A stretch of DNA of 64,000 bases from Hymenobacter sp. BRD67 (GTDB taxonomy: Bacteria > Bacteroidota > Bacteroidia > Cytophagales > Hymenobacteraceae), in NCBI RefSeq assembly GCF_013256425.1, contig NZ_CP053904.1, positions 1,240,001-1,304,000 on the forward strand, given 5' to 3'. This document shows positions 1 to 64,000 of the stretch, piece after piece. Below the pieces are notes generated by a model, which had not been told where the DNA came from, made no database searches, and was given only the letters and a program-made list of their open reading frames with translations. Position 1 is the stretch's first letter; each line of letters opens with the position of its first letter. The translations under genes and the position numbers were made by a program.

Positions 1-473
1 TTGCACACCCGCACCATAGCCCGCGCGTACGGGCCGTACGAGGTGCGGCACAGCGGCACCTGGTTCAGGATGGCCGCCCCGTCCACGAGCCAGCCCACGC
101 AGCCCATATCAGCCCAGCTCAGGGTGGGGTAGTTGAAGATGCTGCTGTACTTGGCCTTGCCCGAGTGCAGGTCGGCCAGCATCTGCTCGCGCGAGGTGCC
201 CAGCGTTTCGGCGGCGCTGTAGAGGTAGAGGCCGTGGCCTGCCTCGTCCTGCACCTTGGCCAGCAAAATGGACTTGCGCTTGAGCGAAGGGGCGCGGGTT
301 ATCCAGTTGCCTTCGGGCAGCATACCCACCAGCTCGGAGTGCGCGTGTTGCGAAATCTGCCGGATGAGGGTCTTGCGATACGCCTCAGGCATCCAGTCTT
401 TGGGCTCGATGCGGATGTCGGCGTCGATGCGGGCCTGAAATTGTTCTTCGGGGGTGGGAGCGAGCGTTTCCAT
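1..473 (-). CDS. paaA: 1,2-phenylacetyl-CoA epoxidase subunit PaaA (partial, 3' end outside window)
   Basis: Only the first 157 residues are in the window; the gene runs off the left edge. PaaA is the catalytic di-iron subunit of the multicomponent monooxygenase that epoxidises the ring of phenylacetyl-CoA. The visible part includes the family stretches [34 protein letters not shown] and [20 protein letters not shown], the last holding an E and H of the iron site. The ATG at 471-473 fits the family N-terminus. It lies downstream of paaE and paaK on the same strand and has its own promoter and operator (487-523). The usual order would place paaB, C and D beyond the edge. Confidence 0.93.
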
Positions 474-486
474 GAGCGGATAACAA

Positions 487-523
487 AAACTAACGAGTGT
501 TAGTTTAGCGTAAGACAAAAGTA
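487..523 (-). promoter_or_regulatory. paaA promoter with PaaR-like palindromic operator
   Basis: An 8-4-8 inverted repeat (aaactaac, gagt, gttagttt) occupies 487-506. The inner 14 bp at 490-503 match CNAACGNNCGTTNG, which I recall as the consensus for the TetR-family phenylacetate repressor PaaR, with one mismatch. On the minus strand a TACTTTTG box at 523-516 fits the Bacteroidota -7 element TAnnTTTG. The operator would then sit over the transcription start. A second copy of the motif lies in front of paaK. Confidence 0.55.
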
Positions 524-532
524 ACTAGCAGC

Positions 533-550
533 GCGGACTTTGTAGTCCGC
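533..550. repeat. small hairpin, gcggact / agtccgc arms
   Basis: Seven-base inverted arms with a four-base loop lie between paaE and paaA. The same gcgcggactt...agtccgc words form the larger perfect hairpin at 13582-13640, so this is probably a member or half of a dispersed intergenic repeat. Confidence 0.45.
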
Positions 551-592
551 AGCTGGTCGTTCAGCGGCAGCCGGCAAAGGCGGCGCTAGTAC

Positions 593-1666
593 CTACTGGT
601 CAAAATCTACCGTGACCTCCGGCGTAGTAGGCCGGGCCTGGCAGGTCAGGACATAGCCTTTGGCTATTTCATCGGCTGAGAGCGAATAGTTTACGTCCAT
701 GGCGGTGGTGCCGCTCGTCACGCGGGCCAGGCAGGTGCTGCACATCCCGTTTTTGCACGAGTAGGGCGCATCGATACCGGCGGCCAGCGCCGCGTCGAGC
801 ACGGTATCGCCGTAATACGACATGTCGAGGCGGTAAGCGCGGCCGTCGAGGCGCAGCGTAACCTGGCTTTTCTGGTCGTCTTCGCCCGCGGCGCGGCGCG
901 GGGCGGCTTTCGCCGTGGCACTGCCCGCCGAGGCAAATAGCTCAAAGTGAATATTCCCCGACGCGACGCCGGCCTCCGTCAGCGCCTGCTGCACGCCGTG
1001 AATCATCTCTTCGGGACCGCAGATAAACGCCTCGTCGAGCTGACTGGCCGGGATGAGCTGGCGCAGCAGCTGGGCCGTCTTGGCGTAGTCTACCCGCCCA
1101 AAAAACAGGTCGCTCTCGCCCTGCTCGCGGCTCAGGATGTGGAACACGCTCAGCCGGCCCAGAAATTTATTCTTCAGTCCCTCAATCTGTTCCTTGAAAA
1201 TAATGGAGTTGCGTCCCCGGTTGCCGTACACCAGATACACGTGGCTGCCCGGCTCGGTCAGCAGCACTGTGCGGGCAATGCTGAGCAGGGGCGTGATGCC
1301 GCTGCCGGCCGCAAACAGCGCGTAGCGCTTGGTGTGGCTGGGGTGCAGGGCAGGGGTGAAGCGGCCCTGCGGCGGCAGCACGTCGAGGGTGTCGCCGGGG
1401 TGCAGGCCCTCCACGGCCAGGGTGGAGAAGCGGCCCTCAGGCACCTTCTTGATGGCCACCCGCCATTCATCATCCAGCGGACTGCTGCAAATGGAGTAGC
1501 TGCGCCGTAAGTCTTCGCCCTGGTGCTCGCGGCGCAGGGTCAGGTACTGGCCGGGCAGGTAGCGAAACGTTTCGCGCAGCCCGGCCGGCACCTCGAAGGC
1601 CAGCGACACGCAATCGGGCGTTTCGCGGGTGATGCTCTTGATTTTTAAGGTATGAAAGCGGCTCAT
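593..1666 (-). CDS. paaE: phenylacetyl-CoA epoxidase reductase subunit PaaE
   Basis: This 357-residue protein is the NAD(P)H-dependent iron-sulfur flavoprotein that feeds electrons to the PaaA di-iron centre. The N-terminal FAD domain shows RRSYSICSSP, the nucleotide-binding domain shows FAAGSGITPLLSIA, and the C-terminal plant-type [2Fe-2S] domain shows CKNGMCSTC plus a final cysteine in VLTCQARP. Length and domain order match PaaE/PaaK reductases. It lies 119 nt upstream of paaA and downstream of paaK on the same strand. In many operons paaE is the last subunit gene; here it precedes paaA. Confidence 0.93.
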   Translation of the reverse strand: MSRFHTLKIKSITRETPDCVSLAFEVPAGLRETFRYLPGQYLTLRREHQGEDLRRSYSICSSPLDDEWRVAIKKVPEGRFSTLAVEGLHPGDTLDVLPPQGRFTPALHPSHTKRYALFAAGSGITPLLSIARTVLLTEPGSHVYLVYGNRGRNSIIFKEQIEGLKNKFLGRLSVFHILSREQGESDLFFGRVDYAKTAQLLRQLIPASQLDEAFICGPEEMIHGVQQALTEAGVASGNIHFELFASAGSATAKAAPRRAAGEDDQKSQVTLRLDGRAYRLDMSYYGDTVLDAALAAGIDAPYSCKNGMCSTCLARVTSGTTAMDVNYSLSADEIAKGYVLTCQARPTTPEVTVDFDQ

Positions 1667-1691
1667 CTACAAATACTTAATCTATAATACT

Positions 1692-1789
1692 CGTTGGTCA
1701 TGCGGAGCGGAGCATCTCGCGAACTGACGTTAGAGTTACTAACCCAATGACGCGAACGAGATGCTTCGCTGCGCTCTCCATGACCAACG
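1692..1789. repeat. about 100-bp imperfect inverted-repeat element (copy 1)
   Basis: The outer arms cgttggtcatg and catgaccaacg enclose subterminal words gcggagcggagcatctcg and cgagatgcttcgctgcgctc that are also roughly inverted. The centre contains gttagagtt. The element at 41572-41680 has the same architecture and shared words (gtcatg, agcatctc, agagatgcttc, tagagtt). It has no coding capacity. It sits between paaK and paaE. Confidence 0.6.
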
Positions 1790-1801
1790 TTTTCTGATTC
1801 T

Positions 1802-3150
1802 TTACTTCAGCTCGCGCAAGTCCTTCACCCGGCTCAGCTTGCCGCCCTCGCTGCGCGGCAATTGCCCGCAGCCCAGCAGCTGTACCCGCATGCTGAGGCC
1901 GATATTGTCCTTTATTTTCTTGGCAAACAGGCCCTGGAGCTGGCGCAGGCTGTCGTGCTGCTGCACGTGCTCGGCGGTGAGGGGGGTGGTGGCCAGTCCC
2001 AGCTCGCGCAGCAGGGGCTCAGCTACTTCTACGCTTACTTCCACTTCGTCGAGGCTGCCGCGCCGGGTGGCCACCACCTGGTAGTAGGGGCTGACGTGGG
2101 CCAGCTGGCTGATGATATCCTCGACCTGCGTGGGGAAGAAATTCACCCCCGAATGATGAGCATATCGTCGGCGCGGCCCCGAATCGGGCCCATTTTTACG
2201 TGGGTGCGCTTCACCGAGTGGTCGTAGTAGATGTTGGTGATGTCGCCCGTCCAGTAGCGCAGAATGGGCATGGCTTTTTTGGTGAGTGTGCTGAAAACCA
2301 GCACGCCCAGCTCGCCCTCCGCCACCGGCTCGCCGGTGTCCTTGTCTACCACCTCGGGGTAAAAATGGTCTTCCCAGATGTAGCTGCCGGTGCCGCGCTC
2401 GTCCACGTCTTCCTGCGAGATACCGGGGCCGAGTATCTCGCTCAGGCCATATATATTGGTGGCCGCTACGTGCAGCCCGGCCTGCACCTGCTGGCGGATG
2501 GCCTCAGTCCAGGGCTCGGCGCCGAGTACGGCCAGCTTCAGGTTGATGGCTTCCGGGGCTATGCCGCGCCGCTGCAGCTCCTCGGCCAGCACCTGGGCGT
2601 AGGAGGGCGTAGCGCAGATGATTTCGGGCCGGAAATCCTGCAAAAGCTGTAGCTGCCGGTCGGTGCTGCCGCCCGATACCGGAATCACGGTCAGCCCCAG
2701 CTTCTCGGCACCGTAGTGAATGCCCAGGCCGCCCGTAAACAGGCCGTAGCCGTAGGCATTCTGCAGCTTCATGCCCGGCTGGCAGCCGGCTGCTGCCAGC
2801 GAGCGGGCCACTACCTCGGCGAAAATACCCAGGTCGCCGGCCGTGTAGCCTACCACCGTGGCCTTGCCCGTGGTACCGCTGGAGCAATGCAGCCGCGCCA
2901 CCTCCGCTTCGGGCACGGCAAACAGGCCGAAGGGGTAGTTGTCCCGAAAATCCGTTTTCTTAGTGAAGCCCAGCTTGGGTAAGTCTGCCAGCCCCTGGAA
3001 CGTGGCCGGATTAATACCCGCCTCGGCAAACTTGCGCTGGTAAAATGGCACCCGCGCCGCCAGGTAAGCGACCTGCTCCTGAAGGCGGACGTTTTGCAAC
3101 GCCCGCAGCTGCGGCAGCGGAAGCCGCTCAATTTCGGGTTGAAAAAGCAT
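1802..3150 (-). CDS. paaK: phenylacetate-CoA ligase PaaK (apparent single-base frameshift)
   Basis: PaaK is the AMP-forming ligase that makes phenylacetyl-CoA, the first step of the paa pathway. Frame one runs from ATG 3150 to RADDMLIIRG. The next frame resumes immediately with VNFFPTQVEDII, the family's uninterrupted continuation. The break lies in a C run at 2146-2150. One added base restores a 449-residue protein, close to the usual PaaK length. The AMP-binding loop SSGTTGKATVVGYT and YGLSEILGPG are visible. A sequencing indel is more likely than true inactivation, because the remainder shows no decay. Confidence 0.88.
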
Positions 3151-3187
3151 GAGTGCGGAGAGCTGAGGGATGGGAAGCTTCTGGTTG

Positions 3188-3208
3188 CAAAACTAACAAA
3201 CGTTTGTT
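3188..3208 (-). promoter_or_regulatory. paaK promoter overlapping a PaaR-like operator
   Basis: A perfect 14-bp palindrome, aacaaacgtttgtt, lies at 3195-3208. The overlapping window 3193-3206 matches CNAACGNNCGTTNG with one mismatch. On the minus strand TAGTTTTG (3195-3188) fits the TAnnTTTG -7 box and abuts the operator. This is the second copy of the motif seen before paaA, which suggests one TetR-type repressor controls both. No paaR gene lies in the window. Confidence 0.55.
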
Positions 3209-3364
3209 GTCAATGATAGCAAAAAGTAAATTTTCTTTAAGTTGCTGGGGTGTTCTGACGTATATTTATTAAATATATTTATTTTACTATGTTAATCAAT
3301 TATTTCCTTTACTTCGTACTGGATGCTACTTTTAGCTGCCGGCCGCTGGTGTTCGGCACTACTT

Positions 3365-4153
3365 ATGAAAAAGCAGCTTATTCTGTTGGTGCTGGCCTCC
3401 CTGTGTTTGTTTCTGGCAGGTAGTAAAGTGATGGCCCGTTCCGCGGGCCCTCGCCCGGCTTATTTTGAGCTAAAAATCTACCACCTGAAAACTGCCCGGC
3501 AGGAAGCGCTGGTCGATAGCTTTTTACGGCAGCAGTACCTGCCAGCTATGCGCGCGGCCGGCCTCCCGACCATCGGCGTTTTTAAGCCGATTGGCAACGA
3601 CACGGCGGCCGACAGAAGGATTTACGTTTTCACGCCCTTTGCATCGTTGAAGCAGTGGGAAAGCGTGGCCCGGGAAACGGCCCCCAAACTGCTGGCCGCC
3701 GGCGGCAGCTACGAAAATGCCCCTTACACCAGCCCCGCCTATGGGCGGCAGCAAACCATCTTCCTAAAGGCTTTCGACGAGATGCCCGCTCTTACTGCCC
3801 CTAAACTCGACGCGCCCCCCAGCGAGCGGGTATATGAGCTGCGCAGCTACGAAGGCGCCAGCGAAAAGCTGTTCCGCACCAAAGTGCGGATGTTTAACGC
3901 CGGTGGCGAAATCAGGCTGTTCGACCGCCTGGGCTTTAATGGCATCTTCTACGGCGAGGTAGTTTTTGGCTCCAAAATGCCAAACCTAATGTATATGACT
4001 TCTTTCAACAGTATGCCTGACCGTGAGGCGCACTGGAAAGCCTTCAGCAGCGACCCCGAATGGCTGAGGCTAAAGGCTCTGCCCCAGTACCAGCACAACG
4101 TGTCGCATACCGACATCACATTTCTGCGTCCGACAGCCTATTCAGGCTTATAG
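3365..4153 (+). CDS. NIPSNAP-family secreted protein
   Basis: The 262-residue product starts with a signal peptide (MKKQLILLVLASLCLFLAG). The second half carries a NIPSNAP-like ferredoxin-fold segment with VYELRSYEG, FYGEVVFGSKMPNLMYMTSF and HWKAFSSDPEWL. The first half is a weaker repeat of the fold (YFELKIYHLKT, VFTPFASLKQWE). The start at 3365 was preferred over an in-frame upstream ATG at 3323 because it begins the signal peptide. The molecular role of the family is unknown. It may be unrelated to the divergent paa genes. Its 3' end overlaps the convergent TMEM175-like gene by 6 nt. Confidence 0.85.
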   Translation: MKKQLILLVLASLCLFLAGSKVMARSAGPRPAYFELKIYHLKTARQEALVDSFLRQQYLPAMRAAGLPTIGVFKPIGNDTAADRRIYVFTPFASLKQWESVARETAPKLLAAGGSYENAPYTSPAYGRQQTIFLKAFDEMPALTAPKLDAPPSERVYELRSYEGASEKLFRTKVRMFNAGGEIRLFDRLGFNGIFYGEVVFGSKMPNLMYMTSFNSMPDREAHWKAFSSDPEWLRLKALPQYQHNVSHTDITFLRPTAYSGL

Positions 4154-4753
4154 CTGGTTTTGTGCTTCGGGTTTCGGGTGGTCTTGCAGCACCCGCTCAA
4201 TGCGCGGGTCGGGCACCAGCCACATGAGGGCCACGGCCACGTAGGCGGCCCCGGCCAGCCAGGGCAGCACAAAGCTGCTGCCGATGCCGGCGCCGTAGAG
4301 CACCAGCGAGACCTTACCCTTCCAGTCGTGCCCCAGGGCGTGGGCCAGCGGCGAGGCGGGGCCATTGACGGCAATCAGGCAGTTTTGCAGCATAAAATAC
4401 GCGATGCCCGAGCCCAGCAGCACTACCCCATACACGGCCAGCGTGGCCGGGGCAAAGTGATTTTCCCCCATCCAGCCGGTGGCAAACGGCGTGAGCGAGA
4501 GCCAGAACAGCAGGTGCAGATTGGCCCACAGCACGCCGCCGCTAATCTGCCGGGCGCTGCTAAGCAGGTGATGGTGGTTGTTCCAATAAATGCCCACGTA
4601 AATAAAGCTCAGCACGTAGCTCAGGCAAATAGGCAGCAGCGGCTTCAGAGCCGTGAAATCATCGCCGTGCGGTACCTTAATCTCCAGCACCATGATAGTG
4701 AGGATAATAGCGAGTACACCATCGCTGAATGCCTCCAGGCGGCCTTTTTGCAT
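4148..4753 (-). CDS. TMEM175/DUF1211-family integral membrane protein, probable K+ channel
   Basis: About 201 residues from the ATG at 4753. The N-terminus GRLEAFSDGVLAIILTIMVLEIK carries the family FSD motif of the first pore helix. Six hydrophobic segments follow, consistent with the six-helix bacterial TMEM175 subunit that assembles into potassium-conducting tetramers. An upstream in-frame start at 4855 adds only a low-quality leader. The neighbours give no functional link. Family assignment is firm, but ion selectivity is inferred from characterised homologues. Confidence 0.85.
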   Translation of the reverse strand: MQKGRLEAFSDGVLAIILTIMVLEIKVPHGDDFTALKPLLPICLSYVLSFIYVGIYWNNHHHLLSSARQISGGVLWANLHLLFWLSLTPFATGWMGENHFAPATLAVYGVVLLGSGIAYFMLQNCLIAVNGPASPLAHALGHDWKGKVSLVLYGAGIGSSFVLPWLAGAAYVAVALMWLVPDPRIERVLQDHPKPEAQNQL

Positions 4754-5071
4754 AGAAGATAATTTTAGGCGTAAGGTACTAAGAGGGAGTAAACTAGAGC
4801 GGATTCCAACTCCGAGTACCGGGCGGGCTGCCGGGGTTGAGCCGGCTGTCCGCACCAGCCAATCTGTACCCCGACCCGACGATTAGCTGAGTACCTGCAC
4901 TGAGACAATACGTGGCGGCGGCATTCCGACTCGGGTGCCCGTAGCCCGCTCGAAACCAAGCTTCACTACCTTTTAGCTTAGCTTATCTTCGTTTTTATTT
5001 CTTGGTGCCAATTGCTTTCGGCCGCCTCAGAATTTCGGTGCTATCAACGCAACAATTCAAGTTCCTACGCC
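4754..5071. other. non-coding spacer with an imperfect direct repeat
   Basis: No credible gene lies between the divergent TMEM175-like and glycosyltransferase genes. Two related stretches near 4801-4830 and 4921-4950 share attcc-actc-g-gt-cc in the same orientation, so this may hold decayed duplicated sequence. No clear promoter was seen. Confidence 0.4.
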
Positions 5072-5953
5072 ATGCGACTTCTATACTTAGTATTTGGTAA
5101 TACTATACAGAACCATTTCCAGGCTAATTTTTCCATCTTGTCATTTTTAAGAAAAAACAGCCATTTTCTAACTGGCATTACAGTTATTACTGATGCCCCT
5201 GATTTGTATCAGCACCTGGCATCGATTGTAACCGTGCAGGCAATACCGGCCGCTACCCTTCAGGAATGGCAAGGGAAATTTAAGTTCTTTTGGCGGGTTA
5301 AGATTAAGGCGTTGGAATATACGGCGCAGCAGTATGCGGGAGAGCATATTATCTATTTAGATACCGATACTTTTCTGCATGGCTCATTGAGCTACCTTAG
5401 CCAGGAGTTGGCTAATGGAGTGGCGTTCATGCACGAAGTAGAAGGCGCCTTGAGTAGCCTTGCCAGTAAGACGGAGCGCCGCATGTGGCAGCAGGTTAAA
5501 GACCGGTCTTTTGGGGGTATCACCATGCATAAGCAGCTTTCTATGTGGAACGCGGGGGTGGTTGGCATCCCTGCCTCACAAAATATGGCCGCAATTAAGT
5601 TAGCGCTGAGCATCTGCGACGAGCTATGCGAGCAGCAGGTTACCCCGCGGCTCATCGAGCAGTTTGCGTTATCCGTAGCGTTGCATGAGACTTACCCGCT
5701 TCACGAGGCAAGACCTTATATCGGACATTACTGGAGTACCAAAGCGGAGTGGAATAGCGTCATTAGTACCTTTTTTCTGGAATCACACCTTAGAAATCGT
5801 ACGGCCGATGAAGAAGTAGCTGCTTTAACTAAGTTTGATTATCGGCAGATGCCAATTAAAAAGAAAGTTCGCAGTACCCAAGCCAGGCTAAACAGCTTGG
5901 TCAGCATGGTTTTTCCTCCCAAGCAAATCGAATTTATCAGCCCTAAAGCTTAG
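5072..5953 (+). CDS. putative GT-A-fold glycosyltransferase
   Basis: A 293-residue protein with no signal peptide. A DxD motif in HIIYLDTDTFLHG (residues 97-99) after a Rossmann-like start (MRLLYLVFGN) is typical of nucleotide-sugar-binding, metal-dependent GT-A transferases such as family 8. A later SMWNAGVVGIP fits the acceptor region of the same fold. ATG 5072 was chosen because the upstream extension to 5012 is not protein-like. The donor and acceptor cannot be read from the sequence, and there is no neighbouring polysaccharide cluster. Confidence 0.65.
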   Translation: MRLLYLVFGNTIQNHFQANFSILSFLRKNSHFLTGITVITDAPDLYQHLASIVTVQAIPAATLQEWQGKFKFFWRVKIKALEYTAQQYAGEHIIYLDTDTFLHGSLSYLSQELANGVAFMHEVEGALSSLASKTERRMWQQVKDRSFGGITMHKQLSMWNAGVVGIPASQNMAAIKLALSICDELCEQQVTPRLIEQFALSVALHETYPLHEARPYIGHYWSTKAEWNSVISTFFLESHLRNRTADEEVAALTKFDYRQMPIKKKVRSTQARLNSLVSMVFPPKQIEFISPKA

Positions 5954-6158
5954 GGCTGTTAGGCACTTACCCACCAGTAGAGGCAGTTTTTTCTACTGGT
6001 TCCTGCGGCCGGCTGCCTGCGCGGCCCGGCAGTGCCTGCAACTGGTAGTGCCTGGCAGTGAGCAGCTCGCAGCACGAAAAAAAGCAGCCCCATAGCTAGC
6101 ATTGAAGGAAATAATACGAATAGTTTTCAGCGCTCGGGTACTTTTTTTAATATATGTC

Positions 6159-6175
6159 GTATGTTTGCGTCATAC
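6159..6175 (+). promoter_or_regulatory. arsR promoter with overlapping inverted repeat
   Basis: TATGTTTG at 6160-6167 matches the Bacteroidota -7 box TAnnTTTG, 22 nt before the arsR ATG. An inverted repeat (gtatg, 7 nt, catac) spans 6159-6175 and covers this box. That is the expected position for an autoregulatory ArsR operator. The arms are short, so the operator is tentative. Confidence 0.45.
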
Positions 6176-6189
6176 ATTATTCTGTAGCG

Positions 6190-6540
6190 ATGACATACGC
6201 CAAAACCGCCCCTTTCACCGATGAGCAGCAGCAACTGGCACGGGTAGCCAAGGCCTTGGCACACCCGGCGCGGGTGGCCATCATTCAGCTGCTGGCCAGC
6301 AGGCAAACCTGCATCTCGGGCGATATCGCCGCTGAGCTGCCCCTCGCGCGCACTACCGTGTCGCAGCACTTGCAGGAGTTGAAAGCGCTGGATTTGATTC
6401 GCGGCGAAATCGACGGACTAATGGTTTGTTATTGCCTAAATACCAGCTTATTGCAGCAGGTGCAGCAGCAGTTCGCGGGCTTCTTTGCCGCTGCGGTTGC
6501 CAGCCCGGCGTGCGGCCCCGGCGAGGCCTGCGGCTGCTAG
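6190..6540 (+). CDS. arsR: ArsR-family metalloregulator
   Basis: The 116-residue winged-helix repressor shows [16 protein letters not shown] and a recognition helix in [19 protein letters not shown]. Cysteines in [10 protein letters not shown] and a C-terminal cluster (CGPGEACGC) are candidate As(III) ligands. It would repress the downstream operon until arsenite binds. ATG 6190 was chosen over 6154, which falls within the promoter. It is the first gene of arsR-arsI-arsN-(acr3)-arsC. Confidence 0.9.
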
Positions 6541-6573
6541 TCTTAACTCTCACCTTCTTAAGCTTTTGTCGTC

Positions 6574-7116
6574 ATGGATAACGCTGTTTTTCCCCGGATG
6601 CACGTCTCGCTGTACGTGTCTGACCTGGCCGCTACGGTCAATTTTTACACGGCTTTCTTTGGGCAGCCGGCAGCCAAAATCCGGCGCGGCTACGCCAAGT
6701 ACGTCCTCGACAAGCCCTCGCTCATTATCTCGTTTGTGGAGAACGCGGGGCGGGTAGCCAGCAACTTCGGGCACCTGGGCTTCCAGGTCGAAACCGTGCA
6801 GGAGCTGGACGAGCGCCTCGCCACCGCCCGCCAGGCAGGATTGGTGCAGCGCGAAGAAATGGGCACCAGCTGCTGCTATGCCAAGCAAGACAAGTTCTGG
6901 GTCAACGACCCCGACGGCGTGGAGTGGGAAGTCTATTATTTCCACGAAGACGCGGAGTTCAACGACCCGCGCTACCAGGCCGAATACGACCAGGCCGGGG
7001 CGGCCGGGCAGTGCTGCATTGCGCCGGCCGCCCCGGCCGAGCTACACCAGGCCGCGCCCATGCCGTTTGTACTGGCCGAAGCGCCGGCCTGCACGCCGGG
7101 CGGTGGGTGCTGCTAA
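6574..7116 (+). CDS. arsI: ArsI/CadI-family dioxygenase, probable C-As lyase
   Basis: The 180-residue vicinal-oxygen-chelate protein starts with MHVSLYVSDLAATVNFYTAFF. It carries the vicinal cysteine pair in GTSCCYAKQDKFWV (C100-C101) and candidate metal ligands H67 (NFGHLGF) and E117 (DPDGVEWEV). Characterised ArsI enzymes cleave the carbon-arsenic bond of methylarsenite and related organoarsenicals; related CadI proteins are cadmium-induced. A C-terminal tail adds GQCC and PGGGCC, extra thiols not needed for the fold. It lies 33 nt after arsR and is probably co-transcribed. Confidence 0.85.
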   Translation: MDNAVFPRMHVSLYVSDLAATVNFYTAFFGQPAAKIRRGYAKYVLDKPSLIISFVENAGRVASNFGHLGFQVETVQELDERLATARQAGLVQREEMGTSCCYAKQDKFWVNDPDGVEWEVYYFHEDAEFNDPRYQAEYDQAGAAGQCCIAPAAPAELHQAAPMPFVLAEAPACTPGGGCC

Positions 7117-7142
7117 TTGGTTTTACTTATAGTAATAATACT

Positions 7143-7637
7143 ATGTTATTGCAGCCGCTGACTGCCGCGCACTGGCCGCAGGTCCGGGCCATTTACCAGC
7201 AAGGTATTGCTACTGGCCATGCCACCTTCCAAACCGAAGCGCCTGCCTGGGAGGAATGGGATAGCAGCCACCTGGCCCACAGCCGGTTGGTGGCGCTCGA
7301 CGAAGCAACGGGCCAGGTGCTGGGCTGGGCCGCGCTCACCTCCGTATCGGGCCGCTGCGTGTACGCCGGTGTGGCCGAAGTAAGCGTGTACGTAGCCGCC
7401 GAAGCCCGGGGCCAAGGCGTGGGCCGGCAGCTGCTGGCCGCCCTCGTGGCCGGGGCCGAAGCCCAGGGCCTGTGGATGCTGCAGGCCGGTATCTTCCCCG
7501 AAAATGGGGCCAGTGTGCGGCTGCACGAGGCGGCCGGCTTTCGGGTGGTGGGCCGCCGCGAGCGCATCGGCCGCCTGGCCGGCGTGTGGCGCGATACGCT
7601 GCTGCTGGAGCGGCGTAGCGGGCTGGTTGGGGTATAA
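7143..7637 (+). CDS. GNAT acetyltransferase, ArsN/phosphinothricin-acetyltransferase type
   Basis: 164 residues from ATG 7143. The acetyl-CoA loop is in VAAEARGQGVGRQLLAALV, and IFPENGASVRLHEAAGFRVVG is typical of the phosphinothricin/ArsN branch. In ars operons ArsN1-type enzymes acetylate glutamate-like organoarsenicals such as arsinothricin. Here that role is inferred from sequence type and its place between arsI and arsC. The upstream extension to 6924 overlaps arsI out of frame and was rejected. Confidence 0.82.
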   Translation: MLLQPLTAAHWPQVRAIYQQGIATGHATFQTEAPAWEEWDSSHLAHSRLVALDEATGQVLGWAALTSVSGRCVYAGVAEVSVYVAAEARGQGVGRQLLAALVAGAEAQGLWMLQAGIFPENGASVRLHEAAGFRVVGRRERIGRLAGVWRDTLLLERRSGLVGV

Positions 7638-7652
7638 TATATCCTTTATACT

Positions 7653-7871
7653 ATGGGAGTTAACCCGCTAGCCCGGCCGCCCGGTGGGGCCGTAGCCGAT
7701 AAAAAGCTGTCGGGTCTCGACCGGGGCTTCACCCGCTGGATTTTCCTGGTTCACGGCCACCGGCAACAACTTCGAGCAGGCGTTATCGGCCCGCTGATTG
7801 AGGTGCCCGCGCTCATCGCGCTGGTGAAGGTCGCGTTCGGGCTGCGCCGGCGCTGGTACGGCGGCAAGTAG
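7653..7871 (+). pseudogene. ACR3 arsenite efflux permease remnant with large internal deletion
   Basis: The 72-codon frame begins like ACR3 transporters (PLARPPGGAVADKKLSGLDR, then WIFL). It ends like their C-terminus (VIGPLIEVPALIALVKVAFG). Full-length ACR3 has about 350 residues and ten membrane helices, so most of the protein is missing. Between the two ends a different frame reads FTATGNNFEQA, matching a conserved late helix of ACR3. At least two deletions therefore occurred, with frame changes. The result is accidentally open but cannot be a transporter. It lies between the acetyltransferase and arsC, the normal place for the efflux pump. Confidence 0.8.
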
Positions 7872-7890
7872 CAATTTTTTACTGTATAAT

Positions 7891-8388
7891 ATGAGCCTAA
7901 TGAATTCGCACCCCAAAAACATATTGGTGCTTTGCACCGGCAACTCGTGCCGCAGCCAGCTGCTGCACGGCTACCTCCAGCGATTGCTAGGTGAGAAAGC
8001 GCGCGTCTATTCGGCTGGGGTAGAGGTCCACGGCCTCAATCCCCGCGCCGTGCGCGTGATGGCCGAAGATGGCGTAAACATCAGCCAGCATACCAGCAAC
8101 CACGTGCAGGAGTATGCCCAGGTGCCTTTCGACTACGTGCTTACGGTGTGCGACCATGCCAATGAGGTGTGCCCGGTGTTTCCATCTCTCGCCAAAAAGC
8201 GGCACCATAACTTCCCCGACCCGGCCAAAGCTACCGGCAGCGAGGACGAGATACTGGCGCAGTTTCGGGCCGTGCGCGAGCAGGTAAAAGCCTACGCGCA
8301 GGCCTTTGTAGCGGAGGAGTTTGGTGGGGGAGAAGCGGAGCGGGAAGTTCCCGCAGCGGTACGCGGAGCGCAGCTTAGCCCGCAATAA
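7891..8388 (+). CDS. arsC: thioredoxin-coupled arsenate reductase
   Basis: A 165-residue low-molecular-weight phosphatase-fold protein. The P-loop CTGNSCRS starts at C15. Two further cysteines at C87 and C94 (VCDHANEVCP) reproduce the 72- and 7-residue spacing of the pI258-type C10-C82-C89 relay. It reduces arsenate to arsenite, which would normally be exported by the ACR3 pump, here broken. The last 25 residues are an unusual low-complexity tail. A strong terminator follows at once. Confidence 0.92.
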   Translation: MSLMNSHPKNILVLCTGNSCRSQLLHGYLQRLLGEKARVYSAGVEVHGLNPRAVRVMAEDGVNISQHTSNHVQEYAQVPFDYVLTVCDHANEVCPVFPSLAKKRHHNFPDPAKATGSEDEILAQFRAVREQVKAYAQAFVAEEFGGGEAEREVPAAVRGAQLSPQ

Positions 8389-8421
8389 AAACGCCAACCC
8401 GTTGCCGGGGTGGCGTTTTTT
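8385..8421. terminator. bidirectional Rho-independent terminator, arsC / katE
   Basis: The stem pairs aaaacgccaaccc with ggggtggcgtttt around a short loop. It is flanked by A and T runs on both sides, so it can serve convergent arsC and katE. Confidence 0.85.
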
Positions 8422-8441
8422 GCTGGTTCCTTTTTATGGAA

Positions 8442-10121
8442 CTAGTAGGGCTTGGCGTCATGGGCCATTTCCTCAGCCTGTGCTACGGCCTGGGTAGCCT
8501 CGCGCTCGTTGTACTGGTTGCTGCCTTCGGCTTGCATGTTGGCTTTGGCCGCTTTGATGCCTTCGGCCAGGCGGCGGCCCCAATCGGCGTCGCAGTTGGT
8601 GCACAGCTCAATCATCTTGTCCTGAATCACCGGCTCGGCATCGGTCAGCGCACCCACCATGTTGTTGATGAGGTCGTTGCGCTCCCAGTCTTCGTGCTTG
8701 CGGTAGCGGTCGCCGGCCTGCCCGAAGTTGTTGGTGCGGTCGATAGTCTGGCGCACCAGCTTGGCGGCGTAGCTCGGCGTGTGGTCGGGGCCCTGCGCGG
8801 GCGACTCTTTAAGGCCGTTCAGGCTGCTGGGCTCGTAGTTGACGTGCAGGTTCTGGCCGGGGGCCGCATCTACGTGGTACGTCATCTGGCCGTCGCGCTG
8901 GTTGGTGGCCACATGTTTTTTGGGCGCGTTGATGGGCAACTGCAGGTAATTGGGGCCCACGCGGTAGCGCTGGGTATCCGAATACGAGAACGTGCGGCCC
9001 TGTAGCATCTTGTCGTCCGAGAAATCGAGGCCGTCTACCAGTACGCCGGTGCCGAAGGCCACCTGCTCTACCTCAGCAAAGTAGTTTTCGGGGTTGCGGT
9101 TCAGCGTCATCATGCCTACGGGCAGGAAGGGGAACTTGTCTTCGGGCCAGATTTTGGTATCGTCGAGCGGGTCGAAGTCCAGCTCGGGGTGCTCGTCGTC
9201 CGACATAATCTGCACACACAGCTCCCATTTTGGGAAATTGCCTTTCTTGATGTTGTCGTATAGGTCCTGAGTGGCGTGGTTGAAGTTCTTGGCCTGAATA
9301 GCTTCGGCTTCGGGGGCGGTCAGGTTTTTAATGCCCTGCTGGGGCTCCCAGTGGTATTTCACCAGCACGGCTTCGCCCTGCGCGTTCACCCACTTGTAGG
9401 TGTTCACGCCCGAGCCCTGCATCTGGCGGTAGTTGGCCGGAATGCCCCAGGGCGAGAACAGGAAGCTCACCATGTGCATAGCTTCCGGGGTGTTAGCGAT
9501 AAAGTCGAAGATGCGCTGACCAGTCTGGCGGTTAAACACCGGGTCGGGCTTCTGCGAGTGAATCAGGTCGGGAAACTTGATGGCGTCACGGATGAAGAAT
9601 ACCTTCAGGTTGTTGCCCACCAGGTCCCAGTTGCCGTCTTCGGTGTAGAATTTCACCGCAAAGCCGCGCGGGTCGCGCAGGGTTTCGGGCGAGTGGCCAC
9701 CGTGGCCCACCGTCGAGAAGCGCACGAACACCGGCGTCTCTTTACCCTTGGTATTGAACAGCTTGGCACGGGTGTATTTCGCAATGGGCTCGCCGCCTAC
9801 CGTGCCGTAGGCCTCAAATACGCCGTGGGCGCCGGCGCCGCGGGCGTGCACCACACGCTCGGGGATGCGCTCGCGGTCGAAGTGGCTGATTTTCTCAATG
9901 AACTGGTAGTTCTCCAGGGTAGCCGGGCCGCGGCTGCCCACGGTGCGCAGGTTCTGGTTGTTGGAAACGGGATGACCCTGGCGGGTGGTCAGGGTCTGGG
10001 CGGTTTCGCCACTGGCAGTGCGCTGGTCTTGCGACGAGCCCCCGCCGTTGACGGAGGTGCCGGTTGCATTGGCGGACGTATCGTGTCCGTTCTGGTCCGA
10101 AGAATTTTCCTGGGTAGCCAT
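8442..10121 (-). CDS. katE: monofunctional haem catalase
   Basis: 559 residues from the ATG at 10119-10121. It dismutates hydrogen peroxide. The catalytic distal His is in [13 protein letters not shown] (His92), the substrate-channel Asn is in [14 protein letters not shown], and the proximal haem-ligand Tyr is in [14 protein letters not shown]. The first 60 residues are Ser/Thr/Gln-rich and look like a disordered extension. An upstream extension to 10529 is not protein-like. It is followed on the same strand by the arsC/katE terminator and preceded by katG, so peroxide defence is doubled here. Confidence 0.93.
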
Positions 10122-10540
10122 TAGGGTAAGGTTAGTTGGGTAAACGGAAATCCAGGTGGAATACAGCTTAACTCGCAGGTGGGTTTGCGGGCAACTGCCA
10201 CAAAAGTTGGGCATCCTTCCTTTACAAGCTGCCAGCGCCAGGCTTCGTTCCGGGCCGGCTGCCTGGGCAGATGTGCTGCCTGGCGTACGGGGCAGTTTTG
10301 TAATGAAGCAGCTGGCTTTATGGCAGTAAAAAGCCTTAGCTGGACACTTGGTGGCAGCTTCTGGTTTAATAGCCAAGGCAATTACCCGTACCTGGGCCGC
10401 CGCTGAAGCCGGCGTTAGTCGCCGGGCTTTGCGCCCCGGCCAGCTGAGCAGCCGGGCCTGGGGCAGTCCTCGCCCGTCGCCAATTCGGGCTTGGTCCTCA
10501 TCCTGTTTCAGCCGACTAAACAGCCCCAAAAAAGTATAAA
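10122..10540. other. katE upstream region, no gene seen
   Basis: This spacer of about 420 nt between katG and katE has no convincing reading frame. It should contain the katE promoter, but I could not pick out a clear TAnnTTTG box or an OxyR-type operator. Confidence 0.5.
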
Positions 10541-10569
10541 AAAACGCCGCCCCGTTGCCGGAGCGGCGT
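10541..10569. terminator. Rho-independent terminator after katG
   Basis: Arms aacgccgc and gcggcgtt enclose a loop of about 12 nt with a preceding A run. Read on the minus strand this becomes a T tract downstream of katG. Confidence 0.7.
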
Positions 10570-10603
10570 TGTCTTCAGCCGGACGTTGCCCGCTTACTCA
10601 GCC

Positions 10604-13342
<2,739 letters not shown>

Positions 13343-13349
13343 GCGCTCA

Positions 13350-13546
13350 TGACCATCGCCGCCCTGCGCCAACAAAACCTGATGCAGTTCGAAGCCGTGA
13401 GCGGCAGCCGCGCCTACGGCACCGAGCTGCCCTCTTCCGCTTGGTGGGGCTATAGCTGAAAAACAACCCGACCGTGCTCGAATTAATCGGCACACTGGCC
13501 GACGCCTCATCTGCCAGCAATTTTCAGCCAACTCACATAGCTTCCT
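13350..13546 (+). pseudogene. DNA polymerase beta-like nucleotidyltransferase remnant (COG3541-like)
   Basis: The frame starts MTIAALRQQNLMQFEAVSGSRAYGTELP. This matches the N-terminal nucleotide-binding segment of predicted nucleotidyltransferases, whose next residues should be a (T/S)DTD metal site. Instead the frame turns into unrelated residues and stops. A following stretch reads KNNPTVLELIGTLAD, a later segment of the same family. The catalytic aspartates lie in the lost middle and the C-terminus is absent. It is an internal-deletion remnant like acr3 and the Uma2 gene. Confidence 0.55.
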
Positions 13547-13581
13547 AGCGCAATTGCGGAGTCATTGTACGGCCGGGCAAG

Positions 13582-13640
13582 TAGCGCGGACTTTCAGTCC
13601 GCCCGCCTCCGGCCTACTGGCGGACTGAAAGTCCGCGCTA
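13582..13640. repeat. perfect 22-bp inverted repeat
   Basis: The 13582-13603 arm is exactly complementary to 13619-13640 with a 15-nt loop. The words gcggactttcagtccgc recur in shorter form at 533-550. It separates two gene fragments on opposite strands. Confidence 0.8.
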
Positions 13641-13664
13641 CAGTCCAGCGACTTCCAAACCGCG

Positions 13665-13865
13665 CTAGAATAAATAGCGTACGCTCAGGCCGCTGGCCAG
13701 GCTTTGCACGGGCGTAGTCAGGATAGAGGCTACGTGCGCGGTGGGCGTTTGCAGGTCGAGGCGGATGTCGCGGGCCGAGCGCACGGGGCTCCACAGCTGC
13801 CGCACCGTCAGGTCGAGGTGCAGGTGCGGCCGCACGCGCCAGCTGCCGCGCAGGCGGGCTTCCTC
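13665..13865 (-). pseudogene. C-terminal fragment of an outer-membrane beta-barrel-like protein
   Basis: The minus strand reads about 66 codons of alternating polar and hydrophobic residues. It ends in LASGLSVRYLF and a stop, the aromatic terminal strand typical of outer-membrane barrels. There is no start or upstream coding sequence; the frame is lost at the AT-rich junction near 13866. It is probably a truncated gene. Confidence 0.4.
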
Positions 13866-13972
13866 AAATTTTTATAAGAACTTTCAATTATTTCTGAAAC
13901 ATATGATATATCGGCCCGTTTTATCTGGCATACAGACGCTGATTCAGGTGTCTGCGGCTATTTCCTTACCTC

Positions 13973-14899
13973 ATGCGTACACCCAAACTTGTTATCGCGG
14001 GCGGCAATGGTTTTTTAGGCCGTCATTTGGGCGTTCATTTCCAACGGCTTGGCTTCCAGGTCATCAGTATCAGTCGTACTGGTGTGGGCGACGTTCGCTG
14101 GGATGCTCGAACGCTAGGCCCGTGGGCACAGGAGCTGGAAGGGGCCGATTTGCTGGTAAACTTGGCTGGCCGCACGGTCGATTGTCGCTACACGCCTGCC
14201 AATCGCCAGCAGATTTTGGCTAGCCGCTTCGACAGTACCACCGTGCTGGGGGCTGCTATTGCCGCCTGCCAGCAGCCTCCGCGGGTTTGGCTAAACTCTT
14301 CTACTGCAACTATCTATGCTCATACAGTAGGTAGCCAACCTGCTAATACGGAGGCCGCCGGGCAGATAGGCACTGGGTTTTCGGTATCAGTGGCCAAGGC
14401 TTGGGAGGCAGCGCTGGAAGCGTGCCCAACGCCGGCAACGCGCAAAGTGGCGCTGCGTACTTCAATTGTGTTGGGGCCTGACGGTGGGGCATTTCCGGTG
14501 ATGGCCCGACTGGCTCGTTGGGGCCTATGCTCGCCACAAGGCTCGGGCCAGCAATGGATTAGCTGGCTGCATATAGCCGATTTCTGCCGGGCAATTGAGT
14601 TTATCGCACAAACTGAGTGCTTAAGCGGGCCTGTGAACGTGTGTGCTCCGTACCCCCTGCCCAACTGGGAATTTAATTCCCTGATAGCCAATTATCTACA
14701 CCCTCCGTTGCAATTGCCCCAGCCCCGGTGGCTGCTGGAGGTGGGGGCTTTCGTGCTGCATACGGAAACCGAACTTATTCTCAAAAGTCGCAAAGTCTAT
14801 CCGCAACGGCTGCTCGACGAGGGGTTTAACTTTACCTATTTTACCTGCGAGTCGGCTATGAAAGACTTGTTGAAAGAAATGCATCTCATTGATGGTTAA
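13973..14899 (+). CDS. TIGR01777-family NAD(P)-binding epimerase-like protein
   Basis: A 308-residue SDR-type protein. The dinucleotide loop is VIAGGNGFLGRHL. DLLVNLAGRTVDCRYT and ALRTSIVLGPDGGAFPVM are signatures of the YfcH/SDR39U1 group. The short C-terminal DUF1731-like segment (RWLLEVGAF, ESRKVYPQRLLDEGFNF-like) is present. The biochemical role is not established for this family. It overlaps the next gene by 8 nt if that gene starts at 14892, which suggests co-transcription. Confidence 0.88.
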   Translation: MRTPKLVIAGGNGFLGRHLGVHFQRLGFQVISISRTGVGDVRWDARTLGPWAQELEGADLLVNLAGRTVDCRYTPANRQQILASRFDSTTVLGAAIAACQQPPRVWLNSSTATIYAHTVGSQPANTEAAGQIGTGFSVSVAKAWEAALEACPTPATRKVALRTSIVLGPDGGAFPVMARLARWGLCSPQGSGQQWISWLHIADFCRAIEFIAQTECLSGPVNVCAPYPLPNWEFNSLIANYLHPPLQLPQPRWLLEVGAFVLHTETELILKSRKVYPQRLLDEGFNFTYFTCESAMKDLLKEMHLIDG

Positions 14900-15443
14900 C
14901 TCTATGACTTTTGATGATACGCCTGCTACTTCGCCTCCAAGCTTAGCTGAAGCCAAGGCCCAATTTATTCACCTCTGGGGCGTTTCGGCCACGAGCTGGG
15001 GCGTGAGCAAAACCCTGGCGCAGGTTCATGCCCTGCTGCTGGTAAGCCCGAAGGCGCTCAGTACCGAGGACATTATGGCCCAGCTCACCATCTCGCGTGG
15101 CAATGCCAGCATGACGGTCCGCGAGCTGCTCGACTGGGGGCTGATTTATAAGGAACTACGGCTTGGTGAGCGCCGCGAGTTTTTTGTGGCCGAGAAAGAC
15201 ATGTTGCAAGTGACGCGCTGCATCATCCGGGCTCGAAAGCGCCGCGAATTGGACCAGATGAAGCGGTCGCTCGACCAATTGGCTAACCTGCCCGGCGATG
15301 CTGCCGATGTTGAATACCAAGCTTTCCATTCCACGCTAACCGATATTCAACAGCTCGCCACAGCATCCGATAAGCTGCTCACCAAGCTGATGCAGGTCGA
15401 GAGGAGCTGGTTTTGGGACAAATTCTTAAAGTTGTTCTTGTAA
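14892..15443 (+). CDS. GbsR/MarR-family winged-helix regulator
   Basis: 183 residues. QFIHLWGVSATSWGVSKTLAQVHALLL is the GbsR-type start, and the HTH lies in LSTEDIMAQLTISRGNASMTVRELLDWGLI, followed by a wing (GERREFFVAE) and a helical dimerisation tail. The start may be ATG 14892 or ATG 14904; the latter lies just past the upstream stop. Its targets are unknown, though it could regulate the epimerase gene it follows. The gene ends 5 nt before the convergent cinA stop. Confidence 0.88.
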   Translation: MVNSMTFDDTPATSPPSLAEAKAQFIHLWGVSATSWGVSKTLAQVHALLLVSPKALSTEDIMAQLTISRGNASMTVRELLDWGLIYKELRLGERREFFVAEKDMLQVTRCIIRARKRRELDQMKRSLDQLANLPGDAADVEYQAFHSTLTDIQQLATASDKLLTKLMQVERSWFWDKFLKLFL

Positions 15444-15448
15444 GAGCA

Positions 15449-16714
15449 TCACACCTTCAGCAGTGCGGCTTCGTGGTGCCCGGCCAGCTGCTGCCACAGC
15501 AGGATGAGTACGGCCTGGGTGGTGTACTCGATGTTGGTCTGCCGGCCGCGGTCGACGCTGAACTGCCGGCTCACGGTGCCGGCCGGGGTGGCGCAGGCAA
15601 TACAGATAGTACCCACCGGCTTGAGAGGCGTGCCGCCGCCGGGGCCGGCAATGCCGCTGGTGGCCAGGGCCACGTCGCAGCCCAGGCGGGCGCGGGCACC
15701 CTCGGCCATCTCGCGCACGGTGGGCTCACTCACCGCGCCGTGCTGGCCCAGTGTTTCGGCATTCACGCCCAGCAGGCTTTCTTTCAGGTCGTTATCATAG
15801 GCCACCACGCTGCCCCGGAAATAGGCCGAGCTGCCCGGTACGCTGGTAATGCGCTGGGCCACCGCGCCGCCGGTGCAGCTTTCGGCGGTGCCGAGCTGCC
15901 AGCCTTTCGCTTGCAGCAGCCGGCCCACCGCTACTTCGAGCGAAATATCTTCTTCGGCGAATATATAGCTGCCAATGTGCTCACGCAGAGCAGGCAGTAG
16001 CTTTAGCATGCGGTCACGCAGGTTCGGCTCATCGTCGGCGGTGCCGGTGAGACGCAGGCGCACGCTGCCCAGGCTGGGCAGGTAAGCCAGCTTCACGTTG
16101 GCCGGCAGGGCGGCCTCCCAGTCCTTGATTTTCTCGGCCAGAAACGACTCGCCCAGCCCAGCCGTCATGATTACTACGTGCTCGATGGGTGCCAGCTGAA
16201 ACTTCGCCTGGAGGCGAGGTAGCACCTGGTCGGTCATCAGCTTTTTCATCTCAAACGGTACGCCGGGCATACTGATAAATACCGTGCCGCCATCCTCCAG
16301 CCACATGCCAGGCGCGGTGCCCACGGCGTTGGGCAGCACCTCGCAGCCGGCCGGCACCAGGGCCTGCTGGCGGTTCACGTCGAGCATGGGCCGGTTGAAG
16401 CGTTTGAATATTTCTTCCACGTGGCGCAGGGTGGGCTCGTGCAGCACCAGCTCGCGGCCGAAGTAGCGGGCCAGTACGTGCTTGGTGAGGTCGTCCTTGG
16501 TGGGGCCGAGGCCACCGGTGGTCAGGATGACCTTCACCCGCTGCCGGGCTTGGTCGAGGGCCGCCACTATCTCGTCGGCGCGGTCGCTCACGCTCGTAAT
16601 CTGGCGCACGCGCAGCCCCAGGCTGCCGAGCTGCTGGCCCATAAAGGCTGAGTTGGTATCTACGACCTGCCCATAGAGCAGCTCGTCGCCGATTGTCATT
16701 ATTTCAACGTACAT
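15449..16714 (-). CDS. cinA: CinA-family nicotinamide-nucleotide amidohydrolase
   Basis: The 421-residue protein has both expected domains. The N-terminal MoaB-like domain carries TIGDELLYGQVVDTNSAFMGQ and TTGGLGPTKDD. The C-terminal pyridine nucleotide deamidase domain carries GTAESCTGGAVAQRITSVPGSSAYFRG with the catalytic serine region, and ATSGIAGPGGGTPLKPVGT. It recycles NMN and may hydrolyse ADP-ribose. It is a single gene transcribed toward the GbsR-like gene. Confidence 0.94.
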   Translation of the reverse strand: MYVEIMTIGDELLYGQVVDTNSAFMGQQLGSLGLRVRQITSVSDRADEIVAALDQARQRVKVILTTGGLGPTKDDLTKHVLARYFGRELVLHEPTLRHVEEIFKRFNRPMLDVNRQQALVPAGCEVLPNAVGTAPGMWLEDGGTVFISMPGVPFEMKKLMTDQVLPRLQAKFQLAPIEHVVIMTAGLGESFLAEKIKDWEAALPANVKLAYLPSLGSVRLRLTGTADDEPNLRDRMLKLLPALREHIGSYIFAEEDISLEVAVGRLLQAKGWQLGTAESCTGGAVAQRITSVPGSSAYFRGSVVAYDNDLKESLLGVNAETLGQHGAVSEPTVREMAEGARARLGCDVALATSGIAGPGGGTPLKPVGTICIACATPAGTVSRQFSVDRGRQTNIEYTTQAVLILLWQQLAGHHEAALLKV

Positions 16715-16833
16715 GAGGATAGCCTGAATAGTTTGGCAGGGTTTTGTAGAGAACTTTGCAGCGCGATGCTTGCAGGACAGCCACGTCGGCCGTCTGGTTT
16801 TTTAGGCCGCGCATTTTCTTTTTTTAGGTAAAT

Positions 16834-17640
16834 ATGAAAAACCTCTTCCTTCTGGTGGCGTTGCTGGCTGCCGTGCCGGCCCTGGCCCAAACTACCAAGA
16901 AAACGACTACCAAGAAAGCAACGGTTGTAAAGAAAGCACCCGCGAAGGCGACTACGGCCAAAAAAACTACCACGACGACCCCCAAATCGACGACCGTCGC
17001 TACGCCGGCTGCCGCCCCGGTAGCCCCGCTCACGCAGGCCGAAGCGGCCAGCGGCCTGCGCGAAGCGCTCACTACCGGCGTTACCAAAGCCGTGGCGTTT
17101 GCTTCCGAGCCCGATGGCTTTAACCTGAACGACGATATCCGCATTCAGTTTCCGCCCGATGCGCAGCTGGTGGCTACCACGCTCGGCGCCCTGCCCCTGG
17201 GAAAGCAGGCCGTGGAGCAGGCCACCAACCTGCTCAACCGCGCCGCCGAAGCCGCCGCGCCCCAGGCCAAGGATATCTTTCTGAACGCCGTGCAGCAGCT
17301 GACCCTCACCGACGCGCTCTCGCTCGTGACCAGCTCGCAGAAAGACGCCGCCACCCAGCTGTTGCGCAAAAACTCGGAGGCGGCCCTCAACGCGGCGCTG
17401 CGCCCCAGCATCGTGCAGAGCCTCGACCAGGTAGGGGCCAACGCGGCCTACAGCAAGCTCATCGAGCGCTACAACAAGATTCCGCTCATGACGCCCGCCA
17501 GCACCAACCTCACCGACTACGTAACCAAGGAAACGGTCGATGGCCTCTTTATTCTGCTGGCCCAGCAGGAAGCCAAAATCCGTCAGAACCCGGCCGCGCA
17601 GTCCACTGCCATCCTCAAGCGCGTATTTGGCGGCAAATAG
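16834..17640 (+). CDS. DUF4197-domain secreted protein
   Basis: 268 residues with a cleavable signal (MKNLFLLVALLAAVPALAQ), then a Lys/Thr-rich linker of about 45 residues. The DUF4197 domain follows (AASGLREALTTGVTKAV, TLTDALSLVTSSQKDAATQ, KIPLMTPASTNLTDYVTKET). Function is unknown; proteins of this family are periplasmic. The basic linker could contact cell-wall polymers or be a flexible spacer. It stands alone and ends at a strong terminator. Confidence 0.9.
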   Translation: MKNLFLLVALLAAVPALAQTTKKTTTKKATVVKKAPAKATTAKKTTTTTPKSTTVATPAAAPVAPLTQAEAASGLREALTTGVTKAVAFASEPDGFNLNDDIRIQFPPDAQLVATTLGALPLGKQAVEQATNLLNRAAEAAAPQAKDIFLNAVQQLTLTDALSLVTSSQKDAATQLLRKNSEAALNAALRPSIVQSLDQVGANAAYSKLIERYNKIPLMTPASTNLTDYVTKETVDGLFILLAQQEAKIRQNPAAQSTAILKRVFGGK

Positions 17641-17667
17641 GATATTTATTAGTTATTAATGAAGTAG

Positions 17668-17703
17668 AAAGCGCCTGCGGCCTCGTGCCGCAGGCGCTTT
17701 TTG
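17668..17703 (+). terminator. Rho-independent terminator
   Basis: The 13-bp stem aaagcgcctgcgg / ccgcaggcgcttt has a 7-nt loop and a T tract, 28 nt after the DUF4197 stop. Confidence 0.92.
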
Positions 17704-17910
17704 CGTTATAAGACAGTCTAGCCAATGCATTAAAAATTCATTTAATGACCCTTAAAAACATTATTAGCTCATTATCAGCTACAATTATTCATGAAGAAAC
17801 TATGTGTTAGAATATTCTTACTACCCTTATTAAACTTTGCCGAGAAGCCAGTGTCTTGCGGTCTGTGCTTTCGGGCACACTACCTACCCAAACACTATTC
17901 TTTTCTGCAC

Positions 17911-19469
17911 ATGAAGTTCTATTATGCAACGCTGGCAATAGGCGCAATAGCGCTGGCTGGTTGCCACCACGAAGAGGTAACTCCCCAACCAGCTGTCCAT
18001 ATTACGGCGCAGCTGGCGCTGGCGCCCGGCGCGGTAGTGGTTAACCCAACGGGCTATGCGCCCCTGGCGGCGCAGCTTTCCTTTGCCTATCCGGTGGCGG
18101 GCCGCACCAGGCTGGTAGTACACGGCAAGCACGGCGCCGACTCCGACGTGGTGCAGCAGTTCGACGACAGCGGTACTACTCATTCGGTGCCCATTCTGGG
18201 GCTTTATGCCGACTTCGATAACAAAGTAGACGTGCAGCTGACCGATGCCCAGGGGCTGGCCCTCGCCGATACTACTCTTACCATCCACACGGGCGCGCTA
18301 CCGCCCGCTATGCCCACCGCCATTACCGTAACTACTGCGCCAACCGTACCGCTGGGTGGCAATTTTACGCTGGTCAGCAACTTCAGCGCCTCCAACCCGC
18401 AGGTGCCGCTTATCGTGGACAACTACGGCGACATCCGGTGGCTGCTCGACTACAGTAGCCACCCGGTCTTAAACCAGCTTTCGTACGATTGCGGCATCGC
18501 CCGGCTTCAGAATGGTAACTTCTACTTTGGCGATAAAAACACGAGTGGCTTGTACGAGGTATCGCCCCTGGGCAATATAGTAAATCAGTGGAGCTTGCCC
18601 GGCTACACCTTCCACCACGAAATGTATGAGAAGCCCGATGGCAATTTTCTGGTATCAGTAAGTAAAGTGGGCAGCACCCACCCCGACGGCAGCCCCACCA
18701 ACGAAGATTATATCGTGGAGATAGACCGCCACGCCAACCGCGTAGTGCAGGAGTGGGACCTCAAGCAGAGCCTGAATGAAACCCGTCACGCCCTGGAGCC
18801 CGACCCCACCGACTGGGCCCACGTAAATGCGCTGTTTTATGATGCTTCTGATAATACCATTGTGGTGTCGGCCCGCTACCAGGCAGTGGTCAAGCTCACC
18901 TACGACAACCACGTAAAGTGGCTGCTGGCCCCGCACCGGGGATGGGGCCTCAACCACCAGGGCCAGGACCTGAGCCAGCTGCTGCTAACCCCACTCGATG
19001 CCAGCGGCCAGGCCATTACCGATACGGCGGTGGTAAACGGCTCGGCCAACCACCCCGACTTTGAGTGGAACTGGTATCAGCATTCTACCGTGCCGATGCC
19101 CAACGGCGACCTGCTGCTGTTTGATAACGGTACCAATCGCAACTTTATCCACAATGCCCCGAGCACTACAGCCGGGCCGTGCAGTACCACATCGACCCTA
19201 TTCGGCGCACTGTGCAGCAAGTATGGACGTATGGCAAGGAGCGGGGCGAGGATACCTATTCAGCTATTGTATCGCGGGTACAGTTTCTGCCGGCTACCAA
19301 TCACATCATGTTCTGCCCCGGCTACCAGGTACCCAACGGCAATGGCCTGGGCGGCAAGATTATTGAGGTCGATTACGCCACCCACAAAGTACTGTTTGAG
19401 ATGCAGATGAGCGCCGCCAACGGCTGGGGCTTCCACCGGGCGCAGCGCGACGGGCTCTATCAGCAATAG
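17911..19469 (+). CDS. arylsulfotransferase (ASST)-like lipoprotein (apparent single-base frameshift)
   Basis: The ATG at 17911 begins a lipoprotein signal (LAIGAIALAGC). An N-terminal beta-sandwich is followed by an ASST-type six-bladed propeller with IARLQNGNFYFGD, FHHEMYEKPDGNFLVSVSK, DWAHVNALFYDASDNTIVVSAR and FEWNWYQHSTVPMPNGDLLLFD. The frame breaks after HNAP in a C run at 19157-19160. The next frame continues with YSRAVQYHIDPIRRTVQQVW and SAIVSRVQFLPATNHIMFCPGY. One extra C gives 519 residues. PAPS-independent sulfotransfer between phenols is the known activity of the family; the substrate here is unknown. Confidence 0.8.
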
Positions 19470-19533
19470 GTAATAAGTAACGGGCAATATATTATGATAA
19501 ACATAATATATTGCCCGTTACTTATTACCTATT
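19465..19533. repeat. 32-bp perfect hairpin overlapping the ASST stop codon
   Basis: 19465-19496 is exactly complementary to 19502-19533 with a 5-nt loop. The stem includes the ASST stop and ends 9 nt before the stop of the convergent acidic-protein gene. Lacking a terminal T tract and being far longer than a normal terminator, it resembles the other long hairpins at gene borders in this window (23370-23506, 44912-44996). Confidence 0.85.
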
Positions 19534-19541
19534 ATCTATTA

Positions 19542-19898
19542 TCAAAAGTCGCTGTCGTAGTCGTCGCCCCGGCTGCGGCCCCGCGGAGAGCTTCCAAAAA
19601 GGTCATCATCGTCTTCGGCGTCGAGGTCGTCCTCCTCGTCGAGGGGAGCCAGGCCGCTGCTGCCGTCAGGGTCTTCGGCCGCTTCGGCGGTCGCAAATTC
19701 CTCTTCGGTCATCGACGCAAGGTCGAGGGCTTCGTCGTGCGAAGAGCCCGTGTCGCGCCACATCAGGTAATCGGCGTATTTGGCCGAAAGCTGGTCTTCG
19801 CCGGTGCCGTGCGTTTTAGCGCCGCCAGTGCGGGCAAAGGTATCGAGCTTATCTTCGTCGTCGAGCTCGTCGTCGTCAAGGTTATCGTACTGTCGCAT
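19542..19898 (-). CDS. small acidic hypothetical protein
   Basis: 118 residues, very rich in Asp and Glu (DLDDDELDDEDKLD near the start, DEEDDLDAEDDDDLFG near the end). A central less-acidic segment reads LSAKYADYLMWRDTGSSHDEALDLASMTEEEFA. There are no membrane segments or known catalytic motifs. Coding is supported by length and by convergence with a gene that ends just before it. It may be a disordered binding protein, but no function can be assigned. Confidence 0.65.
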   Translation of the reverse strand: MRQYDNLDDDELDDEDKLDTFARTGGAKTHGTGEDQLSAKYADYLMWRDTGSSHDEALDLASMTEEEFATAEAAEDPDGSSGLAPLDEEDDLDAEDDDDLFGSSPRGRSRGDDYDSDF

Positions 19899-20011
19899 AG
19901 CAAAGAGGGCAGTAGAGGGGAGGTAAAAGGGTTTTTAAGCGTAGAGCGAAGATACGGCCAACACCGAAATGGGTTGGCGGGCTGCTGGCAATAGTTTGGC
20001 CCCGGCTCACT

Positions 20012-20370
20012 TTAGCGAGTAAGCGGCCCCACGCAGTAAATGTCGGCCAGCGCCAGCTCTACCCCGGTGGCTGGCAGTGGTACCACGGCCTCCAGTCCCT
20101 TAAACGCGTCAAAGGCCTATACCTTATGCTCGGGCAGAGGCCGTTTTTCTTCACAGCAGGCGCATAGTAGTGGCCCGCACGGTGCAGCCACGCTCGCGTA
20201 GGGCAATGTTGAGCGCGATGCCAACGGTGAGAGTCGTCAGCGGGTGCTCATTGCTGACAGTAGCCATCGCCACTACTTCGCCCTGGTAGTATTCGCTTTT
20301 GAAAGCGGCTGCCCGCTCAGCAGCCAGGTACGCCTGGGCCTGGAGGCACAGATAAGTTTGGTAGCGGCAG
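20012..20370 (-). pseudogene. Uma2-family (DUF820) endonuclease-like remnant, middle deleted
   Basis: The minus strand encodes AYLAAERAAAFKSEYYQGEVVAMA, the N-terminal signature of Uma2 proteins, with following helices up to RATTMRLL and a stop. Further on, in another frame, it reads FDAFKGLEAVVPLPATGVELALADIY and a stop, the family's C-terminus. The segment between, which holds the PD-(D/E)xK-like core, is missing. The start codon is not identifiable. This fills most of the 523-nt gap between the acidic gene and the ABC gene. Confidence 0.65.
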
Positions 20371-20421
20371 GCATAAGGCAGCTAAGCACGTTGGAATAGC
20401 CCAGAAATAAGCCGCCCATCC

Positions 20422-21042
20422 TTACTGAAAGTCGGTGATGCGTATCTGGGCTTCACAAAAGCTGTATTCGGCCGGTACGTTGGAGGAAACAACAACCAGG
20501 CGGCCCGCATCGCGCACCTGGGCTACGTGCTCCTGATACCAGGCCGCGCCCTGGGCGTCGAGGTTGGTAGTGGGCTCGTCGAGCAGCAGCAGCGGAGCCG
20601 CCGCGTACAGGGCCATTCCCAGCTTAAGGCGCTGCTTCATCCCCGACGAAAACGTGCGCACTGCCTGGTGCCGCGCTTTGTGCAGGTACATAATGTCGAC
20701 CAGGCCGGCTACCGTGAGCCCTGGCCGCAGCGGCTTGAGGCGGGTATGAAACGCCAGCAGCTCCAGCAGGGTAAAGTCTTCGGGCAGCTCCAGGTAGGGG
20801 GCGCAGTAGGCGAGGTGGCGCGGCACTTCGGTGGCCGCCACCGGCTGCCCGGCCAGCGAATAGGCTACCTGGCCTTCAGTAGGCAAGAGCTGCCCGGCCA
20901 GAATGCTGAGCAGGGTGCTTTTGCCCGCCCCGTTGGGGCCGAGAATAGCCGTGGCGGTGCCAGGGCGGAAGTTGTAGCTGAGCTGCCGGAAAATCCATTG
21001 CCGGCCGTAGCGGCGGCCCAGGCCCTGGGCGTTGAGATACAT
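20422..21042 (-). CDS. ABC transporter ATP-binding protein
   Basis: A 206-residue nucleotide-binding domain with Walker A LGPNGAGKST, signature FSSGMKQRLKLG, Walker B LLLLDEPTTNLD and a switch serine region (VVVSSNVPAEYS). It is a stand-alone ATPase with no membrane partner nearby. The ATG overlaps the lpxA stop by one base, so it is translationally coupled to the lipid A genes. That suggests an envelope export role, but the cargo is unknown. Confidence 0.88.
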   Translation of the reverse strand: MYLNAQGLGRRYGRQWIFRQLSYNFRPGTATAILGPNGAGKSTLLSILAGQLLPTEGQVAYSLAGQPVAATEVPRHLAYCAPYLELPEDFTLLELLAFHTRLKPLRPGLTVAGLVDIMYLHKARHQAVRTFSSGMKQRLKLGMALYAAAPLLLLDEPTTNLDAQGAAWYQEHVAQVRDAGRLVVVSSNVPAEYSFCEAQIRITDFQ

Positions 21043-21847
21043 TATTCGGCGCCTTCTTCTGGCAAGCTGCCGCGGCTTGGACCCTTAATGATGCCGCGCG
21101 CGGCGGCCCGCACAAACTCCACTATCTGGTCGCGCTCGGGCGAGGGCGGCAGCTCTACTTCAATGCGGCTCAGCGAATCGGTCATGGGTAAGCCGCTGAG
21201 ATACAAGGCCCGGTACAGCTCATGAATAGAGTTTACCTGGGTTTCGCTGAAGCCCCGGCGGCGCAGCCCTACTGAGTTGACGCCGGCGTAGGCCAGCGGC
21301 TCGCGGGCAGCTTTTACGAAAGGCGGCACGTCTTTACGAACCAGCGAGCCGCCGGCAATAAATGCGTGGGAGCCTATATTTGTAAACTGATGAATAGCCG
21401 TGGTGCCGCCGATAATGGCCCAGTCGCCCACCTGCACATGGCCCGCCATCTGCGTCGCGTTGGAGATAACGCAGTGGTCGCCCACCAGGCAATCGTGGGC
21501 AATATGCACGTAGGCTTGCAACAGGCAGTGGCTGCCCACCACCGTGCGGCCGCGGTCTATGGTGCCTCGGTTCACGGTCACGCACTCGCGCAGCACCGTG
21601 TAGTCGCCGATATGGGCCGTGGTTATCTCGCCGGCAAATTTCAAATCCTGGGTATCCCCGATATGACAGCACCCGGAAATATCTGACAGTTGGCCCCGAT
21701 GCGGGCGCCGTCCATGATGGTCACATTTGGCCCAATCCAGGTGTTTTCGCCAATCTCCACGTCACCATAAATAGTAGTAAACGGTTCGACGGTAACTCCC
21801 GGCGCAAGCCGGGCGGCAGGGTGGATATGAGCGAGAGGGGAAATCAT
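21042..21847 (-). CDS. lpxA: UDP-N-acetylglucosamine acyltransferase LpxA (apparent single-base frameshift)
   Basis: LpxA adds the first acyl chain to UDP-GlcNAc in lipid A synthesis. Left-handed beta-helix hexapeptides (IHPAARLAPGVTVEPFTTIY, IGPNVTIMDGARIG) run to AVISGIP. The other frame resumes at LKFAGEITTAHIGDYTVLRE. The catalytic His region YVHIAHDCLVGDHCVISNA and the C-terminal helices (GFSETQVNSIHELYRALY) are intact. Adding one C at 21650-21652 gives a 268-residue enzyme. Because lpxA is normally essential, the break is almost certainly a sequence error. ATG 21847 was preferred to 21862. It lies downstream of lpxC-fabZ. Confidence 0.9.
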
Positions 21848-21852
21848 TTTTT

Positions 21853-21962
21853 CAATTAACAATTAACAGTTAACAATTAACAACTTTTGAAAGAACATTC
21901 CACATCGTCCAGAAAGCAAGGCAAAAAGAACGGCTGTTAAATGTTAATTGGTAAATGTTAAA
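21853..21962. repeat. AT-rich imperfect inverted repeat between lpxC-fabZ and lpxA
   Basis: The left arm is built of attaacaattaacagttaac words and the right arm of gttaaatgttaattggtaaatg. They can pair imperfectly across about 50 nt. It belongs to the set of border hairpins made of short repeated words. Confidence 0.55.
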
Positions 21963-21965
21963 TGA

Positions 21966-23363
21966 CTACACGTTATCCTTGCGAACGATGGCGGCGCTCA
22001 TTTCGGCATCCATTACCACTTTGCCATTCACGAAGGCCTGCCCTTTCATCTTGGCGATGCCGCGCTTGATGGGCGAGGTAAGCTGGCAGTGGAAGATAAT
22101 GGTATCGCCGGGCAACACCTTTTTGCGGAAGCGGCAATTTTCGATGCCCAGAAAGTACTGCCAGTAGTTTTCGGGGTCGGGCACCGTGTTCATCACCAGA
22201 ATGCCGCCGGTCTGGGCCATGGCCTCTACCTGAAGCACACCAGGCATCACGGGGTTACCCGGAAAATGGCCCTGGAAAAAAGGCTCATTCATGGTCACGT
22301 TCTTCACGGCCGTCACCATCTGCGAGTCGAGGTGAATCACCTTGTCGAGCAGCAGAAACGGGTAGCGGTGGGGCAGCACCTGCATGATGCGGTTGATGTC
22401 CATTACCGGCTCGCGGCTGGGGTCGTACACCGGCACGGGGCTGGTGTTGCCTTCGAGCATCTTCTTTTTGATGCGCTTGGCAAAGGCCACGTTGGCGGCG
22501 TGGCCGGGGCGGGCGGCCAGAATCTGGCCTTTTAAGGGGCGGCCCACCAGGGCGAGGTCGCCCACGAGGTCGAGCAGCTTGTGGCGGGCCGGCTCATTTT
22601 TGTGGCGCAGGTCCACGTTGTTGAGGATGCCTTCCTTCTTCACCGATACCTTGGGCTTACCCAGCATGGCGGCCAGCTCGTCGAGCTCGTCTTCGCCCAC
22701 CACGCGGTCTACCACCACAATGGCATTGGAGAGGTCGCCGCCCTTAATCAGGTTCGATTTGTAGAGCTGCTCCAGCTCGTGCAGAAAGCAGAACGTGCGC
22801 GACGAGGCAATCTCATCGCTGAACTGCCCGATGTCGGTGAGCGTGGCGTGCTGCGAGCCCAGCACCGGCGAGTTGTAGTCGACCATCACCGTGAGGCGGT
22901 AGTCGGCCAGCGGCAGGGCGGCAATCTCCACGCCGCGGGCGCTGTCGATGTAGCGGATGGTATCCGGAATCTCGTAATAGTTGCGCAGCGCGTTCTGCTC
23001 TTCGTAGCCTACCGAGTTCAGGGCCCGGATAAACTCGTACGACGAGCCATCCATGATGGGGGGCTCGGGGCCGCTGAGCTGAATGAGCACGTTGTCGAGC
23101 TGCAGGCCGACCAGGGCGGCCAGGGTGTGCTCTACGGTATTGACGCGGGCCCCATTCTGCTCAATGGTAGTGCCGCGCGAAAGGTCTACCACGTTATCGA
23201 CGTCGGCATCGACGAGGGGCTGGCCGGGCAAGTCGACGCGCTGAAACTTATAGCCGTGGCCCACCGGAGCAGGGCAAAACGTCATGGTTGCTTCCGCGCC
23301 GGTGTGCAGACCAATACCCCGTACCGTTACGGGCGCCTTGATAGTGTGTTGTTTATCGTTCAT
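21966..23363 (-). CDS. lpxC/fabZ: bifunctional UDP-3-O-acyl-GlcNAc deacetylase / 3-hydroxyacyl-ACP dehydratase
   Basis: The 465-residue fusion is typical of Bacteroidota. Residues 1 to about 305 are LpxC, with GIGLHTG, the zinc-ligand region VNTVEHTLAALVG, SSRTFCFLHELE and HKLLDLVGDLALVG. Residues from about 320 are FabZ, with IMQVLPHRYPFLLLDKV, the catalytic His in FQGHFPGNPVMPGVLQVEAM, and FLGIENCRFRKKVLPGD. LpxC commits the pathway to lipid A and FabZ dehydrates acyl-ACP, so one chain links the two competing pathways. It is in order lpxD, lpxC-fabZ, lpxA, ABC on the minus strand. Confidence 0.96.
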   Translation of the reverse strand: MNDKQHTIKAPVTVRGIGLHTGAEATMTFCPAPVGHGYKFQRVDLPGQPLVDADVDNVVDLSRGTTIEQNGARVNTVEHTLAALVGLQLDNVLIQLSGPEPPIMDGSSYEFIRALNSVGYEEQNALRNYYEIPDTIRYIDSARGVEIAALPLADYRLTVMVDYNSPVLGSQHATLTDIGQFSDEIASSRTFCFLHELEQLYKSNLIKGGDLSNAIVVVDRVVGEDELDELAAMLGKPKVSVKKEGILNNVDLRHKNEPARHKLLDLVGDLALVGRPLKGQILAARPGHAANVAFAKRIKKKMLEGNTSPVPVYDPSREPVMDINRIMQVLPHRYPFLLLDKVIHLDSQMVTAVKNVTMNEPFFQGHFPGNPVMPGVLQVEAMAQTGGILVMNTVPDPENYWQYFLGIENCRFRKKVLPGDTIIFHCQLTSPIKRGIAKMKGQAFVNGKVVMDAEMSAAIVRKDNV

Positions 23364-23369
23364 TTTTCG

Positions 23370-23506
23370 AGTTGTCAGTTGCTAGCTGTCAGTTATCAGG
23401 TAGGGATACGCCGCGTAAGCAGTGGGTTGAAAGACAGGCTGCTTACGCCGCTTTTTACCCTGCCGACAACGGGCAGCCAACAACTGACAACTAGCAACTG
23501 ACAACT
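23370..23506. repeat. nested inverted repeat upstream of lpxC-fabZ
   Basis: The outer arms 23370-23395 and 23481-23506 pair in 24 of 26 positions and are made of cagttg/caactg words. An inner pair (gcgtaagcag near 23413, ctgcttacgc near 23440) forms a second stem. It fills the lpxD to lpxC spacer, so it may stop or attenuate readthrough, or be a mobile repeat. Confidence 0.75.
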
Positions 23507-23520
23507 AAGCCGGTGCAAAG

Positions 23521-24561
23521 CTAAAGCTTTTCCGGCGTGCTTTGCGCCTTCTCGAGCTGAGCCACGCGCTGTTCGAGCTCGGGTAGCCGGCGGAAGGTGA
23601 CCTGGGCCCGTTGGTTCTGCTTGAAATCGAAGGCCGTAGAGCCCTGTAGAATGGTACCTTCCTGCTTCACCGTTTTGCCGACGCCTGACTGCGCCGTCAC
23701 GGTTGTTTTGTTGGCCAGCGAGATGTGGCCCGCCATGCCCACCTGGCCGGCCAGTACGCAGTAGTCGCCCACTTTTGCCGAGCCGGCAATGCCCGTTTGG
23801 GCGGCTACTACGGTGTGGCGGCCAATCTCGACGTTGTGGGCCAGCTGCACGAGGTTGTCGATTTTACTGCCCTGCCGCACTACCGTGGAGCCCAGCGTGG
23901 CGCAGTCGATGGTGGCATTGGCCCCGATGCTCACAAAGTCTTCCAGCACCACGTTGCCAATCTGCGGAATAGCCTTGTAGGAGCCGTCGGGCTGGGGAGC
24001 AAAGCCAAAGCCATCGGTGCCCACTACTGCCCCGGCCTTTACTACACAGTAGCTGCCAATAACCGTATCGGCATAAATCTTGGCCCCGGCATGAATAACA
24101 GTGCCCTGGCCAATTGTGACCCGGTCGCCAATATAGGCGTGGGGGAATATAAGCACATCGTCGCCCAGTACGCAGCCTTCGCCGATATACGAAAAAGCGC
24201 CCCGGTAATGCCCGGTACCGATAGTAGAGCCCTCGCCCATAAAGGCCGGCTGCTCGACACCCCGTCGGCCCGTGCGGGTTGCCTGCTGGTAAAATTCAAG
24301 CAACCTGGTAAAGGCCAGGTAAGGGTCGGCCACCCGGATGAGGGCCGCGCTCACGGGCTGGCGCAGCACCAGCTCGGGGCTGACCATCACTGCGGTAGCA
24401 CCCGTAGTGTACAAAAAGGATTCGTACTTGGCATTTGCCAGGAAGGCCAGCGCGCCCGCGCCGGCTTCTTCAATTTTTGCCAGGCTCGAAACAGCGGCGT
24501 TTGCGTCGCCCTCTACGGTGCCGCCCACTACCTGGGCTATCTGACCAACAGTAAACTTCAT
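23521..24561 (-). CDS. lpxD: UDP-3-O-(3-hydroxyacyl)glucosamine N-acyltransferase LpxD
   Basis: 346 residues. An N-terminal uridine-binding domain ([31 protein letters not shown]) is followed by hexapeptide beta-helix repeats. The catalytic His is in [20 protein letters not shown] and the C-terminal helix binds acyl carrier protein. It adds the second acyl chain in lipid A synthesis. A TACTTTTG box ends 6 nt before the ATG (24568-24575 on the plus strand), suggesting a leaderless or nearly leaderless transcript. Confidence 0.95.
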
Positions 24562-24567
24562 AGGCTA

Positions 24568-24575
24568 CAAAAGTA
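24568..24575 (-). promoter_or_regulatory. lpxD promoter -7 box, near-leaderless
   Basis: The minus strand reads TACTTTTG, matching TAnnTTTG, and ends 6 nt before the lpxD ATG. With the usual -7 spacing, transcription would start at or next to the start codon. Confidence 0.5.
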
Positions 24576-24765
24576 CGGGTGCGCCCGCTAGTGAACCCGA
24601 CCGTATTTTCGCCGCAATAGTTCCGTCGGAACTTGCGCTGCCGCGCCACGAGCAAGGAGGTACGGGTAGCGCTACTTTCAGCAAACCCGGAGGCTGCAAC
24701 CGGCCTTTCCTTGCCCCTCGGGGCCGTGCCGGGTCCGCAGGCAGTCGGCTAGCTTTCGCTTTATT

Positions 24766-26064
24766 TTAGTACAAAAAGGGAGCAGGTGCCACCACGGCGG
24801 CCGGCCGGCTACCGCGCAGCCCATACCAGCCGATGTAGAGGTAGCAGAGCATCGGCAGCACCAAGGCCCAGCGCAAACCCGGCCCATCGGCCACGGCCCC
24901 GAACAGCACCGGCACCAGCGCCCCGCCCACGATAGCAGTACACAGCAGCCCGGAAGCCTCCTCAGTGTGCCGGCCCAGGCCAGCTACGGCCAGTGTGAAG
25001 ATGGTCGAGAACATGAGGGAGTTCATCAGGCCCACTGCCAGCAGGCTCCACATTGCCAGCGCGCCGGTCGAGCTGATGGAGAGGAGAATAAGCGCTATAG
25101 CACCCGCCGCGTTGAAAGCCAGTAGCTTGGTAGGAGAGAATTTTTGCAGCAGGTAGGCCCCGGCGAAGCGCCCAACCATGGCTGCCCCCCAGTAAAAGGC
25201 GACTTTCTGGCCCGCCGCCTGCGGAGCAAGGCCCAGCACGCTGGGCAGGGCCAGGTAGCTTACCAGGTGCGAGCCGATAGCTACCTCGGCGCCCACATAG
25301 GCAAAAATGCCTAGTACGCCCAGCATCAGGTGGCGGTAGTGCCAGGCGCGGCGGTGGCTGGCGGCCAGCGCTTCCTCTTCGGCCGGTATGAGCTGGGGCA
25401 AGTTTACCCGGCTCAGCAGCAAGCTGATGAGCAGCAGCATACTACCAATTACCAGGTAGGGCAGCTGCACTGCCCGCACATCAATGCTGGCTGCCGTAGT
25501 AGCAGTATTCAGGGCGGGCAGGCGGCTGAGCAGAAAGGCGCTGCCCAGTACCGGCCCGAGCGTGGTGCCCACCGAGTTGAATGCCTGCGTGAGTGTGAGG
25601 CGGGCCGAAGCCGAAGCCGGCGGCCCCAGAATGGCCACGTAGGGGTTGGCGGCCACTTGCAGTAGCGTAATGCCCGATGCCAGCACAAACAGCGCCCCTA
25701 GAAACAGCGGATACGCCCGCTGAGCGGCCGCCGGGTAAAAAAGAAAGGCCCCCACGGCCGCTACCACAAAGCCCAGCAGCATACCGCGCTGGTAGCCCAC
25801 CCGCGCTACCAGCTTGCCGGCCGGGATGCTCATCAGAAAATATGCTCCGAAAAAGCACAGGTTAATCAGGTTGGCCTGGGTGTAGGACAACTGAAAAATG
25901 GCTTTCAGATACGGTATGAGAATGTCGTTGAGCGAGGTAATAAAGCCCCAGAGAAAAAACAAGGTCGTCACGGCGCTCAGGGCCGACGTATAGCGCGGAA
26001 TTTCGGTAGCAGCGCCCGCCGCGCTGGCGAGCTGGGTGGGAGAGGAGGAGGTGGGAATGGCCAT
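24766..26064 (-). CDS. sugar MFS permease, FucP/GluP type
   Basis: 432 residues with about twelve hydrophobic helices. FFLWGFITSLNDILIPYLKAIFQLSY is characteristic of fucose/glucose-galactose proton symporters of the FHS family, as is LLQVAANPYVAILGPP. ATG 26064 was chosen because the frame upstream to 26220 lacks a hydrophobic start. It is divergent from the sialate esterase and GH92 genes and probably imports a sugar they release. N-acetyl sugars, mannose or fucose are all possible. Confidence 0.87.
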   Translation of the reverse strand: MAIPTSSSPTQLASAAGAATEIPRYTSALSAVTTLFFLWGFITSLNDILIPYLKAIFQLSYTQANLINLCFFGAYFLMSIPAGKLVARVGYQRGMLLGFVVAAVGAFLFYPAAAQRAYPLFLGALFVLASGITLLQVAANPYVAILGPPASASARLTLTQAFNSVGTTLGPVLGSAFLLSRLPALNTATTAASIDVRAVQLPYLVIGSMLLLISLLLSRVNLPQLIPAEEEALAASHRRAWHYRHLMLGVLGIFAYVGAEVAIGSHLVSYLALPSVLGLAPQAAGQKVAFYWGAAMVGRFAGAYLLQKFSPTKLLAFNAAGAIALILLSISSTGALAMWSLLAVGLMNSLMFSTIFTLAVAGLGRHTEEASGLLCTAIVGGALVPVLFGAVADGPGLRWALVLPMLCYLYIGWYGLRGSRPAAVVAPAPFLY

Positions 26065-26241
26065 ATGGGCAGGATGTTTCAGAAACGAGCCCACAAGGTA
26101 TTCGTTTTTGAATGCCCCGCCCGGCAAAAGACTTTTGCCAGCGGGCTGGTAGCGGCTTTTGCTAAAAATTACCTGAGCTAATTGACTTACCGGCCCGACC
26201 TTCGTCCCGGCGGCACCCATACTTTTTTCGTTCCCATTTTT

Positions 26242-27723
26242 ATGTTTCGTAATAAGCTGGCCGCTATAGTCTGCCTGACCGGCCTGGCCCTATCAGCCGC
26301 CCACGCTACCGTACGCCTGCCCGCGCTGGTGAGCAGCCATATGGTGCTGCAGCGCAATCAGCCGCTGCCGCTCTGGGGCTGGGCCGCGCCGGGCGAGGCT
26401 GTCAGCGTCAGCTTTCTGGGGAAGACCTATCGGGCTACTGCGCCCGATACGACCGGCCGCTGGCAGGTCACGCTGCCGGCTATGCCCGCGGGCGGGCCGT
26501 ACACTATCACGGTCAAAGGCCAGAATACCCTGGAGCTGACGGATGTGCTGCTCGGCGATGTGTGGCTGGCCTCGGGGCAGTCGAATATGCAGTTTAAGGT
26601 GAAGGATAGCAACCCCAACGGCTACCAGCCCGTGCAGCAGGCCGACCAGGAAATAGCGGCGGCTACCTGGCCGCGCATCCGGTTTTTTACCGTGAGCCCG
26701 GCCGTGGCCTACCAGCCGCAGGCCGACGTGAGCGGCAGCGGCTGGCAGGTATGCAGCCCGGCTACGGTGGCGCAGTTTTCGGCAGTGAGCTACTTTTTTG
26801 CCCGCAATCTCTGGCAGCGGTATCAGGTGCCGGTGGGGGTGGTGGTGAGCAGCTGGGGCGGCACGCCCGCCGAGGCCTGGACTAGCGCCGAAGGCCTCCG
26901 GCATTTTCCGGAGTTTGAGGCGCGGGTTGCCGATTTTATGCATAAAACTGCCGACATCCATACCGACTCCTCCCTGCCAGGTGGCCCCCAAATGCAGCCC
27001 ACGGCCCTCTACAATGGCATGATTGCGCCGCTCCAGCCGCTGGCACTCACGGGCGTAATCTGGTATCAGGGCGAAAGCAACGTGGAGCGGGCCGAGCAGT
27101 ACCGCACCCTTTTTCCGGCTCTTATTGCCGACTGGCGCCAGCACTGGGGCACCGAGCTGCCCTTTCTGTTTGTGCAGCTGGCCAACTGGCGGCCCACCCA
27201 GCCTCAGCCCAGCGAGTCGGACTGGGCCGAGCTGCGGGAGGCGCAGGCGCTGGCCCTGCGGCTGCCTCGCACCGGCATGGCCACCACCATTGATATCGGC
27301 GACGCGGCCGACATTCACCCCCACAACAAGCAGGAAGTGGGCCGCCGCCTGGCCCTGGCAGCCCGCCATGTGGTATACGGCGACGCAAAAGTGGTGTCCA
27401 GCGGCCCCACTTACGTGGGTATGACCACCGCCGGCCCGGCCGTCCGCCTGAAGTTTGCCCACACCGGCGCGGGCCTGCTGGCCAAAGGTGGCCCCGCCCT
27501 GCAAGGATTTGCCGTAGCCGGAGCCGACCATATATTTTACTGGGCCACGGCCCGACTGGCGGGCACGGAGGTAGTTGTGCAAAGCAGCCAGGTGGCGGCC
27601 CCCGTAGCTGTGCGCTACGACTGGGCCGACAACCCGACGGGCAACCTGTACAATACCGAAGGCTTGCCGGCCGTGCCCTTCCGCACCGATACCTGGCCGG
27701 GAATTACCAGCGGCAAAAAATAG
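26242..27723 (+). CDS. sialate O-acetylesterase-like protein (SASA domain)
   Basis: 493 residues with a signal peptide (ends SAAHA). An N-terminal beta-domain carries LVSSHMVLQRNQPLPLWGWA. The catalytic SGNH-like domain has WLASGQSNMQF with the nucleophile Ser, TGVIWYQGESN, and ATTIDIGDAADIHPHNKQEVG with the Asp-His pair. It removes O-acetyl groups from sialic acids or other sugars in the periplasm. It lies 86 nt before GH92 on the same strand. Confidence 0.9.
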   Translation: MFRNKLAAIVCLTGLALSAAHATVRLPALVSSHMVLQRNQPLPLWGWAAPGEAVSVSFLGKTYRATAPDTTGRWQVTLPAMPAGGPYTITVKGQNTLELTDVLLGDVWLASGQSNMQFKVKDSNPNGYQPVQQADQEIAAATWPRIRFFTVSPAVAYQPQADVSGSGWQVCSPATVAQFSAVSYFFARNLWQRYQVPVGVVVSSWGGTPAEAWTSAEGLRHFPEFEARVADFMHKTADIHTDSSLPGGPQMQPTALYNGMIAPLQPLALTGVIWYQGESNVERAEQYRTLFPALIADWRQHWGTELPFLFVQLANWRPTQPQPSESDWAELREAQALALRLPRTGMATTIDIGDAADIHPHNKQEVGRRLALAARHVVYGDAKVVSSGPTYVGMTTAGPAVRLKFAHTGAGLLAKGGPALQGFAVAGADHIFYWATARLAGTEVVVQSSQVAAPVAVRYDWADNPTGNLYNTEGLPAVPFRTDTWPGITSGKK

Positions 27724-27809
27724 CAAATTTACTATGTATTGCGCAGGTCATCGCGGCCTGCGAGCTCACCGGTCCTGAGCAAGCTAATCGTTTCAGATGC
27801 CCGCTTTCT

Positions 27810-30097
27810 ATGCTTAAACTCTTTGTGCTGCTCGGTCTGGGCGTTTTGTTAACTGCCCAGGTCGGCCGGGCGCAGACCCCTGCCGACCTGGTAAACCCGC
27901 TGATGGGCACCGACTCGAAGCCCGAGTTTTCCAACGGCAATACGTACCCGGCCATTGCGCGGCCCTGGGGTATGAACTGCTGGATGCCGCAAACCGGCAA
28001 AATGGGCAACGGCTGGGCCTACCAGTACGGAGCCGACAAAATCCGGGGCTTTAAGCAAACCCACCAGCCTTCGCCCTGGATGAACGACTACGGCCAGTTT
28101 GCCCTGTTGCCCGGTACGGGGCGCCTAAAAGTAGACGAAGAGGAGCGCGCCAGTTGGTTTTCGCATAAGGCTGAAGTGGCCCGGCCTTATTATTATAGCG
28201 TCTATCTGGCTGATTATGATGTCACCACCGAGCTGACACCCACAGAGCGGGCAGTTCGCTTTCGCTTCACGTTTCCGCGCTCCGACAGCGCATACGTCGT
28301 CGTTGATGCGCTTGATAAAGGCTCGTTTATCAAAGTGCTGCCGGGCCAGAACCGCCTCATTGGCTACACCACGAAAAACCGGGGTGGCGTGCCCGCCAAT
28401 TTTCGCAACTACTTCGTAGTAGAGTTTGACCAGCCCTTTCGCAGCGCGCAGCTATTCAATGGGAAGGCCGCCGTTGCCGGGGCTGCTGAGCTCACGGCCG
28501 ACCACGTAAGCGCCACCGTAAGCTTTCGCACGCGAAAGGGCCAGCAGGTGCAGGCCCGGGTAGCCTCTTCTTTTATCAGCGCCGAGCAGGCCGAGCGCAA
28601 CCTCCAGGAGATTGGTACTGATGATTTTGAGACAGTAAAGCAAAAGGGCCAGGCCGCCTGGAACCAGATGCTGGGCCGGGTCGAACTAGCTGGCGGCAGT
28701 GCCGAGCAGCAGCGCACCTTCTACTCGTGCCTGTACCGGGCGCTGTTGTTCCCGCGCCGCTTTTATGAGCTGGATGCGGCCGGCCAACCCGTGCACTACA
28801 GCCCCTTCAACGGGCAGGTGCTGCCCGGCTACCTCTACACCGATACGGGCGTTTGGGACACGTTCCGGGCCTTGTTTCCACTCCTGAATCTGCTTTATCC
28901 TGAGGAAAATGCCCACATGCAGGCCGGCCTCGCCAACGACTACCGCGAGGGCGGCTGGCTGCCCGAATGGGCCAGCCCCGGCTACCGCAACGTGATGGTG
29001 GGCAACAACTCGGCCGCCGTGGTGGCCGATGCCTACCTCAAGGGCGTGCGCCCCGCCGATGCCCGCGATGCCAACACGCTCTACGAGGCGCTCATCAAGG
29101 ATGCTAACCACGCCGGGCCGCTCACGGCGGTAGGGCGCGCCGGCGTCGACTATTACAACAAGCTCGGCTACGTGCCCTACGATGTCAAAATTAACGAGAG
29201 CGCGGCCCGCACCCTCGAATATGCGTACGACGATTTTGCCATTGCGCAGCTGGCCAGGGCATTAAAGCGCCCGCAAAAGGAAATCACCCTCTATACGCAG
29301 CGCAGCCAGAACTACCGCAAGCTCTTCGACAAAGAGACAGGCCTGATGCGGGGCCGCAACCAGAACGGCACTTTTCAGACGCCCTTCAATCCCTTTAAGT
29401 GGGGCGATGCTTTTACTGAGGGTAATGCCTGGCACTATACCTGGTCGGTCTTTCACGATGTACAGGGCCTGATGAACCTGATGGGTGGCCGCCAGCAGTT
29501 TCTGGCTACCCTCGATACCGTATTTACCCTGCCGCCTACTTTCGATGCCTCCTACTATGGGGAGGTTATCCACGAAATCCGGGAGATGCAGGTGGCCCAC
29601 ATGGGGCAGTATGCCCATGGCAACCAGCCCGCCCAGCACCTGATTTATCTTTATAACTACGCCGGCCAGCCCTGGAAAGCCCAGTACTGGGTACGCGAAG
29701 CGTTGAATCGCCTGTACCAGCCTACCCCGACGGCTATTGCGGCGATGAGGACAACGGCCAGACCTCGGCCTGGTACGTGTTTTCGGCGCTGGGCTTCTAC
29801 CCGGTGTGCCCCGCCACCGACCAGTACGTGCTCGGCGCGCCGCTCTTTCCGAAAGCTACGCTCCACCTGCCCGGCGGCCACGATGTAGTACTAAGTGCGC
29901 CCGCCAATAATGCCGAAATCCGTTATATCAACCGCTTGACTGTTAATGGTCAGGAATATACCCGCAACTGGCTCAGCCACCGGGAATTGGTGCAGGGCGC
30001 GACCCTGGAATTTGAAATGGGCAGCCAGCCCAATAAAGCGCGGGGCATCGGGATAGAAGATGCGCCCTTTTCGATGTCGAAGCCGCCGCAGCGCTAA
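27810..30097 (+). CDS. GH92 alpha-mannosidase (apparent single-base frameshift)
   Basis: A 762-residue secreted glycosidase (signal MLKLFVLLGLGVLLTAQVGRAQ). GH92 signatures include LVNPLMGTDSKPEFSNGNTYPAIARPWGMN, YTDTGVWDTFRALFPLLNLLYPE, WLPEWASPGYRNVMVGNNS and EGNAWHYTWSVFHDVQGL. The frame is lost after NRLYQPTP in a C run at 29725-29728. The next frame encodes DEDNGQTSAWYVFSALGFYPVCP, the conserved C-terminal motif with catalytic acids. One added C restores it. Calcium-dependent exo-mannosidase on N-glycans is the known role. Confidence 0.9.
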
Positions 30098-30098
30098 A

Positions 30099-30146
30099 GC
30101 CCATCGCTCGCAAGCCAGGCAGTCACCTGGCTTGCGGACGATGGGC
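30099..30146. terminator. bidirectional hairpin terminator, GH92 / helicase
   Basis: A 21-bp stem with two mismatches (gcccatcg...caagccagg with cctggcttg...cgatgggc) and a 6-nt loop lies between convergent genes. An A run follows on the plus strand. Confidence 0.75.
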
Positions 30147-30163
30147 ATAGAAAAAAGCTTGCT

Positions 30164-31599
30164 TTAAGCCACCTCCGTCACGCGCACTTTCACGCCCTTT
30201 ATCTTGGCGCCGTTCAATTTCTCTATCAGCTCAGCCGCTTGCTTGCGCGGCACAGCCACGTAGGAATAGAAGTCGAACACCTCGATGCGGCCCACCGTGT
30301 GGTGCTCAAGCCCGCCGACTTTCACGAAGGCGCCGACGAGGTCGTGGGCGCTCACTTTGTGCTTTTTGCCGGCCGTGACGTGCAGCGTCACTGTTTCGGG
30401 GCGCGGCACCTTGTTGGCGGCGTTGGCGGGGGCATGGGCGGCGGCACCAGGCGCTTCCACTGGGCACCCTGGGCGCTGGGCCAGGCCTGCACGCGGGCTT
30501 GCTCGGGCGGGGTGGCCAGCAGGTGGGCCGTGCCGGCTACGCCGGCCCGCGCCGTGCGGCCGGCCCGGTGCTGAAAGGTTTCGGCATCGTGCGGCAGGTC
30601 GTATTGAATAACCGTGTCGAGGGCCGGCACGTCGAGGCCACGGGCCGCTACATCGGTGGCTACCAGCGCCTGGGCCGAGTTGTTACGCAGCTTCATCAGG
30701 GCCTTGTCGCGCTCGGGCTGGGGCAGCTTTCCGTGCAGCACCTCGGCCGCCACACCCCGGCCGCGCAGAAACTGCGCCAGCTCCTGCACCTTGTCGCGGG
30801 TGTTGGCAAAGATGAGCGTCTGGCCCGTCTCGGGCTGCTGAAGCAGGTGGTAGAGCGCGGCCGGCTTATCCTCCACGGCATTGAGGACATGGCCGCGCAG
30901 GGTAAGCGAAGCGGGCAGGGCCGCGCCGGTTATCTCCCCGTTGATGCCACCGGCGGCAGTGAGCATGCGGGGGCGGGTGAGGTATTCGCGCACCAGCGCC
31001 ATTACCTTATCGGGCATGGTAGCCGAAAACAGCAGCGTTTGACGGCGGCGCGGCAGGCGGCTGATGATAGTTGCCATTTCCTCCTGAAACTTCAGGTCGA
31101 GCAGCTTGTCCACCTCGTCCAATACCAATACTTTCAGCTGGTTAGGGATGATGTTGCGCTTTTCGAGGTGGTCGAGCAGGCGGCCGGGCGTAGCCACTAC
31201 TATGTGCGGCGTCTGCTGCAAGGTCTGCACTTCGTCGCGCATGGCGTGGCCGCCGTAGAGTGCGGCCACGCGCAGGCCGGGGGCGGGGATGTATTTGCCC
31301 AGGCCTTTAAGCGCCTCGCGCACTTGCAGCGCCAGCTCGCGGGCCGGCACCAGCACGATGGCCTGTACCGCTTTGGCGCCGGGGTCTACCTGAGCCAGAA
31401 TTGCCAGGCCATAAGCGGCGGTTTTGCCCGAGCCGGTGGGCGCCTGCCCGGCCACGTCCTGCCCGTCGAGCGCGGGCTGAAGTACCAGTGCCTGCACGGG
31501 CGTAGGCTGGGTAAAATTCAGCTCGGCCAGGCCTTGCAGTAATTCAGGCGAAAGATTAAAATCAGAAAAAGAGGCCGGAACGGCAGAGTCAGCTTGCAT
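30164..31599 (-). CDS. dbpA: DbpA-like DEAD-box RNA helicase (apparent single-base frameshift)
   Basis: Helicase motifs occur in order: Q motif NFTQPTPVQ, APTGSGKTAAYG, PARELALQV, ATPGRLLDHL, VLDEVDKLLD, SATMP, IFANTRDKVQEL, ATDVAARGLDVP and HRAGRTARAG. After about residue 395 the frame runs into Pro-rich noise. Another frame carries the DbpA RNA-binding domain (HKVSAHDLVGAFVKVGGL, DFYSYVAVPRKQAAELIEKL). One C missing near 30428-30438 explains it and gives 478 residues. DbpA binds 23S rRNA hairpin 92 and acts in large-subunit assembly. Confidence 0.9.
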
Positions 31600-31620
31600 C
31601 CGGCAAAGGTCGGGAGTAAT

Positions 31621-31738
31621 GGTTAATGATTAGTGGTTAATGATTAATGATGGTTATCGTTGGGTGGTAACCTACGGTGGCTGACTCGCCACGCTCAGAA
31701 CTGCTAGCTGTTAACCGTTAGCCACTAATCACTTAACC
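31621..31738. repeat. imperfect inverted repeat of ggttaa words
   Basis: ggttaatgattagtgg at 31621 pairs with ccactaatcacttaacc ending at 31738, with one bulge. It lies between YihY and the helicase and overlaps the YihY stop. It is another border hairpin made of short repeated words. Confidence 0.6.
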
Positions 31739-32692
31739 AGTAAGCTGCTCCGCTACATTCACCAGGCGGTAACGCACGGCGGTTTTCTTGGGCCGAATAT
31801 CCAGGCCGACATGGTGGGCATAGGCTTTGGTGAAGGCCGCGCCATAGTAGAAAATCATGGCCGAGTAAAACACAAACAGCAACACCAGCACTGAGCTGGC
31901 GGCCGGGCCGTAGATGGGGCCGAGGTCGCGCGCTACCAGCAGCTGGCCCAGCACCCGCTCGCCCAACTCAATAAGCACGGCCGTGAGCAGGGCCCCGCGG
32001 CGTACGGCCGGCCACGGTACTTTGGCCGCGCTCAGGGTGCGGAACACGAAGCCACACCACGCCGCCAGGATGAGCAGACTCACCACCAGATTCAGCACCC
32101 AAAGCACGTAAAAGGCAAACGTAGGGTCAAAGTCGGATACAAAATCGGCGAAGATGGCCAGCGCCGCATCGGCCGAAAAAGCCAGTATCGACAGCGCCGC
32201 CGTGGCCAGCAGCACGCCCGCCGAGCGCACCCGCTCGCGCAGAGCCACCGATACCTGGCTGAGCTGCCGCTGGGGCCGCACGTGCCACAATTGGTTGAGC
32301 GAGTGCTGAATAATGGTAAAGAGCGTAGTGGCAATAAAAACTAAAAACGCAAAGCCCAGCCAGCTAATAACCCGGTTGCGGCTGGCATGAGCCACGTTGT
32401 GCACGGTCTGGCCCACTAGGCCGGTAGCGGTGCTGCCAATCAGCTCGCCCAGCTTGGTAAGCAGCAGCACGCGGGCACCGTGCGCCGAGTACACCGAGCC
32501 CAGCAGCTGCACCAGAATGATGAGAATGGGCGGCAGCGCAAACGACGTAAAGAAGGCCGTGGCCGCGCCGAGCCGCAGCGGGTCGTTGGCGGCCAGCTCG
32601 CGGGCGGCGCGGCGCAGGAGCAGCCATAGCTCCAGCCACCACGGAAAATGGCGGCGCGAAGGAGCGCCAGGTAAAGTTGAGGTCTTGGACAT
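31733..32692 (-). CDS. YihY/BrkB-family inner membrane protein
   Basis: 319 residues from ATG 32692. Six hydrophobic segments and DPLRLGAATAFFTSFALPPILIILVQLLG, SLNQLWHVRPQRQ, and PIYGPAASSVLVLLFVFYSAMIFYYGAAFT match the YihY family. The family was once called RNase BN in error; its function is uncertain, perhaps transport. The in-frame start at 32773 was rejected because the leader is not protein-like. Divergent from the DUF2062 gene. Confidence 0.9.
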   Translation of the reverse strand: MSKTSTLPGAPSRRHFPWWLELWLLLRRAARELAANDPLRLGAATAFFTSFALPPILIILVQLLGSVYSAHGARVLLLTKLGELIGSTATGLVGQTVHNVAHASRNRVISWLGFAFLVFIATTLFTIIQHSLNQLWHVRPQRQLSQVSVALRERVRSAGVLLATAALSILAFSADAALAIFADFVSDFDPTFAFYVLWVLNLVVSLLILAAWCGFVFRTLSAAKVPWPAVRRGALLTAVLIELGERVLGQLLVARDLGPIYGPAASSVLVLLFVFYSAMIFYYGAAFTKAYAHHVGLDIRPKKTAVRYRLVNVAEQLTG

Positions 32693-32818
32693 GAGGTACT
32701 TACTGCTGGTCCGACAACATTTTGCGCCAGACTCGGTACAAAGGGCGGCTGTCGGGAAAGCACGGCTGCCCACCGGGCAGGCGCGCTACTAAACACGTAT
32801 TCCCTGGGCTAGTTACGC

Positions 32819-33376
32819 ATGACTATTACTTCCATCTCCGCCACCGGGGTGCGGGCCCTGCCCGAGCCCCCGCCCCGCACCTGGATTCAGCGCCGCCTGA
32901 TTGACCCCTTCATGAGCTTGCTCAAGGCCGGCCTCAAGCCCAGCAGCCTGGCCCTTACGGCGGGCCTGGGCGTGGCTTTCGGGCTGGCACCCACCTTTGG
33001 CATCACCACGCTCGTGAGCACGGCCGTAGCCCTAAAGCTGCGGCTCAACGTGGCGGCCATGCAGCTGGTGTGCCACCTGCTGAGCCCGGTGCAAATCCTT
33101 ATTCTGCTGCCTTTTCTGCGCTGGGGCGCTACGCTGCTGGGGCACGGCCACGAGGTAGCTCACCTCAGCATGGCCCAGATTAAAACGATGGTAAAGGTGA
33201 ATGGCTGGAGCCACGTACTGCACCTGCTCTGGCGTGCCGAGCTGGGGGCCCTCATGATTTGGCTTGTGGCTGCCATCCCGGTAGTTCTGGCGCTCTATGT
33301 AGGGCTGCAGCCGCTATTCAGGAGGTTTTTAAAGCGCCAGGAGGCCGCCGAGGAGCAGGCCACCGTAGTAGTCTAG
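32819..33376 (+). CDS. DUF2062-domain membrane protein
   Basis: 185 residues. LKAGLKPSSLALTAGLGVAFGLAPTFGITTLVSTAVALKLRLN is the family signature, followed by two or three hydrophobic helices and a charged tail. Proteins with this domain are small inner-membrane proteins of unknown role. It ends 22 nt before a very strong bidirectional terminator. Confidence 0.87.
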   Translation: MTITSISATGVRALPEPPPRTWIQRRLIDPFMSLLKAGLKPSSLALTAGLGVAFGLAPTFGITTLVSTAVALKLRLNVAAMQLVCHLLSPVQILILLPFLRWGATLLGHGHEVAHLSMAQIKTMVKVNGWSHVLHLLWRAELGALMIWLVAAIPVVLALYVGLQPLFRRFLKRQEAAEEQATVVV

Positions 33377-33397
33377 CCGGGCCGGTGCCCTGGAAAA

Positions 33398-33446
33398 TAA
33401 ACCAAGAAGGTCAGGCTGCCCCAGGCAGCCTGACCTTCTTGGTTTA
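33398..33446. terminator. 23-bp perfect bidirectional terminator hairpin
   Basis: 33398-33420 is fully complementary to 33424-33446 with a 3-nt loop. It lies between the convergent DUF2062 and SseB-like genes. Confidence 0.88.
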
Positions 33447-33463
33447 GAAAACCGGTTGCGAGC

Positions 33464-34401
33464 TTATGCCACGTACAGGGGCTGCACTTCGGGCTGGCGG
33501 AAATACGGATTCACACCTTCGTCGGAGGTCAGGTCGAGCAGCATCAAATCGACGTGCTGGAAGCTGCCCGTGCGGCCTTCGAGCGCCGGCCCCAGCTGCT
33601 GCATAAACTCGGGGTCGTGGCTGATGGTGTCGAAGCCCAGCAGCAGGCGCGGAGGCTGGCTGGTGTCGCCGGCCAGCTGCATCTGGGCCACGTAAATGGC
33701 CCGGATGTCGGCATTGCCAGCTCCAAACTCGGTCAGTGACCCGGCCAGGCCCTCGGGCAGCTCGGGGGCGCTGAGCACTACCTGCGCATCTGCGGGCAGG
33801 CCCCCGCCCTGGGTGAGCTGGCCCGACAGCAGGGCCTGAATCTCGGCGGCGGGCAGCAGCTTGCCGGCGGGCGAGAAAGGATTCAGCACGCAGTCCTGCC
33901 CCTGAGTCATGCCAAAAAAGGCTTGGCCCGGAATCGCTACCCAGGCAATGGCGCTGGCGTCCATGTTGCCATCGCTGAGCCGGGCCTCGGAAGTGAAGAT
34001 GGGCAGGCGGCCATCCTGCAGCACCTGCAGCTGAATCTGCTGGCCTTCGGTTAGCTGCACTTCGCCGGTGCCGATAGTCTCGTCGGGGGCCAGCACCATC
34101 AGAATATTCTCCTGAAGCAGCGCCTGGTAAAACGCCGGGCGGGCATTCTCATCAACCGGGGCCAGCAGCAGCAGGTGCTCGAGCACGTTTTGCGGCTCAA
34201 ACGGGAATTCGGGTACGGGGGGCGGGGCCTGCATCCCCGACAGGGGCGGCATCACCGGGGCAGGCTCAATTGGGGCTACGTACTTGGAGCCCTGATAGCG
34301 CGGGCCGGTCTTGGCAGCAGCGCCGGCCTCGTCGCCGGCGGGGCCGACGGCGTGGCCGGGGCCGATTCAGGTTTGTTTTTTAGAAAGTCAAAGAGACCCA
34401 T
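33464..34401 (-). CDS. SseB-like protein (apparent single-base frameshift)
   Basis: The C-terminal 264 residues carry SseB N- and C-terminal domains (NVLEHLLLLAPVDENARPAFYQALLQENILMV, IAWVAIPGQAFFG, DIRAIYVAQMQLAG, VDLMLLDLTSDEG). The natural start is further upstream: ATG 34401 opens MGLFDFLKNKPES, the usual head of such proteins. That frame must shift at the C run 34340-34343 to read GDEAGAAAKTGPRYQGSKYV. One added base gives 312 residues. SseB was named for enhanced serine sensitivity; its mechanism is unknown. Confidence 0.78.
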
Positions 34402-34536
34402 GGGGAAATAAGAATTAGTTGCTCGTTGTCCGTTGGTAGGTAGTAGGGGCCGATTGCCAGTAGCGGGTGCCGGGTAAACCAGTCCCGGCAGCTCACAAGG
34501 GGCAATTCAGCAGGCAAAGCCTGAAACAAAGGTAAC

Positions 34537-34968
34537 CTAGCGCTCGCCACAGGTGTGCAGCTCGGTCTCCGTGCCCGCAATGGTGCGGGCTCCGGCGGGG
34601 CCAGGGTGGTTGCCCCAATGCGTTTCGATATAGTTCAGCAGGTTGGTAATCTGGGCCGGCGAGAGCTTGCGGTGGGTGGTCGTATCCTGCACGCCCAGCA
34701 TCAGCTGGTTGTAGGCCACGCCATTTACCACGATGGGCCCCTTTAAGCCCTGGCGCACAATGCAGGCCAGCTGCCCGGGGTGCCGGGCCAGGTAGTCGGA
34801 GCCCGCCAGCGGCGGCACCAGCTGCCCGATGCCCTCGCCCTGCTCGCCGTGGCAGCTGGCACAGTGCTGCCCGTATAGGCGCTCTCCCTGGTGCCCCTTA
34901 TTGGTGAAGCAGCCGGGCAGCGCCAGCAGGCCAAGCAGCAGGAAAGGAGTAAGGGTAGCGAAAGACAT
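34537..34968 (-). CDS. c-type cytochrome lipoprotein
   Basis: 143 residues with a lipoprotein-like signal (LLLGLLALPGC). A haem c site lies in LYGQHCASCHGEQGEGIG, with a likely axial Met in NQLMLGVQDTT. It is a class I monohaem domain facing the periplasm. The gene follows SCO1 on the same strand, so it may serve the respiratory chain or copper delivery to cytochrome oxidase. Confidence 0.88.
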   Translation of the reverse strand: MSFATLTPFLLLGLLALPGCFTNKGHQGERLYGQHCASCHGEQGEGIGQLVPPLAGSDYLARHPGQLACIVRQGLKGPIVVNGVAYNQLMLGVQDTTTHRKLSPAQITNLLNYIETHWGNHPGPAGARTIAGTETELHTCGER

Positions 34969-35061
34969 AAAGCGGTTGGTCGTTGGTAGTTATTCGTGGT
35001 CACCCTTACATACACGTTTGACTAACAGCGGGGAAAAGTAGCTTTGCAATAATCTGTAATC

Positions 35062-35091
35062 TGTAATATATAATAAAAATAATATATTACA
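35062..35091. repeat. AT hairpin at the SCO1 3' end
   Basis: tgtaatatat (35062-35071) pairs exactly with atatattaca (35082-35091) and covers the SCO1 stop region. It could act as a weak terminator for the minus-strand gene. Confidence 0.5.
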
Positions 35092-35779
35092 AAGATGCCG
35101 TCCTGCGTCGGGCCTTTACTTCGGCCAGCAGCACGGGCAGCTCTTCGAGCAGCTTAGTGGTTTCCTGGGGGTTGAGGCCATCGTAGAGGCCCCGCACGTG
35201 GCCCTGGTCGTCGACGAGGGCGAAGGTGCCGGCGTGGGCGATGCCGCCGGGGGCCTGGGCATCGGGCATGGCCCCGGTAAAGTAAGCTTTGGCCAGGGCG
35301 TAGGCGGTATCGCGGCTGGCGCGCACAAAGCGCCAGGTGCTGGTGGGCGAGGCCACGCCCAGGCGGCGGGCATAATCGCGCAGCACGGGCAGGCTATCGT
35401 GCTCAGGGTCGATGGTGTGCGAGACGAACACCACATTCGGGTTAGCGGCGTACTGCTTATATACTTTCAGCAGCTCGCTCTGCATTTTGGGGCAGATGCC
35501 GGGGCAGGTGGCGAAGAAGAAATCGGTAATATAGACCTTGCCCGCCAGGGTTTGATTGGTCACCAGCCGGCCATCCTGGTCGTGCAGGCGGAAGGCCGGC
35601 ACCGTGGCGTGTACCGTCACGGAATCGTGGCCGGGTACGGCCTGCCGCTCCGAATTGCCGATGTAGGGTAGGGTAGCGGTGCTGGCAGACTGCGCATCGG
35701 CACCAAAGCTGGTGGTATCATCAGCGCCGCAGCCGGCCAGCGCCAGCAGCGTTGCCAGGGGCAGAAGTTTGAGGAACAT
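35087..35779 (-). CDS. SCO1/SenC-family copper chaperone
   Basis: 230 residues from ATG 35779, with a lipoprotein signal (LATLLALAGC). The thioredoxin-like fold has the copper site CPGIC in FFFATCPGICPKMQ and the partner His in GGIAHAGTFALVD. It delivers copper to, or acts as thiol reductase for, the CuA centre of cytochrome c oxidase. It lies between a lipoprotein gene and the cytochrome c gene on the same strand, a plausible small respiratory operon. Confidence 0.93.
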   Translation of the reverse strand: MFLKLLPLATLLALAGCGADDTTSFGADAQSASTATLPYIGNSERQAVPGHDSVTVHATVPAFRLHDQDGRLVTNQTLAGKVYITDFFFATCPGICPKMQSELLKVYKQYAANPNVVFVSHTIDPEHDSLPVLRDYARRLGVASPTSTWRFVRASRDTAYALAKAYFTGAMPDAQAPGGIAHAGTFALVDDQGHVRGLYDGLNPQETTKLLEELPVLLAEVKARRRTASL

Positions 35780-35873
35780 ACAAAGGGGAGTAAAAAACAG
35801 CAAGGCTACCAGGGCGGCCCTGCTTGGTAAACCGCGCGGGGCGGCCGGTCGTTCGCCTGCCGCCCGCCCGACG

Positions 35874-36343
35874 CTACCTGGCCGTGGGGGCCGGCTTGGC
35901 GGCGGGTGCTACGGGCGCGGTAGCCCGGTGCAGCGTTGCCTGGGCCGAATCGAGGGCCGTACGCAGCTGGTGCTCAATGCCCGTGAGCTGCTTGCGCTGG
36001 TCTTGCAGGTAAGCCAGACGCTGGGGGCCGGCGCGGTGCTGTCGGGGGCCTGGTAGGTGTGCATCCAGGTCATCATGGCGTGGTCGGCGGCCTGCATCTT
36101 GCTGATGACCGGCGCGTTGGCCGGTACTTTGGCCGCCAGCAGCTGGGCTTTGAGGGCAAAAAGCTGCTCAGTCTGGCTCATGGCCTGCTCGTGGTGGGCC
36201 ATCAGGCTGTCTTCGAGGGCGCGGGCCTGCCGGGCGGGCGCGGCGGCTTCGGTCGTAGTTGCGGTTTTGTTTCCACAGCCCGGCAGCCCCAGGCTCAGCA
36301 ATCCGAGCGCCGCACCCAGCGGCAAAAGCAGCAGTTTTTTCAT
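35874..36343 (-). CDS. hypothetical lipoprotein (apparent single-base frameshift)
   Basis: Starts MKKLLLLPLGAALGLLSLGLPGC with a lipobox. A helical region with DSLMAHHEQAMSQTEQLFALKAQLLAAK follows, then ADHAMMTWMHTYQAPDS. The frame shifts at the run 36023-36027. The alternative frame continues as a coiled-coil-like QRLAYLQDQRKQLTGIEHQL and stops at 35874. One added base gives 156 residues. His- and Met-rich helices next to SCO1 hint at copper handling, but that is a guess. Confidence 0.7.
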
Positions 36344-36347
36344 GCCG

Positions 36348-36355
36348 CAAAGGTA
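36348..36355 (-). promoter_or_regulatory. leaderless promoter -7 box of the lipoprotein-SCO1 unit
   Basis: The minus strand reads TACCTTTG, a consensus -7 element, and ends 4 nt before the lipoprotein ATG at 36343. The transcript would start within a few bases of the ATG. Confidence 0.55.
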
Positions 36356-36523
36356 CGGCCGCATCCGGCGGCTTCGGGCGGCGTAGGCGCCGCCAGGTGC
36401 TGCGCAGGTAAGCGGCCCGCTGCTAAATCAAAAAGGGACTTTGCGAGTTAATAGCTGACGTTACGCTGCGGAGTCTCCTTCCGCGAAAACCCCAATTACT
36501 AGCCTGTCCTTTCCCTTTTTCCT

Positions 36524-37522
<999 letters not shown>

Positions 37523-37525
37523 TTT

Positions 37526-37735
37526 GTCTGAACCGCGGATTCGTCGGATTCGTCGGATTTTGGTGACGATTACGATTGGCTCTTTCTCACCGCCACCTTC
37601 GAAAGGCCGCCCGCTTGGGCGGCCTTTTTCACGTCATCAAAATCCGGGTAATCCGACAAATCCGCCGTTCAGACAACCCTAATCATCCACAAAATCCGGC
37701 GAATCCGAGTAATTCGATAAATCCGCGGTTCAGAC
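37526..37735. repeat. long inverted repeat built of ggattcg / gaatccg words, with embedded terminator
   Basis: gtctgaaccgcggatt (37526-37541) is complementary to aatccgcggttcagac (37720-37735), and the intervening arms repeat attcgtcgg or aatccg words. A normal Rho-independent terminator (aaaggccgccc, gctt, gggcggccttttt, 37602-37630) sits in the middle and ends the aldo/keto reductase transcript. Confidence 0.7.
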
Positions 37736-37749
37736 ATACCTTGCGCCCC

Positions 37750-38505
37750 ATGCGCTACCCCGTTGAGCTGGCCTGGGGCAACTTCCATCTGCCTGTGCAC
37801 CTGCTGTGCGAGGTGCTGGCCTACTCGCTGGGCTACCGCTTCTATACCGCCCTGCGCGCCCGCACTGCCGACCGCATCAGCGACCAGGGCCGGCAGTGGA
37901 TATTTGTGGGTGCCGCCACCGGCGCCCTGGTCGGCTCGCGTCTGCTGGGCCTGCTTGAGCACCCGGCGTTGCTGTTGCACCCGCCCGGCGGCTGGCTCTA
38001 TTACACCACTAACAAAACCATCGTGGGCGGCTTTCTGGGCGGCCTAATAGGGGTGGAGTTGACCAAAAAGCGCCTCGGCATCCGGGCCAGCAGCGGCGAC
38101 CTCATGGTATTTCCGCTGGCGCTGGGGCTGGCCATCGGCCGGCTCGGCTGCCACTTCAGCGGCCTTGAAGACGGCACCTTCGGCACTGCCACGCGCCTGC
38201 CCTGGGGAATAGATTTTGGCGACGGCATCCGGCGGCACCCCACCAACTTGTACGAAATCGGGTTTCTGGCGCTGCTGGCCTGCCTGCTTTGGCTGCTGGG
38301 GCGCCGCCAGCCGCTGCCCAATGGCCGCCGCTTCGAGCTGTTTTTGAGCGCGTACCTCCTGTTTCGCTTATTGGTGGAATTTCTTAAGCCCACAGTGGCG
38401 CTGCCGGGCCTGGGCCTCACGGCGATACAGTGGGCTTGCGTAGCGGGGCTGGGATACTATATTTGGCTATGGGGTCGGAAGCTGCCGATTCTTGCGCGCA
38501 ACTAA
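37750..38505 (+). CDS. Lgt-family (prolipoprotein diacylglyceryl transferase-like) membrane protein
   Basis: 251 residues from ATG 37750. Multiple hydrophobic segments and the Lgt-like motif GLAIGRLGCHFSGLEDGTFG, plus RHPTNLYEIGFLALL, identify the family. True Lgt transfers diacylglycerol to the lipobox cysteine. The motif has GCHF where canonical Lgt has GNF(I/V)N, so this is probably a paralogue rather than the housekeeping enzyme. Its last 66 bp are duplicated at 39875-39940. Confidence 0.78.
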   Translation: MRYPVELAWGNFHLPVHLLCEVLAYSLGYRFYTALRARTADRISDQGRQWIFVGAATGALVGSRLLGLLEHPALLLHPPGGWLYYTTNKTIVGGFLGGLIGVELTKKRLGIRASSGDLMVFPLALGLAIGRLGCHFSGLEDGTFGTATRLPWGIDFGDGIRRHPTNLYEIGFLALLACLLWLLGRRQPLPNGRRFELFLSAYLLFRLLVEFLKPTVALPGLGLTAIQWACVAGLGYYIWLWGRKLPILARN

Positions 38506-38531
38506 GCACCGGACTATCTTGCTGGCAATAG

Positions 38532-39011
38532 ATGAAATACGTGATTTTGCTGGTGATTTTGCTGGCTGGTTTTCCCGGAATAAGTCAACGCATTACGGTG
38601 GCCGGCCAGCAGTATATGGACACCACAAGTATCTCAAATGCTGCCTGCTCTAAAGCACTGGTCGCGCACTACTACAGCGTGGAGGGCAAGTATCCACGGA
38701 GTTCCGATACGCTGCTGCGCGAGGCACAGGCATTTTTAAAGCTACAAAAACAGCAGTATGCCGGCACCGGCTACGTCACGTTTCGCTTCATTATCAACTG
38801 TGCGGGCCACCGGCTGCCGCGCACGCAGGTGCTGCAAACGGATGCCAGCTATCAGCAGACCGTCTTTCAGCCCGAATTAGTAGAGGCACTCTACGCATTT
38901 TTACAAACCCTTACGGAGTGGCAGGTGGCTAAAAGTCCCGGTTCAGTCAATTATATCGCCTACCTGACTTTTAAAATGAAAAATGGGGAAGTCGTTGCTA
39001 TGGTGCCTTAG
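38532..39011 (+). CDS. secreted hypothetical protein, TonB-C-like
   Basis: 159 residues with a signal peptide (MKYVILLVILLAGFPGISQ). GYVTFRFIINCAGHRLPRTQVLQTD resembles the beta-hairpin of TonB C-terminal-like domains. The sole cysteine pair (NAACSK, INCAGH) could form a disulfide. The next gene starts 29 nt before its stop, so the two are coupled. Confidence 0.65.
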   Translation: MKYVILLVILLAGFPGISQRITVAGQQYMDTTSISNAACSKALVAHYYSVEGKYPRSSDTLLREAQAFLKLQKQQYAGTGYVTFRFIINCAGHRLPRTQVLQTDASYQQTVFQPELVEALYAFLQTLTEWQVAKSPGSVNYIAYLTFKMKNGEVVAMVP

Positions 39012-39828
39012 CTTGCTGGCCGTGGCCCGCCTGAGCCTGGCCCAGGTGCGCCAGCAACTTCAGCCAGCCGCAGATTGCACCAATCGGCAGTATCAGGATA
39101 CGCTAATAGCCCGGTATATCGACCGGGGTGCGCAGCGGTTTAGCTACAACGACCCCCGCTGGACGCAGTACTGCGACAGCCTGATTGCTATCTGCCCCAA
39201 CATTGCCGTGGCGTATCAGCAAAAGGCCGTGCCACTCATCAAAGATGGCCGCTACGAGGAGGCGTTTGCGCTGGAAAACAAAGCCGTGGCCCTGGACCCA
39301 CCGCGCTGGTTAGCTTACCGGGGTTTTCTTAAGTGCATTTTTACTAAAGATTACGAAGGAGCAATTCTTGATTTTCAAGGTGCGGCACGCATCAACCCGG
39401 CCGGCCGGGAAATGGACCATACGTATCCTTTCTTCGAGGGCATAAGTAATTTGGAATTAAAAAACTATGCCTTGGCCGAAGCTGATTTTCAGCAGGATAT
39501 GCGCCTGCAAAAAGGTGCTGCGGGCAAGGGCGACGTGCATTTCAATACCCTTTTTTATGCAGGCGTTTTAGCGTTTGAGCTAAAAAAATACGCGCAGGCT
39601 ACAGCATACTTAAAGCAGTGCCTGCAGCAATATACCAACCATCCGGAAGCAAATTATTACCTAGGCTTAACTTACCGCAAGCTGGGCAATATACAGCAGG
39701 CAAGCCAGTACCTGCACACTGCTGGGCAAGCACTTGCCAAAGGGTATCGCCTCAATGAGGATAATATTTATTACGCCAATTATCCACACCAGATAACCGC
39801 CTATGAAGTGCAGCAAGCCTTGCGGTAA
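38983..39828 (+). CDS. secreted tetratricopeptide-repeat protein
   Basis: 281 residues with a signal peptide (LLWCLSLLAVARLSLA). Tandem TPR helices cover residues 75 to 270 (AVAYQQKAVPLIKDGRYEEAFALENKAVALDP; FNTLFYAGVLAFELKKYAQATAYLKQCLQ; EANYYLGLTYRKLGNIQQASQYLHTA). It overlaps the preceding gene by 29 nt and probably binds its product or another envelope protein. The pair sits between two copies of the lgt 3' end. Confidence 0.75.
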   Translation: MGKSLLWCLSLLAVARLSLAQVRQQLQPAADCTNRQYQDTLIARYIDRGAQRFSYNDPRWTQYCDSLIAICPNIAVAYQQKAVPLIKDGRYEEAFALENKAVALDPPRWLAYRGFLKCIFTKDYEGAILDFQGAARINPAGREMDHTYPFFEGISNLELKNYALAEADFQQDMRLQKGAAGKGDVHFNTLFYAGVLAFELKKYAQATAYLKQCLQQYTNHPEANYYLGLTYRKLGNIQQASQYLHTAGQALAKGYRLNEDNIYYANYPHQITAYEVQQALR

Positions 39829-39874
39829 GGCGGGCCAAGCGGCTTCCCTGCCAGCTGGTGGCGTCTCTGAATCT

Positions 39875-39940
39875 CTGCCGGGCCTGGGCCTCACGGCGAT
39901 ACAGTGGGATTGCGTGGCGGGGCTGGGGTATTATGTTTGG
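39875..39940 (+). repeat. duplicated 3' end of the Lgt-like gene
   Basis: This 66-bp stretch matches 38401-38466 with about five differences and would encode LPGLGLTAIQWDCVAGLGYY in place of LPGLGLTAIQWACVAGLGYY. It is not attached to a gene. The two copies bracket the two-gene cassette 38532-39828. Confidence 0.85.
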
Positions 39941-40018
39941 GGTGGTGGCGGCAGGGCACTCGTGAGGCAAGTGCCGCGTTGGAAGTACATTAGGCCGTTT
40001 AATTTAGTGAGAAACGCT

Positions 40019-40264
40019 ATGCAACCGATTCCCGAAACTTCGCCCCGCTTCAGCAATCTGCAATTGGAGTTGCTACGACTTTATTCGCGCGACTTGCCTG
40101 AGGCAGACTTAGTAGAGATTAAGCATTTGCTAGCGCGGTATTTTGCCGAAAAGCTGACCCGTCGTGCCGACCAGGTTTGGAAAGAAAAAGGATGGACTGA
40201 CGACACAATGGAAGAATTTCTACGCACCAAAATGCGTAGTAGTTCGCCGCCTCAGCCACAATAA
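40019..40264 (+). CDS. antitoxin-like small protein paired with a PIN toxin
   Basis: 81 residues. LQLELLRLYSRDLPEADLVEIKHLLARYFAEKLTRRADQVWKEKGW is a helical segment seen in short proteins encoded directly before PIN-domain genes. A C-terminal WTDDTMEEFLRTKMR tail could wrap the toxin. It is 3 nt upstream of the PIN gene. ATG 40019 was preferred because the longer frame runs through the lgt fragment. Confidence 0.65.
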   Translation: MQPIPETSPRFSNLQLELLRLYSRDLPEADLVEIKHLLARYFAEKLTRRADQVWKEKGWTDDTMEEFLRTKMRSSSPPQPQ

Positions 40265-40267
40265 GCC

Positions 40268-40676
40268 ATGCTCAAGATTGTGCTGGATACCAATGTGCTG
40301 CTCGTTTCCATCTCGCCGCGCTCCCGTTATCGCTGGGTTTTTTGATGCCCTGCTGGATAAGCGTTTTACGCTGTGCGTAACTACGGAAATTCTACTGGAA
40401 TATGGTGAGATAATAGCCCGGCAAATGGGCGACCAGTATTTCTATGATACGATGATGACGCTGGAAAATCTGGCAAATCTGGAGCGCGTTACGCCGCGCT
40501 TTCGCTTCAACCTGCTACACGACCCCGACGACAATAAATTCGTGGACTGTGCCATTGCCGCCAATGCCGTGTGCATCGTCAGCCACGACCGCGACTTTCT
40601 GCCGTTGCGGGCAATTGAGTTTCCAAAGGTAGCGGTGGTGGATACGGAAGTATTTCGGGGATTACTGTCTCTATAA
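40268..40676 (+). CDS. PIN-domain toxin (TIGR00305-like) with a T-run frameshift
   Basis: MLKIVLDTNVLLVSISPRSRYRWVF opens with the catalytic DTN. The frame stops in a run of six Ts at 40338-40343. Read with five Ts it continues DALLDKRFTLCVTTEILLEYGEII, DDNKFVDCAIAANAVCIVSHDRDFLPL and ends LLSL, giving 135 residues. The acidic residues D7, E47-like and D-x-K-F-V-D suit a Mg-dependent RNase. Either a sequencing insertion or a real inactivating slip is possible. The IS1 element begins 19 nt downstream. Confidence 0.72.
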
Positions 40677-40703
40677 TAGCACGTTAGTAATTTTGGCGGT
40701 GGT

Positions 40704-41147
40704 CTATTTGAGGGTGAGGTTATAATTATCAATGACGAGTTTAATGCGCGCCGTGTGCATAGCGAGCGACTTGCTGAAAGAACAGGACTTTCGCCCCAAT
40801 ACGCCACAGCGCTGGCGGAGCGAACAGTTGAGGGCTTCGACGATGCTAGTTTGCCCTTCGCCTTTTGGGCAGGGTCGGTGTTGCCAGCGGGGCAACACCT
40901 TGGCGTAGGCTTTCCAGAGGTCCGTGAACTACCAACAGGGGCGGCGGTAGCGCCGTGGCAAGGCTGCCCACAAGCGTCGCAGTGGGGCTTCGCCCCGGCT
41001 ACCCAACGTCCAGCCGACAATACGCCGGCTAGCACGTTCTACGACTAGCCACAGCCAGACCTTTCGCCTCTTACACCCTACAAACGTCCACCTCTCATCT
41101 AATTCCAGGGCTTCCCACCGTTTTTTCTGCGCCTTTTTAGGCCGCAA
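40704..41147 (-). pseudogene. IS1 transposase catalytic frame (InsB-like) with an in-frame amber stop
   Basis: The frame reads KKAQKKRWEALELDERWTFVGCKRRKVWLWLVVE, with the first catalytic Asp in ELDE. It continues GRKSCSFSKSLAMHTARIK and NYNLTLK, matching IS1 InsB' throughout. TAG at 40929-40931 splits it just before FTDLWKAYAKVLP, where a residue such as Tyr or Cys is expected. The product would be cut before the rest of the active site, so the copy is probably inactive unless the stop is a base error. Confidence 0.8.
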
Positions 41148-41427
41148 GCGAGGCAGTGGCGGCGCTGGCAGGACTGCTTTTTTTTATCCGCTTGGCAATC
41201 GTCCTGCGTGCTACGCCAGTTACCCGCGCAATGCTGCGTTGCGAATTGCGCTCTAGCAATAGGGCATCGACCTGCGCGTATTGGGCAGCTTTGCGAACAG
41301 CAGCCGGCACGAACAGCCCTTGGTAGCCGCAGGCTTTGCACTGGTATTTCGGCTGCCCTTGCTTGCTACCGTTGCGGCGAAGTTGGTCGCTGGTGCATTT
41401 TGCACAATAATGAATTGTTGTGACCAT
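41137..41427 (-). CDS. IS1 transposase first frame (InsA-like)
   Basis: 96 residues. A zinc-finger DNA-binding part (YCAKCTSDQLRRNG, YQCKACGYQG) is followed by an HTH (RNSQRSIARVTGVARRTIAKRIKK). It ends shortly after an 8-A run (41178-41185 as Ts on the plus strand), the place where IS1 elements slip to join InsB'. In this sequence the InsB frame is reached by a +1 rather than -1 shift, so the run length should be verified. Confidence 0.82.
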   Translation of the reverse strand: MVTTIHYCAKCTSDQLRRNGSKQGQPKYQCKACGYQGLFVPAAVRKAAQYAQVDALLLERNSQRSIARVTGVARRTIAKRIKKSSPASAATASLAA

Positions 41428-41571
41428 CAGCCTTATACGGAAAACACCCTATAATAGACCACCGCCGTAATTTTGATTTTACAGTAATAGTGTTTTAATA
41501 GCATGGAAAGAATAGAAAAATATTCAAAAGAAATTGACGTAAGTACCCGTCGCTAATTAGTTTAGGGTATC

Positions 41572-41680
41572 AAGAACGTCATGCTGAGCTTGTCGAAGCA
41601 TCTCTATCACGAGAGTAATCTCAACGTTTAGAGTTGGTTACGCGGTAGAGATGCTTCACTGCGTTCAGCATGACGTTCTT
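41572..41680. repeat. about 109-bp imperfect inverted-repeat element (copy 2)
   Basis: Terminal arms aagaacgtcatgctga and tcagcatgacgttctt are exactly inverted. Subterminal aagcatctct and agagatgcttc also pair. It shares architecture and words with 1692-1789. No coding capacity. It lies just beyond the IS1 copy. Confidence 0.75.
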
Positions 41681-41742
41681 TTTTAACATAAACTATTTAC
41701 CAATTGGTACTTAGCAACTTAAGAAGTCTTTTTAAAACAGAC

Positions 41743-42204
41743 ATGTCACAGCAAATACTAAGTAAATCAGAACGTATTAGACTGTTTTTGCGTGAGTATT
41801 ACTTAGGCCAGACAACTTGGATTAAAATAATGCGCTTGATTGGTGGGCCGCTTATAATTGGCACGGGAGTGCAATTTTACTTCAATGCGCATAGGTCAAT
41901 GGTCGCGTACGGAGGCTTCTGTTTCTTGTATGGTATTTACTACACGCTTAAGCCACTCCTGATTATTGCTCTTCGGCCAACACTATTTCAACTACTCAAT
42001 TTTACAGTGCAGGTGGAGGAGGGAAGATTAAAATTTCAAGAAGATGACGCTGAATCAATAATTCAATTTAAAATATTCAAAAGCATCAGACTTCAAGCAG
42101 GTTATTATGCCTTAAAACTGCCTGATAAAGCTACCATTTACTTGCGCACTGACCAGCTCACTGAGGAAGAAAAAAGCCTTTTGACCAAGCATCTCACTGC
42201 CTAA
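41743..42204 (+). CDS. hypothetical membrane protein, YcxB-like
   Basis: 153 residues from ATG 41743. Two hydrophobic segments (IKIMRLIGGPLIIGTGVQFYF; GGFCFLYGIYYTLKPLLIIAL) precede a soluble C-terminal beta-rich domain (VQVEEGRLKFQEDDAESIIQFKIFKSIRLQAGYYALKLPD). This layout is that of small YcxB-like proteins. AT-richer than its neighbours. Function unknown; it lies 6 nt before the radical SAM gene, so the two could share a transcript. Confidence 0.7.
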   Translation: MSQQILSKSERIRLFLREYYLGQTTWIKIMRLIGGPLIIGTGVQFYFNAHRSMVAYGGFCFLYGIYYTLKPLLIIALRPTLFQLLNFTVQVEEGRLKFQEDDAESIIQFKIFKSIRLQAGYYALKLPDKATIYLRTDQLTEEEKSLLTKHLTA

Positions 42205-42210
42205 TCTATC

Positions 42211-43617
42211 ATGCCCGAACGTCCCTACATCTACTACGACTTCACCCTGAGCCTGTGCCCGCAGTGCCTGAGGCGCATTGAAGCCAAGATTGTATTTGAG
42301 GACGGCAACGTGTTCATGCTCAAGCGCTGCCCTGAGCACGGGCGGCAAAAGGTGCGCATCGCCACTGACATTGAGTATTATAAAAGCATCCGCAACTACG
42401 TGAAGCCCAGCGAGACGCCGCGCCGCTTCAACATGGCTACGCACTACGGCTGCCCCTACGACTGCGGCCTCTGCACCGACCACGAGCAGCATTCCTGCCT
42501 CACCGTAATTGAGGTGACGGACCGCTGCAACCTCACCTGCCCCACCTGCTACGCCGAAAGCAGCCCCACCTACGGCCGCCACCGCACGCTCGAAGAAATA
42601 GAGGCGATGCTCGACCTAGTAGTGGCCAACGAAGGCGAGCCCGACGTGGTACAGATTTCGGGCGGCGAGCCCACGCTGCACCCGCAGTTCTGGGAAATTC
42701 TGGATATGTGCAAGCGCAAGCCTATCAAGCACCTGATGGTGAATACCAACGGCGTGCGGCTAGCCAAGGATGAGGCGTTTGTAGCGCGGCTGGCCACCTA
42801 CGCGGGCGCATTCGAGGTGTATTTGCAGTTCGACTCGTTCCGCGAAAACGTGCTGCTCACCATGCGCGGCCGCGACCTGCGCGAAGTGCGCCAGCAGGCA
42901 ATTGCTAATCTAAATAAATACAACCTCAGCACCACCCTGGTCGTGACCTTGCAAAAAGGGCTGAACGACGATGAGATGGGCGACATTATCGACTACGCGC
43001 TGAAGCAGCGCTGCGTGCGCGGCGTTACGTTTCAGCCCACGCAGGCCGCTGGCCGGCTCGACAATTTTAACCCCGAAACCGACTCGTTTTCGCTCACCGA
43101 AGTGCGCCAGGGCATCATCGACCAAAGCCCGGTTTTCACGGCCGCCGACCTGCTGCCCGTGCCCTGCAATCCCGACGCGCTGGCGATGGCCTACGCGCTC
43201 AAAATCGACGGCGAAGTTTTCCCGCTCACCCGCTACGTCGACCCCGCCGACCTGCTCCAGAGCGGGGGCAATACCATTGTGTACGAGCGCGACCCGCGCC
43301 TGCGCCAGCATATGCTGAAATTATTTAGCACCGCCAATACGGTAGATACGGTAGTGCCCGAAATCAACCAGCTGCTATGCTGCCTGCCGCAGGTGTCGGC
43401 ACCCAATCTGGGCTACGATAATTTATTCCGGATAATTATTCTGCAATTCATGGACGCCTGGAATTTCGACGTGCGGGCCGTGAAAAAATCCTGCGTGCAC
43501 ATCGTGAGCAAGGACCTGAAAATTATTCCGTTCGAAACGATGAATATTTTTTACCGCGACCAGGAAAAGCTGGCGCGGCTGGAAGAGCTACGCGGTGAGC
43601 GCCTAGGAATTATCTAA
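42211..43617 (+). CDS. radical SAM enzyme of the MJ0619/Tes type
   Basis: 468 residues. The radical SAM cluster is C106NLTC110PTC113, followed by VVQISGGEPTLHP. Before it lie a zinc-ribbon-like pair (C16PQC19, C40PEH43) and YGCPYDCGLCTDHEQHSC (C81, C85, C88, C96), the arrangement of MJ0619 pterin methyltransferase and tetraether synthase Tes. A C-terminal LLCCLPQV and a later Cys (KKSCVHIV) may hold another cluster. Known relatives methylate pterin or couple lipid tails; the bacterial substrate is unknown. No biosynthetic cluster surrounds it. Confidence 0.72.
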   Translation: MPERPYIYYDFTLSLCPQCLRRIEAKIVFEDGNVFMLKRCPEHGRQKVRIATDIEYYKSIRNYVKPSETPRRFNMATHYGCPYDCGLCTDHEQHSCLTVIEVTDRCNLTCPTCYAESSPTYGRHRTLEEIEAMLDLVVANEGEPDVVQISGGEPTLHPQFWEILDMCKRKPIKHLMVNTNGVRLAKDEAFVARLATYAGAFEVYLQFDSFRENVLLTMRGRDLREVRQQAIANLNKYNLSTTLVVTLQKGLNDDEMGDIIDYALKQRCVRGVTFQPTQAAGRLDNFNPETDSFSLTEVRQGIIDQSPVFTAADLLPVPCNPDALAMAYALKIDGEVFPLTRYVDPADLLQSGGNTIVYERDPRLRQHMLKLFSTANTVDTVVPEINQLLCCLPQVSAPNLGYDNLFRIIILQFMDAWNFDVRAVKKSCVHIVSKDLKIIPFETMNIFYRDQEKLARLEELRGERLGII

Positions 43618-43786
43618 TGGAAAACAGCTGGAAATAATAGCGTATCATCTAATAAGCCTGAATGAAACGGTTGTTTGATAATCCTGCTTATTGGCCTGGT
43701 TCTATTACTAATAGATTGGAGTATGTGCGGCGACTTACTTAGTTGATAGCCAAGAATGTACAAATTAAACGTAGCCTTGCCAGCTG

Positions 43787-44086
43787 ATGAAAAAGCCCAC
43801 TTTTAACAGCATTATTCGCAATAATCTGTTGATTTTGTTGACTACCGCTATTGTGCTGGGGCTAGCTACAAAAGTTAATGCTGATTCTGCCCTTTTCATG
43901 TTTGGCTTCATCTATCTGGGTCAGGCACTGGTGAATCTGGTACTGGCTTTAACGCATATTGGTCAAGGTCCTGACAAAGTGGGGCCAGCGCCTTATCTTT
44001 TAAGTATGCTGCTAGTGCTCATTATCGGATTTGGGGCGTGTTCAGGCATTTTTATTTTTGGGGGCAGCCTCGGTAATATGCATTGA
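43787..44086 (+). CDS. small hypothetical membrane protein
   Basis: 99 residues with three hydrophobic segments (LLILLTTAIVLGLATKV; ALFMFGFIYLGQALVNLVLAL; LLSMLLVLIIGFGACSGIFIF). No recognised family. Its 3' end overlaps the 3' end of convergent mutM by 45 nt. The composition is AT-richer than mutM. Confidence 0.6.
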   Translation: MKKPTFNSIIRNNLLILLTTAIVLGLATKVNADSALFMFGFIYLGQALVNLVLALTHIGQGPDKVGPAPYLLSMLLVLIIGFGACSGIFIFGGSLGNMH

Positions 44087-44908
44087 AACTGGCGCAGGCT
44101 GGCATTTTGGGCAGGTGTAAGTGGCTCGCCCGCCGACATAATATTTCTCAATTTTTACTCTCGCATGGCGCGGGCAAAACGTATGGGCATCGCTGCCCGG
44201 CGTGGCCGAGTCGTCCCATTCGCGGGCATGAATCAGGAATTTCTTCGGGAAATGCTTGTAGTTGGCTTCGTGTTGAATAGCAGTGTTAAGTACCTCTTGT
44301 ATAGCCGCGTGCAGGGCCTCGGTTTCGGTCACTACTAGTGAGGCGCCAGCGCGCTCCGGGTGAATCTTAGCCTGGAATAATACCTCGTCCACTATCCAGT
44401 TGCCGAGGCCGGCGGTGAGGCTTTGGTCGAGCAGCAGCGGCTTTACAAACACCTTGCGGCGGCTGAGCTTCTGGTGCAGCTCGGCGGCGGTTATTTGCAA
44501 CGCGTCGGGGCCTAGCTTTTTGGCTTTCTGGTAGGCTTCGACACTATCGGCCAGCCGGATGCGGCCAAACTTGCGCGGGTCAATAAACGCGAGATTTAAG
44601 CCCGAGTCGCTCAGCTGCCAGGCTACGCGGGTAAAGCGCGGGGCGTCGGCTTCGTCGCGGTAGGCGCCAATGTCGCCGGTCATGCCAAAATGCAGCACCA
44701 GCAGGCGGCTGTTATCCAGCTTTAGAAAGCAGTTTTTGCCCAGCCGGCCGGTGCCCGTGATGGTACGGCCCAGCAGGGCGGTGCGCAGCTCGTCTTCGGG
44801 CACGGCCAGCACGTGGGCGTCGCGCACCTCAAGGCCGGTAATCGTCTGGCCCACGGCCACCTCATCGATAAAGCGGCGATAGGTTTCGACTTCGGGTAAT
44901 TCGGGCAT
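44042..44908 (-). CDS. mutM: Fpg/MutM-type DNA glycosylase
   Basis: 288 residues. MPELPEVETYRR supplies the catalytic N-terminal proline (after Met removal) and Glu. K57-like and H2TH motifs appear in GLGNWIVDEVLFQAKIHPE. The C-terminal zinc finger reads CPRHARVKIEKYYVGGRATYTCPKC, with His replacing the second Cys of the usual CxxC pair. It excises oxidised purines such as 8-oxoguanine. A 34-bp perfect hairpin lies just upstream of its start. Confidence 0.88.
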   Translation of the reverse strand: MPELPEVETYRRFIDEVAVGQTITGLEVRDAHVLAVPEDELRTALLGRTITGTGRLGKNCFLKLDNSRLLVLHFGMTGDIGAYRDEADAPRFTRVAWQLSDSGLNLAFIDPRKFGRIRLADSVEAYQKAKKLGPDALQITAAELHQKLSRRKVFVKPLLLDQSLTAGLGNWIVDEVLFQAKIHPERAGASLVVTETEALHAAIQEVLNTAIQHEANYKHFPKKFLIHAREWDDSATPGSDAHTFCPRHARVKIEKYYVGGRATYTCPKCQPAPVSMHITEAAPKNKNA

Positions 44909-44911
44909 TAT

Positions 44912-44996
44912 AAATCAGTGAGCAGTTAGTAGTGAGCAGTGAACAGTTGAGGCCAGGCTCATTGTTCACTGCTCACTACTAACTGCTCACTGATTT
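44912..44996. repeat. 34-bp perfect hairpin of cagtgagcagttag words
   Basis: 44912-44945 is exactly complementary to 44963-44996 with a 17-nt loop. The arms are made of near-repeats of agtgagcagt. The right arm touches the stop of the M48 gene and the left arm lies 3 nt from the mutM start, so the element fills the whole spacer. Confidence 0.88.
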
Positions 44997-45985
44997 TAGT
45001 CGTGCAGCTTGGCTACGCGCTGGCCGGCCTGGTTATACACGTCGCCGCGGGGAGTTACAAACAGCGGGCGCTGCTGTCCGTCTTCGAGTACGAAGGGAAA
45101 GGCCGCGTTGCCGGTGCGGCGCAGGTGGCCCACTACTTCGGCATCGCGCACTGCGTTATCCTCGGCGGCGCTGCTTTCATCGGCCAGGCGCACTACATTC
45201 AGCGAGCTGGTGAGGTAAAAAGGCACCTCGGGGTTGTCGCGAAAAGTAAGCTGACCTACCACGCGCACCGGGGCCGCGCTGGTGCTGCTGGCCAGGGCCA
45301 CAGGAGTTGACTCTGCCGCGTCTTCGTAGCTGGCCGGGGCGCTGAGCTGCACCGGACGGGGTGCAATAGCGATAGGCTGTGCGGAGGGCTGCGAAGTGCC
45401 GGCCTGGGTGCTGGCCACAATCTGGGCCGTGGCGCGGTTCCAGCCCCGGCTGATGGCGGCCAGGCGCGGGGCGCGGCCAGGGTGCGTAGCCGAGCTCGCC
45501 TCGGGCGACACGGCGGCCATTGCCGCCTGGGCCTGGGCCAGACTGGCCCCGAGGCGGCGCAGCACAAAGCCGGAGAACTCATCGGCCTCCAGCTCATCCT
45601 GCGGCTGCGAGCCCCCGGCGCGCAGGGTGTGGCCGTTGAGATGGTGGCCCATTTCGTGGGCCAGAATGCTGATGCCGGCCCAATCGGTGTGGCCGGCCCG
45701 GTTCACGGCCGCCAGAAACTTCGGGTTATAAAGCAGGTAGCGGCGGCCATCGTACACCACGGCGGCCGCATTATCGACCTGGGTAGTAGCCCGCAGCTCG
45801 AAGCGCGGCTGCAAGCCCACGGCATCGGTAATCTCGCGGATGATGCCTTCGGCCTGGCTGGCCGGCACGTCAGTGGCGAGGGTCTGGGCCTGGGCATTAG
45901 GGGGCAAGGCTACTGTGCCCAGCAGCAGGGTCGGCAGCCCGAGCGTAACGGCCAGCCGACGAAAAAAGCGGGGAAGATTAGTCAT
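44996..45985 (-). CDS. secreted M48-family metalloprotease
   Basis: 329 residues with a signal peptide (ends PNAQAQ). The zinc site is in GISILAHEMGHHLNGHTLR, with the third ligand in DELEADEFSGFVLRRLG. After the protease domain come a Ser/Ala/Pro linker and a C-terminal small beta domain (DNAVRDAEVVGHLRRTGNAAFPFVLEDGQQRPLFVT). It may take part in outer-membrane protein quality control like BepA or LoiP, but the C-terminal part is lineage-specific. Confidence 0.85.
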   Translation of the reverse strand: MTNLPRFFRRLAVTLGLPTLLLGTVALPPNAQAQTLATDVPASQAEGIIREITDAVGLQPRFELRATTQVDNAAAVVYDGRRYLLYNPKFLAAVNRAGHTDWAGISILAHEMGHHLNGHTLRAGGSQPQDELEADEFSGFVLRRLGASLAQAQAAMAAVSPEASSATHPGRAPRLAAISRGWNRATAQIVASTQAGTSQPSAQPIAIAPRPVQLSAPASYEDAAESTPVALASSTSAAPVRVVGQLTFRDNPEVPFYLTSSLNVVRLADESSAAEDNAVRDAEVVGHLRRTGNAAFPFVLEDGQQRPLFVTPRGDVYNQAGQRVAKLHD

Positions 45986-46142
45986 GGCGAAAAGTCAGGA
46001 TGGAGACAGCTGGAAAGTGCAAATTCAGCGCCAGAAAGAACGGCTGTTGGCAGCCAGCAGCTTATTTATACAACGTTGCCAACGTGCTTTTTCGTTTAAT
46101 AAACCGGCGGCTGTTATTGGCCGTTTTTTTTGTCACTTTTCT

Positions 46143-46967
46143 ATGGCATCTGCCCCCTCCGCTACTACGCCCGCCGTGCTTGTGCAGCCCGGCAAACCTC
46201 TGCGCCTTGCCGATATCGACCCGGCTAATAATGAGCCATTTGACCACAAAAAGAAGGTCGATAAGCGCCTGGATGAGCTACGCGAACAGCTTAGCGACTA
46301 CCAGGAAAAGCTCTATGCCGAACACCACCGTAGCCTGCTGCTGGTGTTTCAGGCCATGGACACGGGTGGGAAGGACGGAGCCATTCGGGTACTGCTCACG
46401 GGCGTAAACCCGGCCGGCGTTGAAGTAGCGGCATTTAAGCAGCCCAGCAGCGAGGAGCTGAATCACGATTTTCTGTGGCGCATCCACCAGCGTACGCCGG
46501 GGCGGGGGCACATCGGCGTGTTCAACCGCTCACACTACGAAGACGTGCTGGTAACGCGGGTGCATGGGCTCGTCGAGCCCTTCGTCTGGCAACAGCGCTA
46601 CCAGGATATTGTCCATTTTGAGCAGCTGCTCACCCACAGCGGTACCCGGATACTGAAGTTTTTTCTGCATATATCGAAAGAAGAGCAGGCTACCCGCCTG
46701 CAGGCCCGCCTAGACAACCCCAAGAAGCGCTGGAAATTTGAGCCCGGCGACCTTAAGGAGCGGCAGCTGTGGGAGGGCTATCAGGTCGCTTACCAAGAGG
46801 CCCTGGCCGCTACCTCCACGGCCGAATGCCCGTGGTATGTGATACCCGCCAACGACAAGCGGGCCCGTGACCTGGCCATTGCCGAAATCGTAGTGGCTGC
46901 GCTGGCCGAAATGCACCCCAAGCCACCAGCCGCCACGTTCGACGTAGCCGCGCAGGTGATAATATAG
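46143..46967 (+). CDS. ppk2: PPK2-family polyphosphate:nucleotide phosphotransferase
   Basis: 274 residues. The P-loop lies in LLLVFQAMDTGGKDGAIRVLLTGVNP, the second Asp/Arg motif in RGHIGVFNRSHYEDVLVTRVHG, and the lid in FFLHISKEEQATRLQARLDNPKKRWKF. PPK2 enzymes use polyphosphate to phosphorylate AMP or ADP nucleotides. ATG 46143 was chosen since the longer frame crosses the M48 start region. A perfect hairpin terminator follows. Confidence 0.93.
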   Translation: MASAPSATTPAVLVQPGKPLRLADIDPANNEPFDHKKKVDKRLDELREQLSDYQEKLYAEHHRSLLLVFQAMDTGGKDGAIRVLLTGVNPAGVEVAAFKQPSSEELNHDFLWRIHQRTPGRGHIGVFNRSHYEDVLVTRVHGLVEPFVWQQRYQDIVHFEQLLTHSGTRILKFFLHISKEEQATRLQARLDNPKKRWKFEPGDLKERQLWEGYQVAYQEALAATSTAECPWYVIPANDKRARDLAIAEIVVAALAEMHPKPPAATFDVAAQVII

Positions 46968-46983
46968 ATAAAGTAAGATATTG

Positions 46984-47030
46984 TAACAGCAAGAGCCCGC
47001 TGCACTTAGTGCAGCGGGCTCTTGCTGTTA
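46984..47030 (+). terminator. 22-bp perfect hairpin terminator after ppk2
   Basis: 46984-47005 pairs fully with 47009-47030 around a 3-nt loop. GC-rich core, placed 17 nt after the ppk2 stop. The T tract is poor. Confidence 0.8.
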
Positions 47031-47134
47031 CTCCGGTTAATCAACCCGCAGCATTGTTGACTATTCAGCCTTAGCGCGGTTTGTAAGCCTGCGTACAACT
47101 TGGCTGGGGCGGGCTGCCGTCTTTGGCAACGGCG

Positions 47135-47383
47135 CTAGTTCATCCACAGGGTAGCTACTTCCTCAAAGCGGTGGGCTGCAAAGGCACCGTAGGGCCGCTC
47201 GGCATAAAAGCCTAGTACGTGCACCTGCTTTTTGCCGGTGCGCACATGGGGCAGCACCCGCACCGGGTACACCCGGCCGGCCTGGGGCCAGTCACCAATG
47301 TAGCCGGTGGGGCGGGCAGTGTCGTCGATGCAGCGGGCAAACTGCTGCACGGGCAGAGGGGTCGGGAGCTGGGTCTTACGCAT
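47135..47383 (-). CDS. small hypothetical protein
   Basis: 82 residues from ATG 47383 (MRKTQLPTPLPVQQFARC). A beta-rich core reads GRVYPVRVLPHVRTGKKQVHVLGFYAE, and it ends RFEEVATLWMN. No recognised domain. A consensus -7 box 3 nt upstream of the ATG supports both the gene and this start. Confidence 0.62.
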   Translation of the reverse strand: MRKTQLPTPLPVQQFARCIDDTARPTGYIGDWPQAGRVYPVRVLPHVRTGKKQVHVLGFYAERPYGAFAAHRFEEVATLWMN

Positions 47384-47386
47384 AGC

Positions 47387-47394
47387 CAAAGATA
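47387..47394 (-). promoter_or_regulatory. leaderless promoter -7 box
   Basis: TATCTTTG on the minus strand ends 3 nt before the ATG at 47383. This fits TAnnTTTG and predicts a leaderless message. Confidence 0.5.
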
Positions 47395-47564
47395 CAAAAA
47401 AGATTGCTAAGCTAAAAATTTTGGCAAGAAAAATCTAGCCTAATATTCCGTGATTTAGTAGGCTAAAAGCGTGAAATTAAGTCTAATTAAAGAAGGCGGG
47501 GTTTAAGTACTTGAGTGCTAATTTATTTGGCTAACATTTGTTAGTAATTCGGGACGATATACGC

Positions 47565-47603
47565 AAAAGCCGTGCCGCCCGGATTGCGGGTAACACGGCT
47601 TTA
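47565..47603 (-). terminator. terminator after the T9SS plug gene
   Basis: The arms aaagccgtg and cacggcttt enclose a 19-nt GC-rich loop, 20 nt past the stop of the minus-strand gene. T residues follow in the direction of transcription. Confidence 0.65.
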
Positions 47604-47622
47604 TGGCGAGGGCAGCCGGTGC

Positions 47623-48960
47623 TTAGCGCTTATTGAGGTCGAGGGCCTGGTAGGCGATGAGCAGGTCGGTACGGGTGCCCGGCGGGCGGTAGTATACCAG
47701 CAGGTCGTAGAAATTCTCCGTTTCGGTATGGGTGCCTTCGAAGTATACTTCATCGGGCACGCCGCCTGCCCGCCTGGGGGCCACGGCATAGCTGTAGTTG
47801 TAATACCCCTGCTTGAGTAGTGCGCGGCCAGTGTAGCGCTGCTGCGTCGAGTCGTACGTCAGCCGGAACTCATCGCGCAGCTGCCAGTCGCTGAGGGCCC
47901 CGAATACGTACACCGGACCGGGCGCAGGCTGCGGCGCTTTTAGGTTGAACGTTACCTGGGCATAGTCGCCGTTGTAGGCGCCGTTGCCATACTCCCGGTT
48001 TTCGAATACGCGCTGACCGTTAGCATCAATGTACTGATTATAGGTGAGGCCATTGCGGGTCGTTTCTTCCATCAACTCTACCTGCACGGGGTTGGTCTGG
48101 CGCAGCAGTCGTGACACCCCCAGGCCGTTGGCCTGTAGTGAACGCATATCAAAATACCTATATTCACTCAGGCCCGGAAAGGCGTTCTCGTAGTTGATAT
48201 ACTGGTATTCGAGCCGGCGCTCGGCATCGCGCACGAAGGTGGGCGCGAGGTTGTAGTGGGCATTGTCCCAGCGGTAGTTCTGGCGCAGCACCACCTTCAC
48301 CTCGGCGGCCGGGTTCACCAGCTCCACGGCGCTGTAGTTGATGATAAAATCGAGCTGCTGATAAGCATAGCGGGCATCCAGGCCGCCGGCCGGAATACCT
48401 TGCTGGAGCGTAGCAACTACCTGATTTTCATACACCAGCATCCGGCGCGAAACCAGCGGCACGCCCGCCTGATTCTGCACCAGCAGCAGGTAGTTGCCGC
48501 TGATTTTTACGCGGGGCACCTGCAGGGTGTAGTGGTAGTAGGGCGTCTTGGTATTAACGGAAGTCTGGTAATTTGTGAGCGTAAACTCGTTTATCTCGCT
48601 CAAAAACTGCATGTCGGTGAGCTGGGAGGGCGTCCAGTTCAGGTCGCAGTGAATAAGCTTGGCCGTGAGGCGCGGCGCCTGCTCGCCCAGCACGTCAAAC
48701 TCCAGCGTCACGGGCTGGTCCTGGCTCAGGGGCACAATGGGCGGGTTGAAGATGCCGTTGGCCTGCCCGGTGGGTACGTAGCACTGCACGCTGCGCACGC
48801 TGGGGTCATAGATGTAGTCCTGGTAGCGCAGGGTGCGGTCAGCGTAATACTCGGCGGGTTTCTGCTGCTGGCTGGCAGGCAGGTTGGGGTTGGTGATGGG
48901 AGTGCCCAGGGGCACGCAGGCCGTAGCCAGCACCGAAAGGCAAAGAAGACGAAAACGCAT
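47623..48960 (-). CDS. type IX secretion system plug protein (DUF5103)
   Basis: 445 residues with a lipoprotein-like signal (LLCLSVLATAC). The N-terminal domain carries YQDYIYDPSVRSVQCYVPTGQ and AKLIHCDLNWTPSQLTDMQFLSEINEF, and a mid-domain reads HYTLQVPRVKISGNYLLLVQNQAG, all typical of DUF5103. In Flavobacterium the Plug protein blocks the SprA translocon from the periplasmic side. Its presence indicates a T9SS in this organism. No other T9SS gene is in the window. Confidence 0.9.
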   Translation of the reverse strand: MRFRLLCLSVLATACVPLGTPITNPNLPASQQQKPAEYYADRTLRYQDYIYDPSVRSVQCYVPTGQANGIFNPPIVPLSQDQPVTLEFDVLGEQAPRLTAKLIHCDLNWTPSQLTDMQFLSEINEFTLTNYQTSVNTKTPYYHYTLQVPRVKISGNYLLLVQNQAGVPLVSRRMLVYENQVVATLQQGIPAGGLDARYAYQQLDFIINYSAVELVNPAAEVKVVLRQNYRWDNAHYNLAPTFVRDAERRLEYQYINYENAFPGLSEYRYFDMRSLQANGLGVSRLLRQTNPVQVELMEETTRNGLTYNQYIDANGQRVFENREYGNGAYNGDYAQVTFNLKAPQPAPGPVYVFGALSDWQLRDEFRLTYDSTQQRYTGRALLKQGYYNYSYAVAPRRAGGVPDEVYFEGTHTETENFYDLLVYYRPPGTRTDLLIAYQALDLNKR

Positions 48961-49198
48961 AAGGTAGTAGCGCGAAGCGTTGCTTCACGAGCCGTTGAAC
49001 GATACTACAACGTTACGCACGGCCCATTCAGTTGCCGGGCCGGGCGCCTGCAGGCTGCCCCTGCTGGTGGCTGGCGCCCAGGCCCAACTCCTGGCTAGGG
49101 AATCGGCCCTTATATTCGTGGCACCCGGTACCTGCCCGCCCCGGTAGCTTGAAAACGGCTGAGGTCTACCTTTCTACGACCCAGCGCATAGCCTTTCC

Positions 49199-50101
49199 AT
49201 GAACAAGAATATCCTCTCTCTCAGCTTCGCTATTTCGTTGGCCGTAAGTGCCTGCACGCCTAAGCTGGCTTCGCTGGCTGATAAAACCCCCGAGCAGCTA
49301 ACAACGACTTATTCAATAACCAAGGATGTAGCCTATGGCACCGATAAGGAAGAAACGATGGACATTTATCTTTCCAAGGACGCACAGAAGCTGGGAAATA
49401 AAAACCTGACCATCGTTTTCCTGCACGGCGGCGGGTATTATGTGAGCGACAAGTCGAAAGAGGAAAGATACATTCAGCCGTATTTGAAAAAAGGACTGAA
49501 TGTGGTGAATATGAATTATCGTATCAAACGCGGTATTCCCATTGCCTCAGAAGATTTAACGTACGCCCTGAATTTTTTAAAAGCCAATAACGCAACTTAT
49601 CGGCTGAACCTGGATAAGATAGTGGTTTCGGGATTTTCGGCCGGGGCGCACATTGCCAGCCTGGTAGCGGTAACGGCCAACGACCCGACTTATCCGCTTA
49701 AATTATCCAGCGGCCTTAAAATTGCCGCCGTAGTTAATTTTTCGGGGCCGGTCGATGGCCTGGACGTAGTCGAGAAAGTGTTTATGAGCAACGACGTGCC
49801 GGTAATGAAGGCAATCGGCGTCGCGCTTTTCCCGGAAACTACCGACTATGCGCCTAAAGAATACATCCGCAAATTCGAGCCCATCACGTATTTCGATAAA
49901 AACGACCCACCCTTTTTTATCTGGCAAGGTGGTAAGGACGACCAGGTTCCGCCCGTAACGTTTGAAAAATTCGTGGCGCTGCTCAAACAGGAGCCGAAGA
50001 AAAATGAAGTGCTGTTTGTGCCCGAAGGCCAGCATAGCCCCAGTGCGAATGAGCTGAAAGACGCTTACCAGAAAATTTTCGCTTTCCTAGACAGGCTCTA
50101 A
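49199..50101 (+). CDS. alpha/beta-hydrolase lipoprotein, BD-FAE-like esterase
   Basis: 300 residues, lipoprotein signal (LAVSAC). The oxyanion motif is in VFLHGGGYYVSD, the nucleophile in VVSGFSAGAHIASLVA, the acid in FFIWQGGKDDQVPP and the His in EGQHSPSANE. This is the carboxylesterase or hormone-sensitive-lipase type that deacylates sugars or small esters. Its base composition is more AT-rich than the surrounding core genes. No operon partner. Confidence 0.87.
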   Translation: MNKNILSLSFAISLAVSACTPKLASLADKTPEQLTTTYSITKDVAYGTDKEETMDIYLSKDAQKLGNKNLTIVFLHGGGYYVSDKSKEERYIQPYLKKGLNVVNMNYRIKRGIPIASEDLTYALNFLKANNATYRLNLDKIVVSGFSAGAHIASLVAVTANDPTYPLKLSSGLKIAAVVNFSGPVDGLDVVEKVFMSNDVPVMKAIGVALFPETTDYAPKEYIRKFEPITYFDKNDPPFFIWQGGKDDQVPPVTFEKFVALLKQEPKKNEVLFVPEGQHSPSANELKDAYQKIFAFLDRL

Positions 50102-50362
50102 GCTCGGCACTGGCTGTCGAGCGCGCAGGTATTTGCCGGCCGATTTCTTTATATATGCTGCGCCACTCCTATTTTACCCACTTGCTGGAAGGAGGAGTCA
50201 ATATTCAATACTATGGCTTAATTGTCATTGCTTGCAACATCTCTGATTAATCACAATCAAAATGCTGCCAGTAATTTGCAGGTAGCATTGTAGGTTTGAG
50301 TGAGCTCTGTATTTTATCTCATCTAAAAATGGGACTATTAAAGTATTAGCAACGAATAGTAG

Positions 50363-50764
50363 ATGTTGACGCAGCAAAAGGTCTATATAACAGTTGCAGT
50401 ATTATTTTATCTCCTAATTATGCTGATGGGTCAAATGATTGCTCTGCCATTTTTTAGTTGGCTGGCGTTTACCTTATTTGACTTTGGAAATATCGACCAA
50501 TTTTTTGCTTTTTTAGCTGTTGCTGGCTTAGTAATTACCTGTATTAATCGCAATAAAATAAGAACATCAAAAGTGTTGGCACTAGACTTTATATGCTTCT
50601 TTTTATTGGCTTCACCTCTCGTTAGGCGAATGACCGCAGTACCTATAGAACTTTTTAATTATTTGGCTTTCATCGTTCCAACGGCAATGTTTTTATTGTT
50701 ATATATAGCTTCCTTATTTTTTGGCTGTAGACAGCATTCACAAGTAAAGGCAAGTTCAAACTGA
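50363..50764 (+). CDS. hypothetical four-helix membrane protein
   Basis: 133 residues with four hydrophobic segments and no known domain. It is AT-rich and lies between the esterase and the ABC-F gene, with no close partner. Coding rests on length and membrane-protein-like composition. Confidence 0.5.
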   Translation: MLTQQKVYITVAVLFYLLIMLMGQMIALPFFSWLAFTLFDFGNIDQFFAFLAVAGLVITCINRNKIRTSKVLALDFICFFLLASPLVRRMTAVPIELFNYLAFIVPTAMFLLLYIASLFFGCRQHSQVKASSN

Positions 50765-50907
50765 TAGACTAAACTTCTGGCAACAGCGATTTGCCAATAT
50801 GATGAGTAGCAATAGATTATTAGAAGAATACTATTGCACTATAGCAATAAAATTAAGCCAGTAATAGATGAATGCCGTTACATTGGCAGGCCAGAAATTG
50901 TAGACGA

Positions 50908-50952
50908 TAAAAAAGCCTTTCCAAAAGCAATTGCTTCTGGAAAGGCTTTCAA
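50908..50952. terminator. bidirectional terminator downstream of abcF
   Basis: The outer stem aaagcctttcc / ggaaaggcttt with an inner agcaattgct palindrome forms a strong hairpin flanked by A and T residues. It is 18 nt past the abcF stop. Confidence 0.82.
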
Positions 50953-50969
50953 TTTACCTGGCTTTCAAA

Positions 50970-52880
50970 TTACATCTCAGCCAGCATTTCCCAACGGTCG
51001 TTCTGGCGCGCCAATTCCTTTTTGGTTTGCTCAAATTTGAGGGTGGTATCTTTTAGCTGCGAAGCATTCTGGTAGATTTTAGGGTCGGCCAATTGCTTTT
51101 CGTAAATGGCCAGCTCCTTTTCCAGCTTGTCGATGCTGGCTTCTACCTCGGCTATTTCGCGCAGGGCTTTCTTTTGGTCGGGCGAGGGCGTTTTGGCGGG
51201 AGTAGGGTCGGCTTTAGGCTCCGGCTTGGGGGCGGGCTTGGCGGCCGAGGGGCTGGGGAGGCCGGCTTTTTTGGCGGCTTTCTCGCGCTCGTCCTGCCAC
51301 TGCTCGTACTCGTGGTAGGTGCCGGGGTATTCCTTGAGCTGGAAATCCTCGATGTACCAGATTTTAGTGGCCACGTTCTCCACAAAGTAGCGGTCGTGGC
51401 TGATGACGATAAACGTGCCCTCGTACTGCTCCAACGCCTGAATCAGGATGTTGACCGACTGCATATCCAGGTGGTTGGTCGGTTCGTCGAGCAGCAGGAA
51501 GTTGGCTTCCGAAATCAGGGTTTTGGCCAGCGCCACGCGGCTTTTCTCGCCGCCGCTCAATACCTTGATTTTCTTATATACATCATCGCCCGTGAACAGG
51601 AACGAGCCCAGCACGCCGCGCAATTCCATCTCGTTGCGCTTCGAGCCCGCCTCGTTCATTTCCTGAATAATCTCGTTGTCGATGGTCAGGCTTTCGAGCT
51701 GGTGCTGGGCGTAGAAGGCCATAATGACGTTGTGGCCCAGCTGGTGCTTGCCCGCGGAGGGCGTTTCGGCGCCGGCCACGAGGCGCATCAGCGTCGATTT
51801 GCCTTTGCCGTTGGCCCCGATGAGCGCGATTTTATCGCCCCGCTCGATGTGCACGTGCGTATCGCGGAAGATGAGCTTGTCGCCGTAGCTTTTGCCTACG
51901 TGCTCCATGCGCAGGATGTGGCGGCCGGGCTGCTGCGTGAAGGTGAACTTGAAGTTTACCTTGGCCGCGTCGGGCGCCACCGCCTCGATGCGCTCCAGCT
52001 TGTCGAGCGCCTTCACGCGGCTCTGGGCCTGCTTGGCCTTGCTGGCGCTGGCCTTAAAGCGCTCGATAAAGCGCTCGGCCTGCTTGATGGCCGCCTGCTG
52101 GTTGTCGTAGGCGCCCTGCTGAATCTCGGTGCGCAACACCTTCTCTTCCTGGTAGAACGAGTAGTTGCCGGCGTAGGGGTGCAGCTTGCCGCCGCTCACC
52201 TCCACGGTGGTATTAGTGGTGCCGTCTAGGAATTCGCGGTCGTGGCTCACAATAATTACCGCGCCCTCGTAGCCCGCCAGGTAGTTCTCAATCCACTTGA
52301 TACTCGGCAAGTCCAGGTGGTTGGTGGGCTCGTCGAGCAGTAGGAGGGAAGGCTGTTGCAGCAGAATTTTGGCCAGCATCACGCGCATGCGCCAGCCGCC
52401 CGAAAAGGTCTTGAGCGGCTTCTGCAAGTCATCGGTCGAGAAACCCAGGCCTTCGAGAATCTCTTCGGCCTTCGACTGCATGGTGTAGCCACCCAGCGCT
52501 TCAAAGCGCTCCTGCAGGTTGGCGAGCTTATCGACCAGGTCATCGGTATAGTCGGTTTCAAACTTGAGCAGAATCTCGTCGATTTTCTTCTGCAATTCGA
52601 GCGCCTCGGCAAAGGCCTGCATGGCCACCACCAGGATAGACTCGTGCGAGTCGTAGCTCAGCAAGTCCTGGTTCAGGAAGCCCAGGCTTACGTCTTTGCT
52701 CATGGAGATGGAGCCACCGTCGGGCTTGTACTCGCCCACGAGCAGGCGCAGCAAGGTCGATTTGCCGGTGCCGTTCAGGCCTACCAGGCCAATTTTATCC
52801 TTGGGTTTGATGTGCAGGCTGGCCCCATCGTAGAGGGTGCGCGAGCCAAAATGGAAGTCGAGGTCGGAAATGGAAATCAT
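50970..52880 (-). CDS. ABC-F family ATPase (translation factor / ribosome protection type)
   Basis: 636 residues from ATG 52880. Two ABC domains: GLNGTGKSTLL, FSGGWRMRVMLA, LLLDEPTNHLD, then GANGKGKSTLMR, LSGGEKSRVALAK, LLLDEPTNHLD. A charged linker (ERFIERFKASASKAKQAQSRVK) lies between, and a C-terminal coiled coil with a Pro/Lys-rich arm follows. Such proteins act at the ribosomal E site. The start codon region is the attachment site of the 9.5 kb element, so its upstream DNA is foreign. The family start MISISDLDFHFG rules out the frame start at 52901. Confidence 0.93.
   Translation of the reverse strand: MISISDLDFHFGSRTLYDGASLHIKPKDKIGLVGLNGTGKSTLLRLLVGEYKPDGGSISMSKDVSLGFLNQDLLSYDSHESILVVAMQAFAEALELQKKIDEILLKFETDYTDDLVDKLANLQERFEALGGYTMQSKAEEILEGLGFSTDDLQKPLKTFSGGWRMRVMLAKILLQQPSLLLLDEPTNHLDLPSIKWIENYLAGYEGAVIIVSHDREFLDGTTNTTVEVSGGKLHPYAGNYSFYQEEKVLRTEIQQGAYDNQQAAIKQAERFIERFKASASKAKQAQSRVKALDKLERIEAVAPDAAKVNFKFTFTQQPGRHILRMEHVGKSYGDKLIFRDTHVHIERGDKIALIGANGKGKSTLMRLVAGAETPSAGKHQLGHNVIMAFYAQHQLESLTIDNEIIQEMNEAGSKRNEMELRGVLGSFLFTGDDVYKKIKVLSGGEKSRVALAKTLISEANFLLLDEPTNHLDMQSVNILIQALEQYEGTFIVISHDRYFVENVATKIWYIEDFQLKEYPGTYHEYEQWQDEREKAAKKAGLPSPSAAKPAPKPEPKADPTPAKTPSPDQKKALREIAEVEASIDKLEKELAIYEKQLADPKIYQNASQLKDTTLKFEQTKKELARQNDRWEMLAEM
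52867..52880. other. attL: abcF-proximal attachment site
   Basis: One copy of the 14-bp repeat. On the abcF strand it supplies the start codon and codons 2-5 (M-I-S-I and part of S), so integration leaves the protein unchanged. Confidence 0.8.
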
Positions 52881-53209
52881 TTTATAGGCGTTTACAGCCA
52901 ATAGGAGGGCTTTTCGCCCTGGTCAGTCAGTATTCAGTCAATTTAGGGCCTATAACGTAGGTTTTCGGCACTAGGCATTCATGCCACAAAGGTACTGCTT
53001 ACTACTCCAGCCCGTCCTTATCGCTTTGCGGTTCAAAGTGGATTTGTTTTCGTCGCATTACCCATACGGGTATATTTAGCCGCGAGCACCAGTTAGCGCA
53101 GGCTCAAAAAAACATCGTGGGGGAGGTCACAAATGCGTTCCCCAAGTGTATACCCCGCAGTTCGAAACTACCCACCAACGCAAGTAAAGGCCCAAGCAGG
53201 CTCATCTAC
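52881..53209. other. left end of the element: outward promoter and putative integrase arm sites
   Basis: No gene. The minus strand has TACCTTTG at 52994-52987, a consensus -7 box 106 nt before the abcF start, so the element seems to carry a promoter for abcF. Repeats of tcagtca (52923-52929, 52934-52940) resemble those at the right end and may be integrase arm-binding sites. Confidence 0.55.
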
Positions 53210-53641
53210 ATGACAGATATCCACCAACAGCGCATCCGTGAAACATTACACGTACTCGGAAAGATTCAGCCCCAGGAATTGGCTCCCATCCTGGCGCATT
53301 ATTACACAACGCTCAGTTTTGCCGTAGCTCGGCAGCAGCTACAGCAGCTAGCAGATGCTTTTAGCTGCATTAGTGTGACTGTAGCGGGTTTTGTAATAGA
53401 TGCCGATTGGCAGCGTCGGGAGGAGGATAGTACTAAACACCACCAAGAGGCGATACGAAAAGCTACTGGGCCACAAGGTGAAATACTGTTGTCAGTAAAG
53501 CAAGTGGCCGAGCAACTCGGCGTAAATAAACAAAAGGTATACAGCATGATAGCAAGCAAAGAACTGCCTGCTACTAACATCAACGCTAACACCAATAAGC
53601 GTCCATTACTGCGTGTCCGGGCAACCGATGTTCTAGGATAA
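53210..53641 (+). CDS. excisionase-like HTH protein
   Basis: 143 residues from ATG 53210. The N-terminal helical half (QRIRETLHVLGKIQPQELAPILAHYYTT) has no known family. The C-terminal half is a MerR/excisionase-type HTH (ILLSVKQVAEQLGVNKQKVYSMIASKELPATN, then LLRVRATDVLG). Such proteins direct excision or control replication in Bacteroidota integrative elements. It is the first gene inside the left end. Confidence 0.75.
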   Translation: MTDIHQQRIRETLHVLGKIQPQELAPILAHYYTTLSFAVARQQLQQLADAFSCISVTVAGFVIDADWQRREEDSTKHHQEAIRKATGPQGEILLSVKQVAEQLGVNKQKVYSMIASKELPATNINANTNKRPLLRVRATDVLG

Positions 53642-53677
53642 TTGCACCCTCCCCTAATACAGGTAAATGGTACTTTA

Positions 53678-53833
53678 ATGTACTATTATGCCCGTTATAG
53701 AGTGTTTAACACTGCCATAGCACGCGGTAAATATGGCTTCAGAAGTAGCCTAGACAGTAAACGCAATGCTCTACGCGGGGCGATTAACCAAGGGATAGGT
53801 CATAGCGGCCAGATTGGAGGCCCACAAGCGTAG
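53678..53833 (+). CDS. possible small protein
   Basis: A 51-residue frame (MYYYARYRVFNTAIARGKYGFRS start) follows the HTH gene with no other candidate in the gap. It has no recognised domain, no clear ribosome-binding site and may be chance. Confidence 0.25.
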   Translation: MYYYARYRVFNTAIARGKYGFRSSLDSKRNALRGAINQGIGHSGQIGGPQA

Positions 53834-53877
53834 CGAATACATCATTTCGTGGGATTGGAGTTGCCGCCGATACAAAA

Positions 53878-54084
53878 ATGGGTGCACGTCTGCTCGTGCC
53901 CACTATTTACGGGAAATCCTACACCGTGAAATTAAATAATCGTCGCTTGCATATCCGCATCCCAGCTCACTTGCTCAGTAGGGCATATCAAATCGCCCAC
54001 CAGGGCGATGAAACACTATCAAGCATAGTCCGCGCTTACCTAGAAGCTTACACGGCTTCGCAGCCCCTTAAAAAGGCTGAATAA
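53878..54084 (+). CDS. ribbon-helix-helix-like small protein
   Basis: 68 residues. A predicted strand (RRLHIRIP) followed by two helices (AHLLSRAYQIAHQGD; TLSSIVRAYLEAYTAS) fits an RHH DNA-binding fold as found in plasmid copy-control and mobilisation accessory proteins. It lies just before the rep gene, which suits a regulatory or relaxosome role. Confidence 0.55.
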   Translation: MGARLLVPTIYGKSYTVKLNNRRLHIRIPAHLLSRAYQIAHQGDETLSSIVRAYLEAYTASQPLKKAE

Positions 54085-54136
54085 CCGATGAGCCGGAAAC
54101 TCCTCACATGTTCCCGGCCTTTGCGATTACCACAAA

Positions 54137-55263
54137 TTGAAAACAATTCTCACTATCGACCGCCTAACGTTACAACTCGTTAGCGGGTCTGCAATTCCCT
54201 TTAATCATAAATACATTACCCTAAACTATCCGCTAGCCGGAAACACCTACGCTGTAACTCCTGCTATTGAACTGCGGTATGTTGCCAAGCTTGAAAAGTA
54301 TTACATGCATAGCTGGGCTATCTGGATTGATGGGGGCATGTTGCTACCTTAAGCACCGATTGCCGACAAAATGGGCAAAGCGAAAGTATTCGTCTAAGCT
54401 TCGCAAATGAAGTATTTTATACAGCGCCTGGCTGGGCGAATTACTGGTGCCAAATACAGGAAAATTTGCCTCTGATTGCAAAGGGCATCAGCTATTTGGA
54501 AATAGCATCCGATTTTCAATTGGACGCGCCGCTATTACGTACGATGTCCGATTTGTATCGGCATTCCACGTTCATTGCCATGAATCCAAATGCGAAGTAC
54601 GGCCCCTTGCGTCACCAGCAAAAATGCAGCCTTTTAAACGGGTCGGAATATATTTTTGGCAATAGCCTAAAGGGAAATAAGGGTAGTGGTAAGCAAGTGG
54701 TTTTCTATCCGAAAAGCCCGGAAATCACTGTCCGGGGCAAAGACTACATATCGGCTTACTACGCCCAAAATGGGTTCGATTTAAGCCAGCTCGTGGAGCG
54801 GGTCGAAGTTCGGTTGAGTAGCCGTTACCTAAGCAAGTTCCTTGTGAGCATAACAGACCTGAACGATATACAGGCGCTAGGTAACATCTTCCGCGTTGCT
54901 GTGGGCGATACGTTCACGTTCCGAGTACTAGGCAAATACTACTACGATGCTAACCGTAACCGCAAGAGCGAAACCGTAACACTTCTGGAATTTGCCGATT
55001 TCTCTAACGAGTCACTAGTCAGGCGGCCCCAATGCATTCAAGATGACACATCCGATTGGCGAAACCGAGCCGAAGCTAAAAATGCGGTTTTACGGTTTGT
55101 TGCTCGTGGCAATGCACAGGATTGGGCTCAGCTAGTACATATAAGCCAAGAAGTGAGAGCGCCAGATGAATGGTCATGGAAAGCGCTATTCATGCTGTAT
55201 GCGCTCGATTATCAAGGAGCGCCAACACCGGAGCGTAAGGCCCGGATAGAGATGTTCCGGTAG
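54137..55263 (+). CDS. Rep_trans-type replication initiator / relaxase-like protein (apparent single-base frameshift)
   Basis: Two frames join at the G run 54332-54336; one added G yields 375 residues. The second frame is open well upstream of its first start and reads coherent protein. YIFGNSLKGNKGSGKQVVFYPKSPE matches the conserved core of the Rep_trans family (PF02486-type, plasmid RepC and Tn916 Orf20), followed by LVERVEVRLSSRYL. These proteins nick one strand at a hairpin origin. Here a hairpin begins 5 nt after the stop. The start is probably TTG 54137 and is uncertain. Confidence 0.6.
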
Positions 55264-55267
55264 GCTC

Positions 55268-55313
55268 ATCGTACCCCTGACCTAATCCTAATAAGTATGG
55301 GCAGGGGTACGAT
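55268..55313. repeat. hairpin copy A, candidate origin or terminator
   Basis: A perfect 12-bp stem (atcgtacccctg / caggggtacgat) with a loop containing taatcctaataagtat lies just past rep. The same loop recurs in copy B (57592-57637). The stems differ by a C-G to T-A exchange that keeps pairing. Confidence 0.75.
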
Positions 55314-55356
55314 AGGGCTATCGTGCTAGAATTTATGCTTGAATGAAATAGCTACG

Positions 55357-56148
55357 TTATTCGCGTAAGCAAACACTAACGGATACTACGTCATTCATTA
55401 GGTTTTTACCGTCTCCCTCGAAGCAGTCACCTTTCCGAGCAAGTTTGCAAACCAACTCTTTTTCAGTTTCACTACTAGTGTACTCATTGAGTGAAATTGT
55501 TCCATCCGAATTGTAGTGCCCTGTTATGCGGTGCTCCGAATGGTCAACACTGTTGGCATTATAAACCATAACGCCAACAATAGAACTGTCGCTGTGAAGC
55601 ACCAATTGAGCGGTAGCTTGGGTAGTATTCATCGACACGTTAAATATCCTGGCCCGTTCTATTTCAGGAAATATGTCGGAAAATGCGTGCGTTGTGTGGC
55701 TTGCTTGAGGCTCGTCTTCGTGGGGAGGAAGCGGAGCAGAATAAGACTCAACCGGGGGCGAAGTGGTCTCTACAGCGTTAGGTGAGGTATCCACCGCGTG
55801 TGCTACTTCGGGTAATGGCTGAGAGTCCGACGAGGAAACCGGACTGCCAGTATCACCAGTACAGTTGCTGTAAACAGCATCAAATTCGGCTTCTGCCTGC
55901 TTCACTTGCTGGTCATTCCAATCCTTGCTAATGCCCATATCCCGAAGGTCGGACTGCGCTTGCTGAGTTACTCGGTAGCATTCATCTGCCTTATTCGCCC
56001 TTGCGGTAGTATTGGATATCAACTTAAGCTCTGACCAACAATCACAGGCTCTGTGGGCGAGCGCTTCCGGGGAGCGGCCGGTGTATAAATCCTTGACCAT
56101 CGCATAAAGGAAAATAAGCGCAAGTACAGCGTAAAGGATTTTTCGCAC
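55357..56148 (-). CDS. hypothetical membrane-anchored protein
   Basis: 263 residues, probable GTG start at 56148. An N-terminal hydrophobic anchor (KILYAVLALIFLYAMVKDLY) is followed by a helical Cys-containing part (HRACDCWSELKL, DECYRVTQQ, YSNCTGD). A Ser/Pro-rich linker leads to a C-terminal beta domain (ATAQLVLHSDSSIVGVMVYN, DGTISLNEYTSS). No known family. It is on the opposite strand to the replication genes. Confidence 0.65.
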   Translation of the reverse strand: MRKILYAVLALIFLYAMVKDLYTGRSPEALAHRACDCWSELKLISNTTARANKADECYRVTQQAQSDLRDMGISKDWNDQQVKQAEAEFDAVYSNCTGDTGSPVSSSDSQPLPEVAHAVDTSPNAVETTSPPVESYSAPLPPHEDEPQASHTTHAFSDIFPEIERARIFNVSMNTTQATAQLVLHSDSSIVGVMVYNANSVDHSEHRITGHYNSDGTISLNEYTSSETEKELVCKLARKGDCFEGDGKNLMNDVVSVSVCLRE

Positions 56149-56225
56149 AGGCTGTATGGTTATTATTTTGTCAATTAGATAATATTCGAACTTAAGGGCG
56201 ATTTGAACTTGCCATGTAATTATTG

Positions 56226-56894
56226 TTACCTAATCCTAATCTGTTTACTTCGCAGAACTTGCTTAGAACTAGACTTAGGCAGGGTAGGGGAGTTTTTCTT
56301 AGCAAGGAAAGCGAAAGAGTGGACACACTCTATGCCCTGCTCCATGTTCCCTGAACGCTCTGCCTTCGAGGCTGGGACATGCGAGCGCTCTGTTGCTATT
56401 ATACGAAAAACATTTTTGTTTTGAATTAGCATTATAATACAATACTCATTGCTTATTTTCCCTTCCTCTGCTATTGTTTTGCATCGTATATCCAGCGCCT
56501 TCAGTCCGTTCAAGTCTATAACCTTTTTAGATTCATTTACAATTTCGCCCTCTGCCACCGAGCTAGCTAAATCTTTTACTGAAGATTCATTAAGCTCATC
56601 GATTGTAGGCATTCGAGGAAACATTGCTAAGGATTCTGCTGATACAATAACTTGATTCCAGTCGGTAACATTATAAGTCGAATTATTCAAATTAACTACA
56701 CTATCGCTTGCTACTAGGCTGGTAGTACGCTTTCTGTTCTCGTCAAGTGATTCATTGGCTCTGCGTATTCTATAGCCTTTAGGTATATTAATGCTATAAG
56801 AAAATAGCCCGCTTTTATAGACGTGCTGCGCCTTGGTTTGTTGAATAGATAAAAGAACAAGTATCAATACTAGAAAATTAAACTTTTGGTACAT
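56226..56894 (-). CDS. hypothetical secreted protein
   Basis: 222 residues with a signal peptide (FLVLILVLLSIQQTKAQ). The mature part is a beta-rich domain (GLFSYSINIPKGYRIRRA, ECVHSFAFLAKK) that resembles uncharacterised envelope proteins. It precedes the membrane-anchored gene on the same strand (77-nt gap), so the two may form a cargo operon. Strongly AT-rich. Confidence 0.65.
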   Translation of the reverse strand: MYQKFNFLVLILVLLSIQQTKAQHVYKSGLFSYSINIPKGYRIRRANESLDENRKRTTSLVASDSVVNLNNSTYNVTDWNQVIVSAESLAMFPRMPTIDELNESSVKDLASSVAEGEIVNESKKVIDLNGLKALDIRCKTIAEEGKISNEYCIIMLIQNKNVFRIIATERSHVPASKAERSGNMEQGIECVHSFAFLAKKNSPTLPKSSSKQVLRSKQIRIR

Positions 56895-57158
56895 GGTTAA
56901 ACAGAAAGGAATTATGAAGTAGTCGTGGTAGCTTGAAGCATTTAAGGGTCAAAATCGACTCGTTAGGCTGCTCCCGACCTCGTGACTTTTGCAAAGATGT
57001 TCCTGCTATTGCTCCGCCAGCACAAATAAATTCTTAACTATATGGCTGGTACCAGAGCAGCAAGCGAGGACTTTTTACTCGGTAAATATATGGAGCGCGG
57101 TGTGATTTGGCATCCAATCGTATGCTAAAGGTGCTGTTTTACTTTTCCAGCTTGCAGC

Positions 57159-57377
57159 GTGATTCGCAACAAAGCTGGTTTAGTTGCCTTCGGTCTGCGC
57201 CTGCGTAGGTTGCGTGATGAACGCAACCTTAGTCAGCAGGCCCTAGCCGATATCGCTAACATCTCTAAGCCAGCAGTTCAACGAATTGAAAAGGGTACTA
57301 CATCTACAGGGCTAGACCTATTGTTTTCGCTAGCAGAGGCCCTAGAAATGCCTGTTCACGAGCTGATAAAGCTGTAG
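57159..57377 (+). CDS. XRE-family HTH regulator, possible R-M controller protein
   Basis: 72 residues from GTG 57159. A Cro/C1-type HTH covers almost the whole protein (FGLRLRRLRDERNLSQQALADIANISKPAVQRIEKG), the size of type II restriction controller proteins. It lies 565 nt before the methyltransferase on the same strand. A cact-aa-agtg palindrome (57867-57876) before the methyltransferase is a weak candidate C-box. Confidence 0.72.
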   Translation: MIRNKAGLVAFGLRLRRLRDERNLSQQALADIANISKPAVQRIEKGTTSTGLDLLFSLAEALEMPVHELIKL

Positions 57378-57942
57378 ATGGTTAGTCCCTATGGTGGGAA
57401 GGGGAGGCAGGGAGCCAACTTCACCGTCAAACTATCTCGGGCTGATTTGTTGCTTATGGCAACATCTATGACAGTGCTCAATTGACATATGTCTTCCAAG
57501 TAGCGAGAACGCAAGCTGAACGCTTGGTCAGACTTGAAAAGAAAAGTGGCCCCGAACGGATGGGGGCGAATCGATATGCTTCCGCAGGCTCATCGTATCC
57601 CTGACCTAATCCTAATAAGTATGGTCAGGGATACGATGCCGCAGTTGTCCACAGTCGAAATGTTCTATTTATCCAAGGGTGCTCTTCTACGAGCTGTGTG
57701 GGGTAAGTCGTCTGCAAGGGCAGATGTGTAGGTACTTACTGCTGTGACGGCGGGTGCTTGTAAAAGGGGAATCCAAAAATTGGGGCACGAACAAACCAAT
57801 GGCTTGCATTATTGAAGGTTATGGGTTCTTGTTGTGTGCAGCACACTGCCGGATTGACTTAAACCGCACTAAAGTGTTTAGTTTTACATGGTGCGAGTGC
57901 TGAAAGTATTCTCATTTATTAGCATTTAAAGTTATTGAGGTT
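57378..57942. other. leader region of the R-M genes, no gene seen
   Basis: This 565-nt stretch contains hairpin copy B (57592-57637) and the small palindrome at 57867-57876. A 65-codon frame at 57534 lies across the hairpin and has no protein-like features. The methyltransferase promoter should be in the last 100 nt, which are AT-rich. Confidence 0.45.
57592..57637. repeat. hairpin copy B, covarying with copy A
   Basis: A 15-bp perfect stem (atcgtatccctgacc / ggtcagggatacgat) encloses the 16-nt loop taatcctaataagtat, identical to copy A. The flanking aggctc before the stem is also shared. Relative to copy A, paired positions changed together. Confidence 0.78.
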
Positions 57943-59130
57943 ATGCCTGCGTTCTATGAATTTTTTGCCGGTGGCGGTATGGCTCGCGCTGGTCTCGGGC
58001 CAGGTTGGCAATGCCTTTTCGCCAATGATTTCGATGAAATGAAGGGCGCAACTTATGCGGCTAACTGGGGGGCTGACGACTTGCTTGTTGGCGATATTGC
58101 CAATGTGACAACGCAAGACCTGCCAGGGGCTGCTGACCTTGCATGGGCATCCTCGCCCTGCCAGGACTTATCGTTGGCGGGTAACGGTGGTGGGCTAGGG
58201 TTGCCCGATGCTGAGGTAATGACACGCTCGGGCACTTTTTGGCGATACATCGCGCTAATGCACCAGTTAGCCCAAGAGAACCGAGCCCCCAAACTGGTAA
58301 TATTTGAAAATGTAGTAGGGGCGATTACTTCGCATGAGGGCAGGGACTTCTCTGCAATTGCCGGGGCATTTGCGGGCCTTGGCTACCGCTTTGGGCCGCT
58401 TGTCATAGATGCTCAGTTGTTCGTTCCTCAATCGCGCAAAAGACTGTTTATTATTGGGGTTCGTCAGGACATAGCCATACCTCAAGCGTTACGCGATACG
58501 GCCCATAATACCGCTTGGCATCCTACATCAATTGTAAGCGCCTATAATCGGCTTGCCCCAGGAGTGCGTGAGCAATGGATTTGGTGGAACTTGCCAGCGC
58601 CTCCGCAACGGCCGGAGAACTTTATTGATATAATCGAAGAAAACCCTCAAGGAGTAAACTTGCACAGCCAGCAGGAAACACAGAACCTATTGGCTATGAT
58701 GAGTCAAGTCAATCTAGCGAAAGTTGCCCAGGCTCGTCAAACAGGGCAAAGGATGGTAGGAGGTATCTATCGGCGTATGAGGCCAGATGGTCAGGGTGCC
58801 AGGGTGCAACGTGCCGAGGTGCGCTTTGACGATATCTCAGGCTGTTTGCGTACGCCTTCTGGCGGGTCTTCCCGGCAGGTAATCCTTATCGTTGAAGGAA
58901 ACCACACCGAATCAAGGTTGCTATCGCCTAGAGAGGGGGCACGGCTTATGGGCCTAGACGATAACTACATCTTGCCAGCAAATTACAATGATGCTTACCA
59001 TCTCGCTGGGGACGGTGTAGCAGTACCCGTAGTGCGACATCTGGCCGCCAATCTGTTCGAGCCCATACTAGCCGCAAACGAGCAAGTTGCTCAAGTAAAC
59101 CCGGCTGAACTAGCTGTAATGGCCAACTAA
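57943..59130 (+). CDS. C5 cytosine DNA methyltransferase
   Basis: 395 residues. Motif I FYEFFAGGGMARAGLG, motif IV ASSPCQDLS with catalytic Cys73, motif VI VIFENVVGA, motif VIII QSRKRLFIIG, TRD region RFDDISGCLRTPSGGSSRQ and motif X GDGVAVPVVRHLA are all present. It methylates cytosine C5 in an unknown target. It is followed after 1 nt by the DUF4928 gene and then Vsr, a standard type II cluster. Confidence 0.93.
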   Translation: MPAFYEFFAGGGMARAGLGPGWQCLFANDFDEMKGATYAANWGADDLLVGDIANVTTQDLPGAADLAWASSPCQDLSLAGNGGGLGLPDAEVMTRSGTFWRYIALMHQLAQENRAPKLVIFENVVGAITSHEGRDFSAIAGAFAGLGYRFGPLVIDAQLFVPQSRKRLFIIGVRQDIAIPQALRDTAHNTAWHPTSIVSAYNRLAPGVREQWIWWNLPAPPQRPENFIDIIEENPQGVNLHSQQETQNLLAMMSQVNLAKVAQARQTGQRMVGGIYRRMRPDGQGARVQRAEVRFDDISGCLRTPSGGSSRQVILIVEGNHTESRLLSPREGARLMGLDDNYILPANYNDAYHLAGDGVAVPVVRHLAANLFEPILAANEQVAQVNPAELAVMAN

Positions 59131-59131
59131 C

Positions 59132-60061
59132 ATGAGAGAAGCACTAGAACGGTTCTACCAAGAAAGTAGATTTAACACGAAAGGCCCTTTAAGCGTTGCC
59201 TTGCAATTAAGCAGAGCCTTTCAGGGCGCAGAAGTACCCATCAACCCCAACGACTTTCTAGCCGACCGAGGCGGCCAAGTAAAAGGACTCGGCGGGCCGA
59301 ATCTCAAGAAGATTTTGCTTGGTTATGGAATCGACCGCCCTTTGTCGAGCGAAGGAGGTAGAACAAGCCGAGGAAGCATTGATAATATGCGTGCCTACGT
59401 TGAGTTTCTCAATGACTATGGCAGCTTTGCTCCGATTGATTGGGACGAGGTGGAACAGTTCTGGATAGGTAAGATACAGGACTATTTCGACGCCACTCCC
59501 TTTACGTTGAGTCTTGATGCTTCACAGAGCATCAAAACTATCATCCGTGATGTGACGGAGCAGGCAGTCAAGCGACAACGACTTGTCACCGGGGTTAAGT
59601 ATCTGGGCACTATAATGCAGCACTTGGTTGGGGCTAAACTAGATATGGTTATGGGAGCCGGTACCATAACTCATAATAGTTCTAGTAATAATGACCAAGA
59701 GCACGGCAGAACTGGGGACTTCGATATTGGCGACGTCAGCATACACGTGACAACCCGGCCATCCGAAGCCTTGCTCATAAAATGCCGCGAGAACCTAGCT
59801 GCGAACCGTAAGCCCCTGATTGTTACAATTGACAACGGGGTTGGGCTAGCGAGCGACTTGGCGAACGAACTAGGAATTGAAGAACGTGTTGAAGTGATTG
59901 ACTTCATACAGTTCATTGTGGCGAACATCCACGAAAGAGGACTTTTCGACCGGACAGGCCGCCATAGCCGAATTGAGGAACTAATAGAGCGATACAACTC
60001 AATCATTGACCGTTTTGAAACGGACCCTAGCCTCAAAATCGAAGTTGCCGCTGGGCGGTGA
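59132..60061 (+). CDS. DUF4928-family protein, probable type II restriction endonuclease
   Basis: 309 residues. EHGRTGDFDIGDVSIHVTTRPSEALLIKCRENL resembles a PD-(D/E)xK-like arrangement (D-x-D, then E...K) of DUF4928 proteins, which are encoded next to C5 methyltransferases. The N-terminal helices (REALERFYQESRFNTKGPLSVALQLSRA) are also typical. It starts 1 nt after the methyltransferase stop. Cleavage activity is inferred from context; the recognition site is unknown. Confidence 0.75.
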   Translation: MREALERFYQESRFNTKGPLSVALQLSRAFQGAEVPINPNDFLADRGGQVKGLGGPNLKKILLGYGIDRPLSSEGGRTSRGSIDNMRAYVEFLNDYGSFAPIDWDEVEQFWIGKIQDYFDATPFTLSLDASQSIKTIIRDVTEQAVKRQRLVTGVKYLGTIMQHLVGAKLDMVMGAGTITHNSSSNNDQEHGRTGDFDIGDVSIHVTTRPSEALLIKCRENLAANRKPLIVTIDNGVGLASDLANELGIEERVEVIDFIQFIVANIHERGLFDRTGRHSRIEELIERYNSIIDRFETDPSLKIEVAAGR

Positions 60062-60068
60062 GAAAGCC

Positions 60069-60470
60069 ATGACACGGTCAGAGGTTATGGCTCGCGTCAA
60101 ATCCAAAGACACAACCCCAGAATTGGCAGTTCGAAGGGCGCTTTTTGCCGCTGGGCTTCGATATAGGTTAAACGCCAAACAACTTCCGGGCTCACCTGAT
60201 ATCATTTTGCCTTCTCGGCGAATAGCCATCTTTGTGCACGGATGCTTTTGGCACCGCCACCCCGACTGTAAACGCGCTACTTTTCCTAGTAGTAACGTCC
60301 TATATTGGCAGGGTAAGTTTGACAGAAACGTTGCTCGGGACGCTGAGGCAAAAGAGGCTATCCAAAATTTGGGTTGGCAGCATATTACCATTTGGGAATG
60401 CGATATTAGGACTCCTGCTAAACTCGCTGAGCTTGTGGATAGAGTGAAGGCTAGCGCAGTGTTGCAGTGA
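60069..60470 (+). CDS. vsr: very short patch repair endonuclease Vsr
   Basis: 133 residues from ATG 60069. TRSEVMARVKSKDTTPELAVRRALFAAGLRYRLN, LPGSPDIILPSRRIAIFVHGCFWHRH with catalytic Asp and the His pair, and ITIWECDI are family hallmarks. Vsr nicks T:G mismatches left when 5-methylcytosine deaminates, protecting the host from mutation by the adjacent methyltransferase. It lies 7 nt after DUF4928. Confidence 0.93.
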   Translation: MTRSEVMARVKSKDTTPELAVRRALFAAGLRYRLNAKQLPGSPDIILPSRRIAIFVHGCFWHRHPDCKRATFPSSNVLYWQGKFDRNVARDAEAKEAIQNLGWQHITIWECDIRTPAKLAELVDRVKASAVLQ

Positions 60471-60496
60471 AGTTATTTGTTGTCGTTGTAAGCGCT

Positions 60497-60805
60497 ATGA
60501 AAGTTATTTTTTATGCTCCAGGCCAGCCGCCGCGTGATATTTCGCCTGATGGGTTTGAATTACCCAGCACACCCACCGGCTTTGCTCGCGTTACTAGCCG
60601 AGTGGTCGAGGAGCTTGGCTGTCCTCCTCACCTTATCGACGTGCAGGCATGCGGTCCCGGATTTGTCGCCTATACTATTGCTGACCACGAGGGCGAGCCC
60701 AATGAGCTAGGTATGCTCGCATTGGCAAAAGCAACGGGCTATACTTATAGCGTAGAAGATGATGACACCGTTATCTGCGGCCCGGTGCTCATAGTAACAA
60801 TATAG
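60497..60805 (+). CDS. hypothetical small protein downstream of vsr
   Basis: 102 residues from ATG 60497; a GTG at 60467 overlapping the vsr stop is an alternative. Beta-alpha elements (MKVIFYAPGQPPRDISPDGFELPS, RVTSRVVEELGCPPHLIDVQACGP, VICGPVLIVTI) show no known family. It is the last gene of the R-M run, so it may modulate it or be passenger cargo. Confidence 0.6.
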   Translation: MKVIFYAPGQPPRDISPDGFELPSTPTGFARVTSRVVEELGCPPHLIDVQACGPGFVAYTIADHEGEPNELGMLALAKATGYTYSVEDDDTVICGPVLIVTI

Positions 60806-60878
60806 GGTACCCCTCCGGGGCCGTGTATCCGCGACCCCGCCCCGTGGGGTACCCCCTAAAATATTGTAGGGCAAGCGT

Positions 60879-62180
60879 TTACGAAATTTTTGGTAATTCT
60901 ACATATTTGAAACGGCTCATTATATCGGCCTCCCCGATTTCATTATCTACGTAGCGGGCGAAACTTTCCAAATTTTTGTGGCCTGTCCACCTACGAATCT
61001 TAAATTCTGGAATTCCATCCATAAGGCACCGGGTAACAAACGTCTTGCGCCCTACGTGGCTACTAAGGTACTGGTACTTACGATTTTTACTTTCGTCAAC
61101 TACACGAGCATTTCCACTGAAAGCCGTGCGAGTGAAAGCATTATGTAGGGAAGGGCACATTTCGCCCAGTGCCACAAGGCGAGCGTTGTACTTACCTAGG
61201 TCCGTCGCTCGCATTCCGTCCGGGTATTCTGCTAGTACCTTGCGACTCAGCCAATTCAAAGGTATTGTGAGCGTGTCCCCTGTCTTCCGCGTGACAATTT
61301 GGATGGCGTCGTTATTAATGCAGTGAGGGCCAACGCGGGTAACATCCGAAAAGCGCAAACCTGTAGCGCAAGCTAGCGAGAACAAGGCTCGGGCGTACCG
61401 CAAATGCTTGCAGTCAAGTTCTAGGGCGAGCCACTCAGCTAATTCTTGCTCATTTAGAGCTACTATTCGTTGATTCTTAGGTGCGTCTTTATGGGTTTTA
61501 TCTCGCTTGTACTCTCGAAACGCAACATGCTTACTTACACCCATCTGCACGAAGTAATTGAGCAATGCCTTGAGCCTTGCTATGCGGGTTTTAGTCGTAC
61601 TGTTGAGGTGGCCTTGTTCAAGCATGAAGTCGTTGAACCGGGTCATGAGCGCAAAATCGAAGCTGGCAAGCGTCAATTTTATTCCGTGGGCTCTCTCAAA
61701 CTCTAGTAGTAGGGTACCTAGCGGTTTTAAGCCTCGTGCCGTGTTGTAGCCATCTTTATGTCCGTCAGTGCCTTTCTTGACTTTTGCTTTCAGTACGGCC
61801 TCGTAATCCTTGAATAGCTGCCAGAAAGTGACTTTCGCCCCCGGCGAACCTTTGGCATTTTTAGGGGCCTTCCACAGTTCTTCTAATACTTCGGGGGTGG
61901 GTACCGTTCCGTTATCCTCCGAGTAGCGGCGGATTATGCGTGTGAGTTGGGACTTCGTGGTATCAATCGCCTCGTTTCCATCAACGATGCTTGCGTTATG
62001 CTCTTTCCAGGCTGCCCCTGCGCACTTTACAAGTCGCCCATCCTCCATGCCACCACGCTGGACTTTTAAGCCATTTTCACCAACAGGAAAGCGTTTACTT
62101 GTCCCATTGTGAGCATACTGTACATATACGTTTTCGAATCCTTTGCTGTCTAGGTTTCGAGTGATGACTTTAAGTGACAT
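60879..62180 (-). CDS. tyrosine recombinase (integrase) of the element
   Basis: 433 residues. An N-terminal arm-binding domain (NVYVQYAHNGTSKRFPVGENG), a SAM-like core-binding domain (FDFALMTRFNDFMLEQGHLN) and a catalytic domain are visible. The catalytic Arg is in ACATGLRFSDVTRV, the HxxR in LSSHVGRKTFVT, the second His in RRWTGHKNLESFARYVD and the nucleophile Tyr in the same segment. Its start lies 193 nt from attR. It should catalyse insertion at the 14-bp abcF site. Confidence 0.94.
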   Translation of the reverse strand: MSLKVITRNLDSKGFENVYVQYAHNGTSKRFPVGENGLKVQRGGMEDGRLVKCAGAAWKEHNASIVDGNEAIDTTKSQLTRIIRRYSEDNGTVPTPEVLEELWKAPKNAKGSPGAKVTFWQLFKDYEAVLKAKVKKGTDGHKDGYNTARGLKPLGTLLLEFERAHGIKLTLASFDFALMTRFNDFMLEQGHLNSTTKTRIARLKALLNYFVQMGVSKHVAFREYKRDKTHKDAPKNQRIVALNEQELAEWLALELDCKHLRYARALFSLACATGLRFSDVTRVGPHCINNDAIQIVTRKTGDTLTIPLNWLSRKVLAEYPDGMRATDLGKYNARLVALGEMCPSLHNAFTRTAFSGNARVVDESKNRKYQYLSSHVGRKTFVTRCLMDGIPEFKIRRWTGHKNLESFARYVDNEIGEADIMSRFKYVELPKIS

Positions 62181-62235
62181 TAGCGCGGTTTTGGGGTGCT
62201 AGACATGTTCACCTTATACGCAATTCATCTGAATT

Positions 62236-62323
62236 TAGTCAGTCATCAGTCAGTCTGTTTTGTATTTTTCTGTACTATTGTGTCAGTCTTCTGAAGATAA
62301 AAATAGCCTTACTGATGACTGAG
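62236..62323. repeat. tcagtca-type repeats, candidate integrase arm sites (right end)
   Basis: tagtcagtcatcagtcagtctg at 62236-62257, tcagtc at 62283 and the inverse actgatgactgag at 62311-62323 lie between the integrase and attR. The same heptamers occur near attL. Confidence 0.5.
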
Positions 62324-62372
62324 TATCGTTTTTGTATTCCAGAGTGATAAGGTATTTTGACGTCTGTGATTT

Positions 62373-62386
62373 GAAATGGAAATCAT
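62373..62386. other. attR: right attachment site, orphan abcF start codons
   Basis: The second exact copy of gaaatggaaatcat. On the minus strand it reads ATGATTTCCATTTC, after which the abcF coding sequence is replaced by element DNA. Confidence 0.8.
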
Positions 62387-62782
62387 GGCGGGGCCGGTTG
62401 CGGCCACTGTAAGCGAGCAAGACGCGGTGGAAGAGTAGGCTAAACGGCTAGCCCGCTCCATACCAGTGGCGGTGCAAAGGTACGGCCCGGCCCGGTCTAT
62501 CCGGGCAGCCAGCATGAAGTTCGCCGGCCGGGTGACTTGCTTAAAACTCGTGGGAAGCCGAAAGAATTTCGGCGGGTTCGGGATTAGTGCCGGAGTTTAA
62601 AGCAAGCTATTCTGAACATTGGCCGGGTCAAAATGACCCGACTAAAAATACTGTTTCAGCAAGTGTATTGTAGCCAATAAATTTAAAATACTGTTAATCA
62701 GTATTTTATAGGGAAAAATTTAGTGATTATTTAATTAAGGGCTGGAATTGGCAATAGGGGCACTACACTATTCCAGCACCCG
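62387..62782. other. ancestral abcF upstream region with stranded promoter; porin leader
   Basis: No gene. On the minus strand TACCTTTG at 62482-62475 is a consensus -7 box 88 nt before the orphan abcF start at 62386, so this is probably the original abcF promoter. The AT-rich part from 62640 on probably holds the promoter for the porin. An inverted cgggtca/tgacccg pair lies near 62624-62641. Confidence 0.6.
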
Positions 62783-64000
62783 ATGAATAACCGCTTTGCC
62801 TGCTGCCTCCTGGTCGGCCTATTTGCCAGTAAGGCAGCCCTGGCTCAGACTGCCGAACCTGCTGCCCGCCGCCCGGCTACCCTTCAGGCAGGGGTACCCA
62901 CTAAAACTGACACGGCTACCGCCAAAGTGCCCTTCGCCGGCATGGACCTGAGTTGGGTCAATGGCCAGAACCGCCAGCAGAATTTTCCGCTCCAGTTTAA
63001 GGACCAGGCGGGCGAAACCGTGCTCACGGCCACCACTTTTCTGGATGGCTACTACAACTACAACTTCGCCAATCCGCTCGACCATACCCAGACGATTTCG
63101 GCCGTGACGGGCCGCACCCAGGAGTTTTCGCTGGCGCTGGCCAGCATCGGTATCGAGAGCAATTACAAGAATATTATCGGCCGGCTGTGGCTGCAAACCG
63201 GCTCGATGCTGAACTTGGTGCAGGAAACCGACGCCTCGGTGCTGCGCGGGCGCAACACGGGCTCGACCATCGGGGCCAACGGCGTGAACGTGGGCACCGG
63301 CATCACCACCAATAACCTCAAGTACATCCGCGAGGCGGCGGCCGGCTACCACTTCAACGTAGCCTACGGCCTGAACCTGGAGCTGGGTATTTTCATGAGC
63401 TACATCGGCCTGGAAAGCTACGTGACCCAGGAAAACTGGAGCTACCAGCGCTCGCTGGTCTGCGATTTTACGCCCTTCTACTTTCAGGGGGCGCGGGCGC
63501 AGTTTTATCCGGCCAAAAACTTCAAGACCGAGCTGTGGCTGATGAATGGCTGGCAGACCTATAACACGCTTAATAACCGCCCGGCGCTGGGCAACTCGAA
63601 CTACTACCGGCCCAGTGAAAATATCCAGCTGGTGGCTAATTTTTACTACGGCAATGATTCGCGCCCCGGCCCCGACAGCCTCGCGGTGGGCCGGGCGGCC
63701 TACCCCAATATCCAGCGCTTTCACCACGACAACTCCATTGTGGCGCGCTATTACCACAAAGACAAGAAGGGCCCGCTGCGCGGCATTACCCAGGCCGCGT
63801 TTAGTCTGAATACGCACTACGGCTTCCAGAGCGGTACCGATGCCGCCGGCAATGAGGTAAAGCGGGCCGACAACTACATGGTGGGCTCGTCGCTGGCCAA
63901 CCGCATCTGGTTTGCCAAGAATAAGCTGGCCCTGACTACCCGCGTGGGCTTTGTGAAGAATCCCTCGCGCTACCTCAGCTTCAACCCGTCGGTGGTCGGC
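62783..64000 (+). CDS. outer-membrane beta-barrel porin, BBP2/OmpL-like (partial, 3' end outside window)
   Basis: 406 residues are visible from ATG 62783, with a signal peptide (LLVGLFASKAALAQ). Alternating-residue strands with aromatic girdles follow: FLDGYYNYNFANP, VAYGLNLELGIFMSYIGLESY, ENWSYQRSLVCDFTPFYFQGARAQFYP and FKTELWLMNGWQTYN. This matches putative beta-barrel porin-2 proteins. The transported solute is unknown. A long open frame on the opposite strand is a shadow. Confidence 0.82.
   Translation, partial: MNNRFACCLLVGLFASKAALAQTAEPAARRPATLQAGVPTKTDTATAKVPFAGMDLSWVNGQNRQQNFPLQFKDQAGETVLTATTFLDGYYNYNFANPLDHTQTISAVTGRTQEFSLALASIGIESNYKNIIGRLWLQTGSMLNLVQETDASVLRGRNTGSTIGANGVNVGTGITTNNLKYIREAAAGYHFNVAYGLNLELGIFMSYIGLESYVTQENWSYQRSLVCDFTPFYFQGARAQFYPAKNFKTELWLMNGWQTYNTLNNRPALGNSNYYRPSENIQLVANFYYGNDSRPGPDSLAVGRAAYPNIQRFHHDNSIVARYYHKDKKGPLRGITQAAFSLNTHYGFQSGTDAAGNEVKRADNYMVGSSLANRIWFAKNKLALTTRVGFVKNPSRYLSFNPSVVG

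Follow-up and report, generated by a model that had tools for sequence, protein, structure and literature searches.

Does an integrative element in Hymenobacter sp. BRD67 use the start codon of a host gene as its attachment site, and does its insertion exchange the promoter of that gene? The window (the whole stretch analysed, 64,000 nt) contains a 9.5-kb segment, 52867-62386, which the original prediction had described in these terms, from an exact 14-bp direct repeat that bounds it and encodes the first codons of abcF. A repeat search recovered both copies as predicted (GAAATGGAAATCAT, at 52867-52880 and 62373-62386), and on the minus strand the repeat reads ATG ATT TCC ATT TC, the start of abcF. 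The distal copy reads as a 25-codon open frame, and the GC content of the segment is 48.0% vs 58.8% in the remaining window. In the relative G019, the two flanks of the window, when joined, align as one block through the junction (1800/1800 query bases, 86.3%), so that G019 has an empty site. The sequence from 62387 onward directly precedes the abcF ATG there, and the uninterrupted relative, examined as a refuting test, therefore upheld the prediction. At the sequence level, the element sits precisely at the ATG, a relative has the locus uninterrupted, the native upstream region is displaced, and the left end contains a promoter-like box. The predicted attB comprises the opening 14 nt of abcF, and 52867-62386 appears to be a small integrative element with a restriction system, moved by a tyrosine recombinase. 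Our overall explanation, given a probability of about 0.82, is a start-codon integrative element of a clade found at abcF or mlaF, which has a fixed attachment-site geometry, displaces the native upstream region, and supplies a promoter-like box.

The best solved relative of the abcF product is YheS (E 7e-123). The N-terminal part of AbcF was matched in 101/101 genus genomes searched, where the match in G010, at a contig end, is limited to residues 1-89 and that in G035 is only a 37%-identical, paralogue-like one. The features of the locus are listed in Table 1.

Table 1 Features of the abcF locus and the inserted element (window positions).
Feature	Position	Strand	Evidence
abcF, YheS-like ABC-F ATPase, host gene; start codon is the attachment site	50970..52880	-	Pfam ABC_tran/ABC_tran_Xtn/ABC_tran_CTD
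Attachment core, gene-side copy ATGATTTCCATTTC, first codons of abcF	52867..52880	-	Repeat and empty-site comparison
Left-end arm-type repeat CTGACT, -50 from core	52925..52930	-	Same offset in G006, G203, G086
Left-end arm-type repeat TTGACT, -61 from core	52936..52941	-	CTGACT at -61 in G006, G203, G086
Element-borne promoter-like box TACCTTTG, 106 nt before abcF ATG	52987..52994	-	Matched in two other abcF insertions
HTH_17 protein, candidate excisionase/regulator, divergent from abcF	53210..53641	+	Pfam HTH_17 3e-8; PHROG excisionase/regulator 7e-5 (both scans with longer frame 53117-53641)
Remnant related to 395-aa protein of G203 element; frame interrupted upstream	54340..55263	+	tblastn 36% over 304 aa, 1e-55
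Xre-like (HTH_3) regulator frame, possible controller of restriction system	57162..57377	+	Pfam HTH_3 2.7e-14
C5 cytosine methyltransferase, cargo	57943..59130	+	Pfam 9e-42; PADLOC DruM and type II MTase models
DUF4928, PADLOC type II restriction enzyme, cargo	59132..60061	+	Pfam, PADLOC
Vsr nicking endonuclease, cargo	60006..60470	+	Pfam, PADLOC
Tyrosine recombinase (integrase, int), co-oriented with abcF	60879..62180	-	Pfam Phage_integrase (PF00589, above cut-off) and SAM_5
Right-end arm-type repeat CTGACT, +130	62237..62242	-	Arm-repeat comparison
Right-end arm-type repeat CTGACT, +119	62248..62253	-	Arm-repeat comparison
Attachment core, distal copy, orphan abcF start codon	62373..62386	-	Repeat and empty-site comparison
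Displaced native abcF promoter box TACCTTTG, 88 nt before orphan ATG, now upstream of int	62475..62482	-	Uninterrupted relatives have the box before abcF

Within Hymenobacteraceae, the five closest integrases (5/204 genomes) form one clade with a support of 100/100 and all lie at a start codon; three are at abcF in two genera and two, sisters in the tree, at mlaF, which encodes another ABC ATPase. Residues R276, H375, R378, H401, and Y410 of the window integrase, which we take to be its tyrosine-recombinase catalytic residues, were invariant among the four sequences aligned. Besides the window, abcF is occupied by a 4255-bp insertion in G006 (Hymenobacter duratus BT646), whose 14-bp copies match its own abcF variant and whose flanks, once joined, match G089 across the junction (484/484 query bases, 79.8%), and by a 7749-bp insertion in G203, which belongs to another genus. 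A 12937-bp insertion at mlaF was found in G086 (Hymenobacter sp. CA1UV-4), and a fifth right end, also at mlaF, in G036, where the left end is beyond the contig and the bin also contains an intact mlaE-mlaF. Among 12 mlaE loci, those of G086 and G036 were interrupted, seven had mlaF intact behind mlaE, and three were mlaE paralogues without mlaF. The reading frame of the target gene was kept after insertion at its 5' end at the abcF and mlaF sites compared.

An order-level search for the integrase gave 4/390 genomes, none new, with up to four candidates per genome scored among the matches listed, so that weaker members could be missed. Three integrase loci out of 67 pattern matches were confirmed in genome_contigs, all from Hymenobacter and on contigs as long as those of G036, G086, and G006; the window's own genome is possibly absent there. 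A phage origin and a plasmid origin were considered and rejected, since neither 'phages' (25 records matched) nor 'plasmids' (5 records) contained a close relative of the integrase, all identities being below 60%. The search of viral_contigs was a limited test: either of two short peptide patterns was matched by 28 stretches, of which 0 were confirmed. Other, distant integrases are 30-35% identical to that of the window. With ARAGORN, neither the window nor any of 13 loci yielded a tRNA; one of these loci carries the distant integrase of G031, and by eye its end resembles a tRNA 3' piece.

All four elements whose left end is available encode an HTH_17 protein at the same place (44-63% identical to that of the window; in G086 recognised by alignment only), and the HTH gene at this end is likely an excision factor. 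The pair of integrase and AlpA-like (HTH_17) regulator, a trait of PICI/P4-like satellites, was present in these 4/4 elements. Small size, such a pair, and defence cargo characterise these satellites and small defence islands in general. Three of the four full-length elements carry restriction-modification systems, each different. The window copy of the element may be partly decayed, because one of its protein genes has a broken frame; the 395-aa protein of G203 to which this remnant is related gave only a weak replication-initiation match (PHROG E 0.037). A diverged replication gene may be among the large proteins of the family (357 aa in G006, 505 and 371 aa in G086, and 395 aa in G203). No relaxase, conjugation, or mobilisation gene was matched by Pfam in 10 ORFs of the window element and 12 proteins of the G006, G203, and G086 elements, a scan that covered part of the small ORFs.

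The attachment sites have a conserved geometry. Arm repeats lie at -61/-50 in 4/4 left ends, the window differing by one base at -61, and at +118-120/+129-131 in 5/5 right ends. Among 104 abcF loci (96 of the genus and eight of the genus of G203), paired arm repeats were found only in the three occupied ones. The five elements are related, and their common features are not five independent observations.

It could be argued that the 14-bp repeat is a coincidence and that ordinary rearrangement produced the junction, since about 0.34 such pairs are expected in 13.5 kb, a number that places the repeat by itself within chance; the same search also found further repeats of 13-16 nt. However, the repeat gains meaning because it lies on the start codon, because the empty site in G019 is continuous across the junction, and because corresponding repeats bound the homologous elements in G006, G203, and G086, at other loci and in another genus. 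On these grounds chance and rearrangement were ruled out, and we regard them as scarcely credible. The DNA motif (ATGATT...C) may be the sole common feature and the link with ABC ATPases coincidental, given that just two gene families were seen, that the two mlaF integrases are sisters, and that the core consensus occurs at seven sites in G019, two of which are abcF and mlaF, and another of which we take to be an araA-like start. On the other hand, all insertions (5/5) lie at an ABC ATPase gene whose product starts with M-I-x-[IV]-[ST], and no member was seen at another kind of site, where five members are known and the core consensus was built from those five. A coincidental link is quite conceivable, if somewhat less probable than its opposite.

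Concerning the promoter, the original prediction had placed boxes 106 nt before abcF and 88 nt before the orphan ATG, both of which were confirmed, and had taken the latter to be the likely ancestral one. This assignment held, since a TAnnTTTG box was present in 94/94 uninterrupted genus abcF loci examined; including interrupted ones, it is found no further than 200 nt from the abcF start in 96/96 loci, in 92 of them as TACCTTTG. In a flavobacterium, the -7 consensus reads TAnnTTTG (PMC9723704). TACCTTTG lies 103-115 nt before the gene in 3/4 left ends, namely the abcF cases, and the fourth (mlaF, G086) has TACCTTTA at 106 nt, one base off the consensus. The whole window contains seven TACCTTTG-type octamers on both strands vs 1.3 expected. 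In this phylum, TTG serves as the upstream promoter element, roughly 19-21 nt before the box. The four left ends deviate from this spacing, with a TTG that ends 24-39 nt upstream of the box, and none was found within 45 nt of the box at three native boxes checked; these points, and the one-base departure at mlaF, count against the favoured explanation. The box of the G006 left end with its surroundings, GTACCTTTGCAGCTTCAAAG, fits a degenerate abcF-promoter pattern exactly, and in seven genomes the only exact fits were abcF promoters and this left end. When 18 positions around the box were scored, G006 reached 13/18, compared with a maximum of 12 among 28 TACCTTTG sites outside abcF promoters, while the window (11), G203 (10), and G086 (7) were not distinct from those sites. 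Promoter capture as a general rule was rejected, as this test singled out G006 only, and narrowly; the genome-wide pattern search is the better evidence of capture, for G006 alone.

The element-borne box would be an active promoter, through which the element may control abcF and not merely maintain it. Two other outcomes have to be weighed. Insertion may cut abcF from its promoter without replacement, leaving it off or low until excision, as in Streptococcus pyogenes, where SpyCIM1 in the 5' end of mutL blocks mutL transcription and excision restores it, according to the portions of the sources used (PMC4689407, PMC3430984). Against this stand the boxes of the three abcF left ends, whose chance of occurring in three of four 120-nt stretches is about 1e-6 if independent, a figure that overstates the case because the elements are related; we consider this outcome improbable. 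Alternatively, promoter supply may be real but passive, the box simply keeping a housekeeping gene on without any switch or element control, which agrees with the identity of the element box to the native octamer and with the exact and nearly exclusive fit of the G006 left end. However, insertion alters the distance and the 5' leader, and the box has a divergent HTH gene and the arm sites of the integrase close by; each of these could affect its activity. We give passive supply an even chance.

In the start-codon element that we favour, the target gene would be kept expressed from the left-end box, which can be likened to the copy of the tRNA end carried by tRNA-targeting elements. Because int lies just inside the other end in the same orientation as the target gene, integration would bring host upstream sequence to int and the element box to abcF, a reciprocal exchange, and after excision the element box of the circle would point towards int. 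A search of the window for terminator-like sites in the interval from the displaced promoter to int gave none. int may also have its own promoter, because G036 has TATCTTTG immediately upstream of int. The gain of host upstream sequence by int and the presence of the family at mlaF were two points absent from the original prediction. A further, tentative and rather doubtful proposal is that this lineage-restricted clade recognises the DNA for the first strand of ABC ATPases (M-I-x-[IV]-[ST]) for a reversible exchange, in which the host promoter serves int and the element promoter the ATPase when integrated, and each returns to its own gene upon excision. If true, the integration state would set the expression of a translation factor or the lipid-transport ATPase MlaF, and the promoter of the host gene would set the integrase supply.

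With a start codon as the attachment site, an element can replace the whole transcription control of a gene and leave the protein untouched. This family of small Bacteroidota elements with exchangeable restriction systems raises the questions of whether each integration rewires a housekeeping gene and whether the host promoter feeds the integrase. They can be tested in sequenced isolates, given the conserved attachment-site geometry, the empty relatives, and the five insertions that a single integrase clade has made at ATPase genes of two paralogous kinds.

In the open-licence PMC literature, none of the matches listed describes elements inserted at the start codon of abcF or mlaF. The following comparisons draw on excerpts of the cited papers. 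The 10K GI of Riemerella anatipestifer is alike in its tyrosine integrase, direct repeats, and small size, but targets an Arg-tRNA instead of a start codon (PMC6764341). PICI/P4-like satellites and small defence islands are alike in small size, integrase with AlpA/excisionase-like HTH, and variable defence cargo (PMC10111431); unlike such satellites, the window family had no primase or packaging-interference gene recognised in the scanned proteins. SpyCI at mutL of S. pyogenes likewise occupies the 5' end of a housekeeping gene and splits it from its upstream operon partner, as between mlaE and mlaF. SpyCIM1 blocks mutL until excision, whereas the window family has a promoter-like box in 3/4 left ends and a near-match in the fourth; mutL is rescued in one strain with SpyCI by a promoter located within a decayed int gene (PMC3430984). 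Streptococcal ICEs at ftsK, ebfC, and rbgA also have 5'-end targets, and in two rbgA cases and ebfC the upstream sequence with the promoter is completely different after integration and the protein N-terminus is kept; these elements are conjugative (PMC4701971), whereas no conjugation gene was recognised in the scanned proteins of the window family. Closest in kind are the dusA islands and prophages (DAI integrases; IMEVchUSA3), likewise tyrosine-integrase elements at the 5' end of a conserved gene (PMC4482086, PMC8409611). 5'-dusA islands supply a new promoter, which for IMEVchUSA3 was demonstrated by lacZ fusion, together with new 5' coding sequence (PMC8409611); the promoter-like box of the window element would play such a role. 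The dusA islands differ in phylum and target genes, abcF and mlaF here instead of dusA, and in changing the N-terminus, while the window core starts at the ATG and the protein is kept. Start-codon attachment with promoter replacement, which the original prediction had called unusual, is thus less so than claimed, given the dusA islands and the streptococcal ICEs that replace the promoter of rbgA or ebfC (PMC8409611, PMC4701971). Promoter replacement at the 5' ends of genes was already known from the dusA islands, and the abcF/mlaF case varies that theme.

The original prediction held that a 14-bp exact direct repeat bounds the element and encodes the first codons of abcF, a YheS-like ABC-F gene. 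The two copies matched exactly and corresponded to the first 14 nt of abcF on the minus strand. Because ca. 0.34 such 14-bp pairs are expected by chance, the repeat taken alone is poor evidence. The predicted empty site was found in G019, a near relative with an uninterrupted abcF, in which the counterpart of window 62387 onward directly precedes the abcF ATG. When the window flanks were joined and aligned to G019, a single block was obtained (1800 of 1800 query bases, 86.3% identity). This empty site is the decisive test of the insertion.

A search for the integrase in 120 genomes of the genus gave 13 genomes with E ≤ 1e-30, four of which, including that of the window, showed at least 50% identity. 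A profile search of 204 family genomes gave six with E ≤ 1e-60; five scored >500 bits and one (G031) 225 bits. For all five strong integrases, the insertion site was a start codon, in each case that of an ABC-ATPase gene. Two of the elements lie at a gene shortly after another; we take these to be mlaF and mlaE from protein sequences and gene order. Among 12 mlaE loci, two were interrupted (Hymenobacter sp. CA1UV-4 [G086] and a Hymenobacter bin [G036]), seven had an intact mlaF behind, and three were mlaE paralogues without mlaF. One of the seven intact loci (L070) belongs to the G036 bin, where it occurs in addition to the interrupted one (L077); their mlaE genes are 90% and 92% identical to that of G086, respectively, and the bin may thus comprise mixed strains or two mlaE–mlaF copies. 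In a midpoint-rooted tree of 14 rows, with long outgroup branches flagged and two outgroup loci omitted for lack of a readable frame, the five integrases formed one clade (support 100/100). The two mlaF integrases were nested among the abcF ones as drawn, suggesting a single switch of target gene.

Coordinates, ends and contents of the elements and associated features
Feature	Coordinates or length	Ends or sequence	Contents or remark
Window element	52867-62386		C5 methyltransferase, DUF4928 restriction enzyme, Vsr; Xre-like regulator frame upstream
Window abcF (-)	50970..52880
Window int (-)	60879..62180		tyrosine recombinase
Window broken frame	54120-55263		related to 395-aa protein of G203 element
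Window hairpins, direct orientation	55258-55323; 57591-57638	stems around ACCTAATCCTAATAAGTATGG	z -5.1; -6.2
G006 (Hymenobacter duratus BT646) element	4255 bp	between two copies of ATGATTTCGATTAC (own abcF start)	besides int, three ORFs of at least 90 aa: HTH gene and two without Pfam family
G203 (other genus) element	7749 bp	far copy ATGATTTCCATCTC, gene copy GTGATTTCCATCTC	MmeI-like type IIG enzyme
G203 abcF start	L096:7614-7627	GTG
G086 element	12937 bp	between copies of ATGATTGAAGTATC (mlaF start, shortly after mlaE)	type I HsdM, S and R; DUF1883-TIR protein
G086 DUF1883-TIR protein	L063:16874-17665		adjoins type I restriction system
G036 element		right end at mlaF start; left end beyond contig

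The DUF1883-TIR protein is possibly an additional defence gene. Given its broken frame, the element in the window may have partly decayed. The two similar strong hairpins of the window bracket a 2.3-kb block of two genes without Pfam family and the Xre-like frame; allowing up to three mismatches, the motif occurs only at these two places in the whole genome. They are perhaps cassette boundaries or paired terminators.

CTGACT was present at -61 and -50 from the core at the left ends of G006, G203, and G086, and the window left end carries TTGACT at -61 and CTGACT at -50. All five right ends have CTGACT at +118 to +120 and +129 to +131. Each side carries a pair of direct repeats with a spacing of 11 bp, the layout expected of integrase arm sites, as which we interpret them. 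In all four elements with a left end, the gene for an HTH_17 protein (44–63% identical to the window copy) lies close within that end and diverges from the target gene; the protein is a candidate excision factor with weak PHROG support. An IUPAC consensus built from the five cores, which is circular by construction, gave seven matches in G019 (4.4 Mb) versus one for the reversed pattern. These were located at the starts of abcF, mlaF, and an araA-like gene, inside a longer open frame (one), and at frames of 5, 31, and 101 codons.

The promoter-like octamer TAnnTTTG is given as the -7 consensus of Flavobacterium psychrophilum in PMC9723704. We took abcF upstream regions from 96 of 101 genus genomes (G010, G016, G035, G070, and G099 were left out). 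Each had exactly one abcF start and this box within 200 nt before it, reading TACCTTTG in 92. The box lay within 45 nt of abcF in 83 of the 94 uninterrupted loci and at 79–100 nt in the other 11; the two interrupted loci were those of the window and G006. In the genus of G203, seven of eight abcF loci were uninterrupted with the box at 26–28 nt, versus 103 nt in G203 itself. The G006 locus has, at the far end of the element, an orphan ATG together with the native box. Integration thus displaces the native box, and for each of the three abcF insertions the element brings another, promoter-like one at 103–115 nt. The G086 mlaF element has TACCTTTA 106 nt ahead of the gene. The box supplied in G006 lies within a 20-nt sequence that is an exact fit to the pattern of abcF promoters. 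Across the seven genomes searched, such fits were confined to abcF promoters and this left end, so the G006 element may have acquired its box by capture of a host promoter. The abcF start codon is GTG in G203 but ATG in all seven congeners and in the far copy; the GTG is as expected if the element contributed the first base, the alternative being a later mutation.

int points in the same direction as the target gene, and its start lies 191–194 nt inward of the core in four elements (candidate starts in G203 at 146, 163, and 197 nt); therefore, the displaced host upstream region points at int. No terminator-like site was found between the two in the window, where a hairpin of arm repeats is possible (z -2.0). 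In the excised circle, the element's own box would face int. A two-way exchange of upstream sequences thus follows from the geometry, and we infer that it is used. Where mlaF is the target, the host sequence ahead of int is the spacer that follows mlaE, and the mlaE transcript would therefore reach int. Since TATCTTTG directly precedes int in G036, int may have its own promoter as well.

Insertion at the 5′ end of a gene with promoter supply is already known: PMC8409611 and PMC4482086 establish it for dusA islands, and PMC4701971 reports it for some streptococcal ICEs. SpyCI provides a contrast, mutL being silenced according to PMC3430984. The abcF/mlaF family is set apart from these systems by its phylum, by its target genes, and by a core that begins right at the ATG.
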